From Hysterangium stoloniferum (Eukaryota; Basidiomycota; Agaricomycetes; Hysterangiales; Hysterangiaceae): DNA of 64,000 nt. How positions within the stretch are numbered: position 1 is the first letter of the stretch; every line of letters begins with the position of its first letter. The notes beneath the pieces are model-generated. The model was not told where the DNA came from and made no database searches. It was given only the letters and a program-made list of their open reading frames with translations. A program made the position numbers and the translations under genes. Positions 1-64,000 of this stretch are shown here, one piece after another. Where the stretch lies: the NCBI GenBank assembly GCA_015178975.1, contig WHVD01000174.1:1-64000 (forward strand), given 5' to 3'.

Positions 1-2990
1 GGAGAAATACCATGACTTCGCGGATGTTTTTAGCAAGCAAAAAGCTGACCGGCTTCCGCCTCACAGAGAATACGACTTAAAAATCGATCTTGAAGATGGC
101 GCCCAGCCACCCCTAGGACATATTTACCCGCTTTCGTCCACGGAACTATCCGCAATCCGTGATTTCCTGGATGAACATTTGTCCATAGGTTTTATTCGAC
201 CCTCAAAGTCTCCTTTTGGAGCACCTGTTTTGTTTGTCAGAAAAAAGGATGGATCCCTTCGACTATGTGTTGATTTTAGAGACTCAATGCTGTCACCAAA
301 AAGGACAAATATCCACTCCCACTTATATCTGACCTGCTCGATGCTCTGCGGAATGCCCGGATTTATACCAAAATAGATCTCAAGCACGCCTATCATTTGG
401 TCCGGATTGCCACGGGCGACGAATGGAAAACCACTTTTAGAACCCGCTATGGGCCTTCGAGTGGTTGGTCATCCCTTTTGGACTCACTAATGCCCCATCT
501 GTTTTTCAGCGTTTTATCAACGACATTTTCTCCGACATGCTCGATGTATGCGTCATTGTTTACTTGGACGACATTCTTATCTAGTCCGAGAATCCCGCGG
601 AACACGACAAACAAGTCCGTGAGGTTCTCCGGAGGCTCAGACAACATGGTTTATTCGCAAATGGTAAAAAATGTACTTTTGACACGGACTCCGTGGAATA
701 CCTAGGTTTCATGATGGGACCCGATGGACTCCACATGGACGAAACTAAAGTGCAGGTCATCAAAGATTGGCCCGAACCCCGAAAAGTTAAAGATATCCAA
801 TCCTTCCTCGGCTTTGCCAATTTTTATAGACGTTTTATCCGTGGATATTCCGACATCACGGTACCCCTTACCCGTCTTACGCGTAAGGGTACTCCGTGGA
901 ACTTTAACGATAAGTGTCAAAAAGCTTTCAATCTTTTAAAAAATTCTTTTTCCACAGCTCCTATTCTGTCGCATTGGAAACCGGACTTCCCGCTCATTGT
1001 TGAAACGGACGCCTCCGACTATGCACTTGGAGCCATTCTCTCTATCCAGGACTCCGACGGAGAAGTTCACCCCGTGGCTTTTCTGTCCCGGACTTTTACC
1101 GGAGCAGAGCTCAACTACGACGTTCATGATAAAGAACTTCTGGCAATCTTTTCAGCTTTCAAAGCGTGGCGACACTATTTGGAAGGTTCAGGAGCTCCTA
1201 TTGACGTTGTAACAGATCACAAAAACCTGGAATACTTTTCTACCACAAAACTCTTGACCCGTCGGCAGGCCCGCTGGTCTGAATATCTCTCCGCCTTCAA
1301 CATGATTATCCGTTTTCGACCCGGCCGTCTCGGCGGCAAACCCGACGCTTTAACTAGACGATGGGACGTCTATCCTAAAGAGGGGAGCAACGACTATGCA
1401 ATGGTAAATCCGCACAACCTGAAACCTATCTTCACGAATCAACAACTTACCGCATCGGTCCACGCAACTTTCCTCGTCAATCCCATTGTCCGTGGAATTA
1501 TCATTATGGATATCGAAAAGTTACATCAAGATATTCTATCGGCAATTCCGCTAGACCCAGTTACTAAAGCTCATCTGGACAATCCCGTGGACCCCGATCA
1601 ACCTCGGTGGTCTCTTGATCAACATGGTTTCATTAGACTTGACGATCGTATCTATGTACCGGACTTCGACGGCCTCCGCCTCAGGATCCTTCAATATAAA
1701 CATGATCATCCACTCTCAGGACATTTTGGGTACAACAAAACTCTATCATTAATAAGAAGAGAATACACTTGGCCCGGACTCCGTGGATTCGTTAAGCACT
1801 ATTGTAAATCTTGCACTACTTGTCCCCGCTCGAAATCTCAGCGACACAAGCCATACGGCCTTTTGAAACAACTCCCGGTACCGGAACACCCGTGGAATTC
1901 TATATCTATGGATTTCACTGAACACCTACCGGATTCCAAAGGCTTTTCCGCTATTCTAGTCATTGTTGACAGATTCTCAAAACAAGGTATATTCATCCCT
2001 ACTTATGATACAATTACGTCCGTGCAGTTAGCGGAACTTTTCATTATCCACGTATTTTCCAAGCACGGAGTTCCGTCCCACGTGACTTCCGATCGAGGAT
2101 CAGAGTTTGTGTCTCACTTCTTTAGATCCCTCGGAAAATCCTTGGACATGACATTACATTTCACGTCCGGACATCACCCGGAAGGTGACGGACAAACCGA
2201 ACGCGTCAACCAGACATTGGAACAATACCTCCGCGTATATTGCAACTATCAACAGGACAATTGGAAAACCTTGTTACCACTTGCAGAGTTTGCTTACAAC
2301 AATGCACCCTCGGCCACTACTGGCGTTTCCCCGTTCTTTGCAAATAAAGGATATAATCCAAATATTACAGTACATCCAGAACGAAATCTCGCCTCTGTTC
2401 GTGCTCAAGAGTTCACCACGGACCTCCACGAGCTCCACGAGGAACTCCGGACTGCAATATTGTCCGCCCAAGAGCAATACCAACATTCAGCGGACAAACA
2501 CCGGATCCCGCCACCAAACTTCAAGATTGGCGACCGTGTTTATGTCAAAGCCCAATTCTTCCGGACTACCCGTCCATCAAAGAAGCTTGCTGAAAAATAT
2601 TTAGGTCCCTTTGAAATTATCGCACAAGTAGGTTCAGTTTCTTGGACTCTACGGCTTCCGGATAGCATGCACGCGGTACACCCGGTATTTCATGTCTCTA
2701 TGCTAGAACCTTGTACTGCTAACACTATCCCGGATCGCGTGAAATCTCCGCCTCCTCCTGTCGTCATTGACGGAGAACCCGAGTTTGAAATCTCTCAGAT
2801 TTTAGATTCAAAAATTGACAAGCGTCGACGCACTTGTAAACTGCTTTACTTGGTCAAGTGGGCGGGTTACGAGGGCACCGATGAAGAAACCTCATGGATT
2901 TTGGCCACGGAACTCGGTAATGCCACGGAAATCGTTACTGACTTTCATACAGCTTACCCACTCAAACCTGGACCATTATCGTCTCTCTGA
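1..2990 (+). pseudogene. gypsy pol: RT-RNase H-integrase-chromodomain
   Basis: Polyprotein of a chromovirus that copies element RNA into DNA and integrates it. The RT part (about 2-700) is broken by several frameshifts near 285, 455 and 585 and a stop just after the YLDD motif. From about 693 a 765-codon open frame runs to the stop at 2990. It contains RNase H (TDAS, KELLA, TDHKN, PDALTRR), an HHCC integrase finger (residues ~330-385, ending CKSCTTC), the integrase core with D (SMDF), D (TSDRG) and E (GQTERVNQ), a GPF module (KYLGPFEII) and a C-terminal chromodomain (LYLVKWAGYEGTDEETSW). The methionine at 693 is internal to RT and is not a true start. Chromodomains of this class direct integration to marked chromatin in characterised elements. 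Confidence 0.95.
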
Positions 2991-3193
2991 CCGCACCCCG
3001 CGGACCCCGTGTTACGTTTGGACTCATTTTCACTATTCCCTGTCGCCCTATGTCTCTCCTTGTTTTTACAGGTTCTGACATGTCTTGTCAAGTCTTTAAG
3101 CGGACTCTCCGCGGACTTTGGCTTTGACTTTTATTTTTTATGTTTTTCACGCTTTACTTTTATGTTCAATTACTTTTATTTCTATATTACTTT

Positions 3194-4184
3194 TCAGTCT
3201 ACATTTATGGGACTATGTTTTTTCCCCTCTGCCTCAGCTACCTCCTCAGGGAGCTCCGCGACCTCCGCGACCTCCGCGGCAACCCCGTCCTCATCCGATC
3301 TGGCATCCTCGGAACTCCCGACTTGCGGCTCTTCAAAGACATAGCCGCCATACTCCGCCAGGAACTTCCAAAACTCCTCGCGGAGTCCGGACAGCTCCTT
3401 TGCCACCACAATTTGGACTTTGTTGCTCTTCCGGAGCAACTCGTTTTGGGCCTCGATGCCCTCGGCGATCCGTCCAAGGACCTCATCCAACCCGGACAAC
3501 CCGTCCGTCCCGCTTATGTCTCGCGCCCCGGATCCCGTGGCCTGCTCGTGCACAAGCGAGCACCTCGCCTTGAGGTGCGCGCATTGATAACATCCCGGCC
3601 CCCGGCCGGCCTTTCGGTTGCATTCCGTGTTCCGGTCGTTGCAACCGGAACACCGCAGCTCGTTCCGCGTCGGAAGACGGACTGGCGCCGCCTTCCTTGC
3701 CTTCTGTTGAGTTGGTCAGTCTCCGCGGGTATTCCATGGACATGAGGCCTACCTTTTGGGGCTCTCTGGCTCCCCCTCGGACTCCGACTCCACCTCTGTC
3801 GCTTTGCGCTGAAAATCACAAGTCAGTAAAAAATCGACAAGTGAATTTGGGACTTACTTTTCCCGCAACAATGGCGGCCCTCTCCGCGGCCAACCGGGCT
3901 TTCTCCGCAGCCACCCGGGCGTTCTCCGCGGCCACTCGCGCAGCCTCCTCCACCTCACGTTCCCTCTCCTTTGCGGCCTCTTCCTCCGCGGCCAATGCTT
4001 CCTGGTACTCTCTGTCCAGGGCCTCCTCAGCCTCCCTCGCCTCTCTCTCTGCTGCTTCACGAAGCTGGCGCTGCTCTTCTCGCTGCGCCAACAATTGGGC
4101 CGCCGTCCACGGCGCCTGATACGGAGTGCCCGTGGAGGGCCCTGCTGTCGGCATTGGCTTGCGTGGTGTTGGTTTTGGTCCCAT
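3194..4184 (-). CDS. Antisense gypsy-borne gene with GAL4-type Zn2Cys6 cysteine cluster
   Basis: Not a named family as far as I can tell. I read three exons. Exon 1 is 4184-3858 (109 codons, starting MGPKPTPRKPMP, then a long E/A/R-rich probable coiled coil). A 49-nt intron (3857-3809, GTAAGT...TTTTCAG) leads to exon 2 (3808-3753, acidic). Intron 2 starts at 3752; exon 3 ends at the stop at 3194. Exon 3 carries C-x2-C-x6-C-x9-C-x2-C-x6-C at 3652-3560, the exact Zn2Cys6 spacing, then a helical stretch and an acidic C-terminus. Using the first AG (3704) puts exon 3 out of frame; an AG 8 nt further in restores the cysteine frame, so that junction is uncertain or carries an indel. The gene is convergent with pol. 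The cluster suggests nucleic-acid binding; the role is unknown. Confidence 0.75.
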
Positions 4185-4237
4185 AGTGACGAAGATGGGG
4201 GTAATAAAGAAGAAGAAATTTCTATTTTTCAATTTTT

Positions 4238-4244
4238 TATATAG
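4238..4244 (-). promoter_or_regulatory. TATA box of the antisense gene
   Basis: On the minus strand the sequence reads CCTATATAAAAAATTG, with the TATA about 55 nt upstream of the ATG at 4184. The copy at 38521 has ATATAAAA at the same distance from its ATG (38463 versus 38521), so the promoter geometry is conserved between two diverged elements. Confidence 0.6.
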
Positions 4245-4382
4245 GCTCGTCGCGTTTGAACCTTACCTTCCAGATCACATGACTCTTTGACACATACGTG
4301 TAACCGACATGACTTTTGACACATGCGCGTAGCCGACAAGAACCTTATTTAGGTCTAGAGCCTCTTTGGGACTTCGGCATAA

Positions 4383-4393
4383 AGGGAGGATAC
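4383..4393 (+). other. Polypurine tract of the gypsy element
   Basis: The purine run AAAGGGAGGA followed by TAC directly precedes the TG of the 3' LTR. The same arrangement (minus strand GGGGGGATAC then TGTTATGAG) adjoins the LTR at 38349, which fixes that element's orientation. Confidence 0.75.
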
Positions 4394-5214
4394 TGTTACG
4401 ACCAGACAAATCCCGCCGGACTCCGGGCACTAACTCGTACGCCCCCACGCGCTACAAGCACCAATCGTCTGTTTATAAGATTTCCCACCTGGACTCCGTT
4501 ACGTCAAGACTCGTTACGTTCGACCTCATTAAGACACATATCAGTCACCGGACTTCCCCCAGACCCCGTCTCTGTCTATGTCCGTCTTCGTCCCACACAT
4601 CAGTCACCGGAACCCGCTTAGAATCCCGTCACCGCTCTAATCGAGCCCCGTTCCCGTTTTAGTCAAATGACCTGTCACGATTTAGGACTCCGCTCCCGCT
4701 CCGTTTCCCGTTATGGGTTATGCTTTGTCACGATTCGGACTCCGCTCCATTCCGTCCCGTTCCTAACACCAATTTGGTGTTTACTATTCCCGTTCTATGT
4801 TTTGCTCGTTTCGTCTCATTATTACTGGATTCGGTATGTCATGCATTCCACGGTCTATATAAACTGGCAGATGTTGTACATACAATCCAGTCAGAAAATT
4901 AGCTTAGATTCCCCCCAGTAATCTAATACATTTTCCTCTCTAAAAACCCTACTCTTATCAGACCGCTCGCACTAGTCGGAGCCCACGGGCTCCGGCGCAT
5001 CTATCTCTCTCGACTATCTCGATTCACGACTCTCGACTCACGACCTACGACTCACGACCCACGAACCCCTGCCCGGACTCCCCGGGATTCCCGTCCGCCT
5101 GTCTGAAATTGGACAACACGATCTAGCGAGGGCGCAGCCTATAAGCTGAAGCCAAGTCCTACCGGATATCCCGCGGGTTTCTCCGGAAACCCGGCCTGAG
5201 TGTGTATCCTAACA
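4394..5214 (+). repeat. 3' LTR, family A (821 bp)
   Basis: Starts TGTTACGACCAG and ends CCTAACA, the TG...CA termini of LTRs. A TATATAAA at 4855-4862 is a probable promoter TATA box. A full-length second copy stands alone at 53825-54661 with a 5-bp target duplication, confirming both ends. The last ~80 bp (…TATAAGCTGAAGCCAAGTCC…) are also found in the family B LTRs, so the two families are related. Confidence 0.9.
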
Positions 5215-5668
5215 CCGTGGAGTAAATGTCATACCGAATCCAGTAATAATGAGATGAAGCGAGCAAAACATAAAACGGGAATAATAAACACCAAATTGGT
5301 GTTAGGAACGGGACGGAACGGAGTCTGAATCATGACAAAGCATAACCCATAACGGGAAATGGAGCGGGAGCGGAGTACAAATTGTGACAGGTCATTTGAC
5401 TAAAATGGGAACAGGGCTCGATTAGAGTGGTGACAGGATTCTGAGTGGGGTCCAGTGACTGATGTGTGGGGCAAAGACGGACATAGACAGAGATGGAGTC
5501 CGGGGGAAGTCCGGTGACTGATATGTGTCGTAATGAGATCGAACGTAACAAGTCTTGACGTAATGGAGTCTGGGCGGGAAATCCTATAAACAGATAATTG
5601 GTGCGTGTAGGGCATGATGGCGTACAGGTTAGTACCCGGAGTCCGGTGGGATTGTCCAGTCATAACAA
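5215..5668 (-). repeat. Inverted, truncated family A LTR
   Basis: Reverse complement of about 4394-4860 of the adjacent LTR. It begins at an internal LTR position and ends at 5668 with the complement of TGTTATGACTGG. Together with 4394-4860 it forms a long inverted repeat with a ~350-bp spacer. Apparent reading frames here are LTR sequence, not genes. Confidence 0.9.
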
Positions 5669-5935
5669 TGGGAGTGGGTGTGCTGTGGATGGGAGTGGGT
5701 GTGCTGTGGATGGGAGTGGGTGTGCTGTGGATGGGAGTGGGTGTGCTGTGGATGGGAGTGGGTGTGCTGTGGATGGGAGTGGGTGTGCTGTGGATGGGAG
5801 TGGGTGCATCTGGATGGGTGCGTCGTGGATGGGTGCATCGTGGATGGGTGCATCGTGGATGGGTGCGTCGTGGATGGGTGCGTCGTGGATGGGTGCGTGG
5901 TGGATGGGAGCAGGTGGATGGGTGCGTGGTTGAAA
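5669..5935. repeat. Compound minisatellite: 21-bp then 15-bp units
   Basis: About six near-perfect copies of a 21-bp unit (GTGCTGTGGATGGGAGTGGGT less one base; 5670-5806) pass into about eight copies of a 15-bp unit built on GTGCGTCGTGGATGG (5807-5935). Both periods are multiples of three, so all frames stay open and give false repetitive proteins on both strands. The array abuts the inverted LTR terminus at 5668. Confidence 0.95.
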
Positions 5936-5989
5936 ATGCCATGTGTGTATAAAATAATTCCGTATGCATAACATAATTCTGCACGGGCA

Positions 5990-6110
5990 AAAATGCTCCC
6001 ACAGCGCGGCAATAATACTCCCGTGGCATGCCAAATACTCCCGCAATGGCATAATTGCTTCCACTGTGGCCAAAATGCCTCCGTGCTGACATAATCTGGG
6101 TGCCTGAGTT
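5990..6110. repeat. Degenerate ~20-22 bp tandem repeat
   Basis: Five diverged copies of a unit like AAATNCTCCCNCNGTGGCAT follow each other. No gene is visible between 5936 and 6791 apart from a short open frame at 6674-6727 that could be 5' leader of the next gene. Confidence 0.6.
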
Positions 6111-6791
6111 ACTAAAAAAGGCAAGGTGGACCCACAACCCACCAAGCAAAATTCATATATATGGATAATACATCATAACATTCAATTAACCCATTTCGCT
6201 TCTGATGTATATCTTGGCACCTGGCAGTTTATATTGGCCCAAATGCACATGAAAGCTAAAATTTATGAAGATCGATGAATGGCTCACTAACCGCCACATT
6301 CAAAAATGAACAAACTTCACAAGATAGCCGCTGCTCTTCTGGCCTTGAGGCAGGTCACAGCCACCGACTAGGAAGGTTAATCACACGTGGCAGTGCCTCG
6401 CTCGGCCCAAATGGAAGGATGGTACCTTACTCATTTGCATATTTAAAACAAACCTTTATATATTGAAATCAGGAGAAATATTTGGGTGATAAAACGTACT
6501 GTGAACTGCATATATACTGGTTTGTAGCTGACGATGCTGAGAACAATGAGTCCGACTACCCGGAAGTCCCCATGTTTAGCAGATTTGGCGCCTTGATTAC
6601 CTACTTTGTATTCCGATTAGCGTGGTCACTGCCGTCATTCTTGTTGTCTTTGAGATTTAATATTGCCGGCAGCATGTCGGCACAGCCTCGTTATCAAGCC
6701 CATTATGATTATGTAAACGCCATTTGAGAGCTCTCATTCTCTGAAGTCCTCATCCGCCGACGTAGTCGCTTACAAGAACAGGTTGACATCA

Positions 6792-7693
6792 ATGAGTTGG
6801 AACCCGCGTAATCCGACTGGATCAGCCTATGAACCGCCAATTCAATATGGATATTATCCTGCGACCAGTGCAGCCCAATACCCCCCACATGTATACACCA
6901 GCAACCAGTATTATGCCTCTCAACCATCACATCCCGTGCACCTGAATGATCCACGCTACGTATATCATTCGCCAGAGCCCCCCCACCACAACGAATCACC
7001 TCGCTCTAACGCTCGTCCTCGCGATCATTCTCATTGTAGGTGGCCTGCGCCACGGGAAACACATCTGATCTCTCTTTTGTTGCAGCACCCCTGCTCCGCA
7101 CACCAAATGACTTGCTTCAGCATTTCGACCGCCGCGCAGGCACGGGGATACTGTGGGATATGAGATTCGCCCCAAGCACCTCACGCAGCCCCGGCGAGCA
7201 CCGCCACAAGATTCCTCGCGGCCATGTCCAAAAAGTCGCGACAGAGCCAGGGACGAGGAAGATGCGGATTACAATATCGTCTAGACCCGAATGGGAGATC
7301 GAGGTGGCCCAGGATAGTCAAAATGAACGAGGGTTCTTTTCCGTCGAGGACGTGCTGTGCTCCATAACTGATTATCTGCGTCGACCTATAACCACTGATG
7401 AGTGGGAAGGCATGCCTTCCGATCGCCAGAAACAACTCCACCTTTTGCGGCACGATAGACTTGCGGACGATGTGGTGGAATTCAATGCCGACATTAGCGT
7501 TAGATATGTAGATTTGCTTGGGTGGAAGACGGTTTTTGGCGGGTTGACACCTCTTGGACCAACAGAGTGGGGAATGGAGGTTATAGATCGGAGAAGGGTT
7601 CCCGAATTCAAGAAAAGAGGTTTGTTTTTTTTTAAAAAATAACAACCTTCTGCCTGGAATGTTCTGCTAACGAAATTTCTCCCAGAGAACTAA
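6792..7693 (+). CDS. DUF6699-like protein (intact host gene)
   Basis: Three exons: 6792-7035, 7086-7619 and 7686-7693. The introns are 50 nt (GTAGGT...TTGCAG) and 66 nt (GTTTGT...CTCCCAG), both phase 1, and joining them gives one uninterrupted frame ending VPEFKKREN. The start is the ATG at 6792. The N-terminus is Pro/Tyr/Gln-rich and disordered. The C-terminal half (LLQHFDRR, LWDMRFAPSTSR, WEIEVAQD, DYLRRPITTDEW, VRYVDLLGWKTVFGGL, WGMEVI) has the order of conserved blocks seen in the basidiomycete DUF6699 family, whose function is unknown. It is the only gene here with no visible lesion. The family name is from memory of the pattern, not a search. Confidence 0.75.
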
Positions 7694-8515
7694 TGACAAT
7701 AGCTGATGTGATGAAAATAACTCCAATAGCTGCAAATGTTAAATGTACGATTATACTTTCGATCCTTTATTTGACGAGCGATTGCCGTTTTATTTAACAT
7801 AATTGGGCTCGATGATGCCATGCTTACGAACGAATTGGTGTTACAACTCATATTTGACTGGTAATTCTCTCCGCCACGTGATTCACTTTGCAACGAACCA
7901 ATTACATATTCCCCATTACGACTTTGTCTTATTGGTGTGCGTCATAAGGCTGTATCCCTCTAAACCAGACATCTAGGCAGATCTTTACATTCCGTGTTTT
8001 GGGACTTTACAACAGGGCCGGCTAGAATCAACCGATGTGTGAGTATAACGCAAGGACCTGAGTCATACCATCATGATCGGAAGAGGCTGGGGGAACTTCT
8101 GGCTAATAAATTTCTAGCCATTTACTGATATCCAGAGCGGGTTGCACTTGAACGAATAGACGGGAACAGGAACCCGGCCCATGTAGTTATGTAACTTCCA
8201 AGCGCCTCTTCAATGCCAGGCCTGCCTGACGCATTCGAATTGGAGAACCAGCCAGTGATTCAGGTGGCCCTAAGACCTCGTGATCTTTCATCAATGAAAC
8301 GTTCTCAACTCGCGCCAAGCTTAGGCATATTTGGAGCCTAGTGCAGCCGCAGAAACCCTCACATTTATCCAGATGCGCCGTCTGATCCCACAAACTTAGT
8401 CGACAGGATGGATGGCAGATTTGGGCGTGGTTGAACAGTTTTATTGATCAGTATGGACTTTAATGCCAAGTGTTAACAGAGGAGCTCACTTCGATTCGGA
8501 AGGTCGTTAATCTAA
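7694..8515. other. No gene recognised
   Basis: No open frame with recognisable protein features, no tandem repeat and no element ends are seen. It separates the DUF6699-like gene from the duplicated segments that follow. Confidence 0.5.
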
Positions 8516-9042
8516 CTAAGTATATCCCTTATTCGGACGTAGAACTTTGATCAGGGATATTTGTCCGGCGTTGAGTGTCGCCGATTCAATAAATGTGGAA
8601 AGAACCTTGAAGCTCGAGACACTTGCCAAATCAACATTCGTTCCCGTTAAGGCAGGCAGATCTAGGCGTATTACGGCCTCGTATACAGACGCAAACAAGT
8701 CCAGATGAGCCGCTCTTAGAGTCTGGCGAACGAATAATCTCGGTTACTCTGCAGCTGATAGCTGTATCTTTCGACCCCGAATCTGCGTGTACCACTGTGC
8801 GCAGCCTCGATAGCATCTCCATTCTTCTGTGTCTCCTTCAACATTGTGAAACAATGCGTGGTTCAATCAGCCACCCATTTAACCTTGAGCGTCTTGAATG
8901 TTTACTTCTCATCGCTCATTCCTTCTTATGCGTAATTGCCACACCTTTCACTGGTGCGTCGGTAGCGTGTAATGCGAGCTTGATATCAATGTTAAAGACA
9001 TATGCTTCACCTTCTGAACAATCAATTCGAAGGGATTTTTAA
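8516..9042 (-). other. Duplicated segment, possible coding relic
   Basis: About 8680-8980 is repeated in the same orientation at 62985-64000, where a solo LTR splits it. The minus strand has a short plausible coding stretch (8698-8516, containing VIRLDLPALTGTNVDLASV) that I cannot assign. The right-hand copy has lost many CpG sites kept here. 9043-9500 shows nothing recognisable. Confidence 0.5.
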
Positions 9043-9500
9043 TCATCTCGGATAACGCCTACATATCCCAACCAAACCAAGGGTAACATTCCACCATCAC
9101 CTTGCTGTATGGACATCGGCAAATCCGACCCAGCAGGGAAACCTGCTGGCCCAGTACACGCTCCCAACCGTATACTACCCACCACTGGGTCACCAAGATT
9201 CTCAGAGTTCGATGCACGCGTAGGTCGGCACGAATCGACTATCTTATCACTCCCTTTGGACGAGGCTCAGTAGTAGACTCCTGATCAGTAATTCTGGATG
9301 GGCGAAACGGTCGGGGTAGCGGTATCCCCCTGACGAGAGCTCTCGTTGGCTTGAAACCGTTACTATCCCGTTTCCCCTAGCCACCCTCTACACTAGCTGA
9401 CAAAGTTCAATCTTCGGAGACAACTGTTTGCGGCGAGTGATAAGGTGGTGGTCCGCCCAGCGGCGCTCTGGTGGACGCTGGTGACCTCGCGTTGTCAAGG

Positions 9501-10240
9501 TCACCTGGCTATAGCATCGTCCCCTTTATCGAGCCCCTCTGGAGGCGGATTCCATAGCTGTAGGAACCTACTTAGTTGGGGGAATTTAAGAGCGCATACG
9601 TTCGCTTTGTATAATCCCTGTAACATCTTTAGACTAGCGGTGAACATATTGTGAACACTAGCCTCGGAGGAAAGTGCATTGGATCTATGGACGATGGTAA
9701 CATTACAAAGGATCCCACTTAAAAAGTCTATCATCCCCACCAGACCGTCGGCAACAATCACTGACAAATCCATGCCGACATTTGTCTTCAGGCTCTCACC
9801 AAGATCTTTATTCAATCCTCAGGATCGCGACTTTACAGCCAAAACTCTGCCATGAAAAAATGACCGCTTTCAATCGATGCCAGTGACGGCGTCAGGTGGA
9901 TCGTTAAAGTACCCTGGAGCACTGTTTTAGTTAGTAATTCAGCGGGCTACTACTCCTCTCAATCAGACCTGTATAAATGAAATTTAAACACTCATTACTA
10001 AATCACATCTCTTGCCACAGCCACGACGATCTTAATTTTCTCCCAATATATTTATAGATGCCAGTGTACTGCGTTTTCGTTTTCTTTATCTGTGGGGGCG
10101 TATGAGGAGAGGGAACAACAGCCATGCCACCCGCCCAAAACCCGGCAATCCTCAACTGGCTCATGCCAGGGGAGAGCGAAATAGAGTATACTTCATCCCC
10201 CCCAGACGGAGAGATATTTTTGGGTATAATTTATCATGAA
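9501..10240 (-). other. Duplicated segment with broken reading frame, unassigned
   Basis: About 9570-10240 recurs in inverted orientation at 56200-56900. On the minus strand 9815-9501 is open (104 codons, containing GMDLSVIVADGLVGMIDFL) without a family I recognise. A TATAAATATA lies near 10050 on both copies. It may be part of an unknown repeat or a dead host gene. Confidence 0.45.
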
Positions 10241-10269
10241 AGAGTGCCCGGAGAATCATTTAGCTTCCG

Positions 10270-10420
10270 TTGAATTCTTCCCAATGTGACCATCTACCAA
10301 ATTTGTTTTTTTCCCTGAAACGGCTACCGACACCTGCGCCGTCAAACGCTGCAAGGATATTTCCACCCGCGAGCGTGATAGTTGTAGCGTACGGCGACAG
10401 TTCGTAGGATGTCAGGAGGT
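10270..10420 (-). pseudogene. Coding relic shared with 16670-16830
   Basis: On the minus strand a short stretch (LAGGNILAAFDGAGVGS) matches the copy at 16830-16670 (FAGGKLLEAFGGGGVGSGS), so both derive from one coding sequence. I do not recognise the protein. The two copies each lie upstream of similar repeat arrays, suggesting duplication of a larger block. Confidence 0.45.
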
Positions 10421-10899
10421 CATCATTAATATGGCGTTTTTTTTCGCGGGACTGTACGAGTAGGCCAGTAAGTTGTTGTTGTTGGTTGTGAGAGGAGCGT
10501 GGCTGACAGGACGGTGGAATAGAGATTTATCATAGCGAATAACGCCTCCCCCATCCTTGGTGTCTGCGGCTTTCGGCCGTTAACAACACAGCATAGCGTC
10601 GTGGTTTGAAACCGTCGAAAGCTGGGTGGTTGTTGGGTTTGTGGGTAGGAGGGCAGGGGGAATACACATTCATCCAGAGAAGAAGGCTAGTACGATTCTG
10701 AGTGGATTCCGAAAGGAAAGCGGGGGGAATAGAATAAGGGATTAACAGAAGAGAAGAGAGAGTAAATAGAAACAATAAAAATATGTTAAAGAGAGTTTAA
10801 ACAGACGCATCCACCACTATTTGAGTATCAAGGCAGGACGGACTTAGTCGGAGGAAGGGACGTCGTCGCAAGATCGTACGCTGGGAGTGATAGGATGGG

Positions 10900-11260
10900 G
10901 TGAGATGGAACGATCCAAAACTCGCACATACACCTTATGTGCATCTGCGTACCCCGATGCACCCAAGTGCTCAGGGTGGAATGGCATGGTCGAAGAGTCT
11001 GCACTCGCACAATTGCCTCAGGTAGGGATGCGAACCACCGATTATGCGCAGACGGGAAAGGGAGGGAAAAGGAGATAGCGCTGCCACTGCCATCCTATTC
11101 TCCCGAGCATAGATAAACATGGAGGTGGAAGGGGTCCAATACCCGATCTAACTCGGGATGGAAAAGGATGTTCGAGGAGTGTCTTGTTCCTTCGTATATG
11201 CATCTACACATCTAGCGTGCAGCTGCAAACCACGCGCATATTGAAAAAGAAGTGTAATAT
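10900..11260. repeat. Array 1 of ~190-bp degenerate repeats
   Basis: Three related units start near 10905, 10985 and 11165, each built around GTCGAGGAGT followed by a CGCA-rich stretch and CTGCGAACCACCGAT. The same triplet occurs near 13498-13950 and 17050-17560. No coding function is evident. Confidence 0.6.
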
Positions 11261-11559
11261 CGCCGTCTAAGAAAGTGTAGCTTGGAATGGGATTGTGGTT
11301 GATAGAAAGAGAGATCGGGTTGGTGAATTTATGTGATTGGTGTTATCATTGTTGGAACTGCGATGACTGCGACTGTGAGGATTTGCCGCCGCCCCCTTGG
11401 TTTCTAATAACCCCAGGATTCGTGTCAAAAGCACCCAAAACCCAGCCCATCTTACATAATCTAAGATCGACCAGATATTTGACATCCCAGACTGATATCA
11501 ATTTGTTATGGTGGGTTGAAGCGGACATCTCCTTCTGGGCATGTCTACTCGCTGCGCCT

Positions 11560-12316
11560 TTGCGTTTCTCACTGCATGCGCCAACGCGAACGTCAGTTGA
11601 ATATCATTTTACGCAAAGTCACTCTTTCATTTTAGGAGAGGGATCTGTACAAGAAGTGGAAATCAACCCGATACCGTCATCTGTCATTTCCAGTGCACTA
11701 CCTACTGCATCTTCGCCTTTGCGCCCACCACAAACGGCGTTTCTGCCTGTCGGCCAAGACTATCATGAATTGGTTCCGGCTATGCAAACTTGACAAGCGG
11801 GACTCAAAGCCTTTTCCCATGCCAGTAGAGAAACTCGCAGCAGGGCCGCAATCAGTGTAAACCAGGCGCTTCTACGAGTACGGTTGGGCAACTGACTCTG
11901 AGCCTTCTCTACAGGTTATTGTCACTATCCTGCAGAACCAATGTCAAGAACACGCACGCTAAGCGCGATCGCGACGAGCTGAGTTCACGGTTGTGTCTCG
12001 CAAGCCTCTAAACAGTTTCCTGCACGCCGTCCGTATCCGGCAGCCGCAGGTCCATCAATCTCGTGCCCACCCTTGCAGCGCTGAATAGTTTATTTGACAC
12101 GATGTCGCTGCGTATTCACAATGGTGCAGTTGTCCAAGCGACGATTACGAGCAGGGTGCCACGTGTGGTGATTGCGCATGCGACGAAGGTGTTGCAGGGT
12201 ATGGTTCTCAAGATCAAGCGCGACTCCGGTGTATCTGTCCGAAAAAGGGAAATATGCAGCTGTTGCATTGCTGGGAAGTGTGGCCTCGACCCATTGACTC
12301 AGTCATATGAGCACTA
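11560..12316 (+). pseudogene. Degenerate host-like coding sequence, unassigned
   Basis: Protein-like blocks follow one another in changing frames: ILGEGSVQEVEINPIPSSV and FLPVGQDYHELVP near 11640-11770, FSHASRETRSRAAISVNQAF near 11810-11870, and DTMSLRIHNGAVVQATITS with VLKIKRDSGVSV near 12090-12235. Their regular composition suggests one decayed gene broken by stops and frameshifts. I do not know the family. Confidence 0.45.
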
Positions 12317-12439
12317 AAAGGGGCATAACGTATCATCATCAGTAAAAACGCACTACAAAGCCTTCCCATCACAACGGAAAAGTCCGGAGGAAAGGAAAGG
12401 ATGAAAGCAAGCAAAAGAGAAGAAAGAAAGAAACCCGAC

Positions 12440-13170
12440 TAACCGCCCCATTAAACCAACTCCTATCCTCTTCCCATCTCAACGCTCTTCACGCCATCGA
12501 TGAAGGCTGTTGCTGCTGCGTATTCAGGGAAGTTCATGGCGATGTTGTGGAGTCTTCGGCAGGAGGGGAGGTAGCGAGATGAGATTGCTAGAAATGTCTA
12601 TAGGGTTACTATGATTATACGAGTTGTATTATAAAGAAGGCTGGAAGGAAAAGAAGTGGGAAAGGACTTGCCGACGGTGAAGAGGGATAGGTCCCGTTCG
12701 TAGACCGCTTTGGACAGTGTGGAGAACGTGGTTTAGGATGGATACGAAGGGCTGACAAATAGTAGAAAACACTATAAACATTCGTCTTTTGAACGGAAGA
12801 AGGATAAACACTGCTTACGCTAACATATTTGAAAAATCTACCACCATTGGAAAAGGAAAAGTCAACGCTGAATATCAAAAAACCTAGGATCACAAGCCAC
12901 TCACATGTCAAACAACTCCTTTGCAGCCTCCCAATCCACTAACCCACTCGAAAGAATAGCGGGCAGGGCAGGGCGCGTTTCCAAGACCCTTCGGTGCGAG
13001 GTTGGAGGCAGGCCCTGGGGCATGATAATCTGTCAAGGCGAGACCAAATCCTTCGGTGGTTGCAGATTCGGATTCTGTTCCAAAGTCGTCTTCATCATAG
13101 GTAGCGGCGCGTTTCAGCTTGGACTCGGAACCTTCTTCACTTTTTCATTGTTGATGATGACGATGACGTT
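12440..13170 (-). pseudogene. Fungal_trans transcription factor, partial second copy
   Basis: Minus-strand exon blocks parallel those at 14560-16130. The block near 13110-12905 corresponds to an acidic then RVLN..AILA..LVDW..ELFDM region ending at a GTGAGTGG donor, and that near 12850-12650 contains FVSIL.HVLHT and VYERDLSLFTV. The block near 12590-12480 matches the AIAFIDGVKSVE segment. The rest of the factor is missing and frameshifts are present. A third short copy of the acidic region lies at 40100-40460. Confidence 0.6.
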
Positions 13171-13497
13171 GAAGAACCGGGTTTCGAAACAACACACGCC
13201 TCTTCGAGACTAAGTCGCGCAAGCATACCCATCGGCGCAGATCGAGAGGGGAGCATGTGTAGGTTGGGGATGAGCGGTGGAGGGAAGAGGTTATGTAGCA
13301 CAAGTTTTGTCGATCTCCAGCTTGGTGTTTTTGTTTTTGTTCCTGGTACTCTCCGTCCTCCTCACCTACAACCTCCCTTCACACCTTCTCTAACTCTTCA
13401 TCCCAAGGCACCTCCTCGTTACTCCCCTCCCTTTCACTACTTCACCCATCATCACTATCTTCGTCATTTTCTTCGCTCTTTTCACGCACCATCTCCC

Positions 13498-13950
13498 TCG
13501 GTCGAGGAGTCCAAACTCGCACATACACCACATGTGTGGCTGCGAATCCCGATACACAAGAGTTGGGAAAGAGAAGGAAAGAAAGAACAGGGTACATTCA
13601 CTCCCGTCCCATTCCATCACGACCATTCTTCGCGGGTGTCCAGTCAGACCAGACATACAGACATAGAAGACGAAGAGGTGAGATCGAGAGTTTTAGCTCG
13701 GGATATAAAATGGTCGAGGAGTCCGCATTCACACAAACACCTCACGTGCGGCTGCGAACCACCGATACGCGCAGACGGAAAAGAGAGGACAATGTGTGAC
13801 TACATTCTCTCTAATCAAAGATAACGACAGACAGAGGACAAAGAGGTCCAACACCCGCGTTCTGACTCCGATTTTAATAGAATGGTCGAGGAGTACCTCA
13901 TTCGTTCGTATTTGCATCTATATATCTAGAGTGCAGTTGTGAAACCTCGC
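13498..13950. repeat. Array 2 of ~190-bp degenerate repeats
   Basis: Units begin near 13498, 13708 and 13878 and match arrays at 10900 and 17050. The sequence just after (13950-14470) is also shared with 17560-17890, including a minus-strand stretch reading ALSTRTHDS in both copies. Confidence 0.6.
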
Positions 13951-14559
13951 GGAGTGCACGCAAATTGAAACAAGGTGTAATATCCTGGGTCCAAGAAAGT
14001 CTAGCTCGGGATGGGATGATCAAGCCAAGGTGGGATTGTGGTTGATAGAAAGAGACAGATGAATAATTGAAATTTGAGAAGAGATAGCCTGGCGATCGCG
14101 TGCAGTGAGAATCGTGTGTTCGGGTGGATAGTGCGCAAATAGGCAGGATGGCGCGGGCTAGAAGCAGTGGCGCGATGGCGCTGGAGAAGAATCGGACAAG
14201 ATGGGATATGCACGAAGGGACAGACGACGGAAGATGTTGACCGGCGGAATCGAAAGAAGTGTGCGGCAACAACATTGCAGTAAACTGAAACGACACCGAA
14301 AGGACGAGTCTGAGTCTGCACACACGCTCATCCACCTTGCACCTGAACGTGCATTTGCCCCTGAACATGCATCTGCTCCTGCAAACACAAATACAACCAA
14401 CATAGTCCATAGTGAGCATCCCGATCACTGCATCTGACTGTACATCCAACCAACCTGTCCCCACTTCCACTCCTACTTTGCCTTAATATCACTAAGATGA
14501 CGCACGACCGCCATGGCCGATTACAGACACTACAGAGTCACCAAATCAATACCTAGGCA

Positions 14560-16130
14560 ATCTCGCAGACATACAAGCATACATACCTTGGCAAAGAACA
14601 TATCGCCTGGCTCTAGACCATGACGCTTCCATGCATCCTCAAACCCGAACGAGTACATAACCAGACGCATGTAATTTTCAAACACAGGAACACCTTCGAG
14701 ACGGACGAAGTTGGCAGGGTGTAAACAAAAGAAAAGGGAGGTTAAACAATGCTACACCATAGTTAGAGCCATGGGGGCACATACCATTCCTATCCGACTC
14801 ATTCTCATAACTCCACTTAACACTATCGTGCCAGCCCCTGATCTCCGCCTCAGTGGTCTCCGTTATAGCACGGAAATCAGGGTTCTATAGAAATTCGATG
14901 GTAAATCATTATTTCATAACGACACCTTGAAAATCAAAACACGTACAGTTCCACTTGGTGTATGAATACTTTCATGGAACCTCGATACGATCTTCAGCAG
15001 TTCCGTATACGCAACGAGATGGACGTCGTAGGGGTGATTATATCTAGAATACATCATAGCATCAGCAAGATACCCAAGGCTATTCAAGAGTCTACTTACT
15101 TGCTCCCCCGATACCAAGCATTTGCACCTCTAATGGCCTCATCCTCCTGTATACCCGTAGGCTTCCCCCATTGCGTCGAACTCGAGCGATCGAGCAGTTT
15201 AACCACGTCCGCGCACGGTTCAGCCTCTCGCGCTCATGCCGCTCTGAGAGGGGCGCAGTACTTGGGAACCTGATTTCATACAAAAATCATCAGCATCACG
15301 ATCAAGGTGATAAAGTAACAGAAAAGGAATGAAAGCAAGCGAAAGAAAAGAAAAAAGCCCGACTAACCGACTAGCCAATCCTCCATAAAACCAACTCCTA
15401 TCCTCCTCCCATCTCCTCGCAGGAAGACCATATACACTCATGAGCAGATATGCCTGAGCCATCTCAACGCTCTTCACGCCGTCGATGAAGGCTATTGCTG
15501 CTGCGTGTTTAGCAAAGTACATGGCGGTTATATGGAATCCTGGGCGAGAGGGGAGATAGCGAGATGAGATTGTTAGGACTGATCATAAAGTTAGCATGCT
15601 TGCACGAGTTTTATTATAAAGAAGGCTGGAAGGGGAACAAGTGGGAAATGATTTACCGACAGTGAAGAGGAACGGGTCCCGTTCGTAGACGTTTTGGACG
15701 TGTGGAGAATGGGGTGTAAGAGGGATACGAAGGGCTGGCAAATAGTAAAAAACACTATAAACATCCGTCTTTTGCAAGGAAGAAGGATAAACACTGCTTC
15801 CGCCAACATATTTGAAAAATCTACCATCATTGCAAAAGGAAAGGTTAACATCAGCTATCGAAAAAACCACAAGCCACTCACATATCAAACAACTCCCCTG
15901 CGGTCGCCCAATCCACCAACCCATTGGCAAGAATAGCGCGCGTGGCAGCGCGCACGTTTAAGACCCTTCTTAGTGCGAGCTTGGAGGAAGACCCTGGGGC
16001 GAAATAATCTGTGTATGCTATACCGGACTTTTCGGTGGTTGTAAAGTCAGATTCTGCTTCAACGTCGTCTTCATCATGTTTGATGTCGGAGTCTTCGTCA
16101 GATAGCGGCGCGTTTCAACCTGGACTCGGA
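14560..16130 (-). pseudogene. Fungal_trans-domain transcription factor, broken
   Basis: Minus-strand exons separated by short introns carry the middle homology region of fungal zinc-cluster regulators. From 16130: an acidic segment, then ALRRVLNVRAATRAILANGL...ELFDM to a GTGAGT donor at 15881; FVSLLHPILHT and VYERDPFLFTV (15750-15660); YFAKHAAAIAFIDGVKSVEM and AYLLMSVYGLPARRWEEDRS (15522-15370); RLNRARTWLNCS then LLDRSSSTQWGKPTGIQEDE (about 15245-15130); NHPYDVHLVAYTELLKIVSR (15088-14950); AEIRGWHDSVKWSYENESD (14880-14790); and NFVRLEGVPVFENYMRLVMY (14720-14600). Several joins need one-base shifts, and the Zn2Cys6 domain is not found upstream. It is therefore a decayed gene, or a heavily diverged one. 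Confidence 0.75.
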
Positions 16131-16399
16131 ATCTTCTTCACGTTTTATTGTTGATTAATGACAATGATGTGGAAGAACCAGGTTTCGAAACAACATATGA
16201 CTCTTTGAGACCACGCCGCTCAAGTATACCCATAGGTGCAGATCAAGAGGGGCGCGTGTGTTGGTGGAGATGTGCGGTGGAGGGAAGAGGTTTTCTTGCA
16301 TGTGCAGGGTGATTTTGTCTATGGCCAGCTTTGCGTTCGTGTTTCTGTCCCTGGGAGTCCCCGTCCTCCTCACCTACAGCCTCCCTCCACTTCCTCTCA

Positions 16400-16960
16400 C
16401 AATCCCCGTCCCAAGGCCCTCCCTCATGACTCCCCTCCCTTCGCTACTTCACTCATCGTCGGTATCACCGCTCCTTTCATATGCCCTATCCCTCTCACAC
16501 ATCCCCAATCCCGAGGGCGCACCACTATCCGCATTCTTCGTCTTCCCCCACCCTTCTCAAACGCCATCAACGCCGCTCTCTCAGCTTGTCCCAACACAGC
16601 CCCCACCACTAATCCGCTGCTGCTCTCATCGGGATCCAACTCCAGACTTCCTGACCAGGCTTTAGTTTCCGCTGAATTCTTCCCCATGCGACGATCTGCC
16701 AGATTTGTCCTTTTCCCCCTGGAACCGCTACCGACACCTCCGCCCCCAAACGCTTCGAGGAGCTTTCCACCTGCGAACGTGATACGTATGGCATACCGCC
16801 GGCGATTCGTAGGATGCCAGGAGGGTCGCTAATAAAAGAACAGAAAAGAATAACGAATAAATAGAAAGAATAAAGAAAAGTGTTAAAGAGAATAACGCTA
16901 CTGCTCCCACCACAGGGCAAGCGGTTAGTCAACCGACGCATCCGCCTTTGGAGCGTCAAA
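16400..16960 (-). pseudogene. Coding relic upstream of the transcription-factor copy
   Basis: Minus-strand frame containing FAGGKLLEAFGGGGVGSGS, MGKNSAETKAWSGSLELD and GAVLGQAERAALMAFEKG, matched in part at 10420-10270. It could be an N-terminal part of the neighbouring factor or a separate gene; I cannot tell. Confidence 0.35.
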
Positions 16961-17049
16961 CTAGGACAGACTCAAACAGAGAAAGAGGTGTAATATCCGC
17001 GTCGTGGGAAGATCGCATGCTGAGAGTGATGGGGTGGAGAGATAGAACA

Positions 17050-17560
17050 ATGTAGGAGTCCAAAACGCGCATATACACCTCATGTGCGGCCGTAAACCAC
17101 GATACACACGAGTTAGGAAAGAGAGGGAAAGACAGAACATAGCGCCTTCACCGTTCCAATCGGATTATTCTTCGATTGACATCCACTCCCGAGTCTCCAG
17201 TGAGAATAGACACAGACAGACATAGAGGACGAAGAGGGGAAATGGGGTAGTCTACCTCGAGATGGAATAGAATGGAAGGAGTCCGCATTCGTACAAATAC
17301 CCCACGCAAGGCTGCGAACCACCGATACGCACAAATGGGAAAGAGAGCGCCAGAAAGGACATGGTGCGACCACCCCCATCACATTCTCCCCAAACAAAGA
17401 TGAAGACAGACAGAGGACAAAGAGGACAAAGAGGTCCAATATTTATCCGCGTTCTAACTCGGGATGGAATAGGATGATTGAGGAGTGTCTTATTTGTGCG
17501 CATTTGCATCTACATATCTAGAGTGCAGTTGCACAACCCTGCGTAGCACACACAAATTGA
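17050..17560. repeat. Array 3 of ~190-bp degenerate repeats
   Basis: Units begin near 17055, 17275 and 17485 with the same motifs as the arrays at 10900 and 13498. This is the third occurrence of the same three-unit block. Confidence 0.6.
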
Positions 17561-18575
17561 AAAGAGGTGTAATATCTGGGTGTACGGAAGCCTAACTCGC
17601 GATGGGATGACCAAGTGGTGGTGTAGTTGATAGAAAGAGAGAGATGGGCAGTTGAAGCTTGGGGAGACAACCTGGCCATCGCGTGCGGACTGGGAATCGT
17701 GCGTTCGGGTGGATAGTGCGGAAGTGATGGCGGGAATGGCGCGGGCTAGAAACAATGGCGGGATAGCCCTGGAAAAGAGAGCGGCAAGATGGGATAGGCA
17801 CGAATGGAAGACAGAAGACGAAAGACGTTGACGGTGGAAGCGAAAGAAGCCGGCGGCGACAGAATTGCAGTAAGTTGAAGAGGGACCGAGTATGCGGGAT
17901 CCAAGAAGGTACAGAGCATCCAAGGAAGTATTCGGGATCCAAGAAAGTCCCCTGGAGTGGAATGACGAGATGTCGGCACGGGATACGGCTAGCAATTCGA
18001 ATCAGGGAACTATCCAAGATTGGCATCGGTGGTGGCGATGACGGTGACGGTGACGATGATAGTAGTGGCAGTGTTGCCGGCAAGAACTCAACACGCAAAG
18101 TTCGCGAAGTCGGATTAATACGGCGTTAGAATAGTGGAGTAAAGTTATAGAGCGGCGAATCTGATAGAATTTGAAAGATACCCCGGGAATCCAAGAAATC
18201 GATCAGTCGGATCTCATTCCCCACGTCCGAAGATACGCACTGCATCGGTGTCAAAGTGCGATTGAAGATTGAGAAGAGCGCTGTTACAAAAGAGTAGATG
18301 AGAGCCTTGGCACCAATGCAAGTGAGACTTCAGTTAACAGATGCAGATTCCTCCGCGGCCAGAGACAACCCCGCAATTAATGCCAATCGCAATGACATTG
18401 ACAAAGGCGATGTAAATGGCCGTGTGTGATGTGAATATGAATGTCGGTCGAAGGGATGTGAATGTGCAACGACGTAACATGCAAGATGCAATGCTGCGGA
18501 AATCCCTTCCTCGGTGCTAATAGGAAATCCGTGTCAATGCTAACGCTAGTCCCGTACTAAGTCCAATGTAAGGAA

Positions 18576-18650
18576 TCCAATGTAGATGAAGATCCAATGT
18601 AGATGAAAATCCAATGTCGACGAAAATGCTATGCAGTCGAAAATCCCATA
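18576..18650. repeat. 16-bp minisatellite, unit 1 (about 4 copies)
   Basis: Copies of GATGAAAATCCAATGTA occur here in the first unit of the large array. The same block has about eight copies in each of the other two units (21665-21800 and 25810-25935), so the copy number has changed since duplication. Confidence 0.85.
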
Positions 18651-19009
18651 CAGTGGATACAGTCGACTGCCAAACCAGATGTTCTGCCTTTCCATCCGAA
18701 TATCATATGGTCGCAGACCACGCCATGAAGAAAGATTACACGCCGGGCCGTCGTATATACAAAATGGTATGAGGTTGGATTTGAGGCTGAGGCTGGTGCG
18801 GTTGAGATTGAGACTCAAACTGAGAATGTGGTGCGTCTGTGCTTGGGCTTGTGCATGCCGCGCTTGGTGTGTTTCCGGTTGTACTTGAACTCCCAATTAG
18901 CCTTGAACATTGAGCGTGAGCTTAAGATCAAGACTCTCGAGCTCAGAATGGCTTCTTACCTTGCGCTTGCGCTTGAGCTTGGGTCCAAGTCTAGAATTGC
19001 GTCTGCACA

Positions 19010-20060
19010 TACGCCCGTTCACCCTGCACCTGCAAACGCAAACGCAAACAGCAGTCCAGATTGAGCTTCCCAATCTCTGAATCTGGACCATGCATCCTAC
19101 TCACCTGTCCACCGCCCCGCCCTGCCCCCACTTCCACTCTACTCTGCATCGATGCTGGAGCAGGCGCAATACTCCTTACAATGACACCGCTTGGAGATTG
19201 ATGAGGATGATGTTGACTTTGATCATGTTTCCTCTGGCCTCTGCTGCGGCGCCTGAGCTTGTTTAGCAATGACAGCTTGGGCCTGTTCAACCGCGGGAAT
19301 AGAAAGCAAAAGGATCGGTCCGAGTCGGGGTTGCGCGTGGAATTGTGACTACGAGGGTTTGGAAGGGAGTTTTGGCGAATGGTTATGTGGTGGATTCTAC
19401 CATTGTCGTTGGCAGTGGGGATCAGATTGAGATTGAGCGTGCAGTTTGTGTTGCGGTTGGCGTTGAGACTGCAATTGTGGCCATAGAGTGCGACTGCGAC
19501 TGCGGTTGGATCTGCGCCGCCTCCGTCCCCAAGGGCATCTGAAGCGAAAACTCCGTAAAGATAACAAAACGGCTGGAACTGCACGTCATTAATGAAACCG
19601 CTGTGAAGATATCCGGTGCAGGGCTGGAATTGGAATTGGGATAGGAAAACTGCTGTATGCGGATACACAGTTGACACCGATGCACCCGACAAAACACCCC
19701 AAGAATGGCGCCAATCCCCGCCTCCGGATCCCAATGCCCCCCTCACTTCCCCTCCGTACTAAACATAAGCCCTCTCACGCATTCCGGGATCATAACACCA
19801 ACGCTTGCACTCGCCTGCGGTTGCGTATAATCTCCGAATTCATTTCTATCCAGTGGGGGACGGGATGTAAAAGGGCGGTGAGATGGGGACGGTGTTGAAG
19901 GACACGTTGTTGTTATTAGTATTGAAGGCTATGGAGATGATCATGTTACTACCGCTGCTGGGATCTACTTCGGGATTTGGAGCTGGAGCGGATCCGGACT
20001 TGGAGTTGAAGGTGTTTGCATCTGATTCTAAGTCTGCGGCGGCGACCGTGCACATTCGCC
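19010..20060 (-). other. Low-complexity, disordered-tail-like sequence in unit 1
   Basis: Minus-strand frames are rich in Gln, Asn, Ser and Pro (for example FNTNNNNVSFNTVPISPP near 19900). Equivalents lie at 22190-23190, 26320-27440 and 42174-42847, and the last contains NPTSSNNNNNISVS. Such composition fits the disordered C-terminus of a fungal regulator, but frames are not consistently open between copies and no domain is visible. It may equally be non-coding. Confidence 0.4.
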
Positions 20061-20534
20061 AAAGGAAAAGCTGTCTTCATCATCATCGGGGATGAGGGAC
20101 CGAGTGAAAGTAGGAGCGTGTGCTTAGTATTGCTGAAGTTGAGCATGGGCTTGCAATTGTACGAAGCGGCGTGCGACTTGGAAATTGTTAAATCGGCCTA
20201 TTATCATTTAGCATATGGATTACAGTTGACTCCTTCATAATCCATGCGTTCCGTGGACACTCCAGGGTGGGTTATGGGGTCAGAGTGCGAATAGCCTGGA
20301 AATGAACCTTGATATGAAAATCCTAGGGTTTTAAGGGAGTGGTTAACAAGGTCAATAGGGAGTCGACTGTATGCATGACCTGACAAAGACCGGCTCTCAC
20401 TAAACGGCATGATCGTCTCGGTTCCTACAGGGCATGTTACAGTGATGGAATTTTTTTAGAATCTATCTGTTTGAATATTCCCTTTGTACATTTATCGCTC
20501 GCGTTATACAACTCCAGTCTGCCGGAGTTGAGGA

Positions 20535-21060
20535 CTGAATATGTCGCCACAAGGGACAACATAGCGGGCGCCATATTTCAAGGTTACATTTCCGACTTCC
20601 TCGCGAACGCGAAGAGACATGCCAAGATGAGCATTCCCGCGCACCCAGAACATCAGATTCAATCATAGTAGCACAGATCCTGGTCACAACACCATTTGTC
20701 CCACAGACATCTTCCTCTATTCATTTTCACCTAGCGCCTTCAATCCTTAGGTCGCCTGGGAGAGCAAAAAAAAGGTTGTTCAAAGTGACGAGGTGTCTGC
20801 ACTCTACCACCAGCAACAATCGGGCACTCACTGCTGAACCTGATAGCATCCATTGCCTCAGAGTCATCCCTGTGTAACGTATGTGGTTATGACGAGCTGG
20901 TTTGCGTAAATTCCACATTTTCTGCGACATTTCTCAATTCCAGAGGTAGAACATCTGCCGGCATCCTTCAAATCGTTGCATTCCTTTGCACTGTGGGTGG
21001 CAGCAGATCCCTCATGTGTTGGAGATGATCTGACTGCCGGAACACTTTTCAAAACCATTG
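20535..21060 (+). pseudogene. RNase H end and tyrosine-recombinase N-terminus relic, unit 1
   Basis: Reads LRTEYVATRDNIAGAIFQG, a decayed form of the xxNIADALSRG end of RNase H in fungal retroelements. It is followed in other frames by AGLRKFHIFCD and SFALWVAADPSCVGDDL, which resemble the N-terminal SAM-like part of fungal tyrosine recombinases. Upstream RT and RNase H are deleted relative to unit 2. The recombinase assignment is by pattern only. Confidence 0.5.
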
Positions 21061-21664
21061 ACAGTGGAAGTGAAACTCGAATGAGGGAACTATCCAAGAT
21101 TGGCATCGGTGGTGTTGATGACGATGGCGATGACGATGACGATGATAGTGGCGGCAGTTTTGCCGGCAAGAACTTAACACCCAAAGTTCGCGAAGTCGGA
21201 TTAATACGGCGTTAGAATGGTGGAATAAAGTTATAGAGTGGCGGCGAATCTGATAGAATTTGAATGATACCCCGGGAATCCAAGAATCCGATCAGTCGGA
21301 TCTCATTCCCCAGGTCCGAAGATCGTCATACGCACTACATCGGTGTCAAAGTGCGATTGAAGATTGAGATGAGCGCTGGTACCAAAGAGTAGATGAGCAA
21401 GCCTTGGGCACCAATGCAAGTGAGACTTCAGTTAACAGATGCAGATTCCTCCGCGGCCAGAGACAACACCGCGATTGATGCCAATCGGAATGACATTGAC
21501 AGAGGCGATGTGAATGGCCGTGTGGATGTCAATATGAATGTCGGTCGAAGGGATGTGAATGTGCAACGACGTAACATGCAAGATGCAATGTCGCGGAAAT
21601 CCCTTCCTCGGTGCCAAGAGGAAATCCGTGTCAATTATAACGCTAATCCCGTATTAAGTCCGAT

Positions 21665-21800
21665 GTGAGAAATCCAATATAGGTAGGAATCCAATGGAGA
21701 TGAAAATCCGATGTAGATGAAAATCCGATGTAGATGAAAATCCAATATAGATGAAAATCCAATTTAGATGAAAATCCAATGTAGACGAAAGTCCTATGCA
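21665..21800. repeat. 16-bp minisatellite, unit 2 (about 8 copies)
   Basis: Expanded version of the block at 18576, with the same GATGAAAATCCAAT core and single-base variants between copies. Confidence 0.85.
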
Positions 21801-23849
21801 GTCGAAAATCCCATACAGTCGACTGCCAAACCAGATGTCCTGCCTTTCCATCCGAATACCGTATGGTGGTAGACCACGCCATGAAGAAAGATTACACCGG
21901 GCCGTCGTATATACAAAATAGTTTGAGGTTGGCAATGAAACTGAGGCTGATGCGGTTGAAATTGAGACTCAAAACTGAGAATGCGGTCTTATCGCTGTCT
22001 GTGCCTGGGCTTGTGCATGAACTTGGTGTGTTTCCGGTTGCACTTGAACCCCCAAATGGCCTTGAACATGGAGCGTGAGTTTAAGATCAAGACTCTCGAG
22101 CTCAGAATTGCTTCTTACTTTGCACTTGCGCTTGACCTTGCGTCCAAGTCTGGAATTGCGTCTGCACATGCGCCCGTTCACCCTGCACCTGCAAACGCAA
22201 ACGCAAACAGCAGTCCAGATTGAGCTTCCCAATCTCTGAATCTGGACCATCCGACTCACCTATCCACCGCCCCTACCCTTGCCTCCACTTCCACGCTACT
22301 CTGCCTTGATGCTGGAGCAAGCGCAATACTCCTGACACTGGTAACGCTTGGGGATTGATGATGATGATGTTGACTTTGACCATGTTTCCTCGCTTGACTC
22401 TGCTACGGCGCCTGAGCGTGTTACGCAGTAGCAGCTTGGGCCTATTAAACCCCGGAAATAGAAAGCAAAAGGATCGGTCCGGGTCGAAACTGAAGTTGGG
22501 GTTGGGGCTGCACGTGGAATTGCGACTACAAAGGTTTGGAAGGGAGTATTGGCGAAGGGTTATGTGATGAATGTTACCGTTGTCGTTGGAAGTGGGGTTG
22601 AGATTGAGATTGAGCATGCAGTTTGTGTTGCGGCTGGCGTTGAGACTGCAATTGTGGTGATAGAGCTGCGACTGTGACTGTGGTTGGATCTGCGCCGCCT
22701 CCCCCGTCCCCGCCGCCAAGGGCATCTGAAACGAAAACTCCGGACAAATAATAAAACGGCTGGAATTCTACGTCGTTAATGAAACCGGTGTGAAGATATC
22801 CGGTGCAGGGTTGGAATTGGAATTGGGATGGGAAGACTGCTGTATGCCGATACGCAGTTGACACCGATGCACCCCGACAAAACACCCCAAGAATGGCGCC
22901 AATCGCGTGCATGACAACCCATTAGACCATGACCTTGCAGCCTTTGCTGCTGCTGCAAACATAAAGTCCCCGCCTCCGGATCCCAATGCTCCCTCACCTC
23001 CAAAGGGCGGTGAGATGGGGACGGTGTTGAAGGGCACGTTGTTGTTGCTAGTATTGAAGGCTATGGAGACGTTCATGTTACTACCGCTGCTGGTATCTAC
23101 TTGGAGATTTGGAGCTGGAGCGGATTCGGACTTGGAGTTGAAGGTGTTTGCATCTGATTCTGAGTCTGCGGCGGCGGCTGTATACATTTGCTGTCTTCAC
23201 CATCATCGGGGATGAAGGACCGAGTGAAAGCAGGAGCGTGTGCTAAGTATTGCTGAAGTTGAGCATAGGCTTGCAATTGTACGAAGCGGCGTGCGGCTTG
23301 AAATTTTATAAATCGGCCTATTATCTTTATCATTTATTGCAGTTGACTCCTCCATAATCATGGGATATGGGGTACAGGAGAGTGCGAATAGCCTGGAAAC
23401 AAACTTTCATACGAAAATCCTACGGGTTTTAAGGGAGTGGTTATCAGGGTTAATAGAGAGTCGACTGTATGCATGACCTGACTAAGACGGGTTGACGGCA
23501 TGATCGTCTCGGTTCCTGTATGTTAGTGCTGAAATTTTTTATAAATTTATTTGTTTGAATATTCCCTTTGTGCATTTATTGTTCGCATTATATAACTCCA
23601 GTCTGCCTGAGAAACCTTTCTCATTGCTGGGAACAATATATACCATGTACAGGTGGACTTGAGGATCACTTGTCTCCTTCTCTCTTGAACAACACTTATT
23701 GTGGATGGAAGTATGGAAGAGACATACAGTCTATAGTACAGTATATGCTCCTGGCCAGTACAGCCTTTCTACACTCCCCTCTTGTCTCAGAGAGGGGAAT
23801 CACATGGTAAATAAAGGGTAAAAAATAAGTAGAATATGAGGTCATTATG

Positions 23850-25160
23850 ACCTAACTAATGGCCGTGGCTACTCAAACGGGTGGGCAATTTCCTATCTAT
23901 TGGTTTACCAGGCCAATTGGCCCTAACTGCTCAGTTCATGGTACCATGGACTCAGAAAAAAACCTGGCCTTTTTCTGCTATCCAGAAGCACACAGGTCTT
24001 ATATGGGACCTGCATCCCAAAATGGTAGCAGTCCCAGCTGAAAACCCCGAGGCAACCATGGAGTTGATTCGCCAGTGGAGCACATTCACGCCAAATATTG
24101 CAGAGGTTGCATGGGAAGCTGGTTCATGTCTCGTCCATTTTCCCATGGATCCGGGCATTTCTATGCTCGATTTCAACATTAGCAAACAGTTTCCATTCAC
24201 AACCAGCAAAATTGATCCTTCATGCGGCGATTTTAGCAGATCTTTCATGGATACAATATGTTTTGAGACACCTACCGAACGAGCTACCAGTCTTTCAACG
24301 TGGTTGACATCGGCTGGTAGCACATCCTTTGGGCTAGGCGTGGTAGTGGACGACCACTAGGCCATATGGAAATGAGCACCCGGCTTCAGAGTGGGTGCAC
24401 GGTTCCCATGTGACATTGGCCGTATGGAAATGAACACCCGGCTTCAGAGTGGGCACGGTATAAGTTGTGGTGGTAGAGATTGGCTTAAAGATGACACTGC
24501 AGCTGGGAATATTTCGAAGCCAGCACCCATGACAGCCAATGTTCCAGGCGCAGTCGGACAATAGCAGAGCCATAGCAGTAATGAACAAGGGCTGGTCTCA
24601 CAGTAAAGAGACAAACAAGATCTTGAAAGAGATTCACAAACTAATGACGATAAACCGGATACAGTTGAGGACTGAATATGTCGCCTCAAGGGACAACATA
24701 GCGGGCGCCCTATTTCAAGGTTGCATTTCCGACTTCCTCCCGAACGCGCCAAGATGAGCATTCCCGGGCACCCGGAACATCGGATTCAATCATGGTAGCA
24801 CAGTTCCTAGTCACTTCACCATATGTCGCACAGAGATCTTCCTTTTGTCATTTTCACCTCCTTTCAGCCCTTAGGCCGCCTGGCAGAGCAGACAAAAGGT
24901 TGTCCAAAGTGACGAGGTGTCAGCACTCTACCACCAGCAACAATCGGGCACCCAGTGCTGAACTTGATGGCATCCATTGCCTCAGAGTCATCCCTGTGTA
25001 AAGCATGTGGTTATGACGGGCTGGTTTGCGTAAATTCCATACTTTCTGCGACATTTCTCAATTCCAAAGCTAGAATATCTGCCGGCATCCTTCAAATTGT
25101 TGCATTCCTTTGCATTGTGGGTGGCAGCAGATCCCTCATGTGTCGGAGATGATCTGACTT
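23850..25160 (+). pseudogene. RT C-terminus, RNase H and recombinase relic, unit 2
   Basis: The longest copy. Frames give IWDLHPKMVAVPAE, LHGKLVHVSSIFPWIRAFL, STSFGLGVVVDDHW (as a relic with a stop), then QSDNSRAIAVMNKGWSHSKE and LRTEYVASRDNIAGALFQG, and finally recombinase-like sequence to 25160. This order (RT thumb, RNase H, recombinase) is that of DIRS/Ngaro-class elements of basidiomycetes. The RNase H frame runs straight across the point where units 1 and 3 are deleted (24662), so unit 2 looks ancestral. A ~52-bp direct duplication (TATGGAAATGA...GAGTGGG) lies at 24364-24460. Confidence 0.65.
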
Positions 25161-25809
25161 TGGAGCATCCAAGGAAGTAATCGGGATCGAAGAAAGTCCC
25201 CTGGAGCGGAATGACAAGATGTCGGCACGGGATACGGCTAACAATTCGAATCAGGGAACTATCCAAGATTGGCATTGGTAGTGGCGATGACGATGACGGT
25301 GACGATGATAGTGGTGGCAGTGTTGCCGGCAAGAACTTAAAGAACAAAGTTCGCGAGGTCGGGTTCATATGGCGTTAGAATGGTGGAGTACAGCTATAGA
25401 GCGGCGGCGAATCTTTGAAAGATACCCCGGGAATCCAAGAATTCGATCAGTCGGATTTCATTCCCCAGGTCCGACGATGACGCACTGCATCGGTGTCAAA
25501 GATTGAGAATAGATCAGATGAGCGCTGGTACCAAAGAGTAGATGAACAAACCTTGGCACCAATGCAAGTGAGAATTCAGTTAATAGATGTAGATTCCTTC
25601 GCTGCCAGAGACAACACCGCGATTGATGCCAATCGGAATGACATTGACAAAGGCGACGTGAATGGCCGTGTGGATGTGAATATGAATGTCGGTCGAAGGG
25701 ATGGGAATGTGCAACGACGTAACATGCAAGATGCAATGTCGTGGAAATCCCTTCCTCGGTGCTAATTGGAAACCCGTGTCAATGGTAACGCTAGTCCCGT
25801 ACTAAGTCC

Positions 25810-25940
25810 AATGTAAGGAATCCAATATAGATGAAAATCCAATGTAGATGAAAATCCAATGCAGATGAAAATCCAATGCAGATGAAGATTCAATGTAGAC
25901 GAAGATCCAATGTAGACGAAAATCCTATGCAGTCGAAAAT
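25810..25940. repeat. 16-bp minisatellite, unit 3 (about 8 copies)
   Basis: Third occurrence of the block, with GCAGATG variants among the copies. The repeats are contiguous with no unique spacers, so this is not a CRISPR array. Confidence 0.85.
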
Positions 25941-27899
25941 CCCATACAGTCGACTGCCAAACCAGATGTCCTGCCTTTCCATCCGAATATCGTATGGTCG
26001 TAGACCACGCCATGAAGAAAGAGTACACCGGGCCGTTGTATATACAAAATAGTTTGAGGTTGCATTTGAAACTGAGGCTGATGCGGTTGAAATTGAGACT
26101 CAAAAACTGAGAATGTGGTCGTATCTGTGTATGTTCTTGGGCTTGTGCATGACCTTGGTGTGTTTCCGGTCGCACTTGAACACCAAATTGGCCTTGAACA
26201 TGAAGCGTGAGCTTAAGATCAAGACTCTTGAACTCAGAATGGATGCTTACTTTGCACTGCGCTTGACCTTGCGGCCAAGTCTGGAATTGCGTCTGCATAT
26301 GCGCCCGGTCACCCTGCACCTGCAAACGCAAACGCAAACAGCAGTCCAGATTGAGCTTCCTAATCTCCGAATCTGGACCATGCATCCTACTCACACATGT
26401 CCACCGCCCCCGCCCCCACCCCCACTTCCACTCTACTCTGCCTTGATGCTGAAGCAGGCGCAATACTCCTTACACTGGCACCGCTTGGGGATTGATGATG
26501 ATGATGTTGACTTTGATCATGTTACCTCGCTTGACCCTGCCGCGGCGCCTGAGCTTGTTACGCAGTGGCAGCTTGGGCCTGTTCAGCCGCAGAGATAGAA
26601 AGCAAGAGGGTCGGTCCGGGTCGAGGTTGCGCGTGGAATTGCGACTACGAGGGTTTAGAAGGGAGTTTTGGCGAAGGGCTATGTGATGAATGCTATCATT
26701 GTCGTAGGAAGTGTGGTTGAGATTGAGATTGAGCGTGCAATTTGTGTGGCGGTTGGCGTTGAGACTGCAGTTGTGGCGATAGAGCTGCGACTGCGACTGT
26801 GGTTGGATCTGCAACGCCTCCCCCGCCCCAGCCTCCAAGGCCATCTGAAACGAAAACTCCGTACAAATAGCAAAACGGCTGCAATTGCACATCATTAATG
26901 AAACGGGTGTGAAGACATCGATTCAGGATTGGAATTGGAATTGGGATGGGAAGACTGCTGTATGCGGGTACACAGCTGACACCGATGCACCACCACAAAA
27001 CACCCCAAGAATGGCGCCAATAGCGTGCGGGATATCCCATTAGACCATGACCCTGCCGCCTTTGCTGCTGCTGCTGCAAACATGAAGTCCCCGCCTCCGG
27101 ATCACAATGCCTCCTCACCTCCCCTCCGTACCAAACATAAGCCATCTCACGCATTCCGGGATCATAACACCAACGCTTGCGCTCGATGTTGGCGTATAAT
27201 CTCCGAATTCATATCTATCCAGTGAGGGACGGGAAGTAAATGGGCGGTGAGATGGCAACGGTGTTGAAGCGCTCGTTGTTGTGCTAGTATTGAAGGCCAT
27301 GGAGATGTTCATGTTACTACCGCTGCTGGTATATACTTGGGGATTTGGAGCTGGAGCGGATTCGAACTTGGAGTTGAAGGTGTTTGTATCTGATCCTGAG
27401 CCTGCGGCGGCGACCGTGCATATTCGCCAAAGGAAAAGCCGTCTTCACCATCATCGGGGATGAGGGACCGAGTGAAAGCAGGAGCGTGTGCTTAGTATTG
27501 CTGAAGTTGAGCGTAGGCTTGCAATTGTACGAAGCGGTGTGCAACTTGGAATTTTTTAAATCAGCCTATTATCATTTAGCGTATGGATTACAGTTGATTC
27601 CTTCATAATCCATGCGTTCCGTGGACACTCCAGGGGATAGGTCACGGGGTACAAGAGAGTACGAGTAGCCTGGAAACGAACTTTGATACCAAAATCCTAT
27701 GGGTTTTAAGGGAGTGGTTATCAAGGTTAATAAAGAGTCCACTGTATGCATGACCTGACTAAGATTGGCTGTCGCTAGACGCATGATCGTCTCGGTTCCT
27801 GCATGCCATGTTACAGTGATGGAAATTTTTATAAATCTATCTGTTTGAATATCCCCTTTGTGCATTTATCGCTCGCGTTATACAACTCCAGTTTACCAG

Positions 27900-28430
27900 A
27901 GTTGAGGACTGAACATGTTGCCTCAAGGGACAACATAGCGGGCGCCCTATGTCAAGGTTACACTTCTGACTTCCTCGCGAACGCGAAGAGACATGCCAAG
28001 ACGAGTGTTCCCGGGCACCCAGAACATCAGATTCAATCATGGTAGCACAGATCCTAGTCACTGCACCATATGTCTCACAGAGATCTTCCTCTAGTCATTT
28101 TCACCTCCTTTCAGCCCTTAGGCTGCCTGGTAGAGCAGACAAAAGGTTGTCCAAAGTGACGCGGTGTCAGCACTCTACCACCAGCAACAATCGGGCACCC
28201 AGTGCTGAACTTGATGGCATCCATTGCCTCAGAGTCATCCCTGTGTAAAGCATGTGGTTATGACGGGCTGGTTTGCGTAAATTCCATACTTTCTGCGACA
28301 TTTCTCAATTCCAAAGGTAGAACATCTGCCGGCATCCTTCAAATTGTTGCATTCCTTTGCACTGTGTGTGGCAGCAGATCCCTCATGTGTCGGAGATGAT
28401 CTGACTGCCGGAACACCTTTCAAAACCATT
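27900..28430 (+). pseudogene. RNase H end and recombinase relic, unit 3
   Basis: Same content and deletion as unit 1: LRTEHVASRDNIAGALCQG followed by recombinase-like fragments. The identical deletion in units 1 and 3 suggests they share a deleted parent or were homogenised by gene conversion. Confidence 0.5.
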
Positions 28431-28717
28431 GACGGTGGAAGCGAAAGAAGTCAGCGGCGGCAGAATTGCAGTAGGTTGAAGAGGGACCGAATACGCGGGA
28501 TCCAAGAAAGTACAGAGCATCCAAGGAAGTAATCGGGATCGAAGAAAGTCCCCTGGAGCGGAATGACAAGATGTCGGCACGGGATACGGCTAACAATTCG
28601 AATCAGGGAACTATCCAAGATTGGCATCGGTAGTGGCGATACGATGACGGTGACAGTGACGGTGATAGTGGTGGCAGTGTTGCCGGCAAGAACTTAACAC
28701 GCAAAGTTCGCGAAGTC

Positions 28718-29640
28718 GAGCCTTATCTCTGACGACCCTGAACGCACAACGGCGTCTGAGGCGATTTATGGCGGTACGGTTTTCGGTTAGTCCAATATTT
28801 CGAGCAAAAGATTCAATTCGAGCAAAGATTCAACCTTCGTGCGCGGAAGAGCTTTCGTGAAGAGATCGGCTGGATTGTCGTTAGTGGAGACATATGCAAT
28901 ATGCATGCATTGTTTAGACACCCGAATAATGTATATCAATGTGTTTCATTCGTTCATTCGTGCACGGAATTCATCATTTTAGCGATAGCGATCGCCGAAT
29001 GGTTGTCGCAATAAAGCGAGAGTAGTCAAGTGAGCGGGCGAGCAATTTCTGCAACCAACGCGCATATCCATAATGCTTCCTTAGTTCCGCGGGCTGCTGC
29101 AATATAATCGGCTTTGGTGCTTGATAACATGATAATTAGTTGTTTCTTGGAACTCCAGGACACAGCGCCCCCCTCGATCGTGAAGATTTAGCCGGAGAAT
29201 GAATGGCGGCGTTCCTTTGAAGCCCAGTCCGCGTCGGTATAGCCTTCTATACCATTTCCCTCCGCACCTTGTCCCTCCCGAAGTACTAATCAAAGATGTA
29301 TAGTTGTTTAATGCCTGGAGGTACCAGAAAACTCTTTTGAGGGCTTCCCAATGAGGTCGTCCAGGGTTCTGCATGAATTGCGAGAGCAGCGATACTGCAA
29401 ATGCGATATTGGGGCGCGTGCCAAGTGCAGAGGACATGAGTAATCCCATCGATTCGCGGTAGGGCCCGTTACGCATCTCTTCGTACTGTCGAGGCGTGCT
29501 CGGTATCTGTGTCATGGATAGGTGTTTGGTGAGGGTCGAGCGGGGTGGATAACGGTTTCGCATCTTGCAAACCGAATCGTGCTATAATGTTGTCAACGTA
29601 CGTACGTTTTGAAAATGAATTATTCGTGAGGTGCGATCTC
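28718..29640 (-). pseudogene. Ty1/copia RT-RNase H fragment
   Basis: Minus-strand frames contain TYVDNIIARFGLQDAKPLST, then ALGTRPNIAFAVSLLSQFMQ and NPGRPHWEALKRVFWYLQ. These are the conserved end of copia reverse transcriptase and the linker to RNase H; decayed RNase H continues toward 28790 in several frames. No LTRs are visible. The left junction interrupts the tandem-unit sequence at 28717 and the right one meets a host gene fragment near 29650. Confidence 0.85.
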
Positions 29641-29654
29641 GCTCGGCCTCTATG

Positions 29655-29930
29655 CCTAAAAAGGTCACTCACATACGCTGACTTGGCTATTACAGCTCTC
29701 ATAGACACTTCCTAGGTCGAATCACACCATATTGATGTGAGGGTTGATTCGGATCGAGCGTCACGGGATGAGTTTATTTGGAAGTAGAGTACGCCAATCG
29801 AACACTTGAATGTAGGGTCACGGTCGATGGCTTGCTGGTAGACTTCGTAGGCTTTATCGTATTTTTGGCCTTGCATGTAGGTGCAGCCAAGCGGATACCA
29901 GGATTGGGCGTCACCTGAATCTTAAAAGGA
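29655..29930 (-). pseudogene. CYC8: Fragment of Cyc8/Ssn6 corepressor (TPR exon)
   Basis: Minus strand reads AQSWYPLGCTYMQGQKYDKA, YEVYQQAIDRDPTF, CSIGVLYFQINSSRDA and, after a frame change, RINPHINMV-stop-FDLGSVYESCNSQ. These blocks match the tetratricopeptide repeats of the general transcriptional corepressor Cyc8/Ssn6 (partner of Tup1), which has CSIGVLYYQI and NPYISEVWYDLGTLYE in the same places. A TGG-to-TGA stop, loss of ~10 residues and isolation between unrelated sequences show it is a dead fragment of a normally single-copy essential-type gene. Confidence 0.8.
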
Positions 29931-30221
29931 GACGTGTTGAAGCAAGGGGGAGGCTTATTAACACTACGGTTTATTAATTCTAATAACTGCTGACGTCTTT
30001 ATTAGATATTCTTATTTCACCTATGCTTTGGTTATAAATACTGAGGAATACTCTGTGCGTAAATCGGAATTCCCGAAGTATTAGTCGGCGAGATCGTAAT
30101 ATTGCCAAAGGAAATTCAATACAAATAGTTGGTATAGTGCGACATGAGTGACAATTTATAGAATTGTACTCAGCACTTTCGTTCTGATGGGAATGATACT
30201 GCATATCGCAAGTTTGGCATC

Positions 30222-30891
30222 CTAGTACCTGAGCCCGCCGTAATAAAAATCATCGGGGTACTTCGTTCCCTTCAATATCTCAAACGGCCCACTAGTGTTG
30301 TCTAGAGGACTGGAGCACCTGCCCTTCCTCCCAATTGTCGTATATCGGCACATTTTCTGGTTATAAATCCACTGTATTTCGATAGCTTCTATGTCCTCCC
30401 TATTGTTGTTCTCGTCATAAAATTCGACCCTGAGGCCTTCCAAAAGGGTTAGTATCTCTGTGACCTTTTTGCCGATAACAATAGCATCGGATGACCTGAA
30501 GAAACCGTCGCGCACAGAAAGGCATCGCAGATTGGGAAATTTGTATAACTGGCTGAGCTAGAACGCAAGTGTTCGTCAAAGGAAACAGATCACAAGTTAT
30601 TACCAGCATACGTACAAATTGGTCTAAATCAACCCTCTTCCTATCTGGGAACATGATACTTAAGTCCAAAACCTGAAGATTCGGCAGCACGTTCAGTTCC
30701 GTCAACAAGGAATAGGACCTCATCGATATTTCCAAAATAACTAATTCGGTCATGTGCGAGAGCAGGTCACACCATCTTGCATTTATTGCGGCGGTGAGGT
30801 GGCGAAGCTGTCTACCGAAGTCAACGGGCCAAAGGTCTAATATCTCGGTTTCACACGGCCATATACTACCCACCTGTGCCCTCTGTCTCAC
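30222..30891 (-). pseudogene. LRR-type (F-box-like) protein, C-terminal part
   Basis: Two minus-strand exons. The first (30891-30604) reads RQLRHLTAAINARWCDLLSH, VILEISMRSYSLL and LPNLQVLDLSIMFPDRKR. A 55-nt intron (30603-30549) joins in frame to LYKFPNLRCLSVRDGFF...GLRVEFYDENN and a stop at 30222. The alternating leucine pattern and layout resemble the many basidiomycete F-box/LRR proteins, but the F-box end is absent: upstream sequence changes at about 30890 to repeat sequence. It is therefore 5'-truncated. 29931-30221 holds nothing recognisable. Confidence 0.55.
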
Positions 30892-31115
30892 ATTCTATTT
30901 CTCTGTCTCACTTCTGTATCTGTCTCACCTTCTGTCTCTGTCATGGTCTCTTCATATCCACAGTATCTGTCTCTGGCTGCTCTCCCTCTATCTCCTTTAT
31001 CAGCCTTACTCTCCTATATCTCCATCTCTGCACCCTAGCTCTGTCATAGTAGTCATGTAGCTCAAAGTTCCTTTGTCTCCCATCTACAACTAAGAGTTAT
31101 CAGTGGCTCTTGTCC
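30890..31115. repeat. Interspersed repeat, inverted copy at 57130-57400
   Basis: The stretch containing CTACAACTAAGAGTTATCAG and CTGTCATAGTAGTCATGTAG is the reverse complement of 57130-57400. The homology ends sharply near 31115. It may be the end of an unknown transposon. From 31116 to 32083 I see no gene or element ends. Confidence 0.6.
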
Positions 31116-32083
31116 TTCATCTCATATGCCATTTTAGCAACAGCAGATGGATTTTTATCTTTATCTAAATAAAAGATAATTCATATATGAAATAATGGCA
31201 CAGTGACAAGAACTAGCCATCAAAGTCATAATCTGGGTGAAGCCAAGGGGAATCAAGGCCATTGCTAACCAAATACCCATACCACTTCTCAATGCAGTGT
31301 AATTGTCTTCTTCTTCAGATATCCTGCTTGTAATTGAAACTGGACAAGGTTCAGCCCACATTTTCCACTGATTTTGCTCTCACCACTTTGCTTTATACAC
31401 ACCATAGGCCAACATTCATTACATCTCTTCAATGATGATAATGGCTTCTTTATTCCACCAACTCAGTCTAGCATGAGGATGGATCCATTCTACTAAGAGA
31501 TTTAAGAAAGCAGGAGTGAGTCAAAGCTCAAGCATACAGTTACCCTCATCTAAAAGTTCACTTGAATCATTAAATCTTAGCATATTCCAGATCCATGAAT
31601 GGACATGATGTCAGTCACCAAGAACAGCAAATGGACTGGAGGTAGCTGTAGGGTCATTTTCATCTGAGATTGGGCCTTTAACATCATCAGCTGATAGAAT
31701 CTTAAATCAGGACAGGTAGTAGGAGCTGTTGCTCATGCTGGGTTCCAGACAAAGTAGCATCTGGCATGTTTGATGGTAGGCATCAGCTGGCTTATTGATT
31801 TTCTTTGTGATACTGTTGAATTGTGCATATATTTGTGTGCTTGGTTGCTGACCAGACATGTTGGTGTGTTTGAAATGATATCCACCTGAACAGTATCACA
31901 GCTATTTCCAAAGCTGATCAAGGTTTGCATTTGTTTGGGCAAATTGGAGAATCATCTCTGTTGGAATCAAACTATTAGCACAGATTAGAGATCTCATTTC
32001 TTGAGGGATTGATGATGGGAGATGTAGTGCCAGGACATCATTAATGGAATTACCAGATTCATTATTATTGAATAGATGGAGGG

Positions 32084-32262
32084 TGTTAAGTTGTGTGCCG
32101 GGAGGTCAGAAATCTGACAGAGTCCAAATGGAAGGATGTGGCTTCAGCTTGTGTGCTGTGCCCTCACAAAGTTACTGTCAGTTGTCCTTAAATTTCAAAC
32201 ATGCGAGAACTTAACTATCGGGGACCGTTGGGTTGTGACAGGGTTGTGACACAGTCATAACA
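32084..32262 (-). repeat. Family B LTR, internally deleted
   Basis: Begins TGTTAAG and ends CATAACA with the family B terminal sequences, including GCTTCAGCTTGTGTGCTG and GGGACCGTTGGGTTGTGAC, but most of the ~720-bp LTR is missing. Orientation follows the polypurine evidence at 38349. No clear target duplication. Confidence 0.65.
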
Positions 32263-32452
32263 ATGGGTTTCTGAGACTTGGAGAATACAAACTAGGATGA
32301 AAGGACATAACATATTCAGACATATGGGGCATACCAATGGGACATAAGGAAATAGCCCCAAAAGGAAATCTGGTATCCGATGGATATCCGAGAATGGGGG
32401 GTGATGTCAGGTGGTTTGGAGGTTGTTCAGGATTCCGAGCACAGGTTGTAAC
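32263..32452 (-). repeat. Probable start of another LTR with adjacent polypurine tract
   Basis: On the minus strand TGTTACAACCTG begins at 32452, directly preceded by AAATGGGGAGGTAC, the same polypurine layout as at 38349. This indicates a third minus-oriented gypsy element whose internal sequence lies to the right (32453-32650) and was interrupted by the next LTR. Confidence 0.5.
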
Positions 32453-33599
32453 AGTACCTCCCCATTTGGCTGAGTTCCCAAGGAGGCCAAAAAAAGTGTT
32501 GAAGAATAAGGTGAAAGCAAGAAGGTTGGAAGGGGACAGGATTTGGCAAGGTGCCAGAAAGGGTTTGGAAAGGGTTTGGAAAGTCAAGATCAAGACAAGG
32601 TCAGGACAAGGCCATAGTCATATTTGGATACTTGAATGTATATTCAAACCTGTTACGACTGTGTCGCAACCCGACGGTCCCCGAGGTTATTGCCACCTAT
32701 TGACGTTTCAAGTTATTGATCAAGCCATCACATCAGAAACTGTCGGTCACCCGACGCTGATATATGCTTTCACAGCAATCAAACCCCATTTATGCCCCTG
32801 TCAAATTATACTCGTACTATCTCGTTATACTCTAATATGTCCCTTTTTATTGTGATGATCCATTCTACATATGCTACATATGTTTCACATATGCCCATAT
32901 ATACTTGTAACCTGTGGACTATTTCCTTTTCTTGTAATTCTGCTCTTGGTTAAATCACGGCCTCTGAACTTATTGTAACCTTCCAGTTTCTAGTCAAGTT
33001 TATTTGTCAGTAACATTTCCGCTCCTCCCTTAGTTAGTATTTTCTAGATGCCAATAATTTGTATATGAATCCACTGTAGTTGTAGATACTAGGCAATAGA
33101 GAGTATTTGCAACTAATGTATATTAGCATTTTTTGATCTGATATTATGTTGGATAATATTGGCGTCTGTGGTACCTAGTATTCAACATTAGTTGTAGCAT
33201 AATCATGTCTGTCATGCAGTCAAGACCATTGAGAAAAACACTCTCCAGGTGACAGAAGACCCTCATTGCCAGTACTATTGCCAATGTTTTTATCCAACAT
33301 TGCACAGCACAGCCTCTCACTGCATCACCCATTTTGTTCCCCACCATCCAACTCTAACTTCATGATGCAGCCAATGTTGCAACTCTTGCAACCATTTCTG
33401 CACTACCCAAGCAATGACCTCGGCCAGATCAGGGAGGAGAGAGGATTACTGTGGACTATCTGAACAGGCTTGGGCGGTAGGCTTGGGCGGTTGGGGTGTC
33501 TTTGGGCATTCAGGTGCGTATGGATATATTTTGATTTGATGACCATTGCTAACATATTTATATAGATTCACAGCAGATGAGCTCATACATTGAGCCAAA

Positions 33600-34486
33600 T
33601 CCTTGAGATCCCAGATCCCCTTATCAATCCTAACTGCAACAAAGCCACTGCTGTCTAGGCATTCACACTTCTTTGTGCACGATTGTGTAGCCCAGAGGAC
33701 CAGTGGGCTCTATCTGCCAAATATAACTTGTCGCAGGATGTCATCTCTGATCTCATCAACTCCACAGCGAAATTTCTCAACAACCGGTGGGATCATCTAC
33801 TAGACTGGGATACAGAAGGGGTTGTCAACCCAGATCATCTTCAAGAATATGCCAAAGCCATTCATAACTTTGGAGCACCCACATCTACAATATTCAGCTT
33901 CATCGATTGCACAATCCGTCCCACCTGTCGACCAGGCGAATTTCAGGAGCTTGTGTACACTGGCTACAAGAAGTGCCATGGCATGAAGTTCCAAGGCATT
34001 GTAGCCCCCAATGGGCTAATGGTACATCTCAGCGGACCATTTCATGCCCCTCAAAATGATGTGGGAGTTCTAGCTGAGAGCGGGCTCCTAGCGATGTTAG
34101 AGCAGAAGGCGATCCAACCAGGATTGACTTTAGATGACCCCCCTGAGTGCTGATACTTTCAGATCTATGGAGATTCGGCGTATGGCACAAGTCCAGTCAT
34201 GGTGAGCTCATACACTGCAGTTGCACCACTCTCTGAAGAACAGCGTGCATGGAACATGGCAATGGGTAGGGTGCACATTTCAGTGGAGCATGGATTTGGC
34301 CTTGTCCTTCAGAACTGGCCATTTCTCAATTCAGTTGCAAAGCAGAAGATATTGGGGACACAGTGTGGAACAATGTATTGCATTGGTGTCCTATTGTGCA
34401 ATGCCCATGCATGTCTCACTCCAAATCAAACATCTATTCGTTATGGTTGCATGCCGCCAACTGTAGATATATATTTTCATGATTAA
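33600..34486 (+). pseudogene. Harbinger DDE transposase
   Basis: A single plus frame with two in-frame stops (near 33657 and at 34151). It contains LCARLCSPEDQWALSAKYN, a helix-rich N-terminus, the first catalytic D in FSFIDCTIRPTCRP, the second in IYGDSAYG, and the E in VHISVEHGFG, giving the DDE triad of DDE_Tnp_4 transposases. Cuts and joins element ends. The stops fit C-to-T or G-to-A changes. The 5' end of the coding region before 33600 is not resolved. Confidence 0.8.
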
Positions 34487-34639
34487 TTTTACTCTGTTGT
34501 ATTCCATTGTATTCCTCACAATAAAACAAGTTTCTTTTATCTTTTTTGTATACAAAATATTGTTGAGAAAACTGACTATGATAAAATCACAAGAAAATGG
34601 AGAAAAACAAACATCCCAACAAACCCTGTCTCAACACAT

Positions 34640-35845
34640 CAATGAGTGACTTCACAATCTCATCACTGGCAAGTCATGCTGCATGTACCTCCTCTCATGC
34701 TGCATGTGCCTCCTCTCGTGCTGCACGCACCTCCAGAATGAACGCTTCTGTCTGCTTGCATTGCTCACTGATCATAACCTCCCTTGCATCCACTGAAGTA
34801 CGAATGAGGCCGATAATTGACTCAAGTGTGTCTTCATGGCGTTTTTTGCTCTTCGAAGTGTGTCGGCTTGTCAACATTGATATGCCAGAGCCAGAGGAGT
34901 CTTCCTGTGCTTGTCATAATGCCCTGTGGCTGAAAAAAGATTGTCCTGAGTGTGCTTCTTCAGGGATCGGTGTGAATGGCCCTTCATCATCGCATCACGC
35001 AAGTTCAAGCCAGCAGTCTTCTGAGCTTTGGCTGCCTAAAAAAAGTGAGTAGAATAAAGATATAATATCAAGAACAACATACCAGTTTCACTTTCTCACA
35101 ATCAGATTCCCTTGTTTCCTCTGCCAGTTTTTTGAGAGCTGCCACAGAATCCAAACGACCTGAGATGGCAGTGAAAAGATCTGCATCACGAGCGAGAGAA
35201 TTCCATGTGCTAACACCTCAAGTCTAATAGAGTTGTTAAATAAAATACATAAAGAAAAAAAAATGCACCTCAACAGCTTTCAAGAGACTGTACACCTTGT
35301 TTTTCAGTGTATCAGCTGAATGTCCCTCACATGCATTAGCCTGTTTGACCAAAACTGACACCTCCTGCCACTTGTCCTTTGACTCCCCATGCGTGCACAT
35401 CCAGGGGTTGACATTTAGAACTGCACTCAAAAGTGCTTTGAGGTCATTGGTCATGAACTCCTCCCTGGGCTTGCATCATTGTGTCCTCTTCTTGGTGGGT
35501 GAAGAGGCATCCTTGCTGCCATCAGTGAAAATGCCAGTGTCTGACTCACCTTCAAACACTCATGGAGATAATGTGACTGAAGTGACCTGGCGATGGCATG
35601 GAGATGACCTGACCGGAGTGACCAGTTGGGGGGCGTTGACCATGGAAGAGGAGTTGGGGGGAAGAGGGCATATGGGGGTGTGGGACCTGCATGTTGGATG
35701 CTTCAGATAAGTATCTTGCACGTTTTAAAGATGGGAGTGTGGGCGTGAGGGGCATCACATGTGATGATGGGAGAGGAGGTGAGGGCAAGAGAAGGGAAGT
35801 GTGATAGAAGTCAGAAGGTGACACAGTCCTGAATTGGTAGGACAT
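34640..35845 (-). pseudogene. Harbinger Myb/SANT-like helper protein
   Basis: Minus strand, convergent with the transposase. A Ser/Pro-rich N-terminus (from 35845) is followed by a trihelix/Myb-like domain (LSAVLNVNPWMCTHGESKD, KWQEVSVLVKQANACEGHSA, LKNKVYSLLKAVE). Introns of 45 nt (35268-35224) and 47 nt (35082-35036) follow. The end has a probable coiled coil (ISEQCKQTEAFILEVRAARE). In known PIF/Harbinger elements this partner binds the ends and recruits the transposase. Stops (one TGA right after intron 1) and a frameshift near 34880 inactivate it. Confidence 0.7.
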
Positions 35846-35876
35846 GGCATTCAGAATATGTGGACCTTGCAGACAC

Positions 35877-36200
35877 GTGTTAGATTAGGGAGAAGGGATA
35901 TGGTTTGGATGCACTGAGAAACCTGGAAAATGTGATGATAGCCTCAGAAAAGAATATATATGTTAGCATAGAAAACAGAGGGGATGGGTTGAACTTACTG
36001 GGGACCACTGGAACATGAAGTGATGGCCTTGAGAATGTGTGTTAGATTAGGAAGAAGGGATATGGTTTGGATGCACTGAGAAACCTGGAAAACATGATGA
36101 CAGCCTCAGAAAAGAGTCAGTTAGCATAGAAAACAGAGGGGACAGGTTGAACTCACTGGGGACCACTGGAACACAAGGTGATGGCCTTGAGAACACGTCT
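35877..36200. repeat. Subterminal 162-bp tandem duplication in the Harbinger element
   Basis: GTGTTAGATTAG starts at 35877 and again at 36039, with near-identical sequence between and the beginning of a third unit near 36194. Subterminal repeats often carry transposase or helper binding sites. Confidence 0.8.
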
Positions 36201-36646
36201 GTTAGGGTAAAGAGCCCAGTTTGGAGACTCAGCTGTCACATTTTAGGTCACACATTGGGAAATATTTTGATTGACGATACAGTGTTGATGTCCAGATCAT
36301 TCTGGAGCTGATACTTATTAGTTGCAAATACTCTCTAATGAGAATATCGACTCAGAACACCCACAAACATCTCTAGAAGTCTTACTCTAAGTATCCTGCT
36401 CTCTGCCTTTGCATGTGCTCGCCCACTCTCAGCCCCCGACCCCTTGACCTGACACTCAACTTATCCTTCGGTCCCAATCGGCAACTCACAATGAGGAACT
36501 TGTTAGGACTAGTCTTCACCCGCCTGAAATTTAAGGACACCCAATGGTTACTGGCAAGGGTGCAGCACATAAGCTGAAGCCAAGTCCTTCCGATCAGTCC
36601 CTGTCGGCCTACCGACATTAGTCAGTTTTTAGTTCGTAACAAAACC

Positions 36647-37260
36647 TCTGAAAAGGTCCAGAAATCTAAAAATGTCCGAAAATCCAATCAGGTCTGAAAG
36701 TCTGAAAAGGTCCAGAACAGAGTCTGGAAGTTCTGAGGGATCTGAGCACACTGAAAATGTCAGAGCAGACAAACAGGGCAAATGTCACGAATGTACAAAC
36801 TCAATTTTCGATAATATTCAATTTAATATTTCTTCAACATTTCTTTGACATTTCTTTGACATTCCTTCGACTTTCCAACTCGACTTCCAACTCGACTTCT
36901 GACTTGACTATTCTTCAACAATATCTTTGACAATCTCAAATATCTTCAACTTGTCTCAGTTTGATGTCATTAATGATTTCACTTTGATATCATAATATAA
37001 TCATAGGTAAATGACATACTGTATAGTATATAAGGGTAATGATAGGAATGAAGGAATTCAGTCAAAAAACCTGTATCTTAATCTGTATTATTACTATTAT
37101 ATTATTAATTTGACTTCTACTGTATCTAATATTTCTTCGATATAATTATTTGTGAGCCTCTGTGTCCTATCCTTGCCTCATGCTTTATCAACAGGATGAA
37201 TTAATACTTCGTCGAATGAGGCATCTGTATTCGATATTGTTGAATATTCTTCAATTGTTT
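36647..37260. other. AT-rich, possibly LTR or promoter-like, no gene
   Basis: Contains a run of short repeats of TCTGAAAAGGTCCAGAA, a CAACTCGACTTC repeat and a TATAGTATATAAGGG that could be a TATA box, ending near TTTATCAACA. It may be an LTR of an unidentified element. No protein is encoded. Confidence 0.3.
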
Positions 37261-37659
37261 ATTTAACTTTATTGAGTAAAATTTGATTCATGACAGCAAA
37301 GGGGACAGGGGTGATGAAAGTCTGAAGATGCCAAAAATGCAGAGGATGCAAGGCAGTGTGAGAATAAAGGCTAACCAGTAAGACAGAAAGGTGCCAGAAA
37401 GGCTGGAAAGGTTCTGAATGGACCGGAAATTGTCCATGAGGGGCCAGAATGTTGCCTGGGAGCAACAGGGAATGCCAGAAAAGGCCAGAATGGGCTGAGA
37501 GTTGCCTGTGAGGGACAAAACCTTTCCCAAAGGCAAGGGACAAGGAGGAGTTAGAGTGGTCACTGTAAATAGGCAGTGGACACTGAGAGGATCTTGTCAG
37601 AGAAGGAGGTGGTCCACAGGGAAAAGCCATGGGGAAAAGTCACAGAAGTTCTGAGGGTG

Positions 37660-38060
37660 GGCAGGACTTGTTCTAACTTCGAATGGCTATGTGTCACAAA
37701 ACCAGGAAGTCCATATGTTCTGGGAACATGTTGCATGTGAACTGGAAAATCTGGGAATTCTGGGGTGAAGACTAGGAACCTGGAGGTTCTGGGAATATGC
37801 TGGATGGAACAGAGAAGTCCATGTGTTCCAAGAATACACTGGTGACATCAAGAAGTTTAGATAAGACTGAAAACAGGCTGAAAGTCATAGAATCGGGAGG
37901 TCTGGGGTTCTGAGAATATGCTGGATGTGAACTGGGAAGTCTGGGCTCCGAGAATGTGCTGGATGAGCACCAGGAAGTCCAGGTACCCCAAGGATACATG
38001 ACTGGTCATATGTTGGATTGCCCAAGGGCTGGAAAATGCCCAGATGAGCCAGGAGTTGCT
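37660..38060. repeat. Degenerate ~60-bp tandem repeats
   Basis: Repeated phrases such as CCAGGAAGTCCA, GAACTGGGAAGTCTGGG and GGAATATGCTGGATG recur about every 50-65 bp. Open frames here on the minus strand are a consequence of the repeats. 37261-37660 is similar in composition but less regular. Confidence 0.5.
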
Positions 38061-38349
38061 ACGAGAAAAGGGAATAGTCCAAGAGCTACAAGTATATATG
38101 GGCATATGTGAAACATAGAGTAGAATGGATCATCATAATAAAAGGGGACATATCAAAGCATAACCAGATGGTACAAGTATAACTTGACAGGGGGCATAAA
38201 TGGGGTTTGATCGCTGTGAAGGTATATGTCAGTGTCGGTTTACCGACAGTTGCTGATACAATGACTTGGTCAATAACTTAAAATGCAGAGAGACGATAGT
38301 ATCATCAGGGACTGTCGGGTTGTGACATGGTTGTGACATGCTCATAACA
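38060..38349 (-). repeat. Family B LTR, 3' LTR of a minus-oriented gypsy relic
   Basis: The terminal half of the LTR (minus strand starts TGTTATGAGCATG at 38349). Immediately inside is GGGGGGATAC, the polypurine tract, so the element's body lies to the right and reads on the minus strand. The antisense gene at 38521-39519 is then in the same relative place and orientation as in the element at 1-5214. Confidence 0.75.
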
Positions 38350-38462
38350 GTATCCCCCCATTTGGCTGAAATCCCAAGGAGGCTGAAATCTAGATCTTGT
38401 ACATAAAACTTGTCGGTTACAGGTGGTGTGTCAAGACATCATGTGACCTGGTAAAATTTTAC

Positions 38463-38469
38463 ATATAAA
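38463..38469 (+). promoter_or_regulatory. TATA box of the antisense gene copy
   Basis: ATATAAAA lies about 55 nt before the ATG at 38521, matching the spacing at 4238-4184. Confidence 0.55.
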
Positions 38470-38520
38470 AATTTGAGGGGTGCTGGTGCTTGATATTTTA
38501 ACTCTTTTCCTTCAACCTTG

Positions 38521-39519
38521 ATGAGGGTTCAGGATTAAAGCCTTTCCCATCCAGGCCAACTGTCGCCCCCATATCAGATCTGAGTGGACCCCTGAATGCA
38601 CAAGAGCATTGATGTCTTCCTGAAGAAAAGAAGAAGGCATGTGAGGAGGAGGAACATACAGAGAGGGAAGAGCTGAAGGTGATAGAGGTGGAGGAGAAAA
38701 GGTTGGCAGAGGAGGAGGCTGCTCGCAAGCATTGGGAAGCTGAGCTTGCAAAGAAGAAGCAGAGGGAGGCTGATTGGGTGTGAGAAGAGGAGGCGAAAAA
38801 GAAGTGGGAGGGTAAAGTAAGTCAGAAATTCCTCATTCTTGTAACCTCACTGACATCCTTTTACAGTGCAAGGTGGTGGCACCATCGGATTCCAATGATG
38901 AAGAGGATGGGGAGGATGAGGAGGAAGTGCCAGGGCCTTCAAGCCCTAAGGTATGTTCGGACTCCTATTATTTAGTTGTTTTTTTTTTTTATTTTTTCAG
39001 TTATAGAAACAAAAATGGGCCCTCAAGGTGGGGCCTGAAAACAACCCAAAGTGCAATCAATGCACTAACTGAGGTTGGACTTGCCATCCATGGACCAATG
39101 GTCAGGGCCACACATGCCAAGAGTGTGCCAATCAAAAACTCGGTTGCATCTTCCCGGATACTGATGGAAATGGGCCATATCAAGAGCAGCAGGCAGACAC
39201 ATTGGAGGAGCAGAACTGACTCCTGCACACATATTTCTTGGAAACAAGTTGGTTCCGACACAAACAACTGCGACAACAAGTGCTCTTCACCAAACAATTG
39301 CGACTATTGGGCTTAGGGCTGGAGAAACAAACCAGCATCATAGAGTATCTCAGAGAGCAACTCAAACAGTATTTAGAGGTGTCAAGTTCCAATGAAGCTG
39401 GGCCAGGGGTTGAGACATCGGAGAAGGTCAGTGAGAAGGAGGTGTCAGTGGCCATCGGTGTAGGGGAAATCTCGGAAGCTGGGGAAGAAGAGGAGGTTGT
39501 TGAATCGACTTTTAGATAG
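38521..39519 (+). pseudogene. Antisense-gene copy 2 with Zn2Cys6-like cluster
   Basis: Same gene plan as 4184-3194. Exon 1 (38521-38816) starts with a G-K-P/S-R-P-rich stretch after a 1-nt frameshift and becomes a Glu/Lys/Ala-rich helix (KRLAEEEAARKHWEAELAKK). Intron 1 is 38817-38866 (50 nt, GTAAGT), exon 2 is 38867-38950 (acidic, 28 codons, phase 0) and intron 2 is 38951-39000 (50 nt). Exon 3 holds C-x2-C-x6-C-x10-C-x2-C-x6-C at 39052-39147, a Gln/Leu-rich helix and an acidic tail ending at the TAG 39517. In-frame TGA codons after GTG and AAC fit CGA-to-TGA decay. Sequence identity to the first copy is low but every structural feature is kept. Confidence 0.75.
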
Positions 39520-39589
39520 TTGAATACAATGGTTTTAAAAAAAAACAAACAAAAACAAAAAACATAAGACATAGTCAACAGTCTGTGGA

Positions 39590-40078
39590 TAAGAATCAAC
39601 TTCCACCTCCTGACTTTAAGATTAGAGACTGAGTATTTGTTAAAGCCGAGTGTTTCTGAACCACTAGACCCTCCAAGAAGCTCTCTGAAAAATATCTAGG
39701 TCCTTTTGAAGTTATAGCACAAGCCAGCACACTTTCATGGACTCTTTGGCTTCCTGACAACATGCATGCAGTGCACCCAGTATTTCATGTATCTATGTTA
39801 GACCCACATTATACCAGATTGCATACAACCACCACCACTACCACCTGTGATTATTGACAGAGAACCTGAATTCGAGATATTGGAAATCCTAGACTCCAAG
39901 ATCAACAATCGCTAATGCTCATGCAAGTTACTTTATTTGGTCAAATGGGCTGGCTATGAAGGTACAGATGAAGAAACTTCATGGATCCTAGCCACAGAGC
40001 TTGGCAATGCATCAGAAATTGTCTTAGGTTTCCATCAAGCATACCCAAACAAACCCGGTCCCTTAGGCTCTCTATAGA
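39590..40078 (+). pseudogene. gypsy pol 3' end: GPF module and chromodomain
   Basis: Matches the last ~160 codons of the pol at 1-2990: TRPSKKLSEKYLGPFEVIAQ, MHAVHPVFHVSMLD and, after a frame change, CKLLYLVKWAGYEGTDEETS ending GPLGSL and a stop. It lies on the same strand as the antisense-gene copy before it, unlike the convergent order elsewhere, so it belongs to a different, abutting element. Confidence 0.85.
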
Positions 40079-40099
40079 TTTTCATGTAGTATCTGACAC

Positions 40100-40604
40100 C
40101 CTTTCCCCAAATCCTTCATTGGTTGCAGATTTGAATTCCGTTCAAAGTTGTCTTCATCATAGGTAGTGGAACATTTCAGCTTGGCCTCAGAACCTTCTTC
40201 ACTTTTTATTGTTGATGATGACGTTGATGTTGAAGAACCGGGTTTCGAAACAACACACACCTCTTTGAGACTAAGCCATGCAAACATACCCATTGGTGCA
40301 GAACACGAGGGGAGCATGTGTAGGAGGTGGAATGAGCAGTGGATGGAATAGGTTTTATAGCACAAATGAGATGATTTTGTCAATCTCCAGCTTGGTGTTT
40401 TTGTGTTGGTTACTTGCACTGTCCTTTCTTCTCACCTATGACCTTCCTTCACTTCCTCTCTAACTCTTCATCCAAAGGCACCTCCTCATCACTCCCATTC
40501 CTTTCACTACACACTCATCCACTGCCCCTGCAAACACAAACACAAACAACAAACACAAACAACATAGTCCATAGTGAGCTTCACAATCTCTGCATCTGAA
40601 TGTA
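40100..40604. other. Copy of 13060-13500 host-derived sequence
   Basis: Matches the region around the transcription-factor acidic exon (ACAACACACACCTCTTTGAG and GGGAGCATGTGTAGG) and then a piece like 14360-14470. It continues after the mariner insertion at 42174-42847 with the low-complexity block seen in the tandem units. Strongly CpG-depleted relative to the left-hand copies. Confidence 0.65.
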
Positions 40605-42171
40605 CAGTGGCTTCCAAAACTGTCCCAATGTTTTGGTAATTCTCAATAAATGCTTTATAACCTACCAAATAATTTTTTTAAAACAGTGAAATTATTCTCA
40701 CATATACCTTAGCATACTAGCTTTGATATACCCAAATATTACATAATATATAGATGGATATTGGTGCCACAGTGAATATTTAAAAATGACCAATCATTGG
40801 GACAGTTTTGCAACCCTCTCTTTTCACACATTTCATTATATCATATTATATTCTAGAGGGCCAGGAAAATTACACAAAACTTCACGTGACATCTATGTGA
40901 TTCTCTAATTAATATGTGACATGAAACATAACATTTTAACTATCATTCTTATCATGAAAACTATTTGCCCTCTCAAAAGAGAACAAGCCATCTCCCTCCT
41001 ACAAAATGGACTCTCCAATAGGAATGTAGCCTCTACAACAGGTCTTAGCAAATCTACTATCAGTAGAATCGCTCAGGAGATAGAGATAGACAAAGAAAAC
41101 CTGAAAGGAAGACGTCCATCCAAGCTTTCTCCTACTGACCAAAGGAGGATCATATATCAAATCACCTCTGGCAAACTAGATAATGCTATCCAGGCCACAC
41201 ACTACATTAATTCCATCAATAAATATCATGTCTCACCCAAAATAGTTAGAAGGACCTTGAAATAGCATGGTTTCAAAGCTGTAGTCAATGCAAAAAGACC
41301 TTTGCTCAAGGCTCAACATAGAAAGGCCAGGTTAAGCTTTGCCCTCAAGTACCAAAACTGGACTGTGGATGATCAGAAAAGGGTCTTGTGGTCTGATGAG
41401 ACCAATATCAATAAGATTGGGTCAGATGGACATCAATATGTGTTGAAGAAAGCTGGAGAACCACTTTCTGATAGGACAACCCAACTTACAGTCAAGTATG
41501 GAGGTGGAGATATCATGGTGTAGGGCTGTATGGGTTGGAATGGAGTGGGAATGCTTGCAGAGATTGAAGGAAGGATGGATTCTGCACAATATGTGGAGAT
41601 CCTGGCTCAGCATTTGTCCCAGAGCATTGAAGATTTGGATATTCCAGCAGATGAGGCCATTTTCCAGCAGGATAATAACCTAAACACATATCCAAGATGG
41701 CACAAAAATGGTTTTTTGAAAATCATATTCAGGTGTTAGACTGGACAGCACAGTCTCCTGACCTGAATCCCATAGAACATCTTTGATTCCACCTGAAGAA
41801 ACAGCTCTCATAGGAGAGGGTGGAAGTGGAATGGGCAAAGATTGAGCCTCAGAAGTGTCAGAAACTGATTGAAAATATGCCCAGAAGACTTGATGCTGTA
41901 ATAAAGCCTAAGGGAGGCCATACAAAGTACTAGAATAACAAGATATCTGATTCAAAAAGGGTGGTTGCAAAACTGTCCCAATGATTGTTCATTTCTAAAT
42001 ATTCACTGTGACACCAATATTCATCTATATTATGTAATATTTGGGTATGTCAAAGCTAGTATGCTAAGGTATATTTAAGAATAATTTCACTATTTTAGAA
42101 AATTTATTTGGTGGGTTATAAAGCATTTATTGAGAATTACCAAAACATTGGGACAGTTTTGGAAGCCACTG
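40605..42171 (+). mobile_element. Tc1/mariner DNA transposon (1567 bp)
   Basis: Perfect-looking terminal inverted repeats (CAGTGGCTTCCAAAACTGTC and longer) are flanked by TA on both sides (40603-40604, 42172-42173), the target duplication of this superfamily. Long inverted repeats extend about 130 bp, including GTTTTGGTAATTCTCAATAA. One broken transposase gene is inside. It interrupts host-derived sequence continuous from 40604 to 42174. Confidence 0.95.
40954..41933 (+). pseudogene. Tc1-type DD34E transposase
   Basis: Starts MKTICPLKREQAISLLQNG with two helix-turn-helix regions (NRNVASTTGLSKSTISRIAQ), then RVLWSDETNINKIGSDG (first D), AIFQQDNN (second D) and QSPDLNPIEHL (E). Stops at about 41264 and 41521, a frameshift near 41680 and a TGG-to-TGA stop after EHL break it. 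Length when joined, about 320 residues, is normal for Tc1 transposases. Confidence 0.9.
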
Positions 42172-42173
42172 TA

Positions 42174-42847
42174 CATCAAACCCACCTGTCCCCACTTCCA
42201 CTCCTACCCTGCCTTAATGCAGGCACAGTCACAATACTCCTTACACTAGCACCTGGAGATTGATGATGATGTGGTTGTTGATTTTGATCATTTCCCCACT
42301 TGACTCTGCCGCTGCATCTGAGCCTGTTGCCCAGCAGCAGTTTGTTCCCTTCAGCCACAATCCATGCAGGTGTAGAGAGCAAAAGGACCAGTCTGGGTCG
42401 CAATTGTGGTTGGGGTTGTGATTAAGTATGCAATTGTGACTGTGACTGCAAGGGTCTGGAAGGGAGTTTTGCCAAGGTGTTGTGAGACTGATATGTTGTT
42501 GTTGTTGTTGCTTGAAGTGGGGTTGAGATTGGGATCAAGATTGGGCATGTAGTTGGTGTTACGGTGCAGCACTGGAATTTCAATTGTGGAGCTGGCTATA
42601 CTGGGAGTGGAATGTGATTGTGGGGATAGCTGTGACTGCTGTGGTTGGACCCATGCCACCTGCTTCACCCCTGCCTCCAGTGGTACTTGAAACACTATGT
42701 GGATATGGAGTTGACATTGATGTACTTGACCCCAAGACTGGTGCTGATCCCGTGAGTTATATCCCATTAGAACTTGGCCCTCTCACCCCTGCTGCTGCTG
42801 CACACATCAAGTGCCCACCTCCAGATCCCAATGTCCCTTCACCTCCT
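42174..42847 (-). other. Low-complexity tail block, CpG-poor copy
   Basis: Continues the host-derived block interrupted by the mariner. It matches the Gln/Asn-rich stretches of the 18-28 kb units; the minus frame 42767-42351 contains NPTSSNNNNNISVS. Near 42848 it switches abruptly to gypsy pol. Confidence 0.5.
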
Positions 42848-43401
42848 TGTCAATCAAACATTGGAATAATCTCTGCATATATTGCAACTATCAACAGGAC
42901 AATTGGAAACCACTGTTACCCCTTGCAGAATTCACCTACAACAATGCACCATCCGCTACTACTAATGTATCCCCCTTCTTTGCAAATAAAGGTTCCCAAT
43001 ATTATGGTGCATCCAGAATGGAACCTTGCCTCAGCCTGTGCTCAAGAGTTTGTCACAGACCTCGATGAACTCCATCAAGAACTCTGGAAAGTGATAACAT
43101 CCACCCAAGAGCAATATCAACATACAGCAGACCAAACCTGGATTCCACCACCTAGCTTTATGATTGGTGACTGTGTTTTTGTTAAAGCTCAATTCTTCCA
43201 GGCTACCCATCCATCTAAAAAACCTACTGAAAAGTATTTAAGACCATTTGAAATTATAGCACAAGCTGGCTCTGTATCATGGACCTTGCAGCTCCTGGAT
43301 AGTATGTATGCTCATGGGTACACCCAGTATTCCATGTCTCTATGTTAGAACCATGTACTGCTAACACTATCCTGCACTGCATGCAACCTCTGCCCCCTCC
43401 A

Positions 43402-44636
43402 TGTAAGATTCTGATAGCCTGGGGAACCACAGTATGAGGACTCTCTACTGTTGGAGTGTAGCCACTTAGAGTAGAGTGGTGTAGATATGTATAAACTGGT
43501 AATATAACTAGGCTTTCAGATGAGGGATCTACTCCTCATCTGAACTAACTATATACTAAATTACATGGTCTGTGCATTCCAAAGAACACATATGGATCTA
43601 GGACACATGACTATCTAATAATACTATCACAGAAGAACCATGAACCAGATTGATCCTAACAGTCACAAGATGAGATATGACATCATAACTAATTGTATGT
43701 TATCATATTCTAACACTTCCCCATGATCAAATATCTCATGACAACAAGAATTACTTCAGTTTGGATTTTGATGTGGAAGTGGAGGCCACACATACTGGAG
43801 TGGCAGTGCCTTTGCTCTTAGTATGAGTGCAGTCTCATTTTGACTGGGCATGCTGTCATCATAACTAAGTGGCATCCATTGAAACAGACATGACAAACTG
43901 AGGGGCAATAGATGGCAAGAGATGAGGCAAGGCAATGAGATTACTATACTGAGGAAGAATGGTATTATGACTTTTCTTCTTATTATTGGCAGTAATCCAT
44001 CATCTAACCACAGGAATGACAGGCTGAAGCTTGATGACCCTTGGCATTGCACTTCCCACACTTGACGGATGGGGAGGACAGCTTAGCAGTAAGGGTGCAC
44101 ATAGCTGGGGAAAGCTCATTGAAAGGAGCCTGCACCCATGCCTGCAGTGCTTGGGTCACTTGTGCAATGAAAGCCCAGATCAACATAATGGCTTGGTTGA
44201 ATCCAGGGTTTGTCATCGATGGGGGTGGCTTCTTGAACACTGCTTCCAAATTGTTGGTTGCTGTAATGTGGTCAGTCATGATTGCGAAAAGCCACAACAA
44301 TGGTTATCTGAAAGTGTAAGATGCTGATAGCCTAACCACAGTATGAGGACTCTCTACTGTTGGAGCATAGCCACTTAGAGTAGAGCAGTGTAGATATAAA
44401 TTGGTGATATGTATAACTAGGCTTTCAGATGAGGGATCTACTCCTCATCTGAACTAACTATATACTAGATTACATGGTCTGTGAACTGGTCTGTGCATTC
44501 CAAAGAATGCATACAGATCTAGGACACATGACTATCTAATAATACTATCATGGAAGAACCATGAACCAAATAGATCCTAACAGTTACAAGACAAGATATG
44601 ACATCATAACTAATTGTATGTTATCATATTCTAACA
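43402..44636 (-). mobile_element. Small gag-only LTR retrotransposon (TRIM/LARD-like)
   Basis: LTRs at 43402-43715 and 44315-44636 (314 and 322 bp) start TGTAAGAT and end TTCTAACA on the plus strand. CTCCA duplications flank it (43397-43401, 44637-44641). Reading on the minus strand, a purine tract CATGGGGAAG precedes the second LTR and the only protein remnant is a CCHC-type gag fragment. The ~600-bp interior has no pol, so it is non-autonomous. Minus-strand LTR start TGTTAGAATATGA is copia-like. Confidence 0.9.
44004..44300 (-). CDS. gag fragment with CCHC zinc knuckle
   Basis: 98-codon frame. Its end, CGKCNAKGHQASAC, fits C-x2-C-x4-H-x4-C, the nucleocapsid zinc knuckle that binds element RNA. 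It is followed by short further open frames to 43756. It is the only coding remnant of the small LTR element. Confidence 0.7.
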   Translation of the reverse strand: MLWLFAIMTDHITATNNLEAVFKKPPPSMTNPGFNQAIMLIWAFIAQVTQALQAWVQAPFNELSPAMCTLTAKLSSPSVKCGKCNAKGHQASACHSCG

Positions 44637-45065
44637 CTCCAGTCATTATAGACAGAGAACCCAAATTTGAAATCTCACAAATTTTAGACTCAAAAAAATA
44701 GATAATCATCGACACACTTGTAAACTGCTCTACTTGGTCAAGTGAGCAGGTTACAAGGGTACAGATAAAGAAACTTCTTGGATTTTGGCCACAGAACTCA
44801 GGAATGCCATGGAGATCATAACTGACTTTCATACAGCATACCCACTCACACCTGGCCCATTATCCTCTCTCTAGCTGCATTATCCACAGACTCCATATAC
44901 ATTTTGGATTCATCTTATTATTCCTTGTCACCCTATGTCTCTCTTGCTTTGCAGATTTTTGACTTGTTTCATTTTTGTTTTATGTGGACATTCTGCAGGT
45001 TTTCTCATTTTTCACACTTTCTTGTTAAAGTATTTAAAAAAAATGAGAAAAAAAGGTATATTATT

Positions 45066-45562
45066 TCAATCATCTATGACTATAGGTTCTTCTCCCACCT
45101 CTACAAATTCCACGTGCAACTCTTTCAATTCCTCAGCCCCCACAGACTTGTCCCTCTCCTTGAACTCCTTGGAACTCCCATCCTCAGACTCCTCATAGTC
45201 CTGATCCCCATAGTTTTTCAGGAACTCATGAAATACCCCATGGAACTCCTGAAGACCTCCCACCATTGTCTTCTGAACATTGTTGCTCTCCTCTAGCAAC
45301 AGGTTCTGGGCCATAATGCCTGCTATCCACTCCAATACATCTTCTAAGGCCCCTGGCCTTTCCACATGCCATCCCATTTCCTGGGACCCAGACCTCATGG
45401 CTTCCTGCACCAAAGAGCACTTGGCCTTCAAGTGCACACAGGGTCAACAACCTGGGCCCTGACTGGACTTCCAGAAGTAATCTATGTTCCAGTCATTACA
45501 ACTAGAATACCACAGGTCATTTTTCAACTTTAGCTGGGCTGGAGGGAATCTCCACACATTCT
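45066..45562 (-). pseudogene. Antisense-gene copy 3, exon 3 only
   Basis: Convergent with the pol relic as in the first element. Residues parallel copy 1: HLKAKCSLV, LEDVLEWIAGIMAQNLLLEE, EFHGVFHEFLKNYGD and an acidic end. Upstream the cysteine cluster is visible but decayed: first and third cysteines are Tyr and a TGA precedes the fifth, while GPGC..CVHLKAKC is kept. The 5' exons are lost because a copia LTR begins at 45563. Confidence 0.75.
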
Positions 45563-45873
45563 TGTTAGATTTAGTGACTCAGCACAATAGCTACAAGTTG
45601 TGTACCATTGTGGGTCTATAGTGTGTGCTGGGTGAAATTTGCATTCACTCATTTGTGTCTGTGTCTGTGTCTGAGCTCTCACACTTCTTGTGTTTTGCAT
45701 CCACCTCCCTCCTTCATTCTAATAGGTTATGGGCCCCCGGCTCTTACTAAATAACACCAAATTTACCACCAAACTTCTTCTTGTTAGCCCTATCACTTCA
45801 TCACCACCCATAGCATCACTCTACCAGCATCATGTCTTTGCCCAACTTCCTTACTCCTATCACAACCAAAGTT

Positions 45874-46218
45874 GATTTGGACAAAAATAATTTGTCCACA
45901 TTCTCTGAAGGAGGCACGTGATATGGACAACAATGCCCAATCACTTTGTACACCACTCATTGTTCTTTTGTTCCCTTTTCTCTTTGTTCTCTCTCATTGT
46001 TCTTTATCCTATATATCCCGCATTCCTAGTTCCACACTCCCCATCTCGTCTCATCTCAATTCCGCACTCGATAGGTACTTGTTTTCCCTTTCTCTCATCT
46101 CGTCTCATCTCAATTCCGCACTCGATAGGTACTTGTTTTCCCTTTCTCTCATCTCATCTCATCTCAATTCCGCACTTGATAGTCTTCAAAGACTTCGAGT
46201 TCTGCTTATATTTTTGCA
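45874..46218 (+). repeat. Ngaro repeat A1
   Basis: Starts GATTTGGACAAAAATAATTT and ends near CTTATATTTTTGCA. It includes a TATATA box region (CCTATATATCCCGC) and three copies of a ~54-bp unit with TCAATTCCGCACTCGATAGG, where A2 has two. The start contains TGGACAAA...TTTGTCCA, an inverted repeat around the recombination point. Confidence 0.9.
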
Positions 46219-46374
46219 GATTCCTCGGTAGTGCATGTTTGGACGGAAACAGCTGGCTACTCCCAAACCACCTACTGTGCTTCTTCCATCGCAACCTAAA
46301 ACTAAGGACAAACAGAAAGCCACCATACCTCCCTCTACTCATGCATCCTTTACACCCCTAGGTCGCAATCCACA

Positions 46375-47407
46375 ATGTCTAATCCCATTCCCTTGGGCTC
46401 TGGCCCCCACCAGTGCTCCGACACAGCACCCAATCCTGATGAGATTCGTGCCCCTCCCCCCATCACATCTGCTGTGCAGCCCCCACTGACAAACTCAGAG
46501 CTTTTTGCCATCCTCCAGAACATGGCTTTGCAAATTGCATCTCTCCAGCAGCAACCTCAGCCTTCCACCACACCACTCCAACCGCTCCCCCCCTGGCTCT
46601 GGTCCACCACTACCCCCTCCCACCCATGCCATCCCCCCACAAGTCCCCTATGCTTTTCAATCCACCTCTCCGCCTTCAGCGATGGACGGTTTCTTGCCTC
46701 CACCAGGGCATTCGAGCTCTGGTGCATCATCTTCTTTGATCTCCCTTTTCCCCGATATCAAAGAGACAATGCTGCTGGCTATCATCCGGCATTCCTTCCG
46801 GCCTAATCAACTTGCTAAGCTGGACACACGCATTCATACCAAGCCGAAAAAACCTACTTATGAGTTTCAGGATGGTGTATATGTGCAAGCAGAACGTGCA
46901 TCAACAAAGGATTTTCCCAATTTTGAGTCCCTCTACTACCCTCTCTCACACTACTTCGGCGTCCTCCACGCTCATGTGCTTTTGGGTCCCCCCTCCTCTT
47001 TGATAACTACCTTTATCCTCGGCACTTCAAGCTACCTCTCTTTGCTCTGCTCCTGGTATTTGGAGTATGACTGGATGGCACTATTAAACTACCATTTCGC
47101 TTTTCACTCTAAGCGCTTGGCCGAGATGGCTAGGGGCGATTTCTCCCATTGGGGAGAACTGGATGCCTACCTTCAGGGTCAGTATCTTCTCGGCCACCCC
47201 CACATTCGGCCAGGAAAATCTTCCACCCCTCGCGCTGCTAATGATACTTCGAAGTCTTCACCTTGCGGAGACTTCAATTACCGAAGGTGCCTTAGGGAGA
47301 AATGCTATTGGGTCCACAAATGCAAACTTTGTGACAGTAGTGACCATGGGGCTTCCTCTTGCCCTCTAAGAAGTCCACTTAGGGGCATGGCACGGTGGGG
47401 AAATTAA
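46375..47407 (+). pseudogene. Ngaro gag-like ORF
   Basis: Pro-rich N-terminus (from MSNPIPLGSGPH at about 46375), a frameshift near 46590, then LFPDIKETMLLAIIRHSFRP, a helical body and a C-terminal cysteine region CGDFNYRRC..EKCYWVHKC..C with CKLCDSSDHGASSC. The CCCH plus CCHC arrangement is known in gag-like proteins of DIRS/Ngaro elements. A short frame at 46235 (MFGRKQLATPKPP) may be its true start in another frame. Confidence 0.7.
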
Positions 47408-47465
47408 CCTGCCATCTCCTCACCATAGCCTTCTTGGCACGTCAATTACCCAGTCACCAGCTCAC

Positions 47466-49130
47466 TTGTCCCTGCATCCCCTCCCTTTTCCTGATCTGTT
47501 TACTCCACACTCCCTTCCACCTCTCCGCCCCAACTCTGACCCCCGTTGCAATCTTGTACCCTCATCACCCCATATGCTCCCCACCATTTCCTCCCCACTA
47601 AATTTGCATGCATGGGACTTCCATCTTCGGGACTACCCTGACTGCACATTTGTCACTTCATTACTTCACATAATACAACATGGTGCTCTTATTGGTTTCA
47701 ATGGTGACGATCATAAGCAATATTGCAAAACCTTAGCATCAGCCTTTGAGCATCTGCAGGAAGTTTCTTCCTTTATTAACAAGCTTTTATTGAATTCGCA
47801 TGCTGTGGGCCTGTTCCCCACTCATCCCCTACCCCACTTCCGCTGCTCTCCTCTAGGAATCGCTACGCGTAAACGCAGCTCCAAACTCTGGCTTATCAAC
47901 CACCTTTCATGGCCTACATCGTCATCGGTCAACCATGGGATTCCCGATTCCAAAGCCTCTATCACTTACAAATCCTTTGAAGTAGCACTTCAAGTCATTT
48001 GCCAATTCGGTCCTGGGACCCTTTTAGCTAAACTCGACCTTAAAGAAGCATTCCATCATATTCTAGTTGCTCCATCACAATGGCATCTCCTCGGTTTCCA
48101 CTGGGAAGATAATTTCTATCACGTGATAGTTCTTATTTTCGGCCTGCGTTCTGCCCCTTATATATTCAACCTGTTTGCTGAAGCCTTACACTGGATCATT
48201 GTGTGCCACATTCCAGCTCCTCTTCGCCACTATCTCGATGATTTCCTGCCCATATTTTGTCCTGGCACATCCCTACCCATTGCTAATGCTGCCATCGATT
48301 GGTGCCAAGCACTTGGCCACCAACTCGGCCTCTCATTTCAACATGAAAAAAATATCCAGCCATGTACAAAACTAGAGTATCTAGGGTTGGAAATTGATAC
48401 TATTGCCATGGAAGCATGCTTGCCAGCTAACAAACTGACCTATCTCCGCGAGATTCTCAGTGCTGCTCTTATCGCCCCCACTTTTACATTGAAGCAAGTT
48501 CAGGAACTCATTGGGTTCCTCCAGTTCTCCGCGCAGGTTATCCCTCATGCTCGAGCATTCATCTGATGCCTTATCGACTTCTCTATGTCATTCACTTCTC
48601 CATTCTCACGCCGCCACATACTGGCTTACGCTCGGGGTGATATTCAGTGGTGGCACACCTTCTCTCATGCCTGGAATGGCATTGCCATCATCCAGCCATC
48701 CCTTCCCACACTGCATGTGTATACTGATGCCAGTGGTCGAAAAGGCATTGGTGGTATATTTGGCAACCAATGGTATTCTGCATGCATACCTCGTCATTTT
48801 CGTGAGCATGATATCCAATTGAAGGAGATATACGCAGTTCTCCAGGCCATTACACACTGGGGTTCTCTTTGGTCTGGCCATCATATTGTGTTCCATGTTG
48901 ATAACTCTTCCATTGTCACTGCACTCACACAGGGGACCACCAGAGCACACTTTGCAATGTCCATTGTCCGTGATATTGCCATGCTAGCATCATTTCTGAG
49001 ATTCTCCTTCTCTTCCTCTTGGCTTTCTTCTGAGACGAATGCCCTTGCTGACTCTGCCTCTCGCTTTCAATATGCACGCTTATTTACTCTTAACCATTCT
49101 TTGTGTAAACAGAACTGCTCGAACAACCCC
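47466..49130 (+). pseudogene. Ngaro reverse transcriptase-RNase H
   Basis: One frame with a single TGA at 48564 (between AFI and CLIDF, readable as former CGA). RT motifs: SSKLWLINHLSWP, LLAKLDLKEAFHHILV with the catalytic D, FGLRSAPYIFNLFAEAL and YLDDFLPIF. RNase H: VYTDASGRKGIGG, IYAVLQAITHW, FHVDNSSIVTAL and NALADSASR. It makes the cDNA of the element. Similar RNase H endings, decayed, are found in the 18-28 kb tandem units. Confidence 0.9.
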
Positions 49131-49159
49131 CGGCTCGTTGGTATCAGACGAACGCTCAC

Positions 49160-50175
49160 CTCTCCCCACCGGTCGCCTTTTTCCTTTGGTATGGCCTCAC
49201 CAGCAGCACTAGACGAACATATACCATGGGGCAACATTCATTCATTGACTTCATCACCCTCCGCCCTCATCTCCTCAACCAGGATCGATCCTTCCTCCCA
49301 TCCAACAAGAATGCCGTCATTGAATGGGTTGCCCATCTCGGGCTCACCAGGTGACTCAAAGCATCGACGATCAAGTCATACCTCGGTCACCTCAAGTCTC
49401 TCCACATCGACATGGATCTCTCCTTCACAGCTGTCGAGGCTCCCCTCATCCAGCGTGTCATCAGGGGCATCAAGCGCTATTTTGGTGAGTGTGCCCGTCA
49501 TCCCGTTGCACCTATAACCCTTCCTATTCTCCAATGCCTCATTAGGTTCTCCTTCCCACACTCATCAATACATGCTGCAACGATTGATGCAGCCATTAAA
49601 CTGGCTTTCGCAGGTTTCTTACGCTGTGGCGAATTCACCGTGAAGGGGAGTAAATTTAAGACCTTCGATCCTTCTGCTCACTTGACCAGAAGCGCCATTT
49701 CTTTCTTGCCTACTTTCGAGAACCCCTCCCACATTACTATCACTTTCCCTGCCTCCAAAACTGACCCCTTTCAGAAGGGCATTACCACTTATGTTGCCAC
49801 CACTTGTGCCATGCATGCCCTCAGATACCTTTTTATCACAGACCCACACCCTCCTAATTCACCCCTATTTTGCAATGACAATGGATCCCCCTCCAGTATT
49901 CTCTCTTTGTGTCTTCTCTCCGATCCCTCCTCCACACCACTGGTTTCGATCCTACGGACTTCGCGGGTCACTTGTTTCGGAGGGGTGCAGCTTCTTCCAC
50001 TGCTGAAGCAGGGTTTACTGATTACAAAATTCAACTGATGGGGCGCTGGCACAGTTATGCCTACAAACTTTACATCGAGTCCTCCTGCACACGCATTCTT
50101 AACCTCTCTGCTAGGCTTCATTGGGCCGTTCCCACCGCTCAACCTCCTGGTCCGCTGGACCTTTGTCTCACTTAA
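49160..50175 (+). pseudogene. Ngaro tyrosine recombinase
   Basis: N-terminal arm-binding part (FLWYGL..STRRTYTMGQHSFID, LKASTIKSYLGHLKSLHIDM), then the catalytic arginine in FAGFLRCGEFT, and after a frameshift in a C-run near 49887 the C-terminal box GHLFRRGAASS (H-x-x-R), GRWHS and the tyrosine in AYKLYIE. This is the R..HxxR..H/W..Y signature. It overlaps the preceding RNase H frame. One TGA (after GLTR) looks like CGA decay. Confidence 0.85.
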
Positions 50176-50182
50176 CCATTTG

Positions 50183-50281
50183 GCTTGAGCACAGCCCGAT
50201 TTATTTCTGGTCACGCAAAAGAGCGGTGGCGATGCAATAGACTCTATTTGCTTGCCCAAACTCACAAACAAACGCCAGAGA
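50183..50281 (+). repeat. Ngaro repeat B1
   Basis: 99 bp, starts GCTTGAGCACAGCCC and ends CGCCAGAGA. Repeated as B2 at 50624-50722 with about ten differences. Confidence 0.9.
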
Positions 50282-50282
50282 T

Positions 50283-50573
50283 GATTTGGACAAAAATAAT
50301 TTGTCCACATTCTCTGAAGGAGGCACATGATATGGACAACAATGCCTGATCACTTTGTATGCCACTCATTGTTCTTTTTTTCCCTTTTCTCTTTGTTCTC
50401 TCTCATTGTTCTTTATCCTATATATCCCGCATTCCTAGTTCCACACTCCCCATCTCGTCTCGTCTCAATTCCGCACTCAATAGGTACTTGTTTTCCCTTT
50501 CTCTCATCTCTTCTTGTCTCAATTCCACACTCGATAGTCTTTAAAGACTTCGAGTTCTGCTTATATTTTCGCA
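50283..50573 (+). repeat. Ngaro repeat A2
   Basis: Direct repeat of A1 with one ~54-bp unit fewer. It lies between B1 and B2 with one base (T, 50282) separating B1 from it. The ~50 bp between A2 and B2 (50574-50623) is unique. Confidence 0.9.
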
Positions 50574-50623
50574 CCCGCCCTTCCTCTTACCCTATTTACG
50601 CTGCATGTATTTCGCTTCCGCCA

Positions 50624-50722
50624 GCTTGAGCACAGCCCAATTTATTTCTGGTCGCACAAAAGAGTGGTGGTGACGCAATAGACTCTATTTGCTCGCCCAA
50701 ACTCACGAATGAACACCAGAGA
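50624..50722 (+). repeat. Ngaro repeat B2 (right end)
   Basis: Direct repeat of B1; its last base joins the copia gag sequence TCTCTCCTTACAGAA, restoring the gag frame with the left flank. Confidence 0.9.
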
Positions 50723-50939
50723 TCTCTCCTTACAGAAGACAATTATTCCAAATGGAGAGATGCAATGTCTATGGTCTTTTTAGTGCTGGTGCTCTTTGGA
50801 TTACAGATGATGATACTGTTGCTCCCACATCCCCTACTGCTTCTGTGCAAACATATAAGCAAATGGCAGCCATCATCTGGTCTACTATTAGTGATGAGTT
50901 GCAGTATCTGTGTGAGAGGTATGGCGAAATACACTCAGG

Positions 50940-51565
50940 AAATATAGTCGGATGTGCTCTTACTATATTTCCTTTATTATTTCTATTTTCTCTCTTTCAT
51001 TATATCTATAATTAGTTCGACGACCTATGTATGCGGTACATCGACTCTTGTGGGCGCACACACGCCAGACTTATGTACTCTAGCACCCGTAGTTTAGAAC
51101 TCAGACACTTTTTACACCGCAACCACGACTTACCCAGACACCCGTTAGTGTCCTGTAAGTTGTGATTGGTGTATCGTCTCAACCGTCACAGATGGGCTTT
51201 AGCTACTCATTCAAACTGAGTTTCAAACTGTATCAGTCGAAACTCAATCCCTATCTCAACTCGCGTGGACTACATCCACACTACTCTATTATTCGATTCT
51301 CTAACTACTCTACTTGCACTCGAGCAGTTGTCCAGAATCGCACTTAACCAGTCGATTCTGCTTATTCATTCTAGCTATCTGCCTTACTTTAGATAGCTAC
51401 TTCTCTCTACTGTATTGAACTAAGTAGTCAATACACGTTCGATCTGTATTAGACTTAGACAGTCAATACATCGTGGTATCGTACTTCAACGGTCGATATT
51501 CTTCGTATATAGAACGGTTAGAACTTCTACCACTCTTCACAATCTGGTCATACATAGGGCAGACT
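50940..51565. mobile_element. Unclassified 626-bp insertion with TCAGG target duplication
   Basis: TCAGG occurs at 50935-50939 and 51566-51570, and removing one copy plus 626 bp joins the copia gag in frame (HSG|LAACKAV). The insert starts AAATATAGTCGG and ends GGGCAGACT, with no LTR termini or inverted repeats that I can see. It has more CpG than its surroundings and several short self-similar phrases (AGTCAATACA, AACTCAATCC). It could be a SINE-like or truncated element of an unknown family. Confidence 0.65.
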
Positions 51566-52370
51566 TCAGGTTTAGCTGCTTGTAAAGCAGTGAGGGAATG
51601 CTTCCAGAGGTCTACAATGGCTCATCATTTCAAATGTCATGAGCATTTCTATCATATCAAGCATGATCCTTCTAAATCCATCGACATTTACATCCATGCT
51701 ATTGAAAGTGCTTGCCAGAACCTCATATCTTTAGGTTGTGTTATTGATGATTGTCAAACATTGGATGTCCTCCTCATGAACCTTCACCCTTCCTACCACA
51801 CCATTCATACTTCCATTCTCACTGCCAAATCTGAACCCTCTCTTTCTGATACCAAAGGGATTCTCATTGGTTCAGCTTCCTCTGCCATTGCCATCAACTC
51901 TGAGCTGATCAATGTTGCATATGCAGCTGGTCCAAAGCATGGGAATGTTCAGAAACAACCTGATCAGTTTTCTAGGTCAGGCACTACTCCACCACCTATT
52001 TTAGAAGATGACAAAGGTTTTCATTGGTGTGATCCTACCAATGAAGGTCACTGTCACCATTGTGGTGGCCCAGGTCATATTGCTGCATTTTGTGCCTATA
52101 ACATGCCCTGAGAAGTCAGGGAATGGGTCATACAGTAAGTGGTCCTCCAAAGCCACCATATTTTTCCTCCTCCTCTACCAACACTGCTCATCAAACAGAA
52201 CAAGTTTTATCTTTTACCATTGTTAATAAATATTCATACAGGTCTTCACCACTCTCATCTCCTTCTAGTCCCCCCCAGATTTATTCTTAGAATTTGAGTA
52301 TTTTGTCTGGTAGGAGTTATTACTTAAATATGTGTCTCATCAGGTGGGAGTGTTAGATTTAGTGACTCGG

Positions 52371-53111
52371 TGTTAAGAACTGAAAACTGACTAATGTCGG
52401 TAGGCCAATGGGGACCGATCGGAAGGACTTGGCTTCAGCTTATGTGCTGCGCCCTTGCAATTATCCGTCAGGTGTCCTTAAATTTCAGACGGGTGAAGAC
52501 TAGTCCTAATGAATACCTCTCGGTGAAACTACCGATTGGAACTGAAGGATAAGTCGAGTGTCGGGCCAAGGGGTTGGAGACCGAGAGTGGGCAAGCGCAC
52601 ATGGAGGCGGATAGTGGAGTACTTAGTATGAGACTGCTAGAGGTGTAAGAGGGTATTCTGAGTCGATATTCTGATTGCCTAGTAACTACAACTACAACAG
52701 GTTCATATACAAGTATTCAGCATCTAGGAAATACTAACTAGGAGAAGAGCAGAAAATGGTATTGACAAATAAGCTTGACTAGGAACGGGAAGGTTACAAT
52801 TAGTTTGGAGGCCGTGAGATAACCGAGAGCAGAATTACAAGAAAAGGAAATAGTCTGAGGGTTACAAGTATATATAGACATATGTGAAACATGGAGTAGA
52901 ACGGATCATCGTAATAAAGGGATGTATCAGAGTTTAACCAGATAGTACGAGTATATTTTGATGGGGGCGTAAATGGAGTTTGATCACCACGAAGGCATAT
53001 GTCAGCATTGGGAAACTGACAGTTTCCAATGTGAGGACTTGAACGATGACTTGAATCGTCGATAGGAGGCGATAACCTCAGGGACCGTCAGGTTGTGACA
53101 CGGTCGTAACA
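52371..53111 (-). repeat. Family B LTR (741 bp)
   Basis: Full-length match to 63134-63852, starting TGTTAAGAACTG and ending GGTCGTAACA. Flanks (CTCGG and GTCAG) do not form a target duplication, so it may be a rearranged LTR. Its left side cuts the copia 3' LTR. Confidence 0.85.
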
Positions 53112-53824
53112 GTCAGTTAGTGTAGCACCTCCTGACAATATAGGTTTGGTGCTCTGGGAGGTGTATAGTGGTTCTGACACACATTAGCCTCCAAATGGAT
53201 GGTCCACAATTAGCATCTTCATATGAAAAGTTGCAATAATTGGTGGACTCCCCCTATAAAAATGTGTGTTTCATCATCAAGTTTAACAAATTGAACATTA
53301 TTAGGCTGTGCATTTTTTTTTTCACATAAATATATAATCCTCATTTTTAATCATCAAATAAATCTAGCAGCTTGCTTTTTCAGGGTTGCCGAAGGAAGGA
53401 TTCTTTACATTATTAGAGCAGCCATCCAGTGTGAAGAAGTTGCTCTGGACTGAAACTATCATTTATTGGCGAGCACTTATTGAAACACAAACTCTGGTTC
53501 TCCCTGGGACTCCTGGAAATATTAATGTTTTCCTTGCATCGGCAGATGTAGCCCAGGATTGGGATTTCAAGGTCAAGGGCTGTTCGCCTAACCATGACCA
53601 TTGAGAGGAAAATTTCATAATACAAGCTCCCATGACCATGCCCTAGAACCAAGGACGGAACAGCCAATTGTGTGGATATAAGATACCTGTCTAGATCTGC
53701 ACTGTCTCTTGTTGTTGGTTCACGGCATATTATTATATTTACGATGATCCATGATCTAGAAGAGGTGTCGACATTGGTATTTTCATACTGGACAAAGTCT
53801 TCCCATGCCAGGATCCACTGTACA
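53112..53824. other. No element or gene recognised
   Basis: A 72-codon plus frame (53386-53604, IIYWRALIETQTLVLPGTPG) has no family I know. The sequence is AT-rich and CpG-poor. Nothing else is supported. Confidence 0.4.
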
Positions 53825-54661
53825 TGTTACGACCAGAAATCCTGCTGGACTCCGGGCACTAACTTATACGCACCCGCACCCTATACGCACCCATTATCAG
53901 TTTACCAGAATTCCCGCTGGACTCTGTACGTCACACTTGTCTACATTCGTCTTCGTTACGTTGTGTTTCAGTCACTGGAAAACCCACCGGACTCCATCTC
54001 TATCTATGTCTGACCTTGTCCCACGTATCAGTTACTGGAGCCCACTCAGAAAACCTGTCATCCCTCTGACAGAGCCCCATTCCCATTTTAGTCAAATGAC
54101 CTGTCACAATTCGGACTCCACTCCCACTCCATTTCCCATTATGATTTATGATTTGTCACTATTCGGACTCCGCTCTGTTCCGTCCTGTTCCTAACACCAA
54201 ATTTGGTGTTTACTATTCCTGTTTTATGTTTTGCTCATTTTGTTCCATCATTACTGGATTTGGTATGACATTCACTCCACAGTCTATTTAAACTGGCAGA
54301 TGTTGTACATACAATCCAGTCAGAAAATCAGCTTAGATTCCCCCCAGTAATCTAATACATTTTCTACTCTAAACTCCTACTTGAATCACACTGCTCACAC
54401 TAGTCGGAGCCCATGGGCTCCAGCGCATCTATCTCTCTTACCTATCTCAACTCACGACCTCACAACTCATGTCCTCACAACTCATGACCTCCGACCTCCA
54501 ACCCCTCGACCCACGACCCCCGCCCAGACTCCCATCTGCCTGTCTGAAATTGGACAACATGATCTAGCGAGGGCACAGCCTATAAGCTGAAGCTGAGTCG
54601 TACTGGATACTCTGCGGGTGTGCGGGTTTCTCCGGAGACCTGCCATGTACATACCCTAACA
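53825..54661 (+). repeat. Solo LTR, family A (837 bp)
   Basis: Starts TGTTACGACCAGAAATCC and ends ACCCTAACA, flanked by GTACA on both sides (53820-53824, 54662-54666). It matches the LTR at 4394-5214 throughout but with many CpG-to-TpG/CpA differences. A solo LTR arises by recombination between two LTRs of a full element. Confidence 0.95.
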
Positions 54662-54666
54662 GTACA

Positions 54667-56199
54667 GCTTTGCTTGCTTCTTTAAATCCGCCTGGGTACC
54701 CATGTTGCTCGTGGTGCGAGGAACCTTAAGGTGTAAATGCATGACTTTATTTTATTTTAAGACACCACCAGGTGCCCTTAGAAATATGATGTCTAGGATG
54801 AGTAATTACAGGTAGTGCAAGTATGAGTCTGCTATGTGCCTGCATAAAAATATAAATGCCAAGTGATTGTAAGTAATACCGTAATTAACCGACTTGGACC
54901 TAGTGTGCTCTCAAGTTTATTTCCACTGGATTGGGAGTTAGTTGCAAGCCTTCCTGAATGAATGTGTGGTTCTGACTTAAGAAACACATTACCAACCACC
55001 TCATTCACAATGAACTTCTGCACAAATCTCTTGATGGTCTTCTTACAGACACCACCTTCATCCCACACCTTCACCAGCTTCTCCCCCATTCTCATTGAAA
55101 TATTCATATAGGGGTTAGGAGAAACAGAAAGTCTGCATCAGGCTCAAAGAAGAAACCTACAAAAGGACTTTCCAGGTCCAACAGTGTCAATATCATCTCC
55201 CACACGTGCTCGGATTCAGAAAACACCAAATGTGATCTATGGTGTTTAGAACACTGTAAGGACTTGAAATGAAGCAAGCAAGTAATCACAGACATGAACC
55301 AAAGAATGCTTCCTGTATTTCTTGAAGGCAATCTCTAAATGTGCATAGACTTTCACATCAGAGCTACTCATGGATGGCCTTGTAGTTGAACGTGGCATAG
55401 GGGTGGTACCCAGCTCAGCTGTGACTCCCAGGGCAAGCACAGGCATGGCCTTCAGCATTTCATTTCCCATCCCCCTCACTGACCCTGTCCCTTCCAAGTG
55501 TCCATTGCCTGTGGGGCCTGATGCATCTGCATTGTCGCCAAATTCAATGTCAATTGTCCATCATAAATTGTACATGTAATCCACTATCAAGTCCTGTTGA
55601 ATGAAATGTTTTGCCCCCAGGCTTACGCTATCGATGAGTGGACATGGCTGTTGCATGCATAGTGGTAAGGTAGATCAATGATTGTGAGCATCCCTTCCCC
55701 TGTATTTTCACCACTTGCAGGGAGCCTTTCTGGTATGCAAAGATGCAGGAGCAGGCCATGTTCACCCCTCATGGAGGCAGAATAAACTCTTGTATGCTCT
55801 TGATCATTTTCAACCAAGACTTCAGGAAATTTCACTTTGTTGATCCAAATTCTTGTTTCTGCACCCATCTTCTTCTTCTTTCACACTCAACTGAAGCAGT
55901 GCTATATTAGATATATGACCTCCCCAAGGTATTTTTAATATGGCTAATACTTCTCAAGGGAAGGCAGTGGGAATGTGATGCTGCCAGCAACAAGAATCAA
56001 GCTAGCTTTCTCAGGATGATACATACTTTTAGCCAGTTCAAATGTGGGGGAGCATTTTTACTATTCTTTTAGATGCAGCAGACTAGTAGGTAGCAGATAC
56101 CTTCACCAGATGTTGGTGGAGGGTCACAGTTTTTCCAGGGTTAGTGGGTTTTGCCAGAAATTCTCCTCCATAAGGATGCCTGCACCTATAAGCTCCCTA
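54667..56199 (-). other. Possible decayed minus-strand gene, unassigned
   Basis: Consecutive minus-strand open frames at 55868-55623 (TRIWINKVKFPEVLVENDQE), 55497-55246, 55331-55104 (HVWEMILTLLDLESPFVGFF) and 55107-54832 (VWDEGGVCKKTIKRFVQKFI) have protein-like composition and could be exons of one gene. I do not recognise a domain and splice joins are not clear. It may be a dead host gene. Confidence 0.35.
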
Positions 56200-56920
56200 T
56201 CGCTTGTAAACACATTTCTCCAGGTACTCTTTATGATAAGCTATACTCAAAAATATCTCTCCATCTGAGGGGGATGAAGTATACTCTATTTTGCTCTGCC
56301 CTGGCATGAGCCAGTTGATCAAGGATTAGTGGGGTTTGGGAGGGTGGCATGGCTGTTGTGCCCTCTCCTCATATGCCCACACAGACAAAGAAAAGGCAAG
56401 AAATTGCAGTGCACTGGCATCTATAAATATATTGGGAGAATATCAAGGTCGTTGTGGCTGTGGCAAGAGATGTGATTTAGTAATGAGTGTTTAAATTTAA
56501 TTTATACAGATCTGATTGAGAGGAGTAGTAGCAGCCTGCTGAATTACTAACTAAAACAGTGCTCCAGGGTACTTTAAGAATCCACGTGACACTGTCCCTC
56601 ACATCGATTGAAAGCAATCACTTGTCCATGGCAGAGTTTTGGCTATAACGTCGCGATTGGATTCAACAAAGATCTTGGTGAGAGCCTGAAAAAGACAAAT
56701 GTTGGCATGGATTAGTGAGTGATTGTTGCTGACAGTCTGGTGGGGATGATAGACTTTTAAATGGGATCCTTTGTAATGTTACCATCGTCCATAGATCCAA
56801 TGCACTTTCCTCCGAGGCTAGTGTTCACAATATGTTCACTGCTAGTCTAAAGAGGTTACAGGGACTATACAAAGCAAATGTATGTATGCACTCCTAAATT
56901 CCCCCAACTACTGCGGGTTT
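56200..56920 (+). other. Inverted, CpG-poor copy of 9570-10240
   Basis: Reverse complement of the left segment over about 700 bp, including GTTACCATCGTCCATAGATC and TATAAATATATTGGGAGA. Nearly all CpG sites of the left copy are TpG or CpA here. At 56917-56962 a short stretch like the end of a family A LTR follows (CTCTTAACA). Confidence 0.75.
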
Positions 56921-57129
56921 CTCTGGAAACCCTCCAATAAGCTCCATGCACAACTCTTAACAGTATATATGCAAACTTTCAAATATAGTTCATATAATTT
57001 AAATTTATTTAATTTAGAAAGTTAACCAGAACTATGTGGCCTACCAATACATGTTGTGGAATTTATCCCCAAAAGGATAATCTACATATGATTGTTGGAC
57101 TAACTTTTGGCAGATACAAGACTAATATT

Positions 57130-57400
57130 AATATTTCTCTATTCTCCAGAGTATGAAGGACAAGAGCCACTAATAACTCTTAGTTGTAGATGGGAGACAG
57201 ATGACCTTTGAGCTACATAACTACTATGACAGAGCTAGGGTGCAGAGATGGAGATGGAGGAGAGTAAGGCTGATAAAGGAGATAGAGTGAGGCAGCCAGA
57301 CAGATAGACCATGACAGAGACAGAAGGTGAGACAAGGCGAGACAGAAGCTGATATGAAAATGGAGCCTGATGAATGGACAGATGAGGATGAGGGCAAGGT
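57130..57400. repeat. Inverted copy of the repeat at 30890-31115
   Basis: Contains the complements of the same phrases (GATAAAGGAGATAGAG, CTTAGTTGTAGATGGGAGAC). Unknown element; no coding signal. 57401-58228 shows no gene apart from an LTR-like phrase (AAGTTGAAGCCAAGTG) near 57900. Confidence 0.6.
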
Positions 57401-58228
57401 GCAACATAGAGGTAAGTATCTCTGTCACATAGTTCAGACTTATTTTATTTATAACTAAAGCACAGGTGTAGCCCCTGAAGTAAAAACTACATTCTGGATA
57501 GTCACTTACTTGATAAATTATGTATGATGCCCAGAAAGCTCGAATCCAAATACCTGAGCCAAGAAACAGCCAGGAACAGATAATTGATGAACTGAAAAGG
57601 CATGTGACAGAAGCATGATGACAGAGCCATGACAGAATTATGTGCTGTACACATGATGACAGGAGGATGGCACTTGACAGGCCTCTGTCATCTCTGCTGG
57701 TCACAGAGCATGTACAGTTTACCACAGAGATAATTGACAGAATGTCTCAGATGACCCACAACATGAGTTAGTTCCCTTGTAACTCCTAGTCTCTGGCCCC
57801 ATGGTGGACAAGCTAAGGGTCACAGCTATGTATTCTACATGCTTCTGATTTGTTTCAATATACTGAAGCAGCCAACCATTTGTGCAAGAGTGCAACATGT
57901 AAGTTGAAGCCAAGTGTGACTTATTATAGAGAAACTGGTCAACAGTGATATGTACATACTAACCCCTTCAAAATCATCAGTTTCAGTACTTATGTAACAT
58001 GTGCTAGGATCAATTTCAATAGGCTTGTATGACAAAAATAGAAGTATGAATGAGGATTATATTGGGGTTTTCCCATCCCATCTGAACTGAATGGGTGTGT
58101 ACTCTCCCTGATTGGTTTCCCTATGCTACATGTAAATACTATAGTCAATCAATGTGGGTGGATTGTTCAAATTGAGATGATCTTTATGGAAATGATGCAT
58201 TTGTAAGTGACATACTGTAGGGTGTGGC

Positions 58229-60745
58229 CTACATACACTGGAGACAGTATTTGAAAAAGAGAGAGAGAAAAACTGGAAAAAGGAGAAATAAATATTTAGC
58301 CTTCCATGGTTGTCTTTCCCTTCCCATATGAGAGGATGACTTGTTAAACTTCACCCTGGATGCCAGAGTCTCTGGGTGCTCAATCCCTAAAATTCGCTCC
58401 CTGGCCTCTAACAGCTGGACCTGGAGTCTTTCTGCATCTTGCCATTTTCCCATATGGGAATATGTCCATGTCAAGTCATTCTTAGAAGTCAGGGTCTCTG
58501 GATGTTCAAACCCTAAGATTTGCTCCCTTGCCTCTAAAACACAGACCTGCAGTCCTTCAGCATCAGATAATTTTCCAATCTTGGAATAGGTGTTTGCCAA
58601 GTTATTTCTAGAGGTCAGGGTCTCTGGGTGTTCAAACCCTAATATTTGCTCCCTCACCTCTAACACATGGGCCTGTAGGCCTCTGCATCTGGCAATTTTC
58701 CAATCTTGGAATATGTGTTTGCCAAGTCATTCCTGGAGATGAGAGTGTGGGGATGTTCATTCCCAAAGACTCTCCCTGCACTCCCAAACCTGGACCTGCA
58801 GCCTTTCAGCATCTAGCCATTTTCCCATGTTGAAATATGTCTTTGCCAAGTCATTCCTGGAAGTCAGGGTGTGTGGGTGTTCAGTCCCTAGGATTCTCTC
58901 TCTAGCCTCCAACACCTGGATATGCAGTCTTTCTGCCTCTGACCATCTGCCCATTTTTAAATATGTGTTCACCAAGTCATTGCTGGAGACTAGGGTGTAT
59001 GGGTGTTCAGTCCCTAGGATTCTCTCTCTGACCTCCAACACCTGAACCAACAGTATTTCTGCATCTGCCCATTTTCCCAGTTTGGAATATGTGTTTACCA
59101 AGTCATTCTGGGACATCAGTGTGTCTGGCTGTTCTTTCCCTAGTACTGTCTCTCTGGCCTCCAATGCCTGGACCTGCAGTATTGCTGCATCTGGCCATTT
59201 TCCCATAGTTGAATATGTGTTTCCCAAGTCATTCCTGGAGATCATGGTGTCTGGGTGTTCAGTTCCTAAGATTCTCTCCCTGGCCTCCAATACCTGGACT
59301 TGGAGTCTTTCTGCATCTGGCCATCTTCCCATATGGGAATATGTCTGGGCCAAGTGACTCCTTGCAGTTAGAGTGTATTGATGTTTAGTCCCTAGGACAC
59401 TCTCCCTGGATTTCAACACATGGACCTGCAGTGTTTCTACATCATGCCATCTTCCCATATTGGAAAATGTCTGTGCCAAGTCAATCCTAGAGGTTTGGGT
59501 GTATTTGTGTTCAGTCCCCAGAATTCTCTCCCTCACCTCCAACACCTGGATGTGCAGTCTTTCTGCATCTGGCCATCTTCCCATGCTGGAATGTGTATTT
59601 GCCAAGTGATTCCTGGAGGTAAGGGTGTCTGGGTGTTCTGTTCTTAGGATTCTCTCCCTGGCTTCCAACACCCGGACCTGCAGTCTTGCTGTATCTGGCC
59701 AACTTCCCATCTTCGCATGTGTCAAAGCCAAGTCACTCTTGGACATTAGGGTGTATTGGTGTTCATTGCCTAGGATTCTCTCCCTAGCTTGCAACACCTG
59801 GACCTCCAGTTTTTCTGCATCTAGCCATTTTCTCATATTGTAATAAGTCCTTGCCAACTCTCTCCTAGAGGCTAGAGTACTCTAAGTGTTCAGTTCCTAG
59901 GATTTTCTCCCTGACCTCTAACACCTGGACCTGCAGTCTTTCTGCATCTGGCCATCTTCCCATATTGGAATATGTCCATGCCAGGTAACTCTTGGAGCTT
60001 AGAGTGTATTGGTGTTCAGTGCCTAGAATTCTCTGCCTGGCTTCCAACACCTGGACCTGCAGTCTTTCAGCTTCTGGCATGTCCAAGCCAAGTGGGTCTT
60101 GGAGTTTAGGGTGTATTGGTGCCCAATCCCTAGGATTCTCTCCCTGGCTTCCAACCCTGGACCTGGAGTCTTTCTGCTTCTGGCCATCTTCCCATATTGC
60201 AATATATGCTTGCCAACTCTGTCCTAGAGCCCAGAGTGTCTAGGTGTTCATTTCCTAGGATTTTCTCCCTCACCTCTAACACCTGCAACTGCAGTCTTTC
60301 TGCATCTGGCCATCTTCCCATATTAGATTATGACCATGCGAAACTACTCTTTCAGATTAGGGTGTAATGGTGTTCAGTCCCCAATATTCTCACCCTGGCT
60401 TCCAACACCTCAACCTGCAGTTGTTCTGCATCTGGGTATCTTCCCATTCTGTAATATGTCCCAGTCAAGTCACTCTTAGAGGTTAGGGTGTATTCATGTT
60501 CATTCCCTAGGATTCCCTCCCTGGCTTCCAACACCTGGACCTGCAGTCTTTCTGCTTCTGGCCATCTTCCCATATTGTAATATGTCCTTGCCAACTCTCT
60601 CCTAGAGCCCAGGGTGTCTAGGTGCTCATTCCCTAGGATTTTCTCCCTCACCTCTAACACCTGCATCTGGCCATCTTCCCATATTAGAATATGTCCATGC
60701 CAAGCTACTCTTTGAGGTTAGGGTGTATTGGTGTTCAGTCCTTTA
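58229..60745 (-). pseudogene. Kinesin-light-chain-type TPR array (NLR-like C-terminus)
   Basis: About 19-20 tandem 42-residue repeats of the pattern NMGRWPDAERLQVQVLEARE, RILGTEHPDTLTSRNDLA (TPR_12 type), read from 60745 down to 58229. The longest open piece is 59857-58757 (366 codons, ~9 repeats); stops and frameshifts near 60335, 60100, 59860 and 58710 divide the rest. In fungi such arrays usually form the C-terminal ligand-sensing part of NACHT or NB-ARC immune-type receptors. No nucleotide-binding domain is present because LINE sequence starts at 60746. Repeats are very similar to each other. Confidence 0.85.
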
Positions 60746-62270
60746 TGGGTTCTGAGTATGGCGGAGGAGGACAGGTCCTGAGAGGCATCAATTAGGAGGT
60801 GGTGGTGTTCCTCATATAGAGGGCACTCAGTCAAGATGTGAAGGTGGACTGGATGGCTGCTGTGCCACAGGGGCAGGATGAGGGTAGGTCAGGGAGAAAT
60901 CAGCAGTAGTACTCACCAAAGAAACAATGGCCAATGATGGCCTGGATGATGCGAGTGTGGATATGGTGGGGCCCTCCATATTCCTTGTGGACCTTTGACA
61001 GTTGCAAGGTGGAGAGTTTGTGGAGGGCCATGGCAGCAAGGTTGGTGTGGGGGAGGTGGAGCCAATCCTTGCACCAATGCTTCAGAGCGTGAGCTTTTGC
61101 ATGCTCCAGGACCCAAGAGGTGGTGGAATGGAGGAGGGGGGGATGGCAGTTGACCACCTCTTTTGCAAGAGCATCACCCTCCTCATTGCCATGGAAGCCA
61201 TGGTGCCCAGGGATCCAGGAGAGGGAGACATGGCAGGAAGGGTCCAATAGTAGTGAGTCAATGTGTTTCCAAAATATAATGGAAGCACCCTGGGCAGGGT
61301 GGTCTGAGAGGTCATCAATGGACTTCAGAGCCACTTGGTTATTGGAGAGGAATAGGAAGTACTTGATTCCGGGAAGGTCAGGGGTGATGACAGGGAAAGC
61401 AGCACAGGCACTTACTAGGGCAAACATCTTGGCATTGTAGATGCCTGCCCATTTGCCCAGGCTGATTTGATGCTTTTGGATGGGGGCACCAAAGTGGTGG
61501 ATGGAGTAGCCGGCACCAGTATGGTGGGAGTTGCCATGTCCTTTGTGGCAGGAGCCATTGGTGTAAATGATGAGGGAGGATGGGTCTAGGTTGGCCTCAT
61601 GGATGGTGGACCTGAGTGTCCTGAGGAAAGCACTGCAGTCTTCAGGGGTGGAGAAAGCTCCAGGGATACCTTTCATGAGGTAGGATCCCCATGAAGGGTG
61701 GCAGGAATATGGGAGGGCATAGTATGGGAAAATGTGTTCAGCTTTGGGGCTGGACAGGGAGGCAAGGCAGTGAATGATGGTGGGTTGTTGGCAGGGTCTA
61801 TTGGTGGGGGAGAGGAAAAATCCAGTTGGTTGGTGTCCCTCCCAGTTGCGTGGTGCTCTGGTGAGGACTTGGGACGAGGTAGGGAGGTGCCTAAAATGAA
61901 TAGCAGTGTTAGTTGAAAGTTTGTGGAGCAGATGGGGGATGGGGAGGATGGTACTAATGTGGTGCAGTTCTACAACAGGAGATGTGCAAAAGGCACCAAG
62001 GCCCCACCAGAGGGCTTCATTCTGGGCTCTCTCGAGGGCTTTCAAGAGGAGCTTTTGGCAGAAACCTGTGTACCAGACTGGGGAAGTGAAGGTGAGGATG
62101 GGGATGATGACTGTGTGGTATAGGAGTCTCACATTGGCTATATTGAGGCCGCAGACACAGTTGGCAAGGATTTTGAGGCCTGTGGTAGTAGAGCAGGCCT
62201 GGTTGGCCTCGTGTGCATCAGCTGTCTGTAGAGGAGCTCACTGCGATCAAAAGGTACTTTGAATTCTGGT
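60746..62270 (-). pseudogene. LINE (non-LTR) RT C-terminus with RNase H
   Basis: Minus-strand frame of 410 codons (62132-60900) with upstream continuation to about 62270 (LKILANCVCGLNIANV). It contains RLLYHTVIIPILTFTSPVWY (RT thumb), an RNase H with YTNGSCHKG, IYNAKMFAL, LSNNQVALKSI and WIPGHHGFHGNEEGDALAKE, and a C-terminal tail (CPLYEEH..L) to 60760. Three of four catalytic acids are replaced (D to N, E to K, D to N). It is 5'-truncated, as usual for LINEs, and abuts the TPR array. Confidence 0.85.
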
Positions 62271-62984
62271 TACTGTCAGGGGACCTCTGTCACAGACCCC
62301 AGGAAGTACCATTTCCTCATCTTATTGGAGTCCCTGAGTCTACAGTCCAACCCCATGCCATCCATCACTTTCCCTCTCCTTCTCATAGTAGTAGTGTTCC
62401 ATTGGGGGAAGGCCCCCTGTTCTGTAATAGGTAGAGTTATTTTTAGACTACTGGGTGCCTATGGGTCACACCTTGCAGGGAGAATTCCTTAGACTGTTTC
62501 TCTTCAGATTCCCTCCTGCTAGCCTAGTGTGAGTACCACAGGCTGCAGGGGTTGCCCTTACAGTTACAACTGTGTGTCTGCCATCACATCTTTTCATCCT
62601 GCTGATGAAGACCAAAACAGACAAAATCGCCAGCAATGACATCTGTATGGATATAATGGAAATTGTATAATGCTTCTCATGAATTGCATCCAACAAGATG
62701 CATGGTTTCAAGATATTGCTGGAGCTGTATTGGAGGTTATAGTGGATGACATACACTTGAATATTGCATCCTTGACACTTCATGATCATTTTAACACATA
62801 TTTACTGTTCACTGATACCCGGGCTGTGCAACTCTTCTTCTTTAACAGTATACTTCGCACCAATCACATCGGCCAGCTAAATGTGGTGTCTTTGCTCATT
62901 AGGGCCCTCCTATGGTATGTTTACAATGTTTACCATCCAGTATTGTCTTACCTCCTCTCATGAAATTCTCCTACCAGTCTGATT
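62271..62984. other. No gene recognised
   Basis: A 97-codon plus frame (62670-62963, containing NIASLTLHDHFNTYLLFTD) has no recognisable family. The sequence is CpG-poor and may be part of the receptor pseudogene's upstream region or of an old element. Confidence 0.35.
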
Positions 62985-64000
62985 TTGATGCAAACAAGTC
63001 CAGATCGGCCGCTCTTAGCGTCTGGAAAACAAATAATCTCGGTTACTCTGCAGCTGATAGCCGGATCTTCCAATCCCGAATCCACATGTACCACTGTGCA
63101 CAGCCTTGATAGCATTGCCATTCTTCTGCATCTTGTTAAGAACTGGAAACTGACTAATGTCGGTGGCCGACAGGGACCGATCGGAAGGACTTGGCTTCAG
63201 CTTATGTGCTGCGCCCTCGCAAATATCCGTAGGATGTCCTTAAATTTCGGGCGGGCGAAGACTAATCCTAGTGAGTACCTTTTGGCATGATACTGATTGG
63301 AATCAAAGGACAAGTCGAGCGTCGGGCCAAGGGGTTGGGGCCGGGAGTGGGCGAGTGCACGCGAAGGCGGATGGGGGGATTCTTAGTATGAGACTGATAC
63401 AGGCGTATGAGGGTATTCTGAGTCGATATTCTGATTGCCTAGTAACTACAACTATAGCAGGTTCATATACAAGTAACAGGCGTCTGGAAAATACTAATGG
63501 GGAGAAGGGCGGAACACGGTATTAACAATAAGCTTGACTAGGAACGGGAAGTTTATGATTAGTTCGGAGGCCGATGATAACCGAGAGCGGGATTACGATA
63601 AAAGGAAATAGTTCAAGGACTACAAATATAGATAGACATATGCGAAACATAAGATTGAACGGATCAACATAATAAAGGGGACGTATCAAAGTTTGACCAG
63701 ACAATACGAGTTGTTTTGAGTGGGCGTAAACGGAGTTTGATCTTCGCGAAAACATTCGTCTGCTTCGGGGCCGATGGTTTCCGAGAGGGTGACTTGTCGT
63801 TGACAAGTGGCGATAACCTCGGGACCGATAGGGTTGCAACACGGTCGTAACACATCTCCTTCACCATTATAAAACAATGCGTGGTTCAATCAGCAACCCA
63901 CCTCACCTTGAGTGTCTGTCTTGATTGTTTAGTCCTCATCACTCATTCCTTCTTATGGATAATTGCCACACCTTTCACTGGTGTGTCAGTAACATCAAAC
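62985..64000 (+). other. Direct copy of 8680-9000, split by a solo LTR
   Basis: 62985-63133 and 63858-64000 together match the left segment continuously, for example AATCTCGGTTACTCTGCAGC and CAATGCGTGGTTCAATCAGC. The copy has lost CpG sites (GGCGAACGAATAA became GGAAAACAAATAA). Confidence 0.85.
63134..63852 (-). repeat. Solo LTR, family B (719 bp)
   Basis: Starts TGTTAAGAACTGG and ends GGTCGTAACA, flanked by CATCT on both sides (63129-63133, 63853-63857), a 5-bp target duplication. CpG sites are common here against CpG-poor flanks, so it inserted recently relative to its surroundings. Confidence 0.95.

Follow-up and report, generated by a model that had tools for sequence, protein, structure and literature searches.

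What is a spliced gene with six regularly spaced cysteine codons doing on the antisense strand of a retrotransposon? The question is raised by the beginning of the window analysed here, a 64,000-nucleotide stretch of DNA from the false-truffle fungus Hysterangium stoloniferum (Agaricomycetes, Phallomycetidae), whose 111-Mb assembly was searched for relatives of the gene. The reading that we favour, with a probability of roughly 55%, is that this is an antisense accessory gene of a chromovirus lineage, the product of which would bind as a homodimer to the inverted CGG repeats (dyads) of its own family and thereby promote its own expression.

Carrier element and antisense gene

The contig opens inside a gypsy element, in which RT pieces in broken frames are followed by RNaseH, integrase, SH3_Tf2-1 and a chromodomain. 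Complete copies elsewhere in the genome are about 8.1 kb long and possess two LTRs, and the copy at locus L015 contains a gag frame (Retrotrans_gag) and a pol frame of 1304 codons. With gag, RT, RNaseH, integrase, chromodomain and LTRs all present, the carrier of the antisense gene is a Ty3/gypsy chromovirus, i.e., an LTR retrotransposon. The features of the window copy are as follows.

1-705: RT pieces upstream of the pol frame, split between frames
585..2990 (+): gypsy pol frame with RNaseH, integrase, SH3_Tf2-1 (Tf2-1-type SH3) and chromodomain
3194..3703 (-): exon 3, with cysteine cluster, probable coiled coil, acidic tail and stop
3347..3505 (-): predicted long helix (residues 71-123 of the exon-3 frame, structure model), probable dimerising coiled coil
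3560..3652 (-): C-x2-C-x6-C-x9-C-x2-C-x6-C cluster
3704..3752 (-): intron 2, 49 nt
3753..3808 (-): exon 2, acidic linker
3809..3857 (-): intron 1, 49 nt
3858..4184 (-): exon 1, charged helical-type N-terminus
4235..4243 (-): TATA-like box, about 50 nt before the ATG
4394..5215 (+): 3' LTR, about 821 nt
4394-4855: U3 of the 3' LTR, also upstream of the antisense promoter, with three CGG-N3-CCG repeats

The three-exon gene thus runs from its ATG at 4184 to 3194 on the minus strand, between the end of pol at 2990 and the start of the 3' LTR at 4394. A sequence-only reading had proposed these coordinates, the two 49-nt introns, the TATA-like box, the antisense placement between pol and LTR and the cysteine spacing, and all of them proved right when the sequence was read again. 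A 29-nt repeat is situated upstream of the antisense TATA box (window 4277-4338).

In the window copy, exon 2 is off by one base in length compared with 46 of the 47 other aligned rows, L044 being like the window copy, so that splicing at the conserved acceptor leaves the gene out of frame. Taken together with the RT split between frames, this means that the window copy is most simply defective, and intact copies exist elsewhere in the genome. A 57-nt second intron, which would keep the window frame open, was rejected because the other copies have a 49-nt intron with the frame kept. A partial, inverted LTR copy abuts the 3' LTR at window 5214-5667 and creates a large palindrome with arms of 77-275 nt that are 88-92% complementary; after this inverted LTR, two adjoining minisatellites with 21-nt and 15-nt units occupy window 5668-5927.

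The layout is repeated across the genome. From 1342 first-look candidates, 150 relatives were scored, and 111 of these 150 are without a stop by our own count. Among 20 loci picked from the scored relatives and read around the gene, pol lies on the opposite strand beside exon 3 in all 20, exon 1 is present in 19 (partial in L024 and L028), and an LTR flanks the far side in 19; L027 has neither exon 1 nor LTR. In an alignment of 48 rows, which represent 46 distinct loci since L004/L009 and L007/L010 are the same places, the first intron donor is GT throughout, and the second is GT in 47 rows and GC in one.

Selection and diversification of the gene

The rows of this alignment were picked from protein matches with mostly open frames and are therefore biased against stops; a stop in the exon 3 frame occurs in one of the 48, and the median dN/dS of this frame over 1111 pairs is 0.198. 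Four other frames of exon 3 gave medians of 1.2-1.75, and the mirror frame gave 0.247 but contains stops in 48 of 48 rows. For exon 1, four frames have values of 1.0-1.3, and the gene frame (median 0.298, stop in 12 of 48 rows) and the mirror frame (0.430, stops in 11 of 48) are told apart by dN/dS alone. At the same 20 loci, the median dN/dS is 0.210 in exon 3 and 0.196 over 801 codons of pol. Pairwise diversity is highest in the introns (0.215 and 0.207), followed by exon 1 (0.165), exon 3 (0.108) and exon 2 (0.068). The six cysteines are kept in 286 of the 288 cells of the 48 rows, and their codons alternate between TGC and TGT. The gene is therefore real and selectively maintained, with constraint on exon 3 as strong as that on pol. 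The sequence-only reading had hinged on purifying selection at the cysteine positions across element copies, and this is what the dN/dS values and the silent TGC/TGT switching reveal.

GC-rich open reading frames on the sense strand, such as 3128-3745 (+), were considered as well and rejected for exon 3, their frames being either unconstrained or interrupted by stops. The dN/dS values in six frames rule out a chance open reading frame. That the gene is such a frame, or a host gene captured recently, is hardly conceivable in view of the selection, the conserved introns and the presence of the gene at one and the same position in four or more diverged families. No support for this explanation was found, and the protein and viral-contig searches gave no homolog outside H. 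stoloniferum: among 5.8 billion proteins there were two matches only, both from this fungus, and among viral contigs none.

The window itself contains two decayed relatives of the gene, from families that we call B and C, the family of the window copy being A.

38532..39519 (+): decayed family-C relative, more distant; adjoining pol piece 39576-40074 on the same strand
45069..45569 (-): decayed family-B relative of exon 3, 38-40% identity, antisense beside pol pieces 44639-44871 (+)

The family-C remnant is an exception in strand layout, and the surrounding stretch is heavily rearranged. Genome searches with the B and C remnants led to 150 scored loci each, out of 785 candidates for B, some of which are family-A loci again, and 485 for C. 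In 12 of 13 loci outside family A proper, pol is on the opposite strand at the 3' side of the gene; at L053 an LTR lies between the gene and the opposite-strand pol, and at L056 no pol is shown. Families A, A', B, C and D all keep the position of the gene, with a middle spacing in the cluster of x9 (A and B) or x10 (C and D), and family C has the two-intron plan of family A by inspection. Family D is represented by L063, which carries CYRCSIRNMTCWKQKVKWGGTCYPCAVLKLPC. The exon-3 protein shares 63% identity with that of the window in A', 42-43% in B, 24-30% in C and 23% in D. In the pol pieces, identity reaches 82-84% at L049-L051 (C) and at L063 (D); the N-terminal C piece has 67% and the decayed L052 70-77%, and most values at the decayed B loci L053-L055 fall within 74-82%. 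The frame is thus conserved in related elements, a point on which the sequence-only reading had likewise depended, and at least four diverged families carry the gene antisense beside pol. At three loci of an unrelated gypsy element (about 40% identity in the chromodomain), no such gene was found in the 1.3 kb read from the SH3 domain onward, of which about 1 kb lies past the end of pol.

Divergence is fastest in the 3' part of the element. In best BLAST pieces, L025-L028 are 92-96% identical in 3' pol compared with 79-86% in the gene, and L057 and L059 are 94-95% compared with 73-74%; the LTR of family C can hardly be aligned to that of family A. Across the loci L009-L028, the synonymous divergence of exon 3 (0.188) is about twice that of pol (0.090), which makes an exchange of 3' modules between element lineages likely, judged from these sequence comparisons.

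The predicted protein and the inverted CGG repeats

The predicted protein of about 290 residues consists of a charged helical-type N-terminus, an acidic exon 2, the six-cysteine cluster, a long helix and an acidic tail. The spacing of the cysteines agrees with the Zn2Cys6 pattern C-x2-C-x6-C-x5-12-C-x2-C-x6-8-C (PF00172). The Pfam Zn_clus scores are 8.3 bits for the window cluster and 12.4 and 15.6 bits for others, all below the gathering cut-off of 21, and of seven members scanned four gave a Zn_clus match with an E value of 10 or less. Families A, B and D are without the Gal4 pattern C-x2-C-R-x2-K-x-K-C, family C has C-x2-C-x-K-R-x3-C, and the families compared with Gal4 lack most of the basic residues expected in the first half of a canonical cluster. 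The protein therefore has a Zn2Cys6-like plan and is not a member of the family by the Pfam test; of the GAL4-type zinc cluster named in the sequence-only reading, the spacing stands, whereas the family membership is not supported by this test. No Pfam match to the TRP28 domain (PF04195) was found in the proteins scanned.

A structure model built from three sequences is poor overall (mean pLDDT 55) and leaves the cysteine cluster unmodelled, and it is confident for a helix at residues 71-123, with pLDDT block means of 76-94 for residues 71-120. The long helix predicted behind the cluster may form a dimerising coiled coil. A profile search against the PDB gave weak matches to LEU3 (E 0.93) and PPR1 (E 6.7), and matches to talin coiled coils at E 0.012. 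The halves of the cluster may also be swapped with respect to the canonical order: the first half of family B alone matches Zn_clus positions 16-31 with 14.8 bits, the other seven of eight cluster fragments gave no Zn_clus match, and summed BLOSUM scores point to a swap in each of the four families when Gal4 and LAC9 serve as reference, but with five references clearly so only in B. Tentatively, on this sequence comparison, the first half may look like the second half of a canonical cluster.

Zn2Cys6 dimers are established to target inverted CGG repeats, with a spacing set by the linker and the coiled coil. In the window copy, such repeats are dispersed along the element.

50..5173: 33 dispersed inverted CGG repeats, 15 CGG-N3-CCG and 18 CGG-N5-CCG (about 1.7 expected each)

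A whole family-A element, with one LTR counted, contains 23 CGG-N3-CCG and 23 CGG-N5-CCG dyads compared with about 2.4 expected. In pol, shuffles that hold the protein and the codon usage fixed give expectations of 1.8 for N3 and 2.1 for N5; the observed numbers of 11 and 15 were reached in none of 1000 shuffles, and over 832 inverted classes none of 1000 shuffles reached either score. When 53,248 spaced trinucleotide pairs in A pol were scored against 200 such shuffles and those seen at least four times were ranked, CGG-N5-CCG came first (15) and CGG-N3-CCG second (11), with about 2 expected. The gag frame, the last 187 nt of which overlap the pol frame, has five N5 dyads (0.80 expected; 0 of 1000 shuffles) and two N3 dyads (0.31 expected; 27 of 1000). 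At the level of words, GGACTCCG occurs 10-15 times per copy in five copies with both LTRs counted (about 0.4 expected, L015 and L022), and CCGYGG 41-57 times per copy in five copies with both strands counted. The over-represented words were found in LTRs, gag and pol, in all three frames. In four non-independent copies, the pol counts of CGG-N3-CCG and CCGYGG were higher than in every one, or almost every one, of 1000 shuffles. No enrichment was found in family A for GGC-N3/5-GCC, GCG-N3-CGC or the everted CCG-N3/5-CGG.

The arms CGG and CCG can pair, and of the 20 GGACTCC places in L015 (both LTRs counted) 19 are on the plus strand, a bias for which a symmetric dimer site offers no explanation. 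The inverted repeats might accordingly act in RNA and independently of the protein, as small hairpins or as a GGACU mark that serves packaging or modification. We regard this explanation as quite improbable: other inverted trinucleotides able to form hairpins show no enrichment in family A, and CCGYGG is present on both strands in pol.

Family C has a spacing of its own. A whole C element contains 14 N3 and 9 N2 dyads compared with 2.0 and 1.6 expected, and only two N5 dyads. One C frame has five N3 dyads (0.45 expected; 0 of 1000 shuffles) and a second has four (0.73; 2 of 1000); in the pair scan of C pol, CGG-N3-CCG ranks second. Over the whole C element TCG-N4-CCG outscores CGG-N3-CCG, and GGC-N3-GCC is slightly high in C (2 compared with 0.26 expected). 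Twelve of the 15 N5 dyads of A pol have a codon-level counterpart in C, and none of these counterparts is a dyad, in six cases despite identical amino acids. Of the 11 N3 dyads of A pol, four are shared with C. The A' loci L057 (one N3 and two N5) and L059 (two N3 and three N5) compare with an expectation of 0.2-0.3, and none was seen in L063 of family D (1.3 kb) or L054 of family B, at near-zero expectation. The dyad enrichment comes from no more than two lineages, A and C, that have near-intact copies. The abundance of inverted CGG repeats with family-specific spacing in these elements is an observation that is new here.

The background consisted of 101,816 bases in 54 pieces with A- and C-like sequence masked, and it showed no enrichment, with six N3 and three N5 dyads against 4.0 expected for each. 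Other spacings range from 1 to 10 in it, and everted CCGCGG occurs nine times compared with 3.7 expected, which makes the CCGCGG motif less specific. The gypsy control L066, with a dyad expectation near zero, is too CpG-poor to have power as a negative control. Better retention of dyads in old copies was not seen in 18 copies, in which 860 of 1209 dyad triplets were kept compared with 1728 of 2498 other CGG triplets.

Fungi hold many Zn2Cys6 factors, and the dyads could be sites for one from the host that the element uses as promoter or enhancer, with the antisense protein doing something else. This is unlikely, in our judgement, because the dyads extend throughout gag and pol, beyond the promoter, and two families that share the host have different spacings. 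On the side of a host factor, CTCCGCGG is enriched here (6 compared with 0.21 expected), and the site of NirA is CTCCGHGG as quoted in the accessible part of PMC4559421.

Proposed function and known systems

In the favoured mechanism, the antisense gene, with its own TATA-like box and two introns, would yield the zinc-cluster protein of about 290 residues, which would bind as a homodimer to inverted CGG repeats, N3 and N5 in family A and N3 and N2 in family C. The element would have accumulated these dyads in its LTR, gag, pol and the antisense gene itself, and the protein of each family would recognise its own DNA and act as an LTR activator and/or an anti-silencing factor. Because U3 is situated upstream of the antisense promoter and, in its 5' copy, would drive the sense RNA, one set of U3 dyads could serve both. 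We infer transcription, zinc binding, dimer formation, DNA binding, the link between protein and dyads and the outcome from the plan of the protein and the distribution of the repeats. An element-encoded cluster with a probable coiled coil, and a spacing that changes with the protein, fits a self-specific DNA-binding regulator, and the acidic tail together with the density of sites leads us to favour activation or anti-silencing. With established Zn2Cys6 proteins (GAL4-type, PF00172), the antisense protein shares the six-cysteine spacing, a predicted helix behind the cluster, the acidic tail and inverted CGG repeats as the presumed site; it differs in its Pfam score and in the canonical basic residues. 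The regulatory or targeting role suggested by the sequence-only reading thus gains indirect support from the family-specific repeats across the element.

The HBZ gene of the retrovirus HTLV-1 is spliced, lies antisense at the 3' end of an LTR element and encodes a bZIP protein. The gene described here agrees with HBZ in its splicing and its antisense placement, and it differs in protein type and in the kind of element. By analogy, its product might be a repressor or serve copy-number control, via the protein or via sense-antisense pairing, and the overlap of the antisense gene with the 3' end of the genomic RNA and the position of U3 upstream of both promoters would suit such a role. We consider this improbable, as the acidic tail seems more like an activation domain, and a protein constrained as strongly as pol speaks against a role of the RNA alone. 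It is very doubtful that the protein is an integration-targeting factor which tethers integrase or steers copies toward or away from CGG-rich element DNA. The protein is element-encoded, dyads inside elements could mark nests, and pol carries a chromodomain, all of which would agree with targeting; the chromodomain, however, is already a targeting module, and no connection between the protein and integrase was seen.

Beyond the favoured reading of an activator of its own expression lies a broader and more tentative one, possible in our view, in which the zinc-cluster dimer reads family-private CGG spacings as a self-recognition code, so that each family marks, activates or de-silences its own copies only. 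The dyads would then have been written into the coding sequence partly by synonymous changes, and protein and spacing would co-diverge.

The closest structural precedent is provided by plant Retand/Tat gypsy elements, which possess an antisense TRP28 ORF between pol and the 3' LTR, as does the fungal element with its antisense gene (PMC11963269, in its available text). TRP28 is found there in 97% of the Retand antisense-ORF clusters, with predicted DNA binding and a proposed regulatory role; the same text names HBZ and describes the roles of plant gypsy antisense accessory genes as not known. Retand, however, is a plant non-chromovirus with TRP28, whereas the present element is a fungal chromovirus with a six-cysteine cluster, two introns and family-specific CGG dyads. 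Functionally, the closest precedent is VANC of the Arabidopsis VANDAL transposons, for which the available text of PMC5735166 reports a short motif with a high density in the cognate element and a form that varies between related families. A motif dense in its own element and different between families is also seen here, for two families and with putative binding. The VANC motifs are found mostly outside coding sequence and often as tandem repeats, by which they are said to have spread (PMC5735166, same text). VANDALs are Mutator-like DNA transposons, whereas here the carrier is an LTR retrotransposon with dispersed inverted repeats that also lie in coding sequence. Tandem repeats with a 21-nt unit in exon 1 (window 3881-3942) carry CTCCGCGG, which recalls the spread of VANC motifs as given in that text.

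No description of such an antisense gene in fungi was found in the open-access literature, among the matches listed, and the word antisense is absent from the available part of a review of fungal LTR retrotransposons (PMC3248453). A predicted protein plan combined with predicted DNA sites of family-specific spacing amounts to a concrete and cheap test. If protein and sites match, this would be a further, independently evolved system of sequence-specific self-recognition in a transposable element, and a retroelement could embed regulatory sites throughout its coding sequence. If the self-recognition code holds, a co-divergence like that of VANC and VANDAL would have arisen in retroelements, with a different protein fold and over entire coding regions.

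Elsewhere in the window, a frame at 7040-7639 (+) matches DUF6699 with 75.5 bits. A helix-turn-helix frame at 40909-41262 (+) resembles the start of a transposase, with every Pfam match below its cut-off, and the RVT_1 match of 32.6 bits at 47370-48563 (+) is the reverse transcriptase of a different retroelement.
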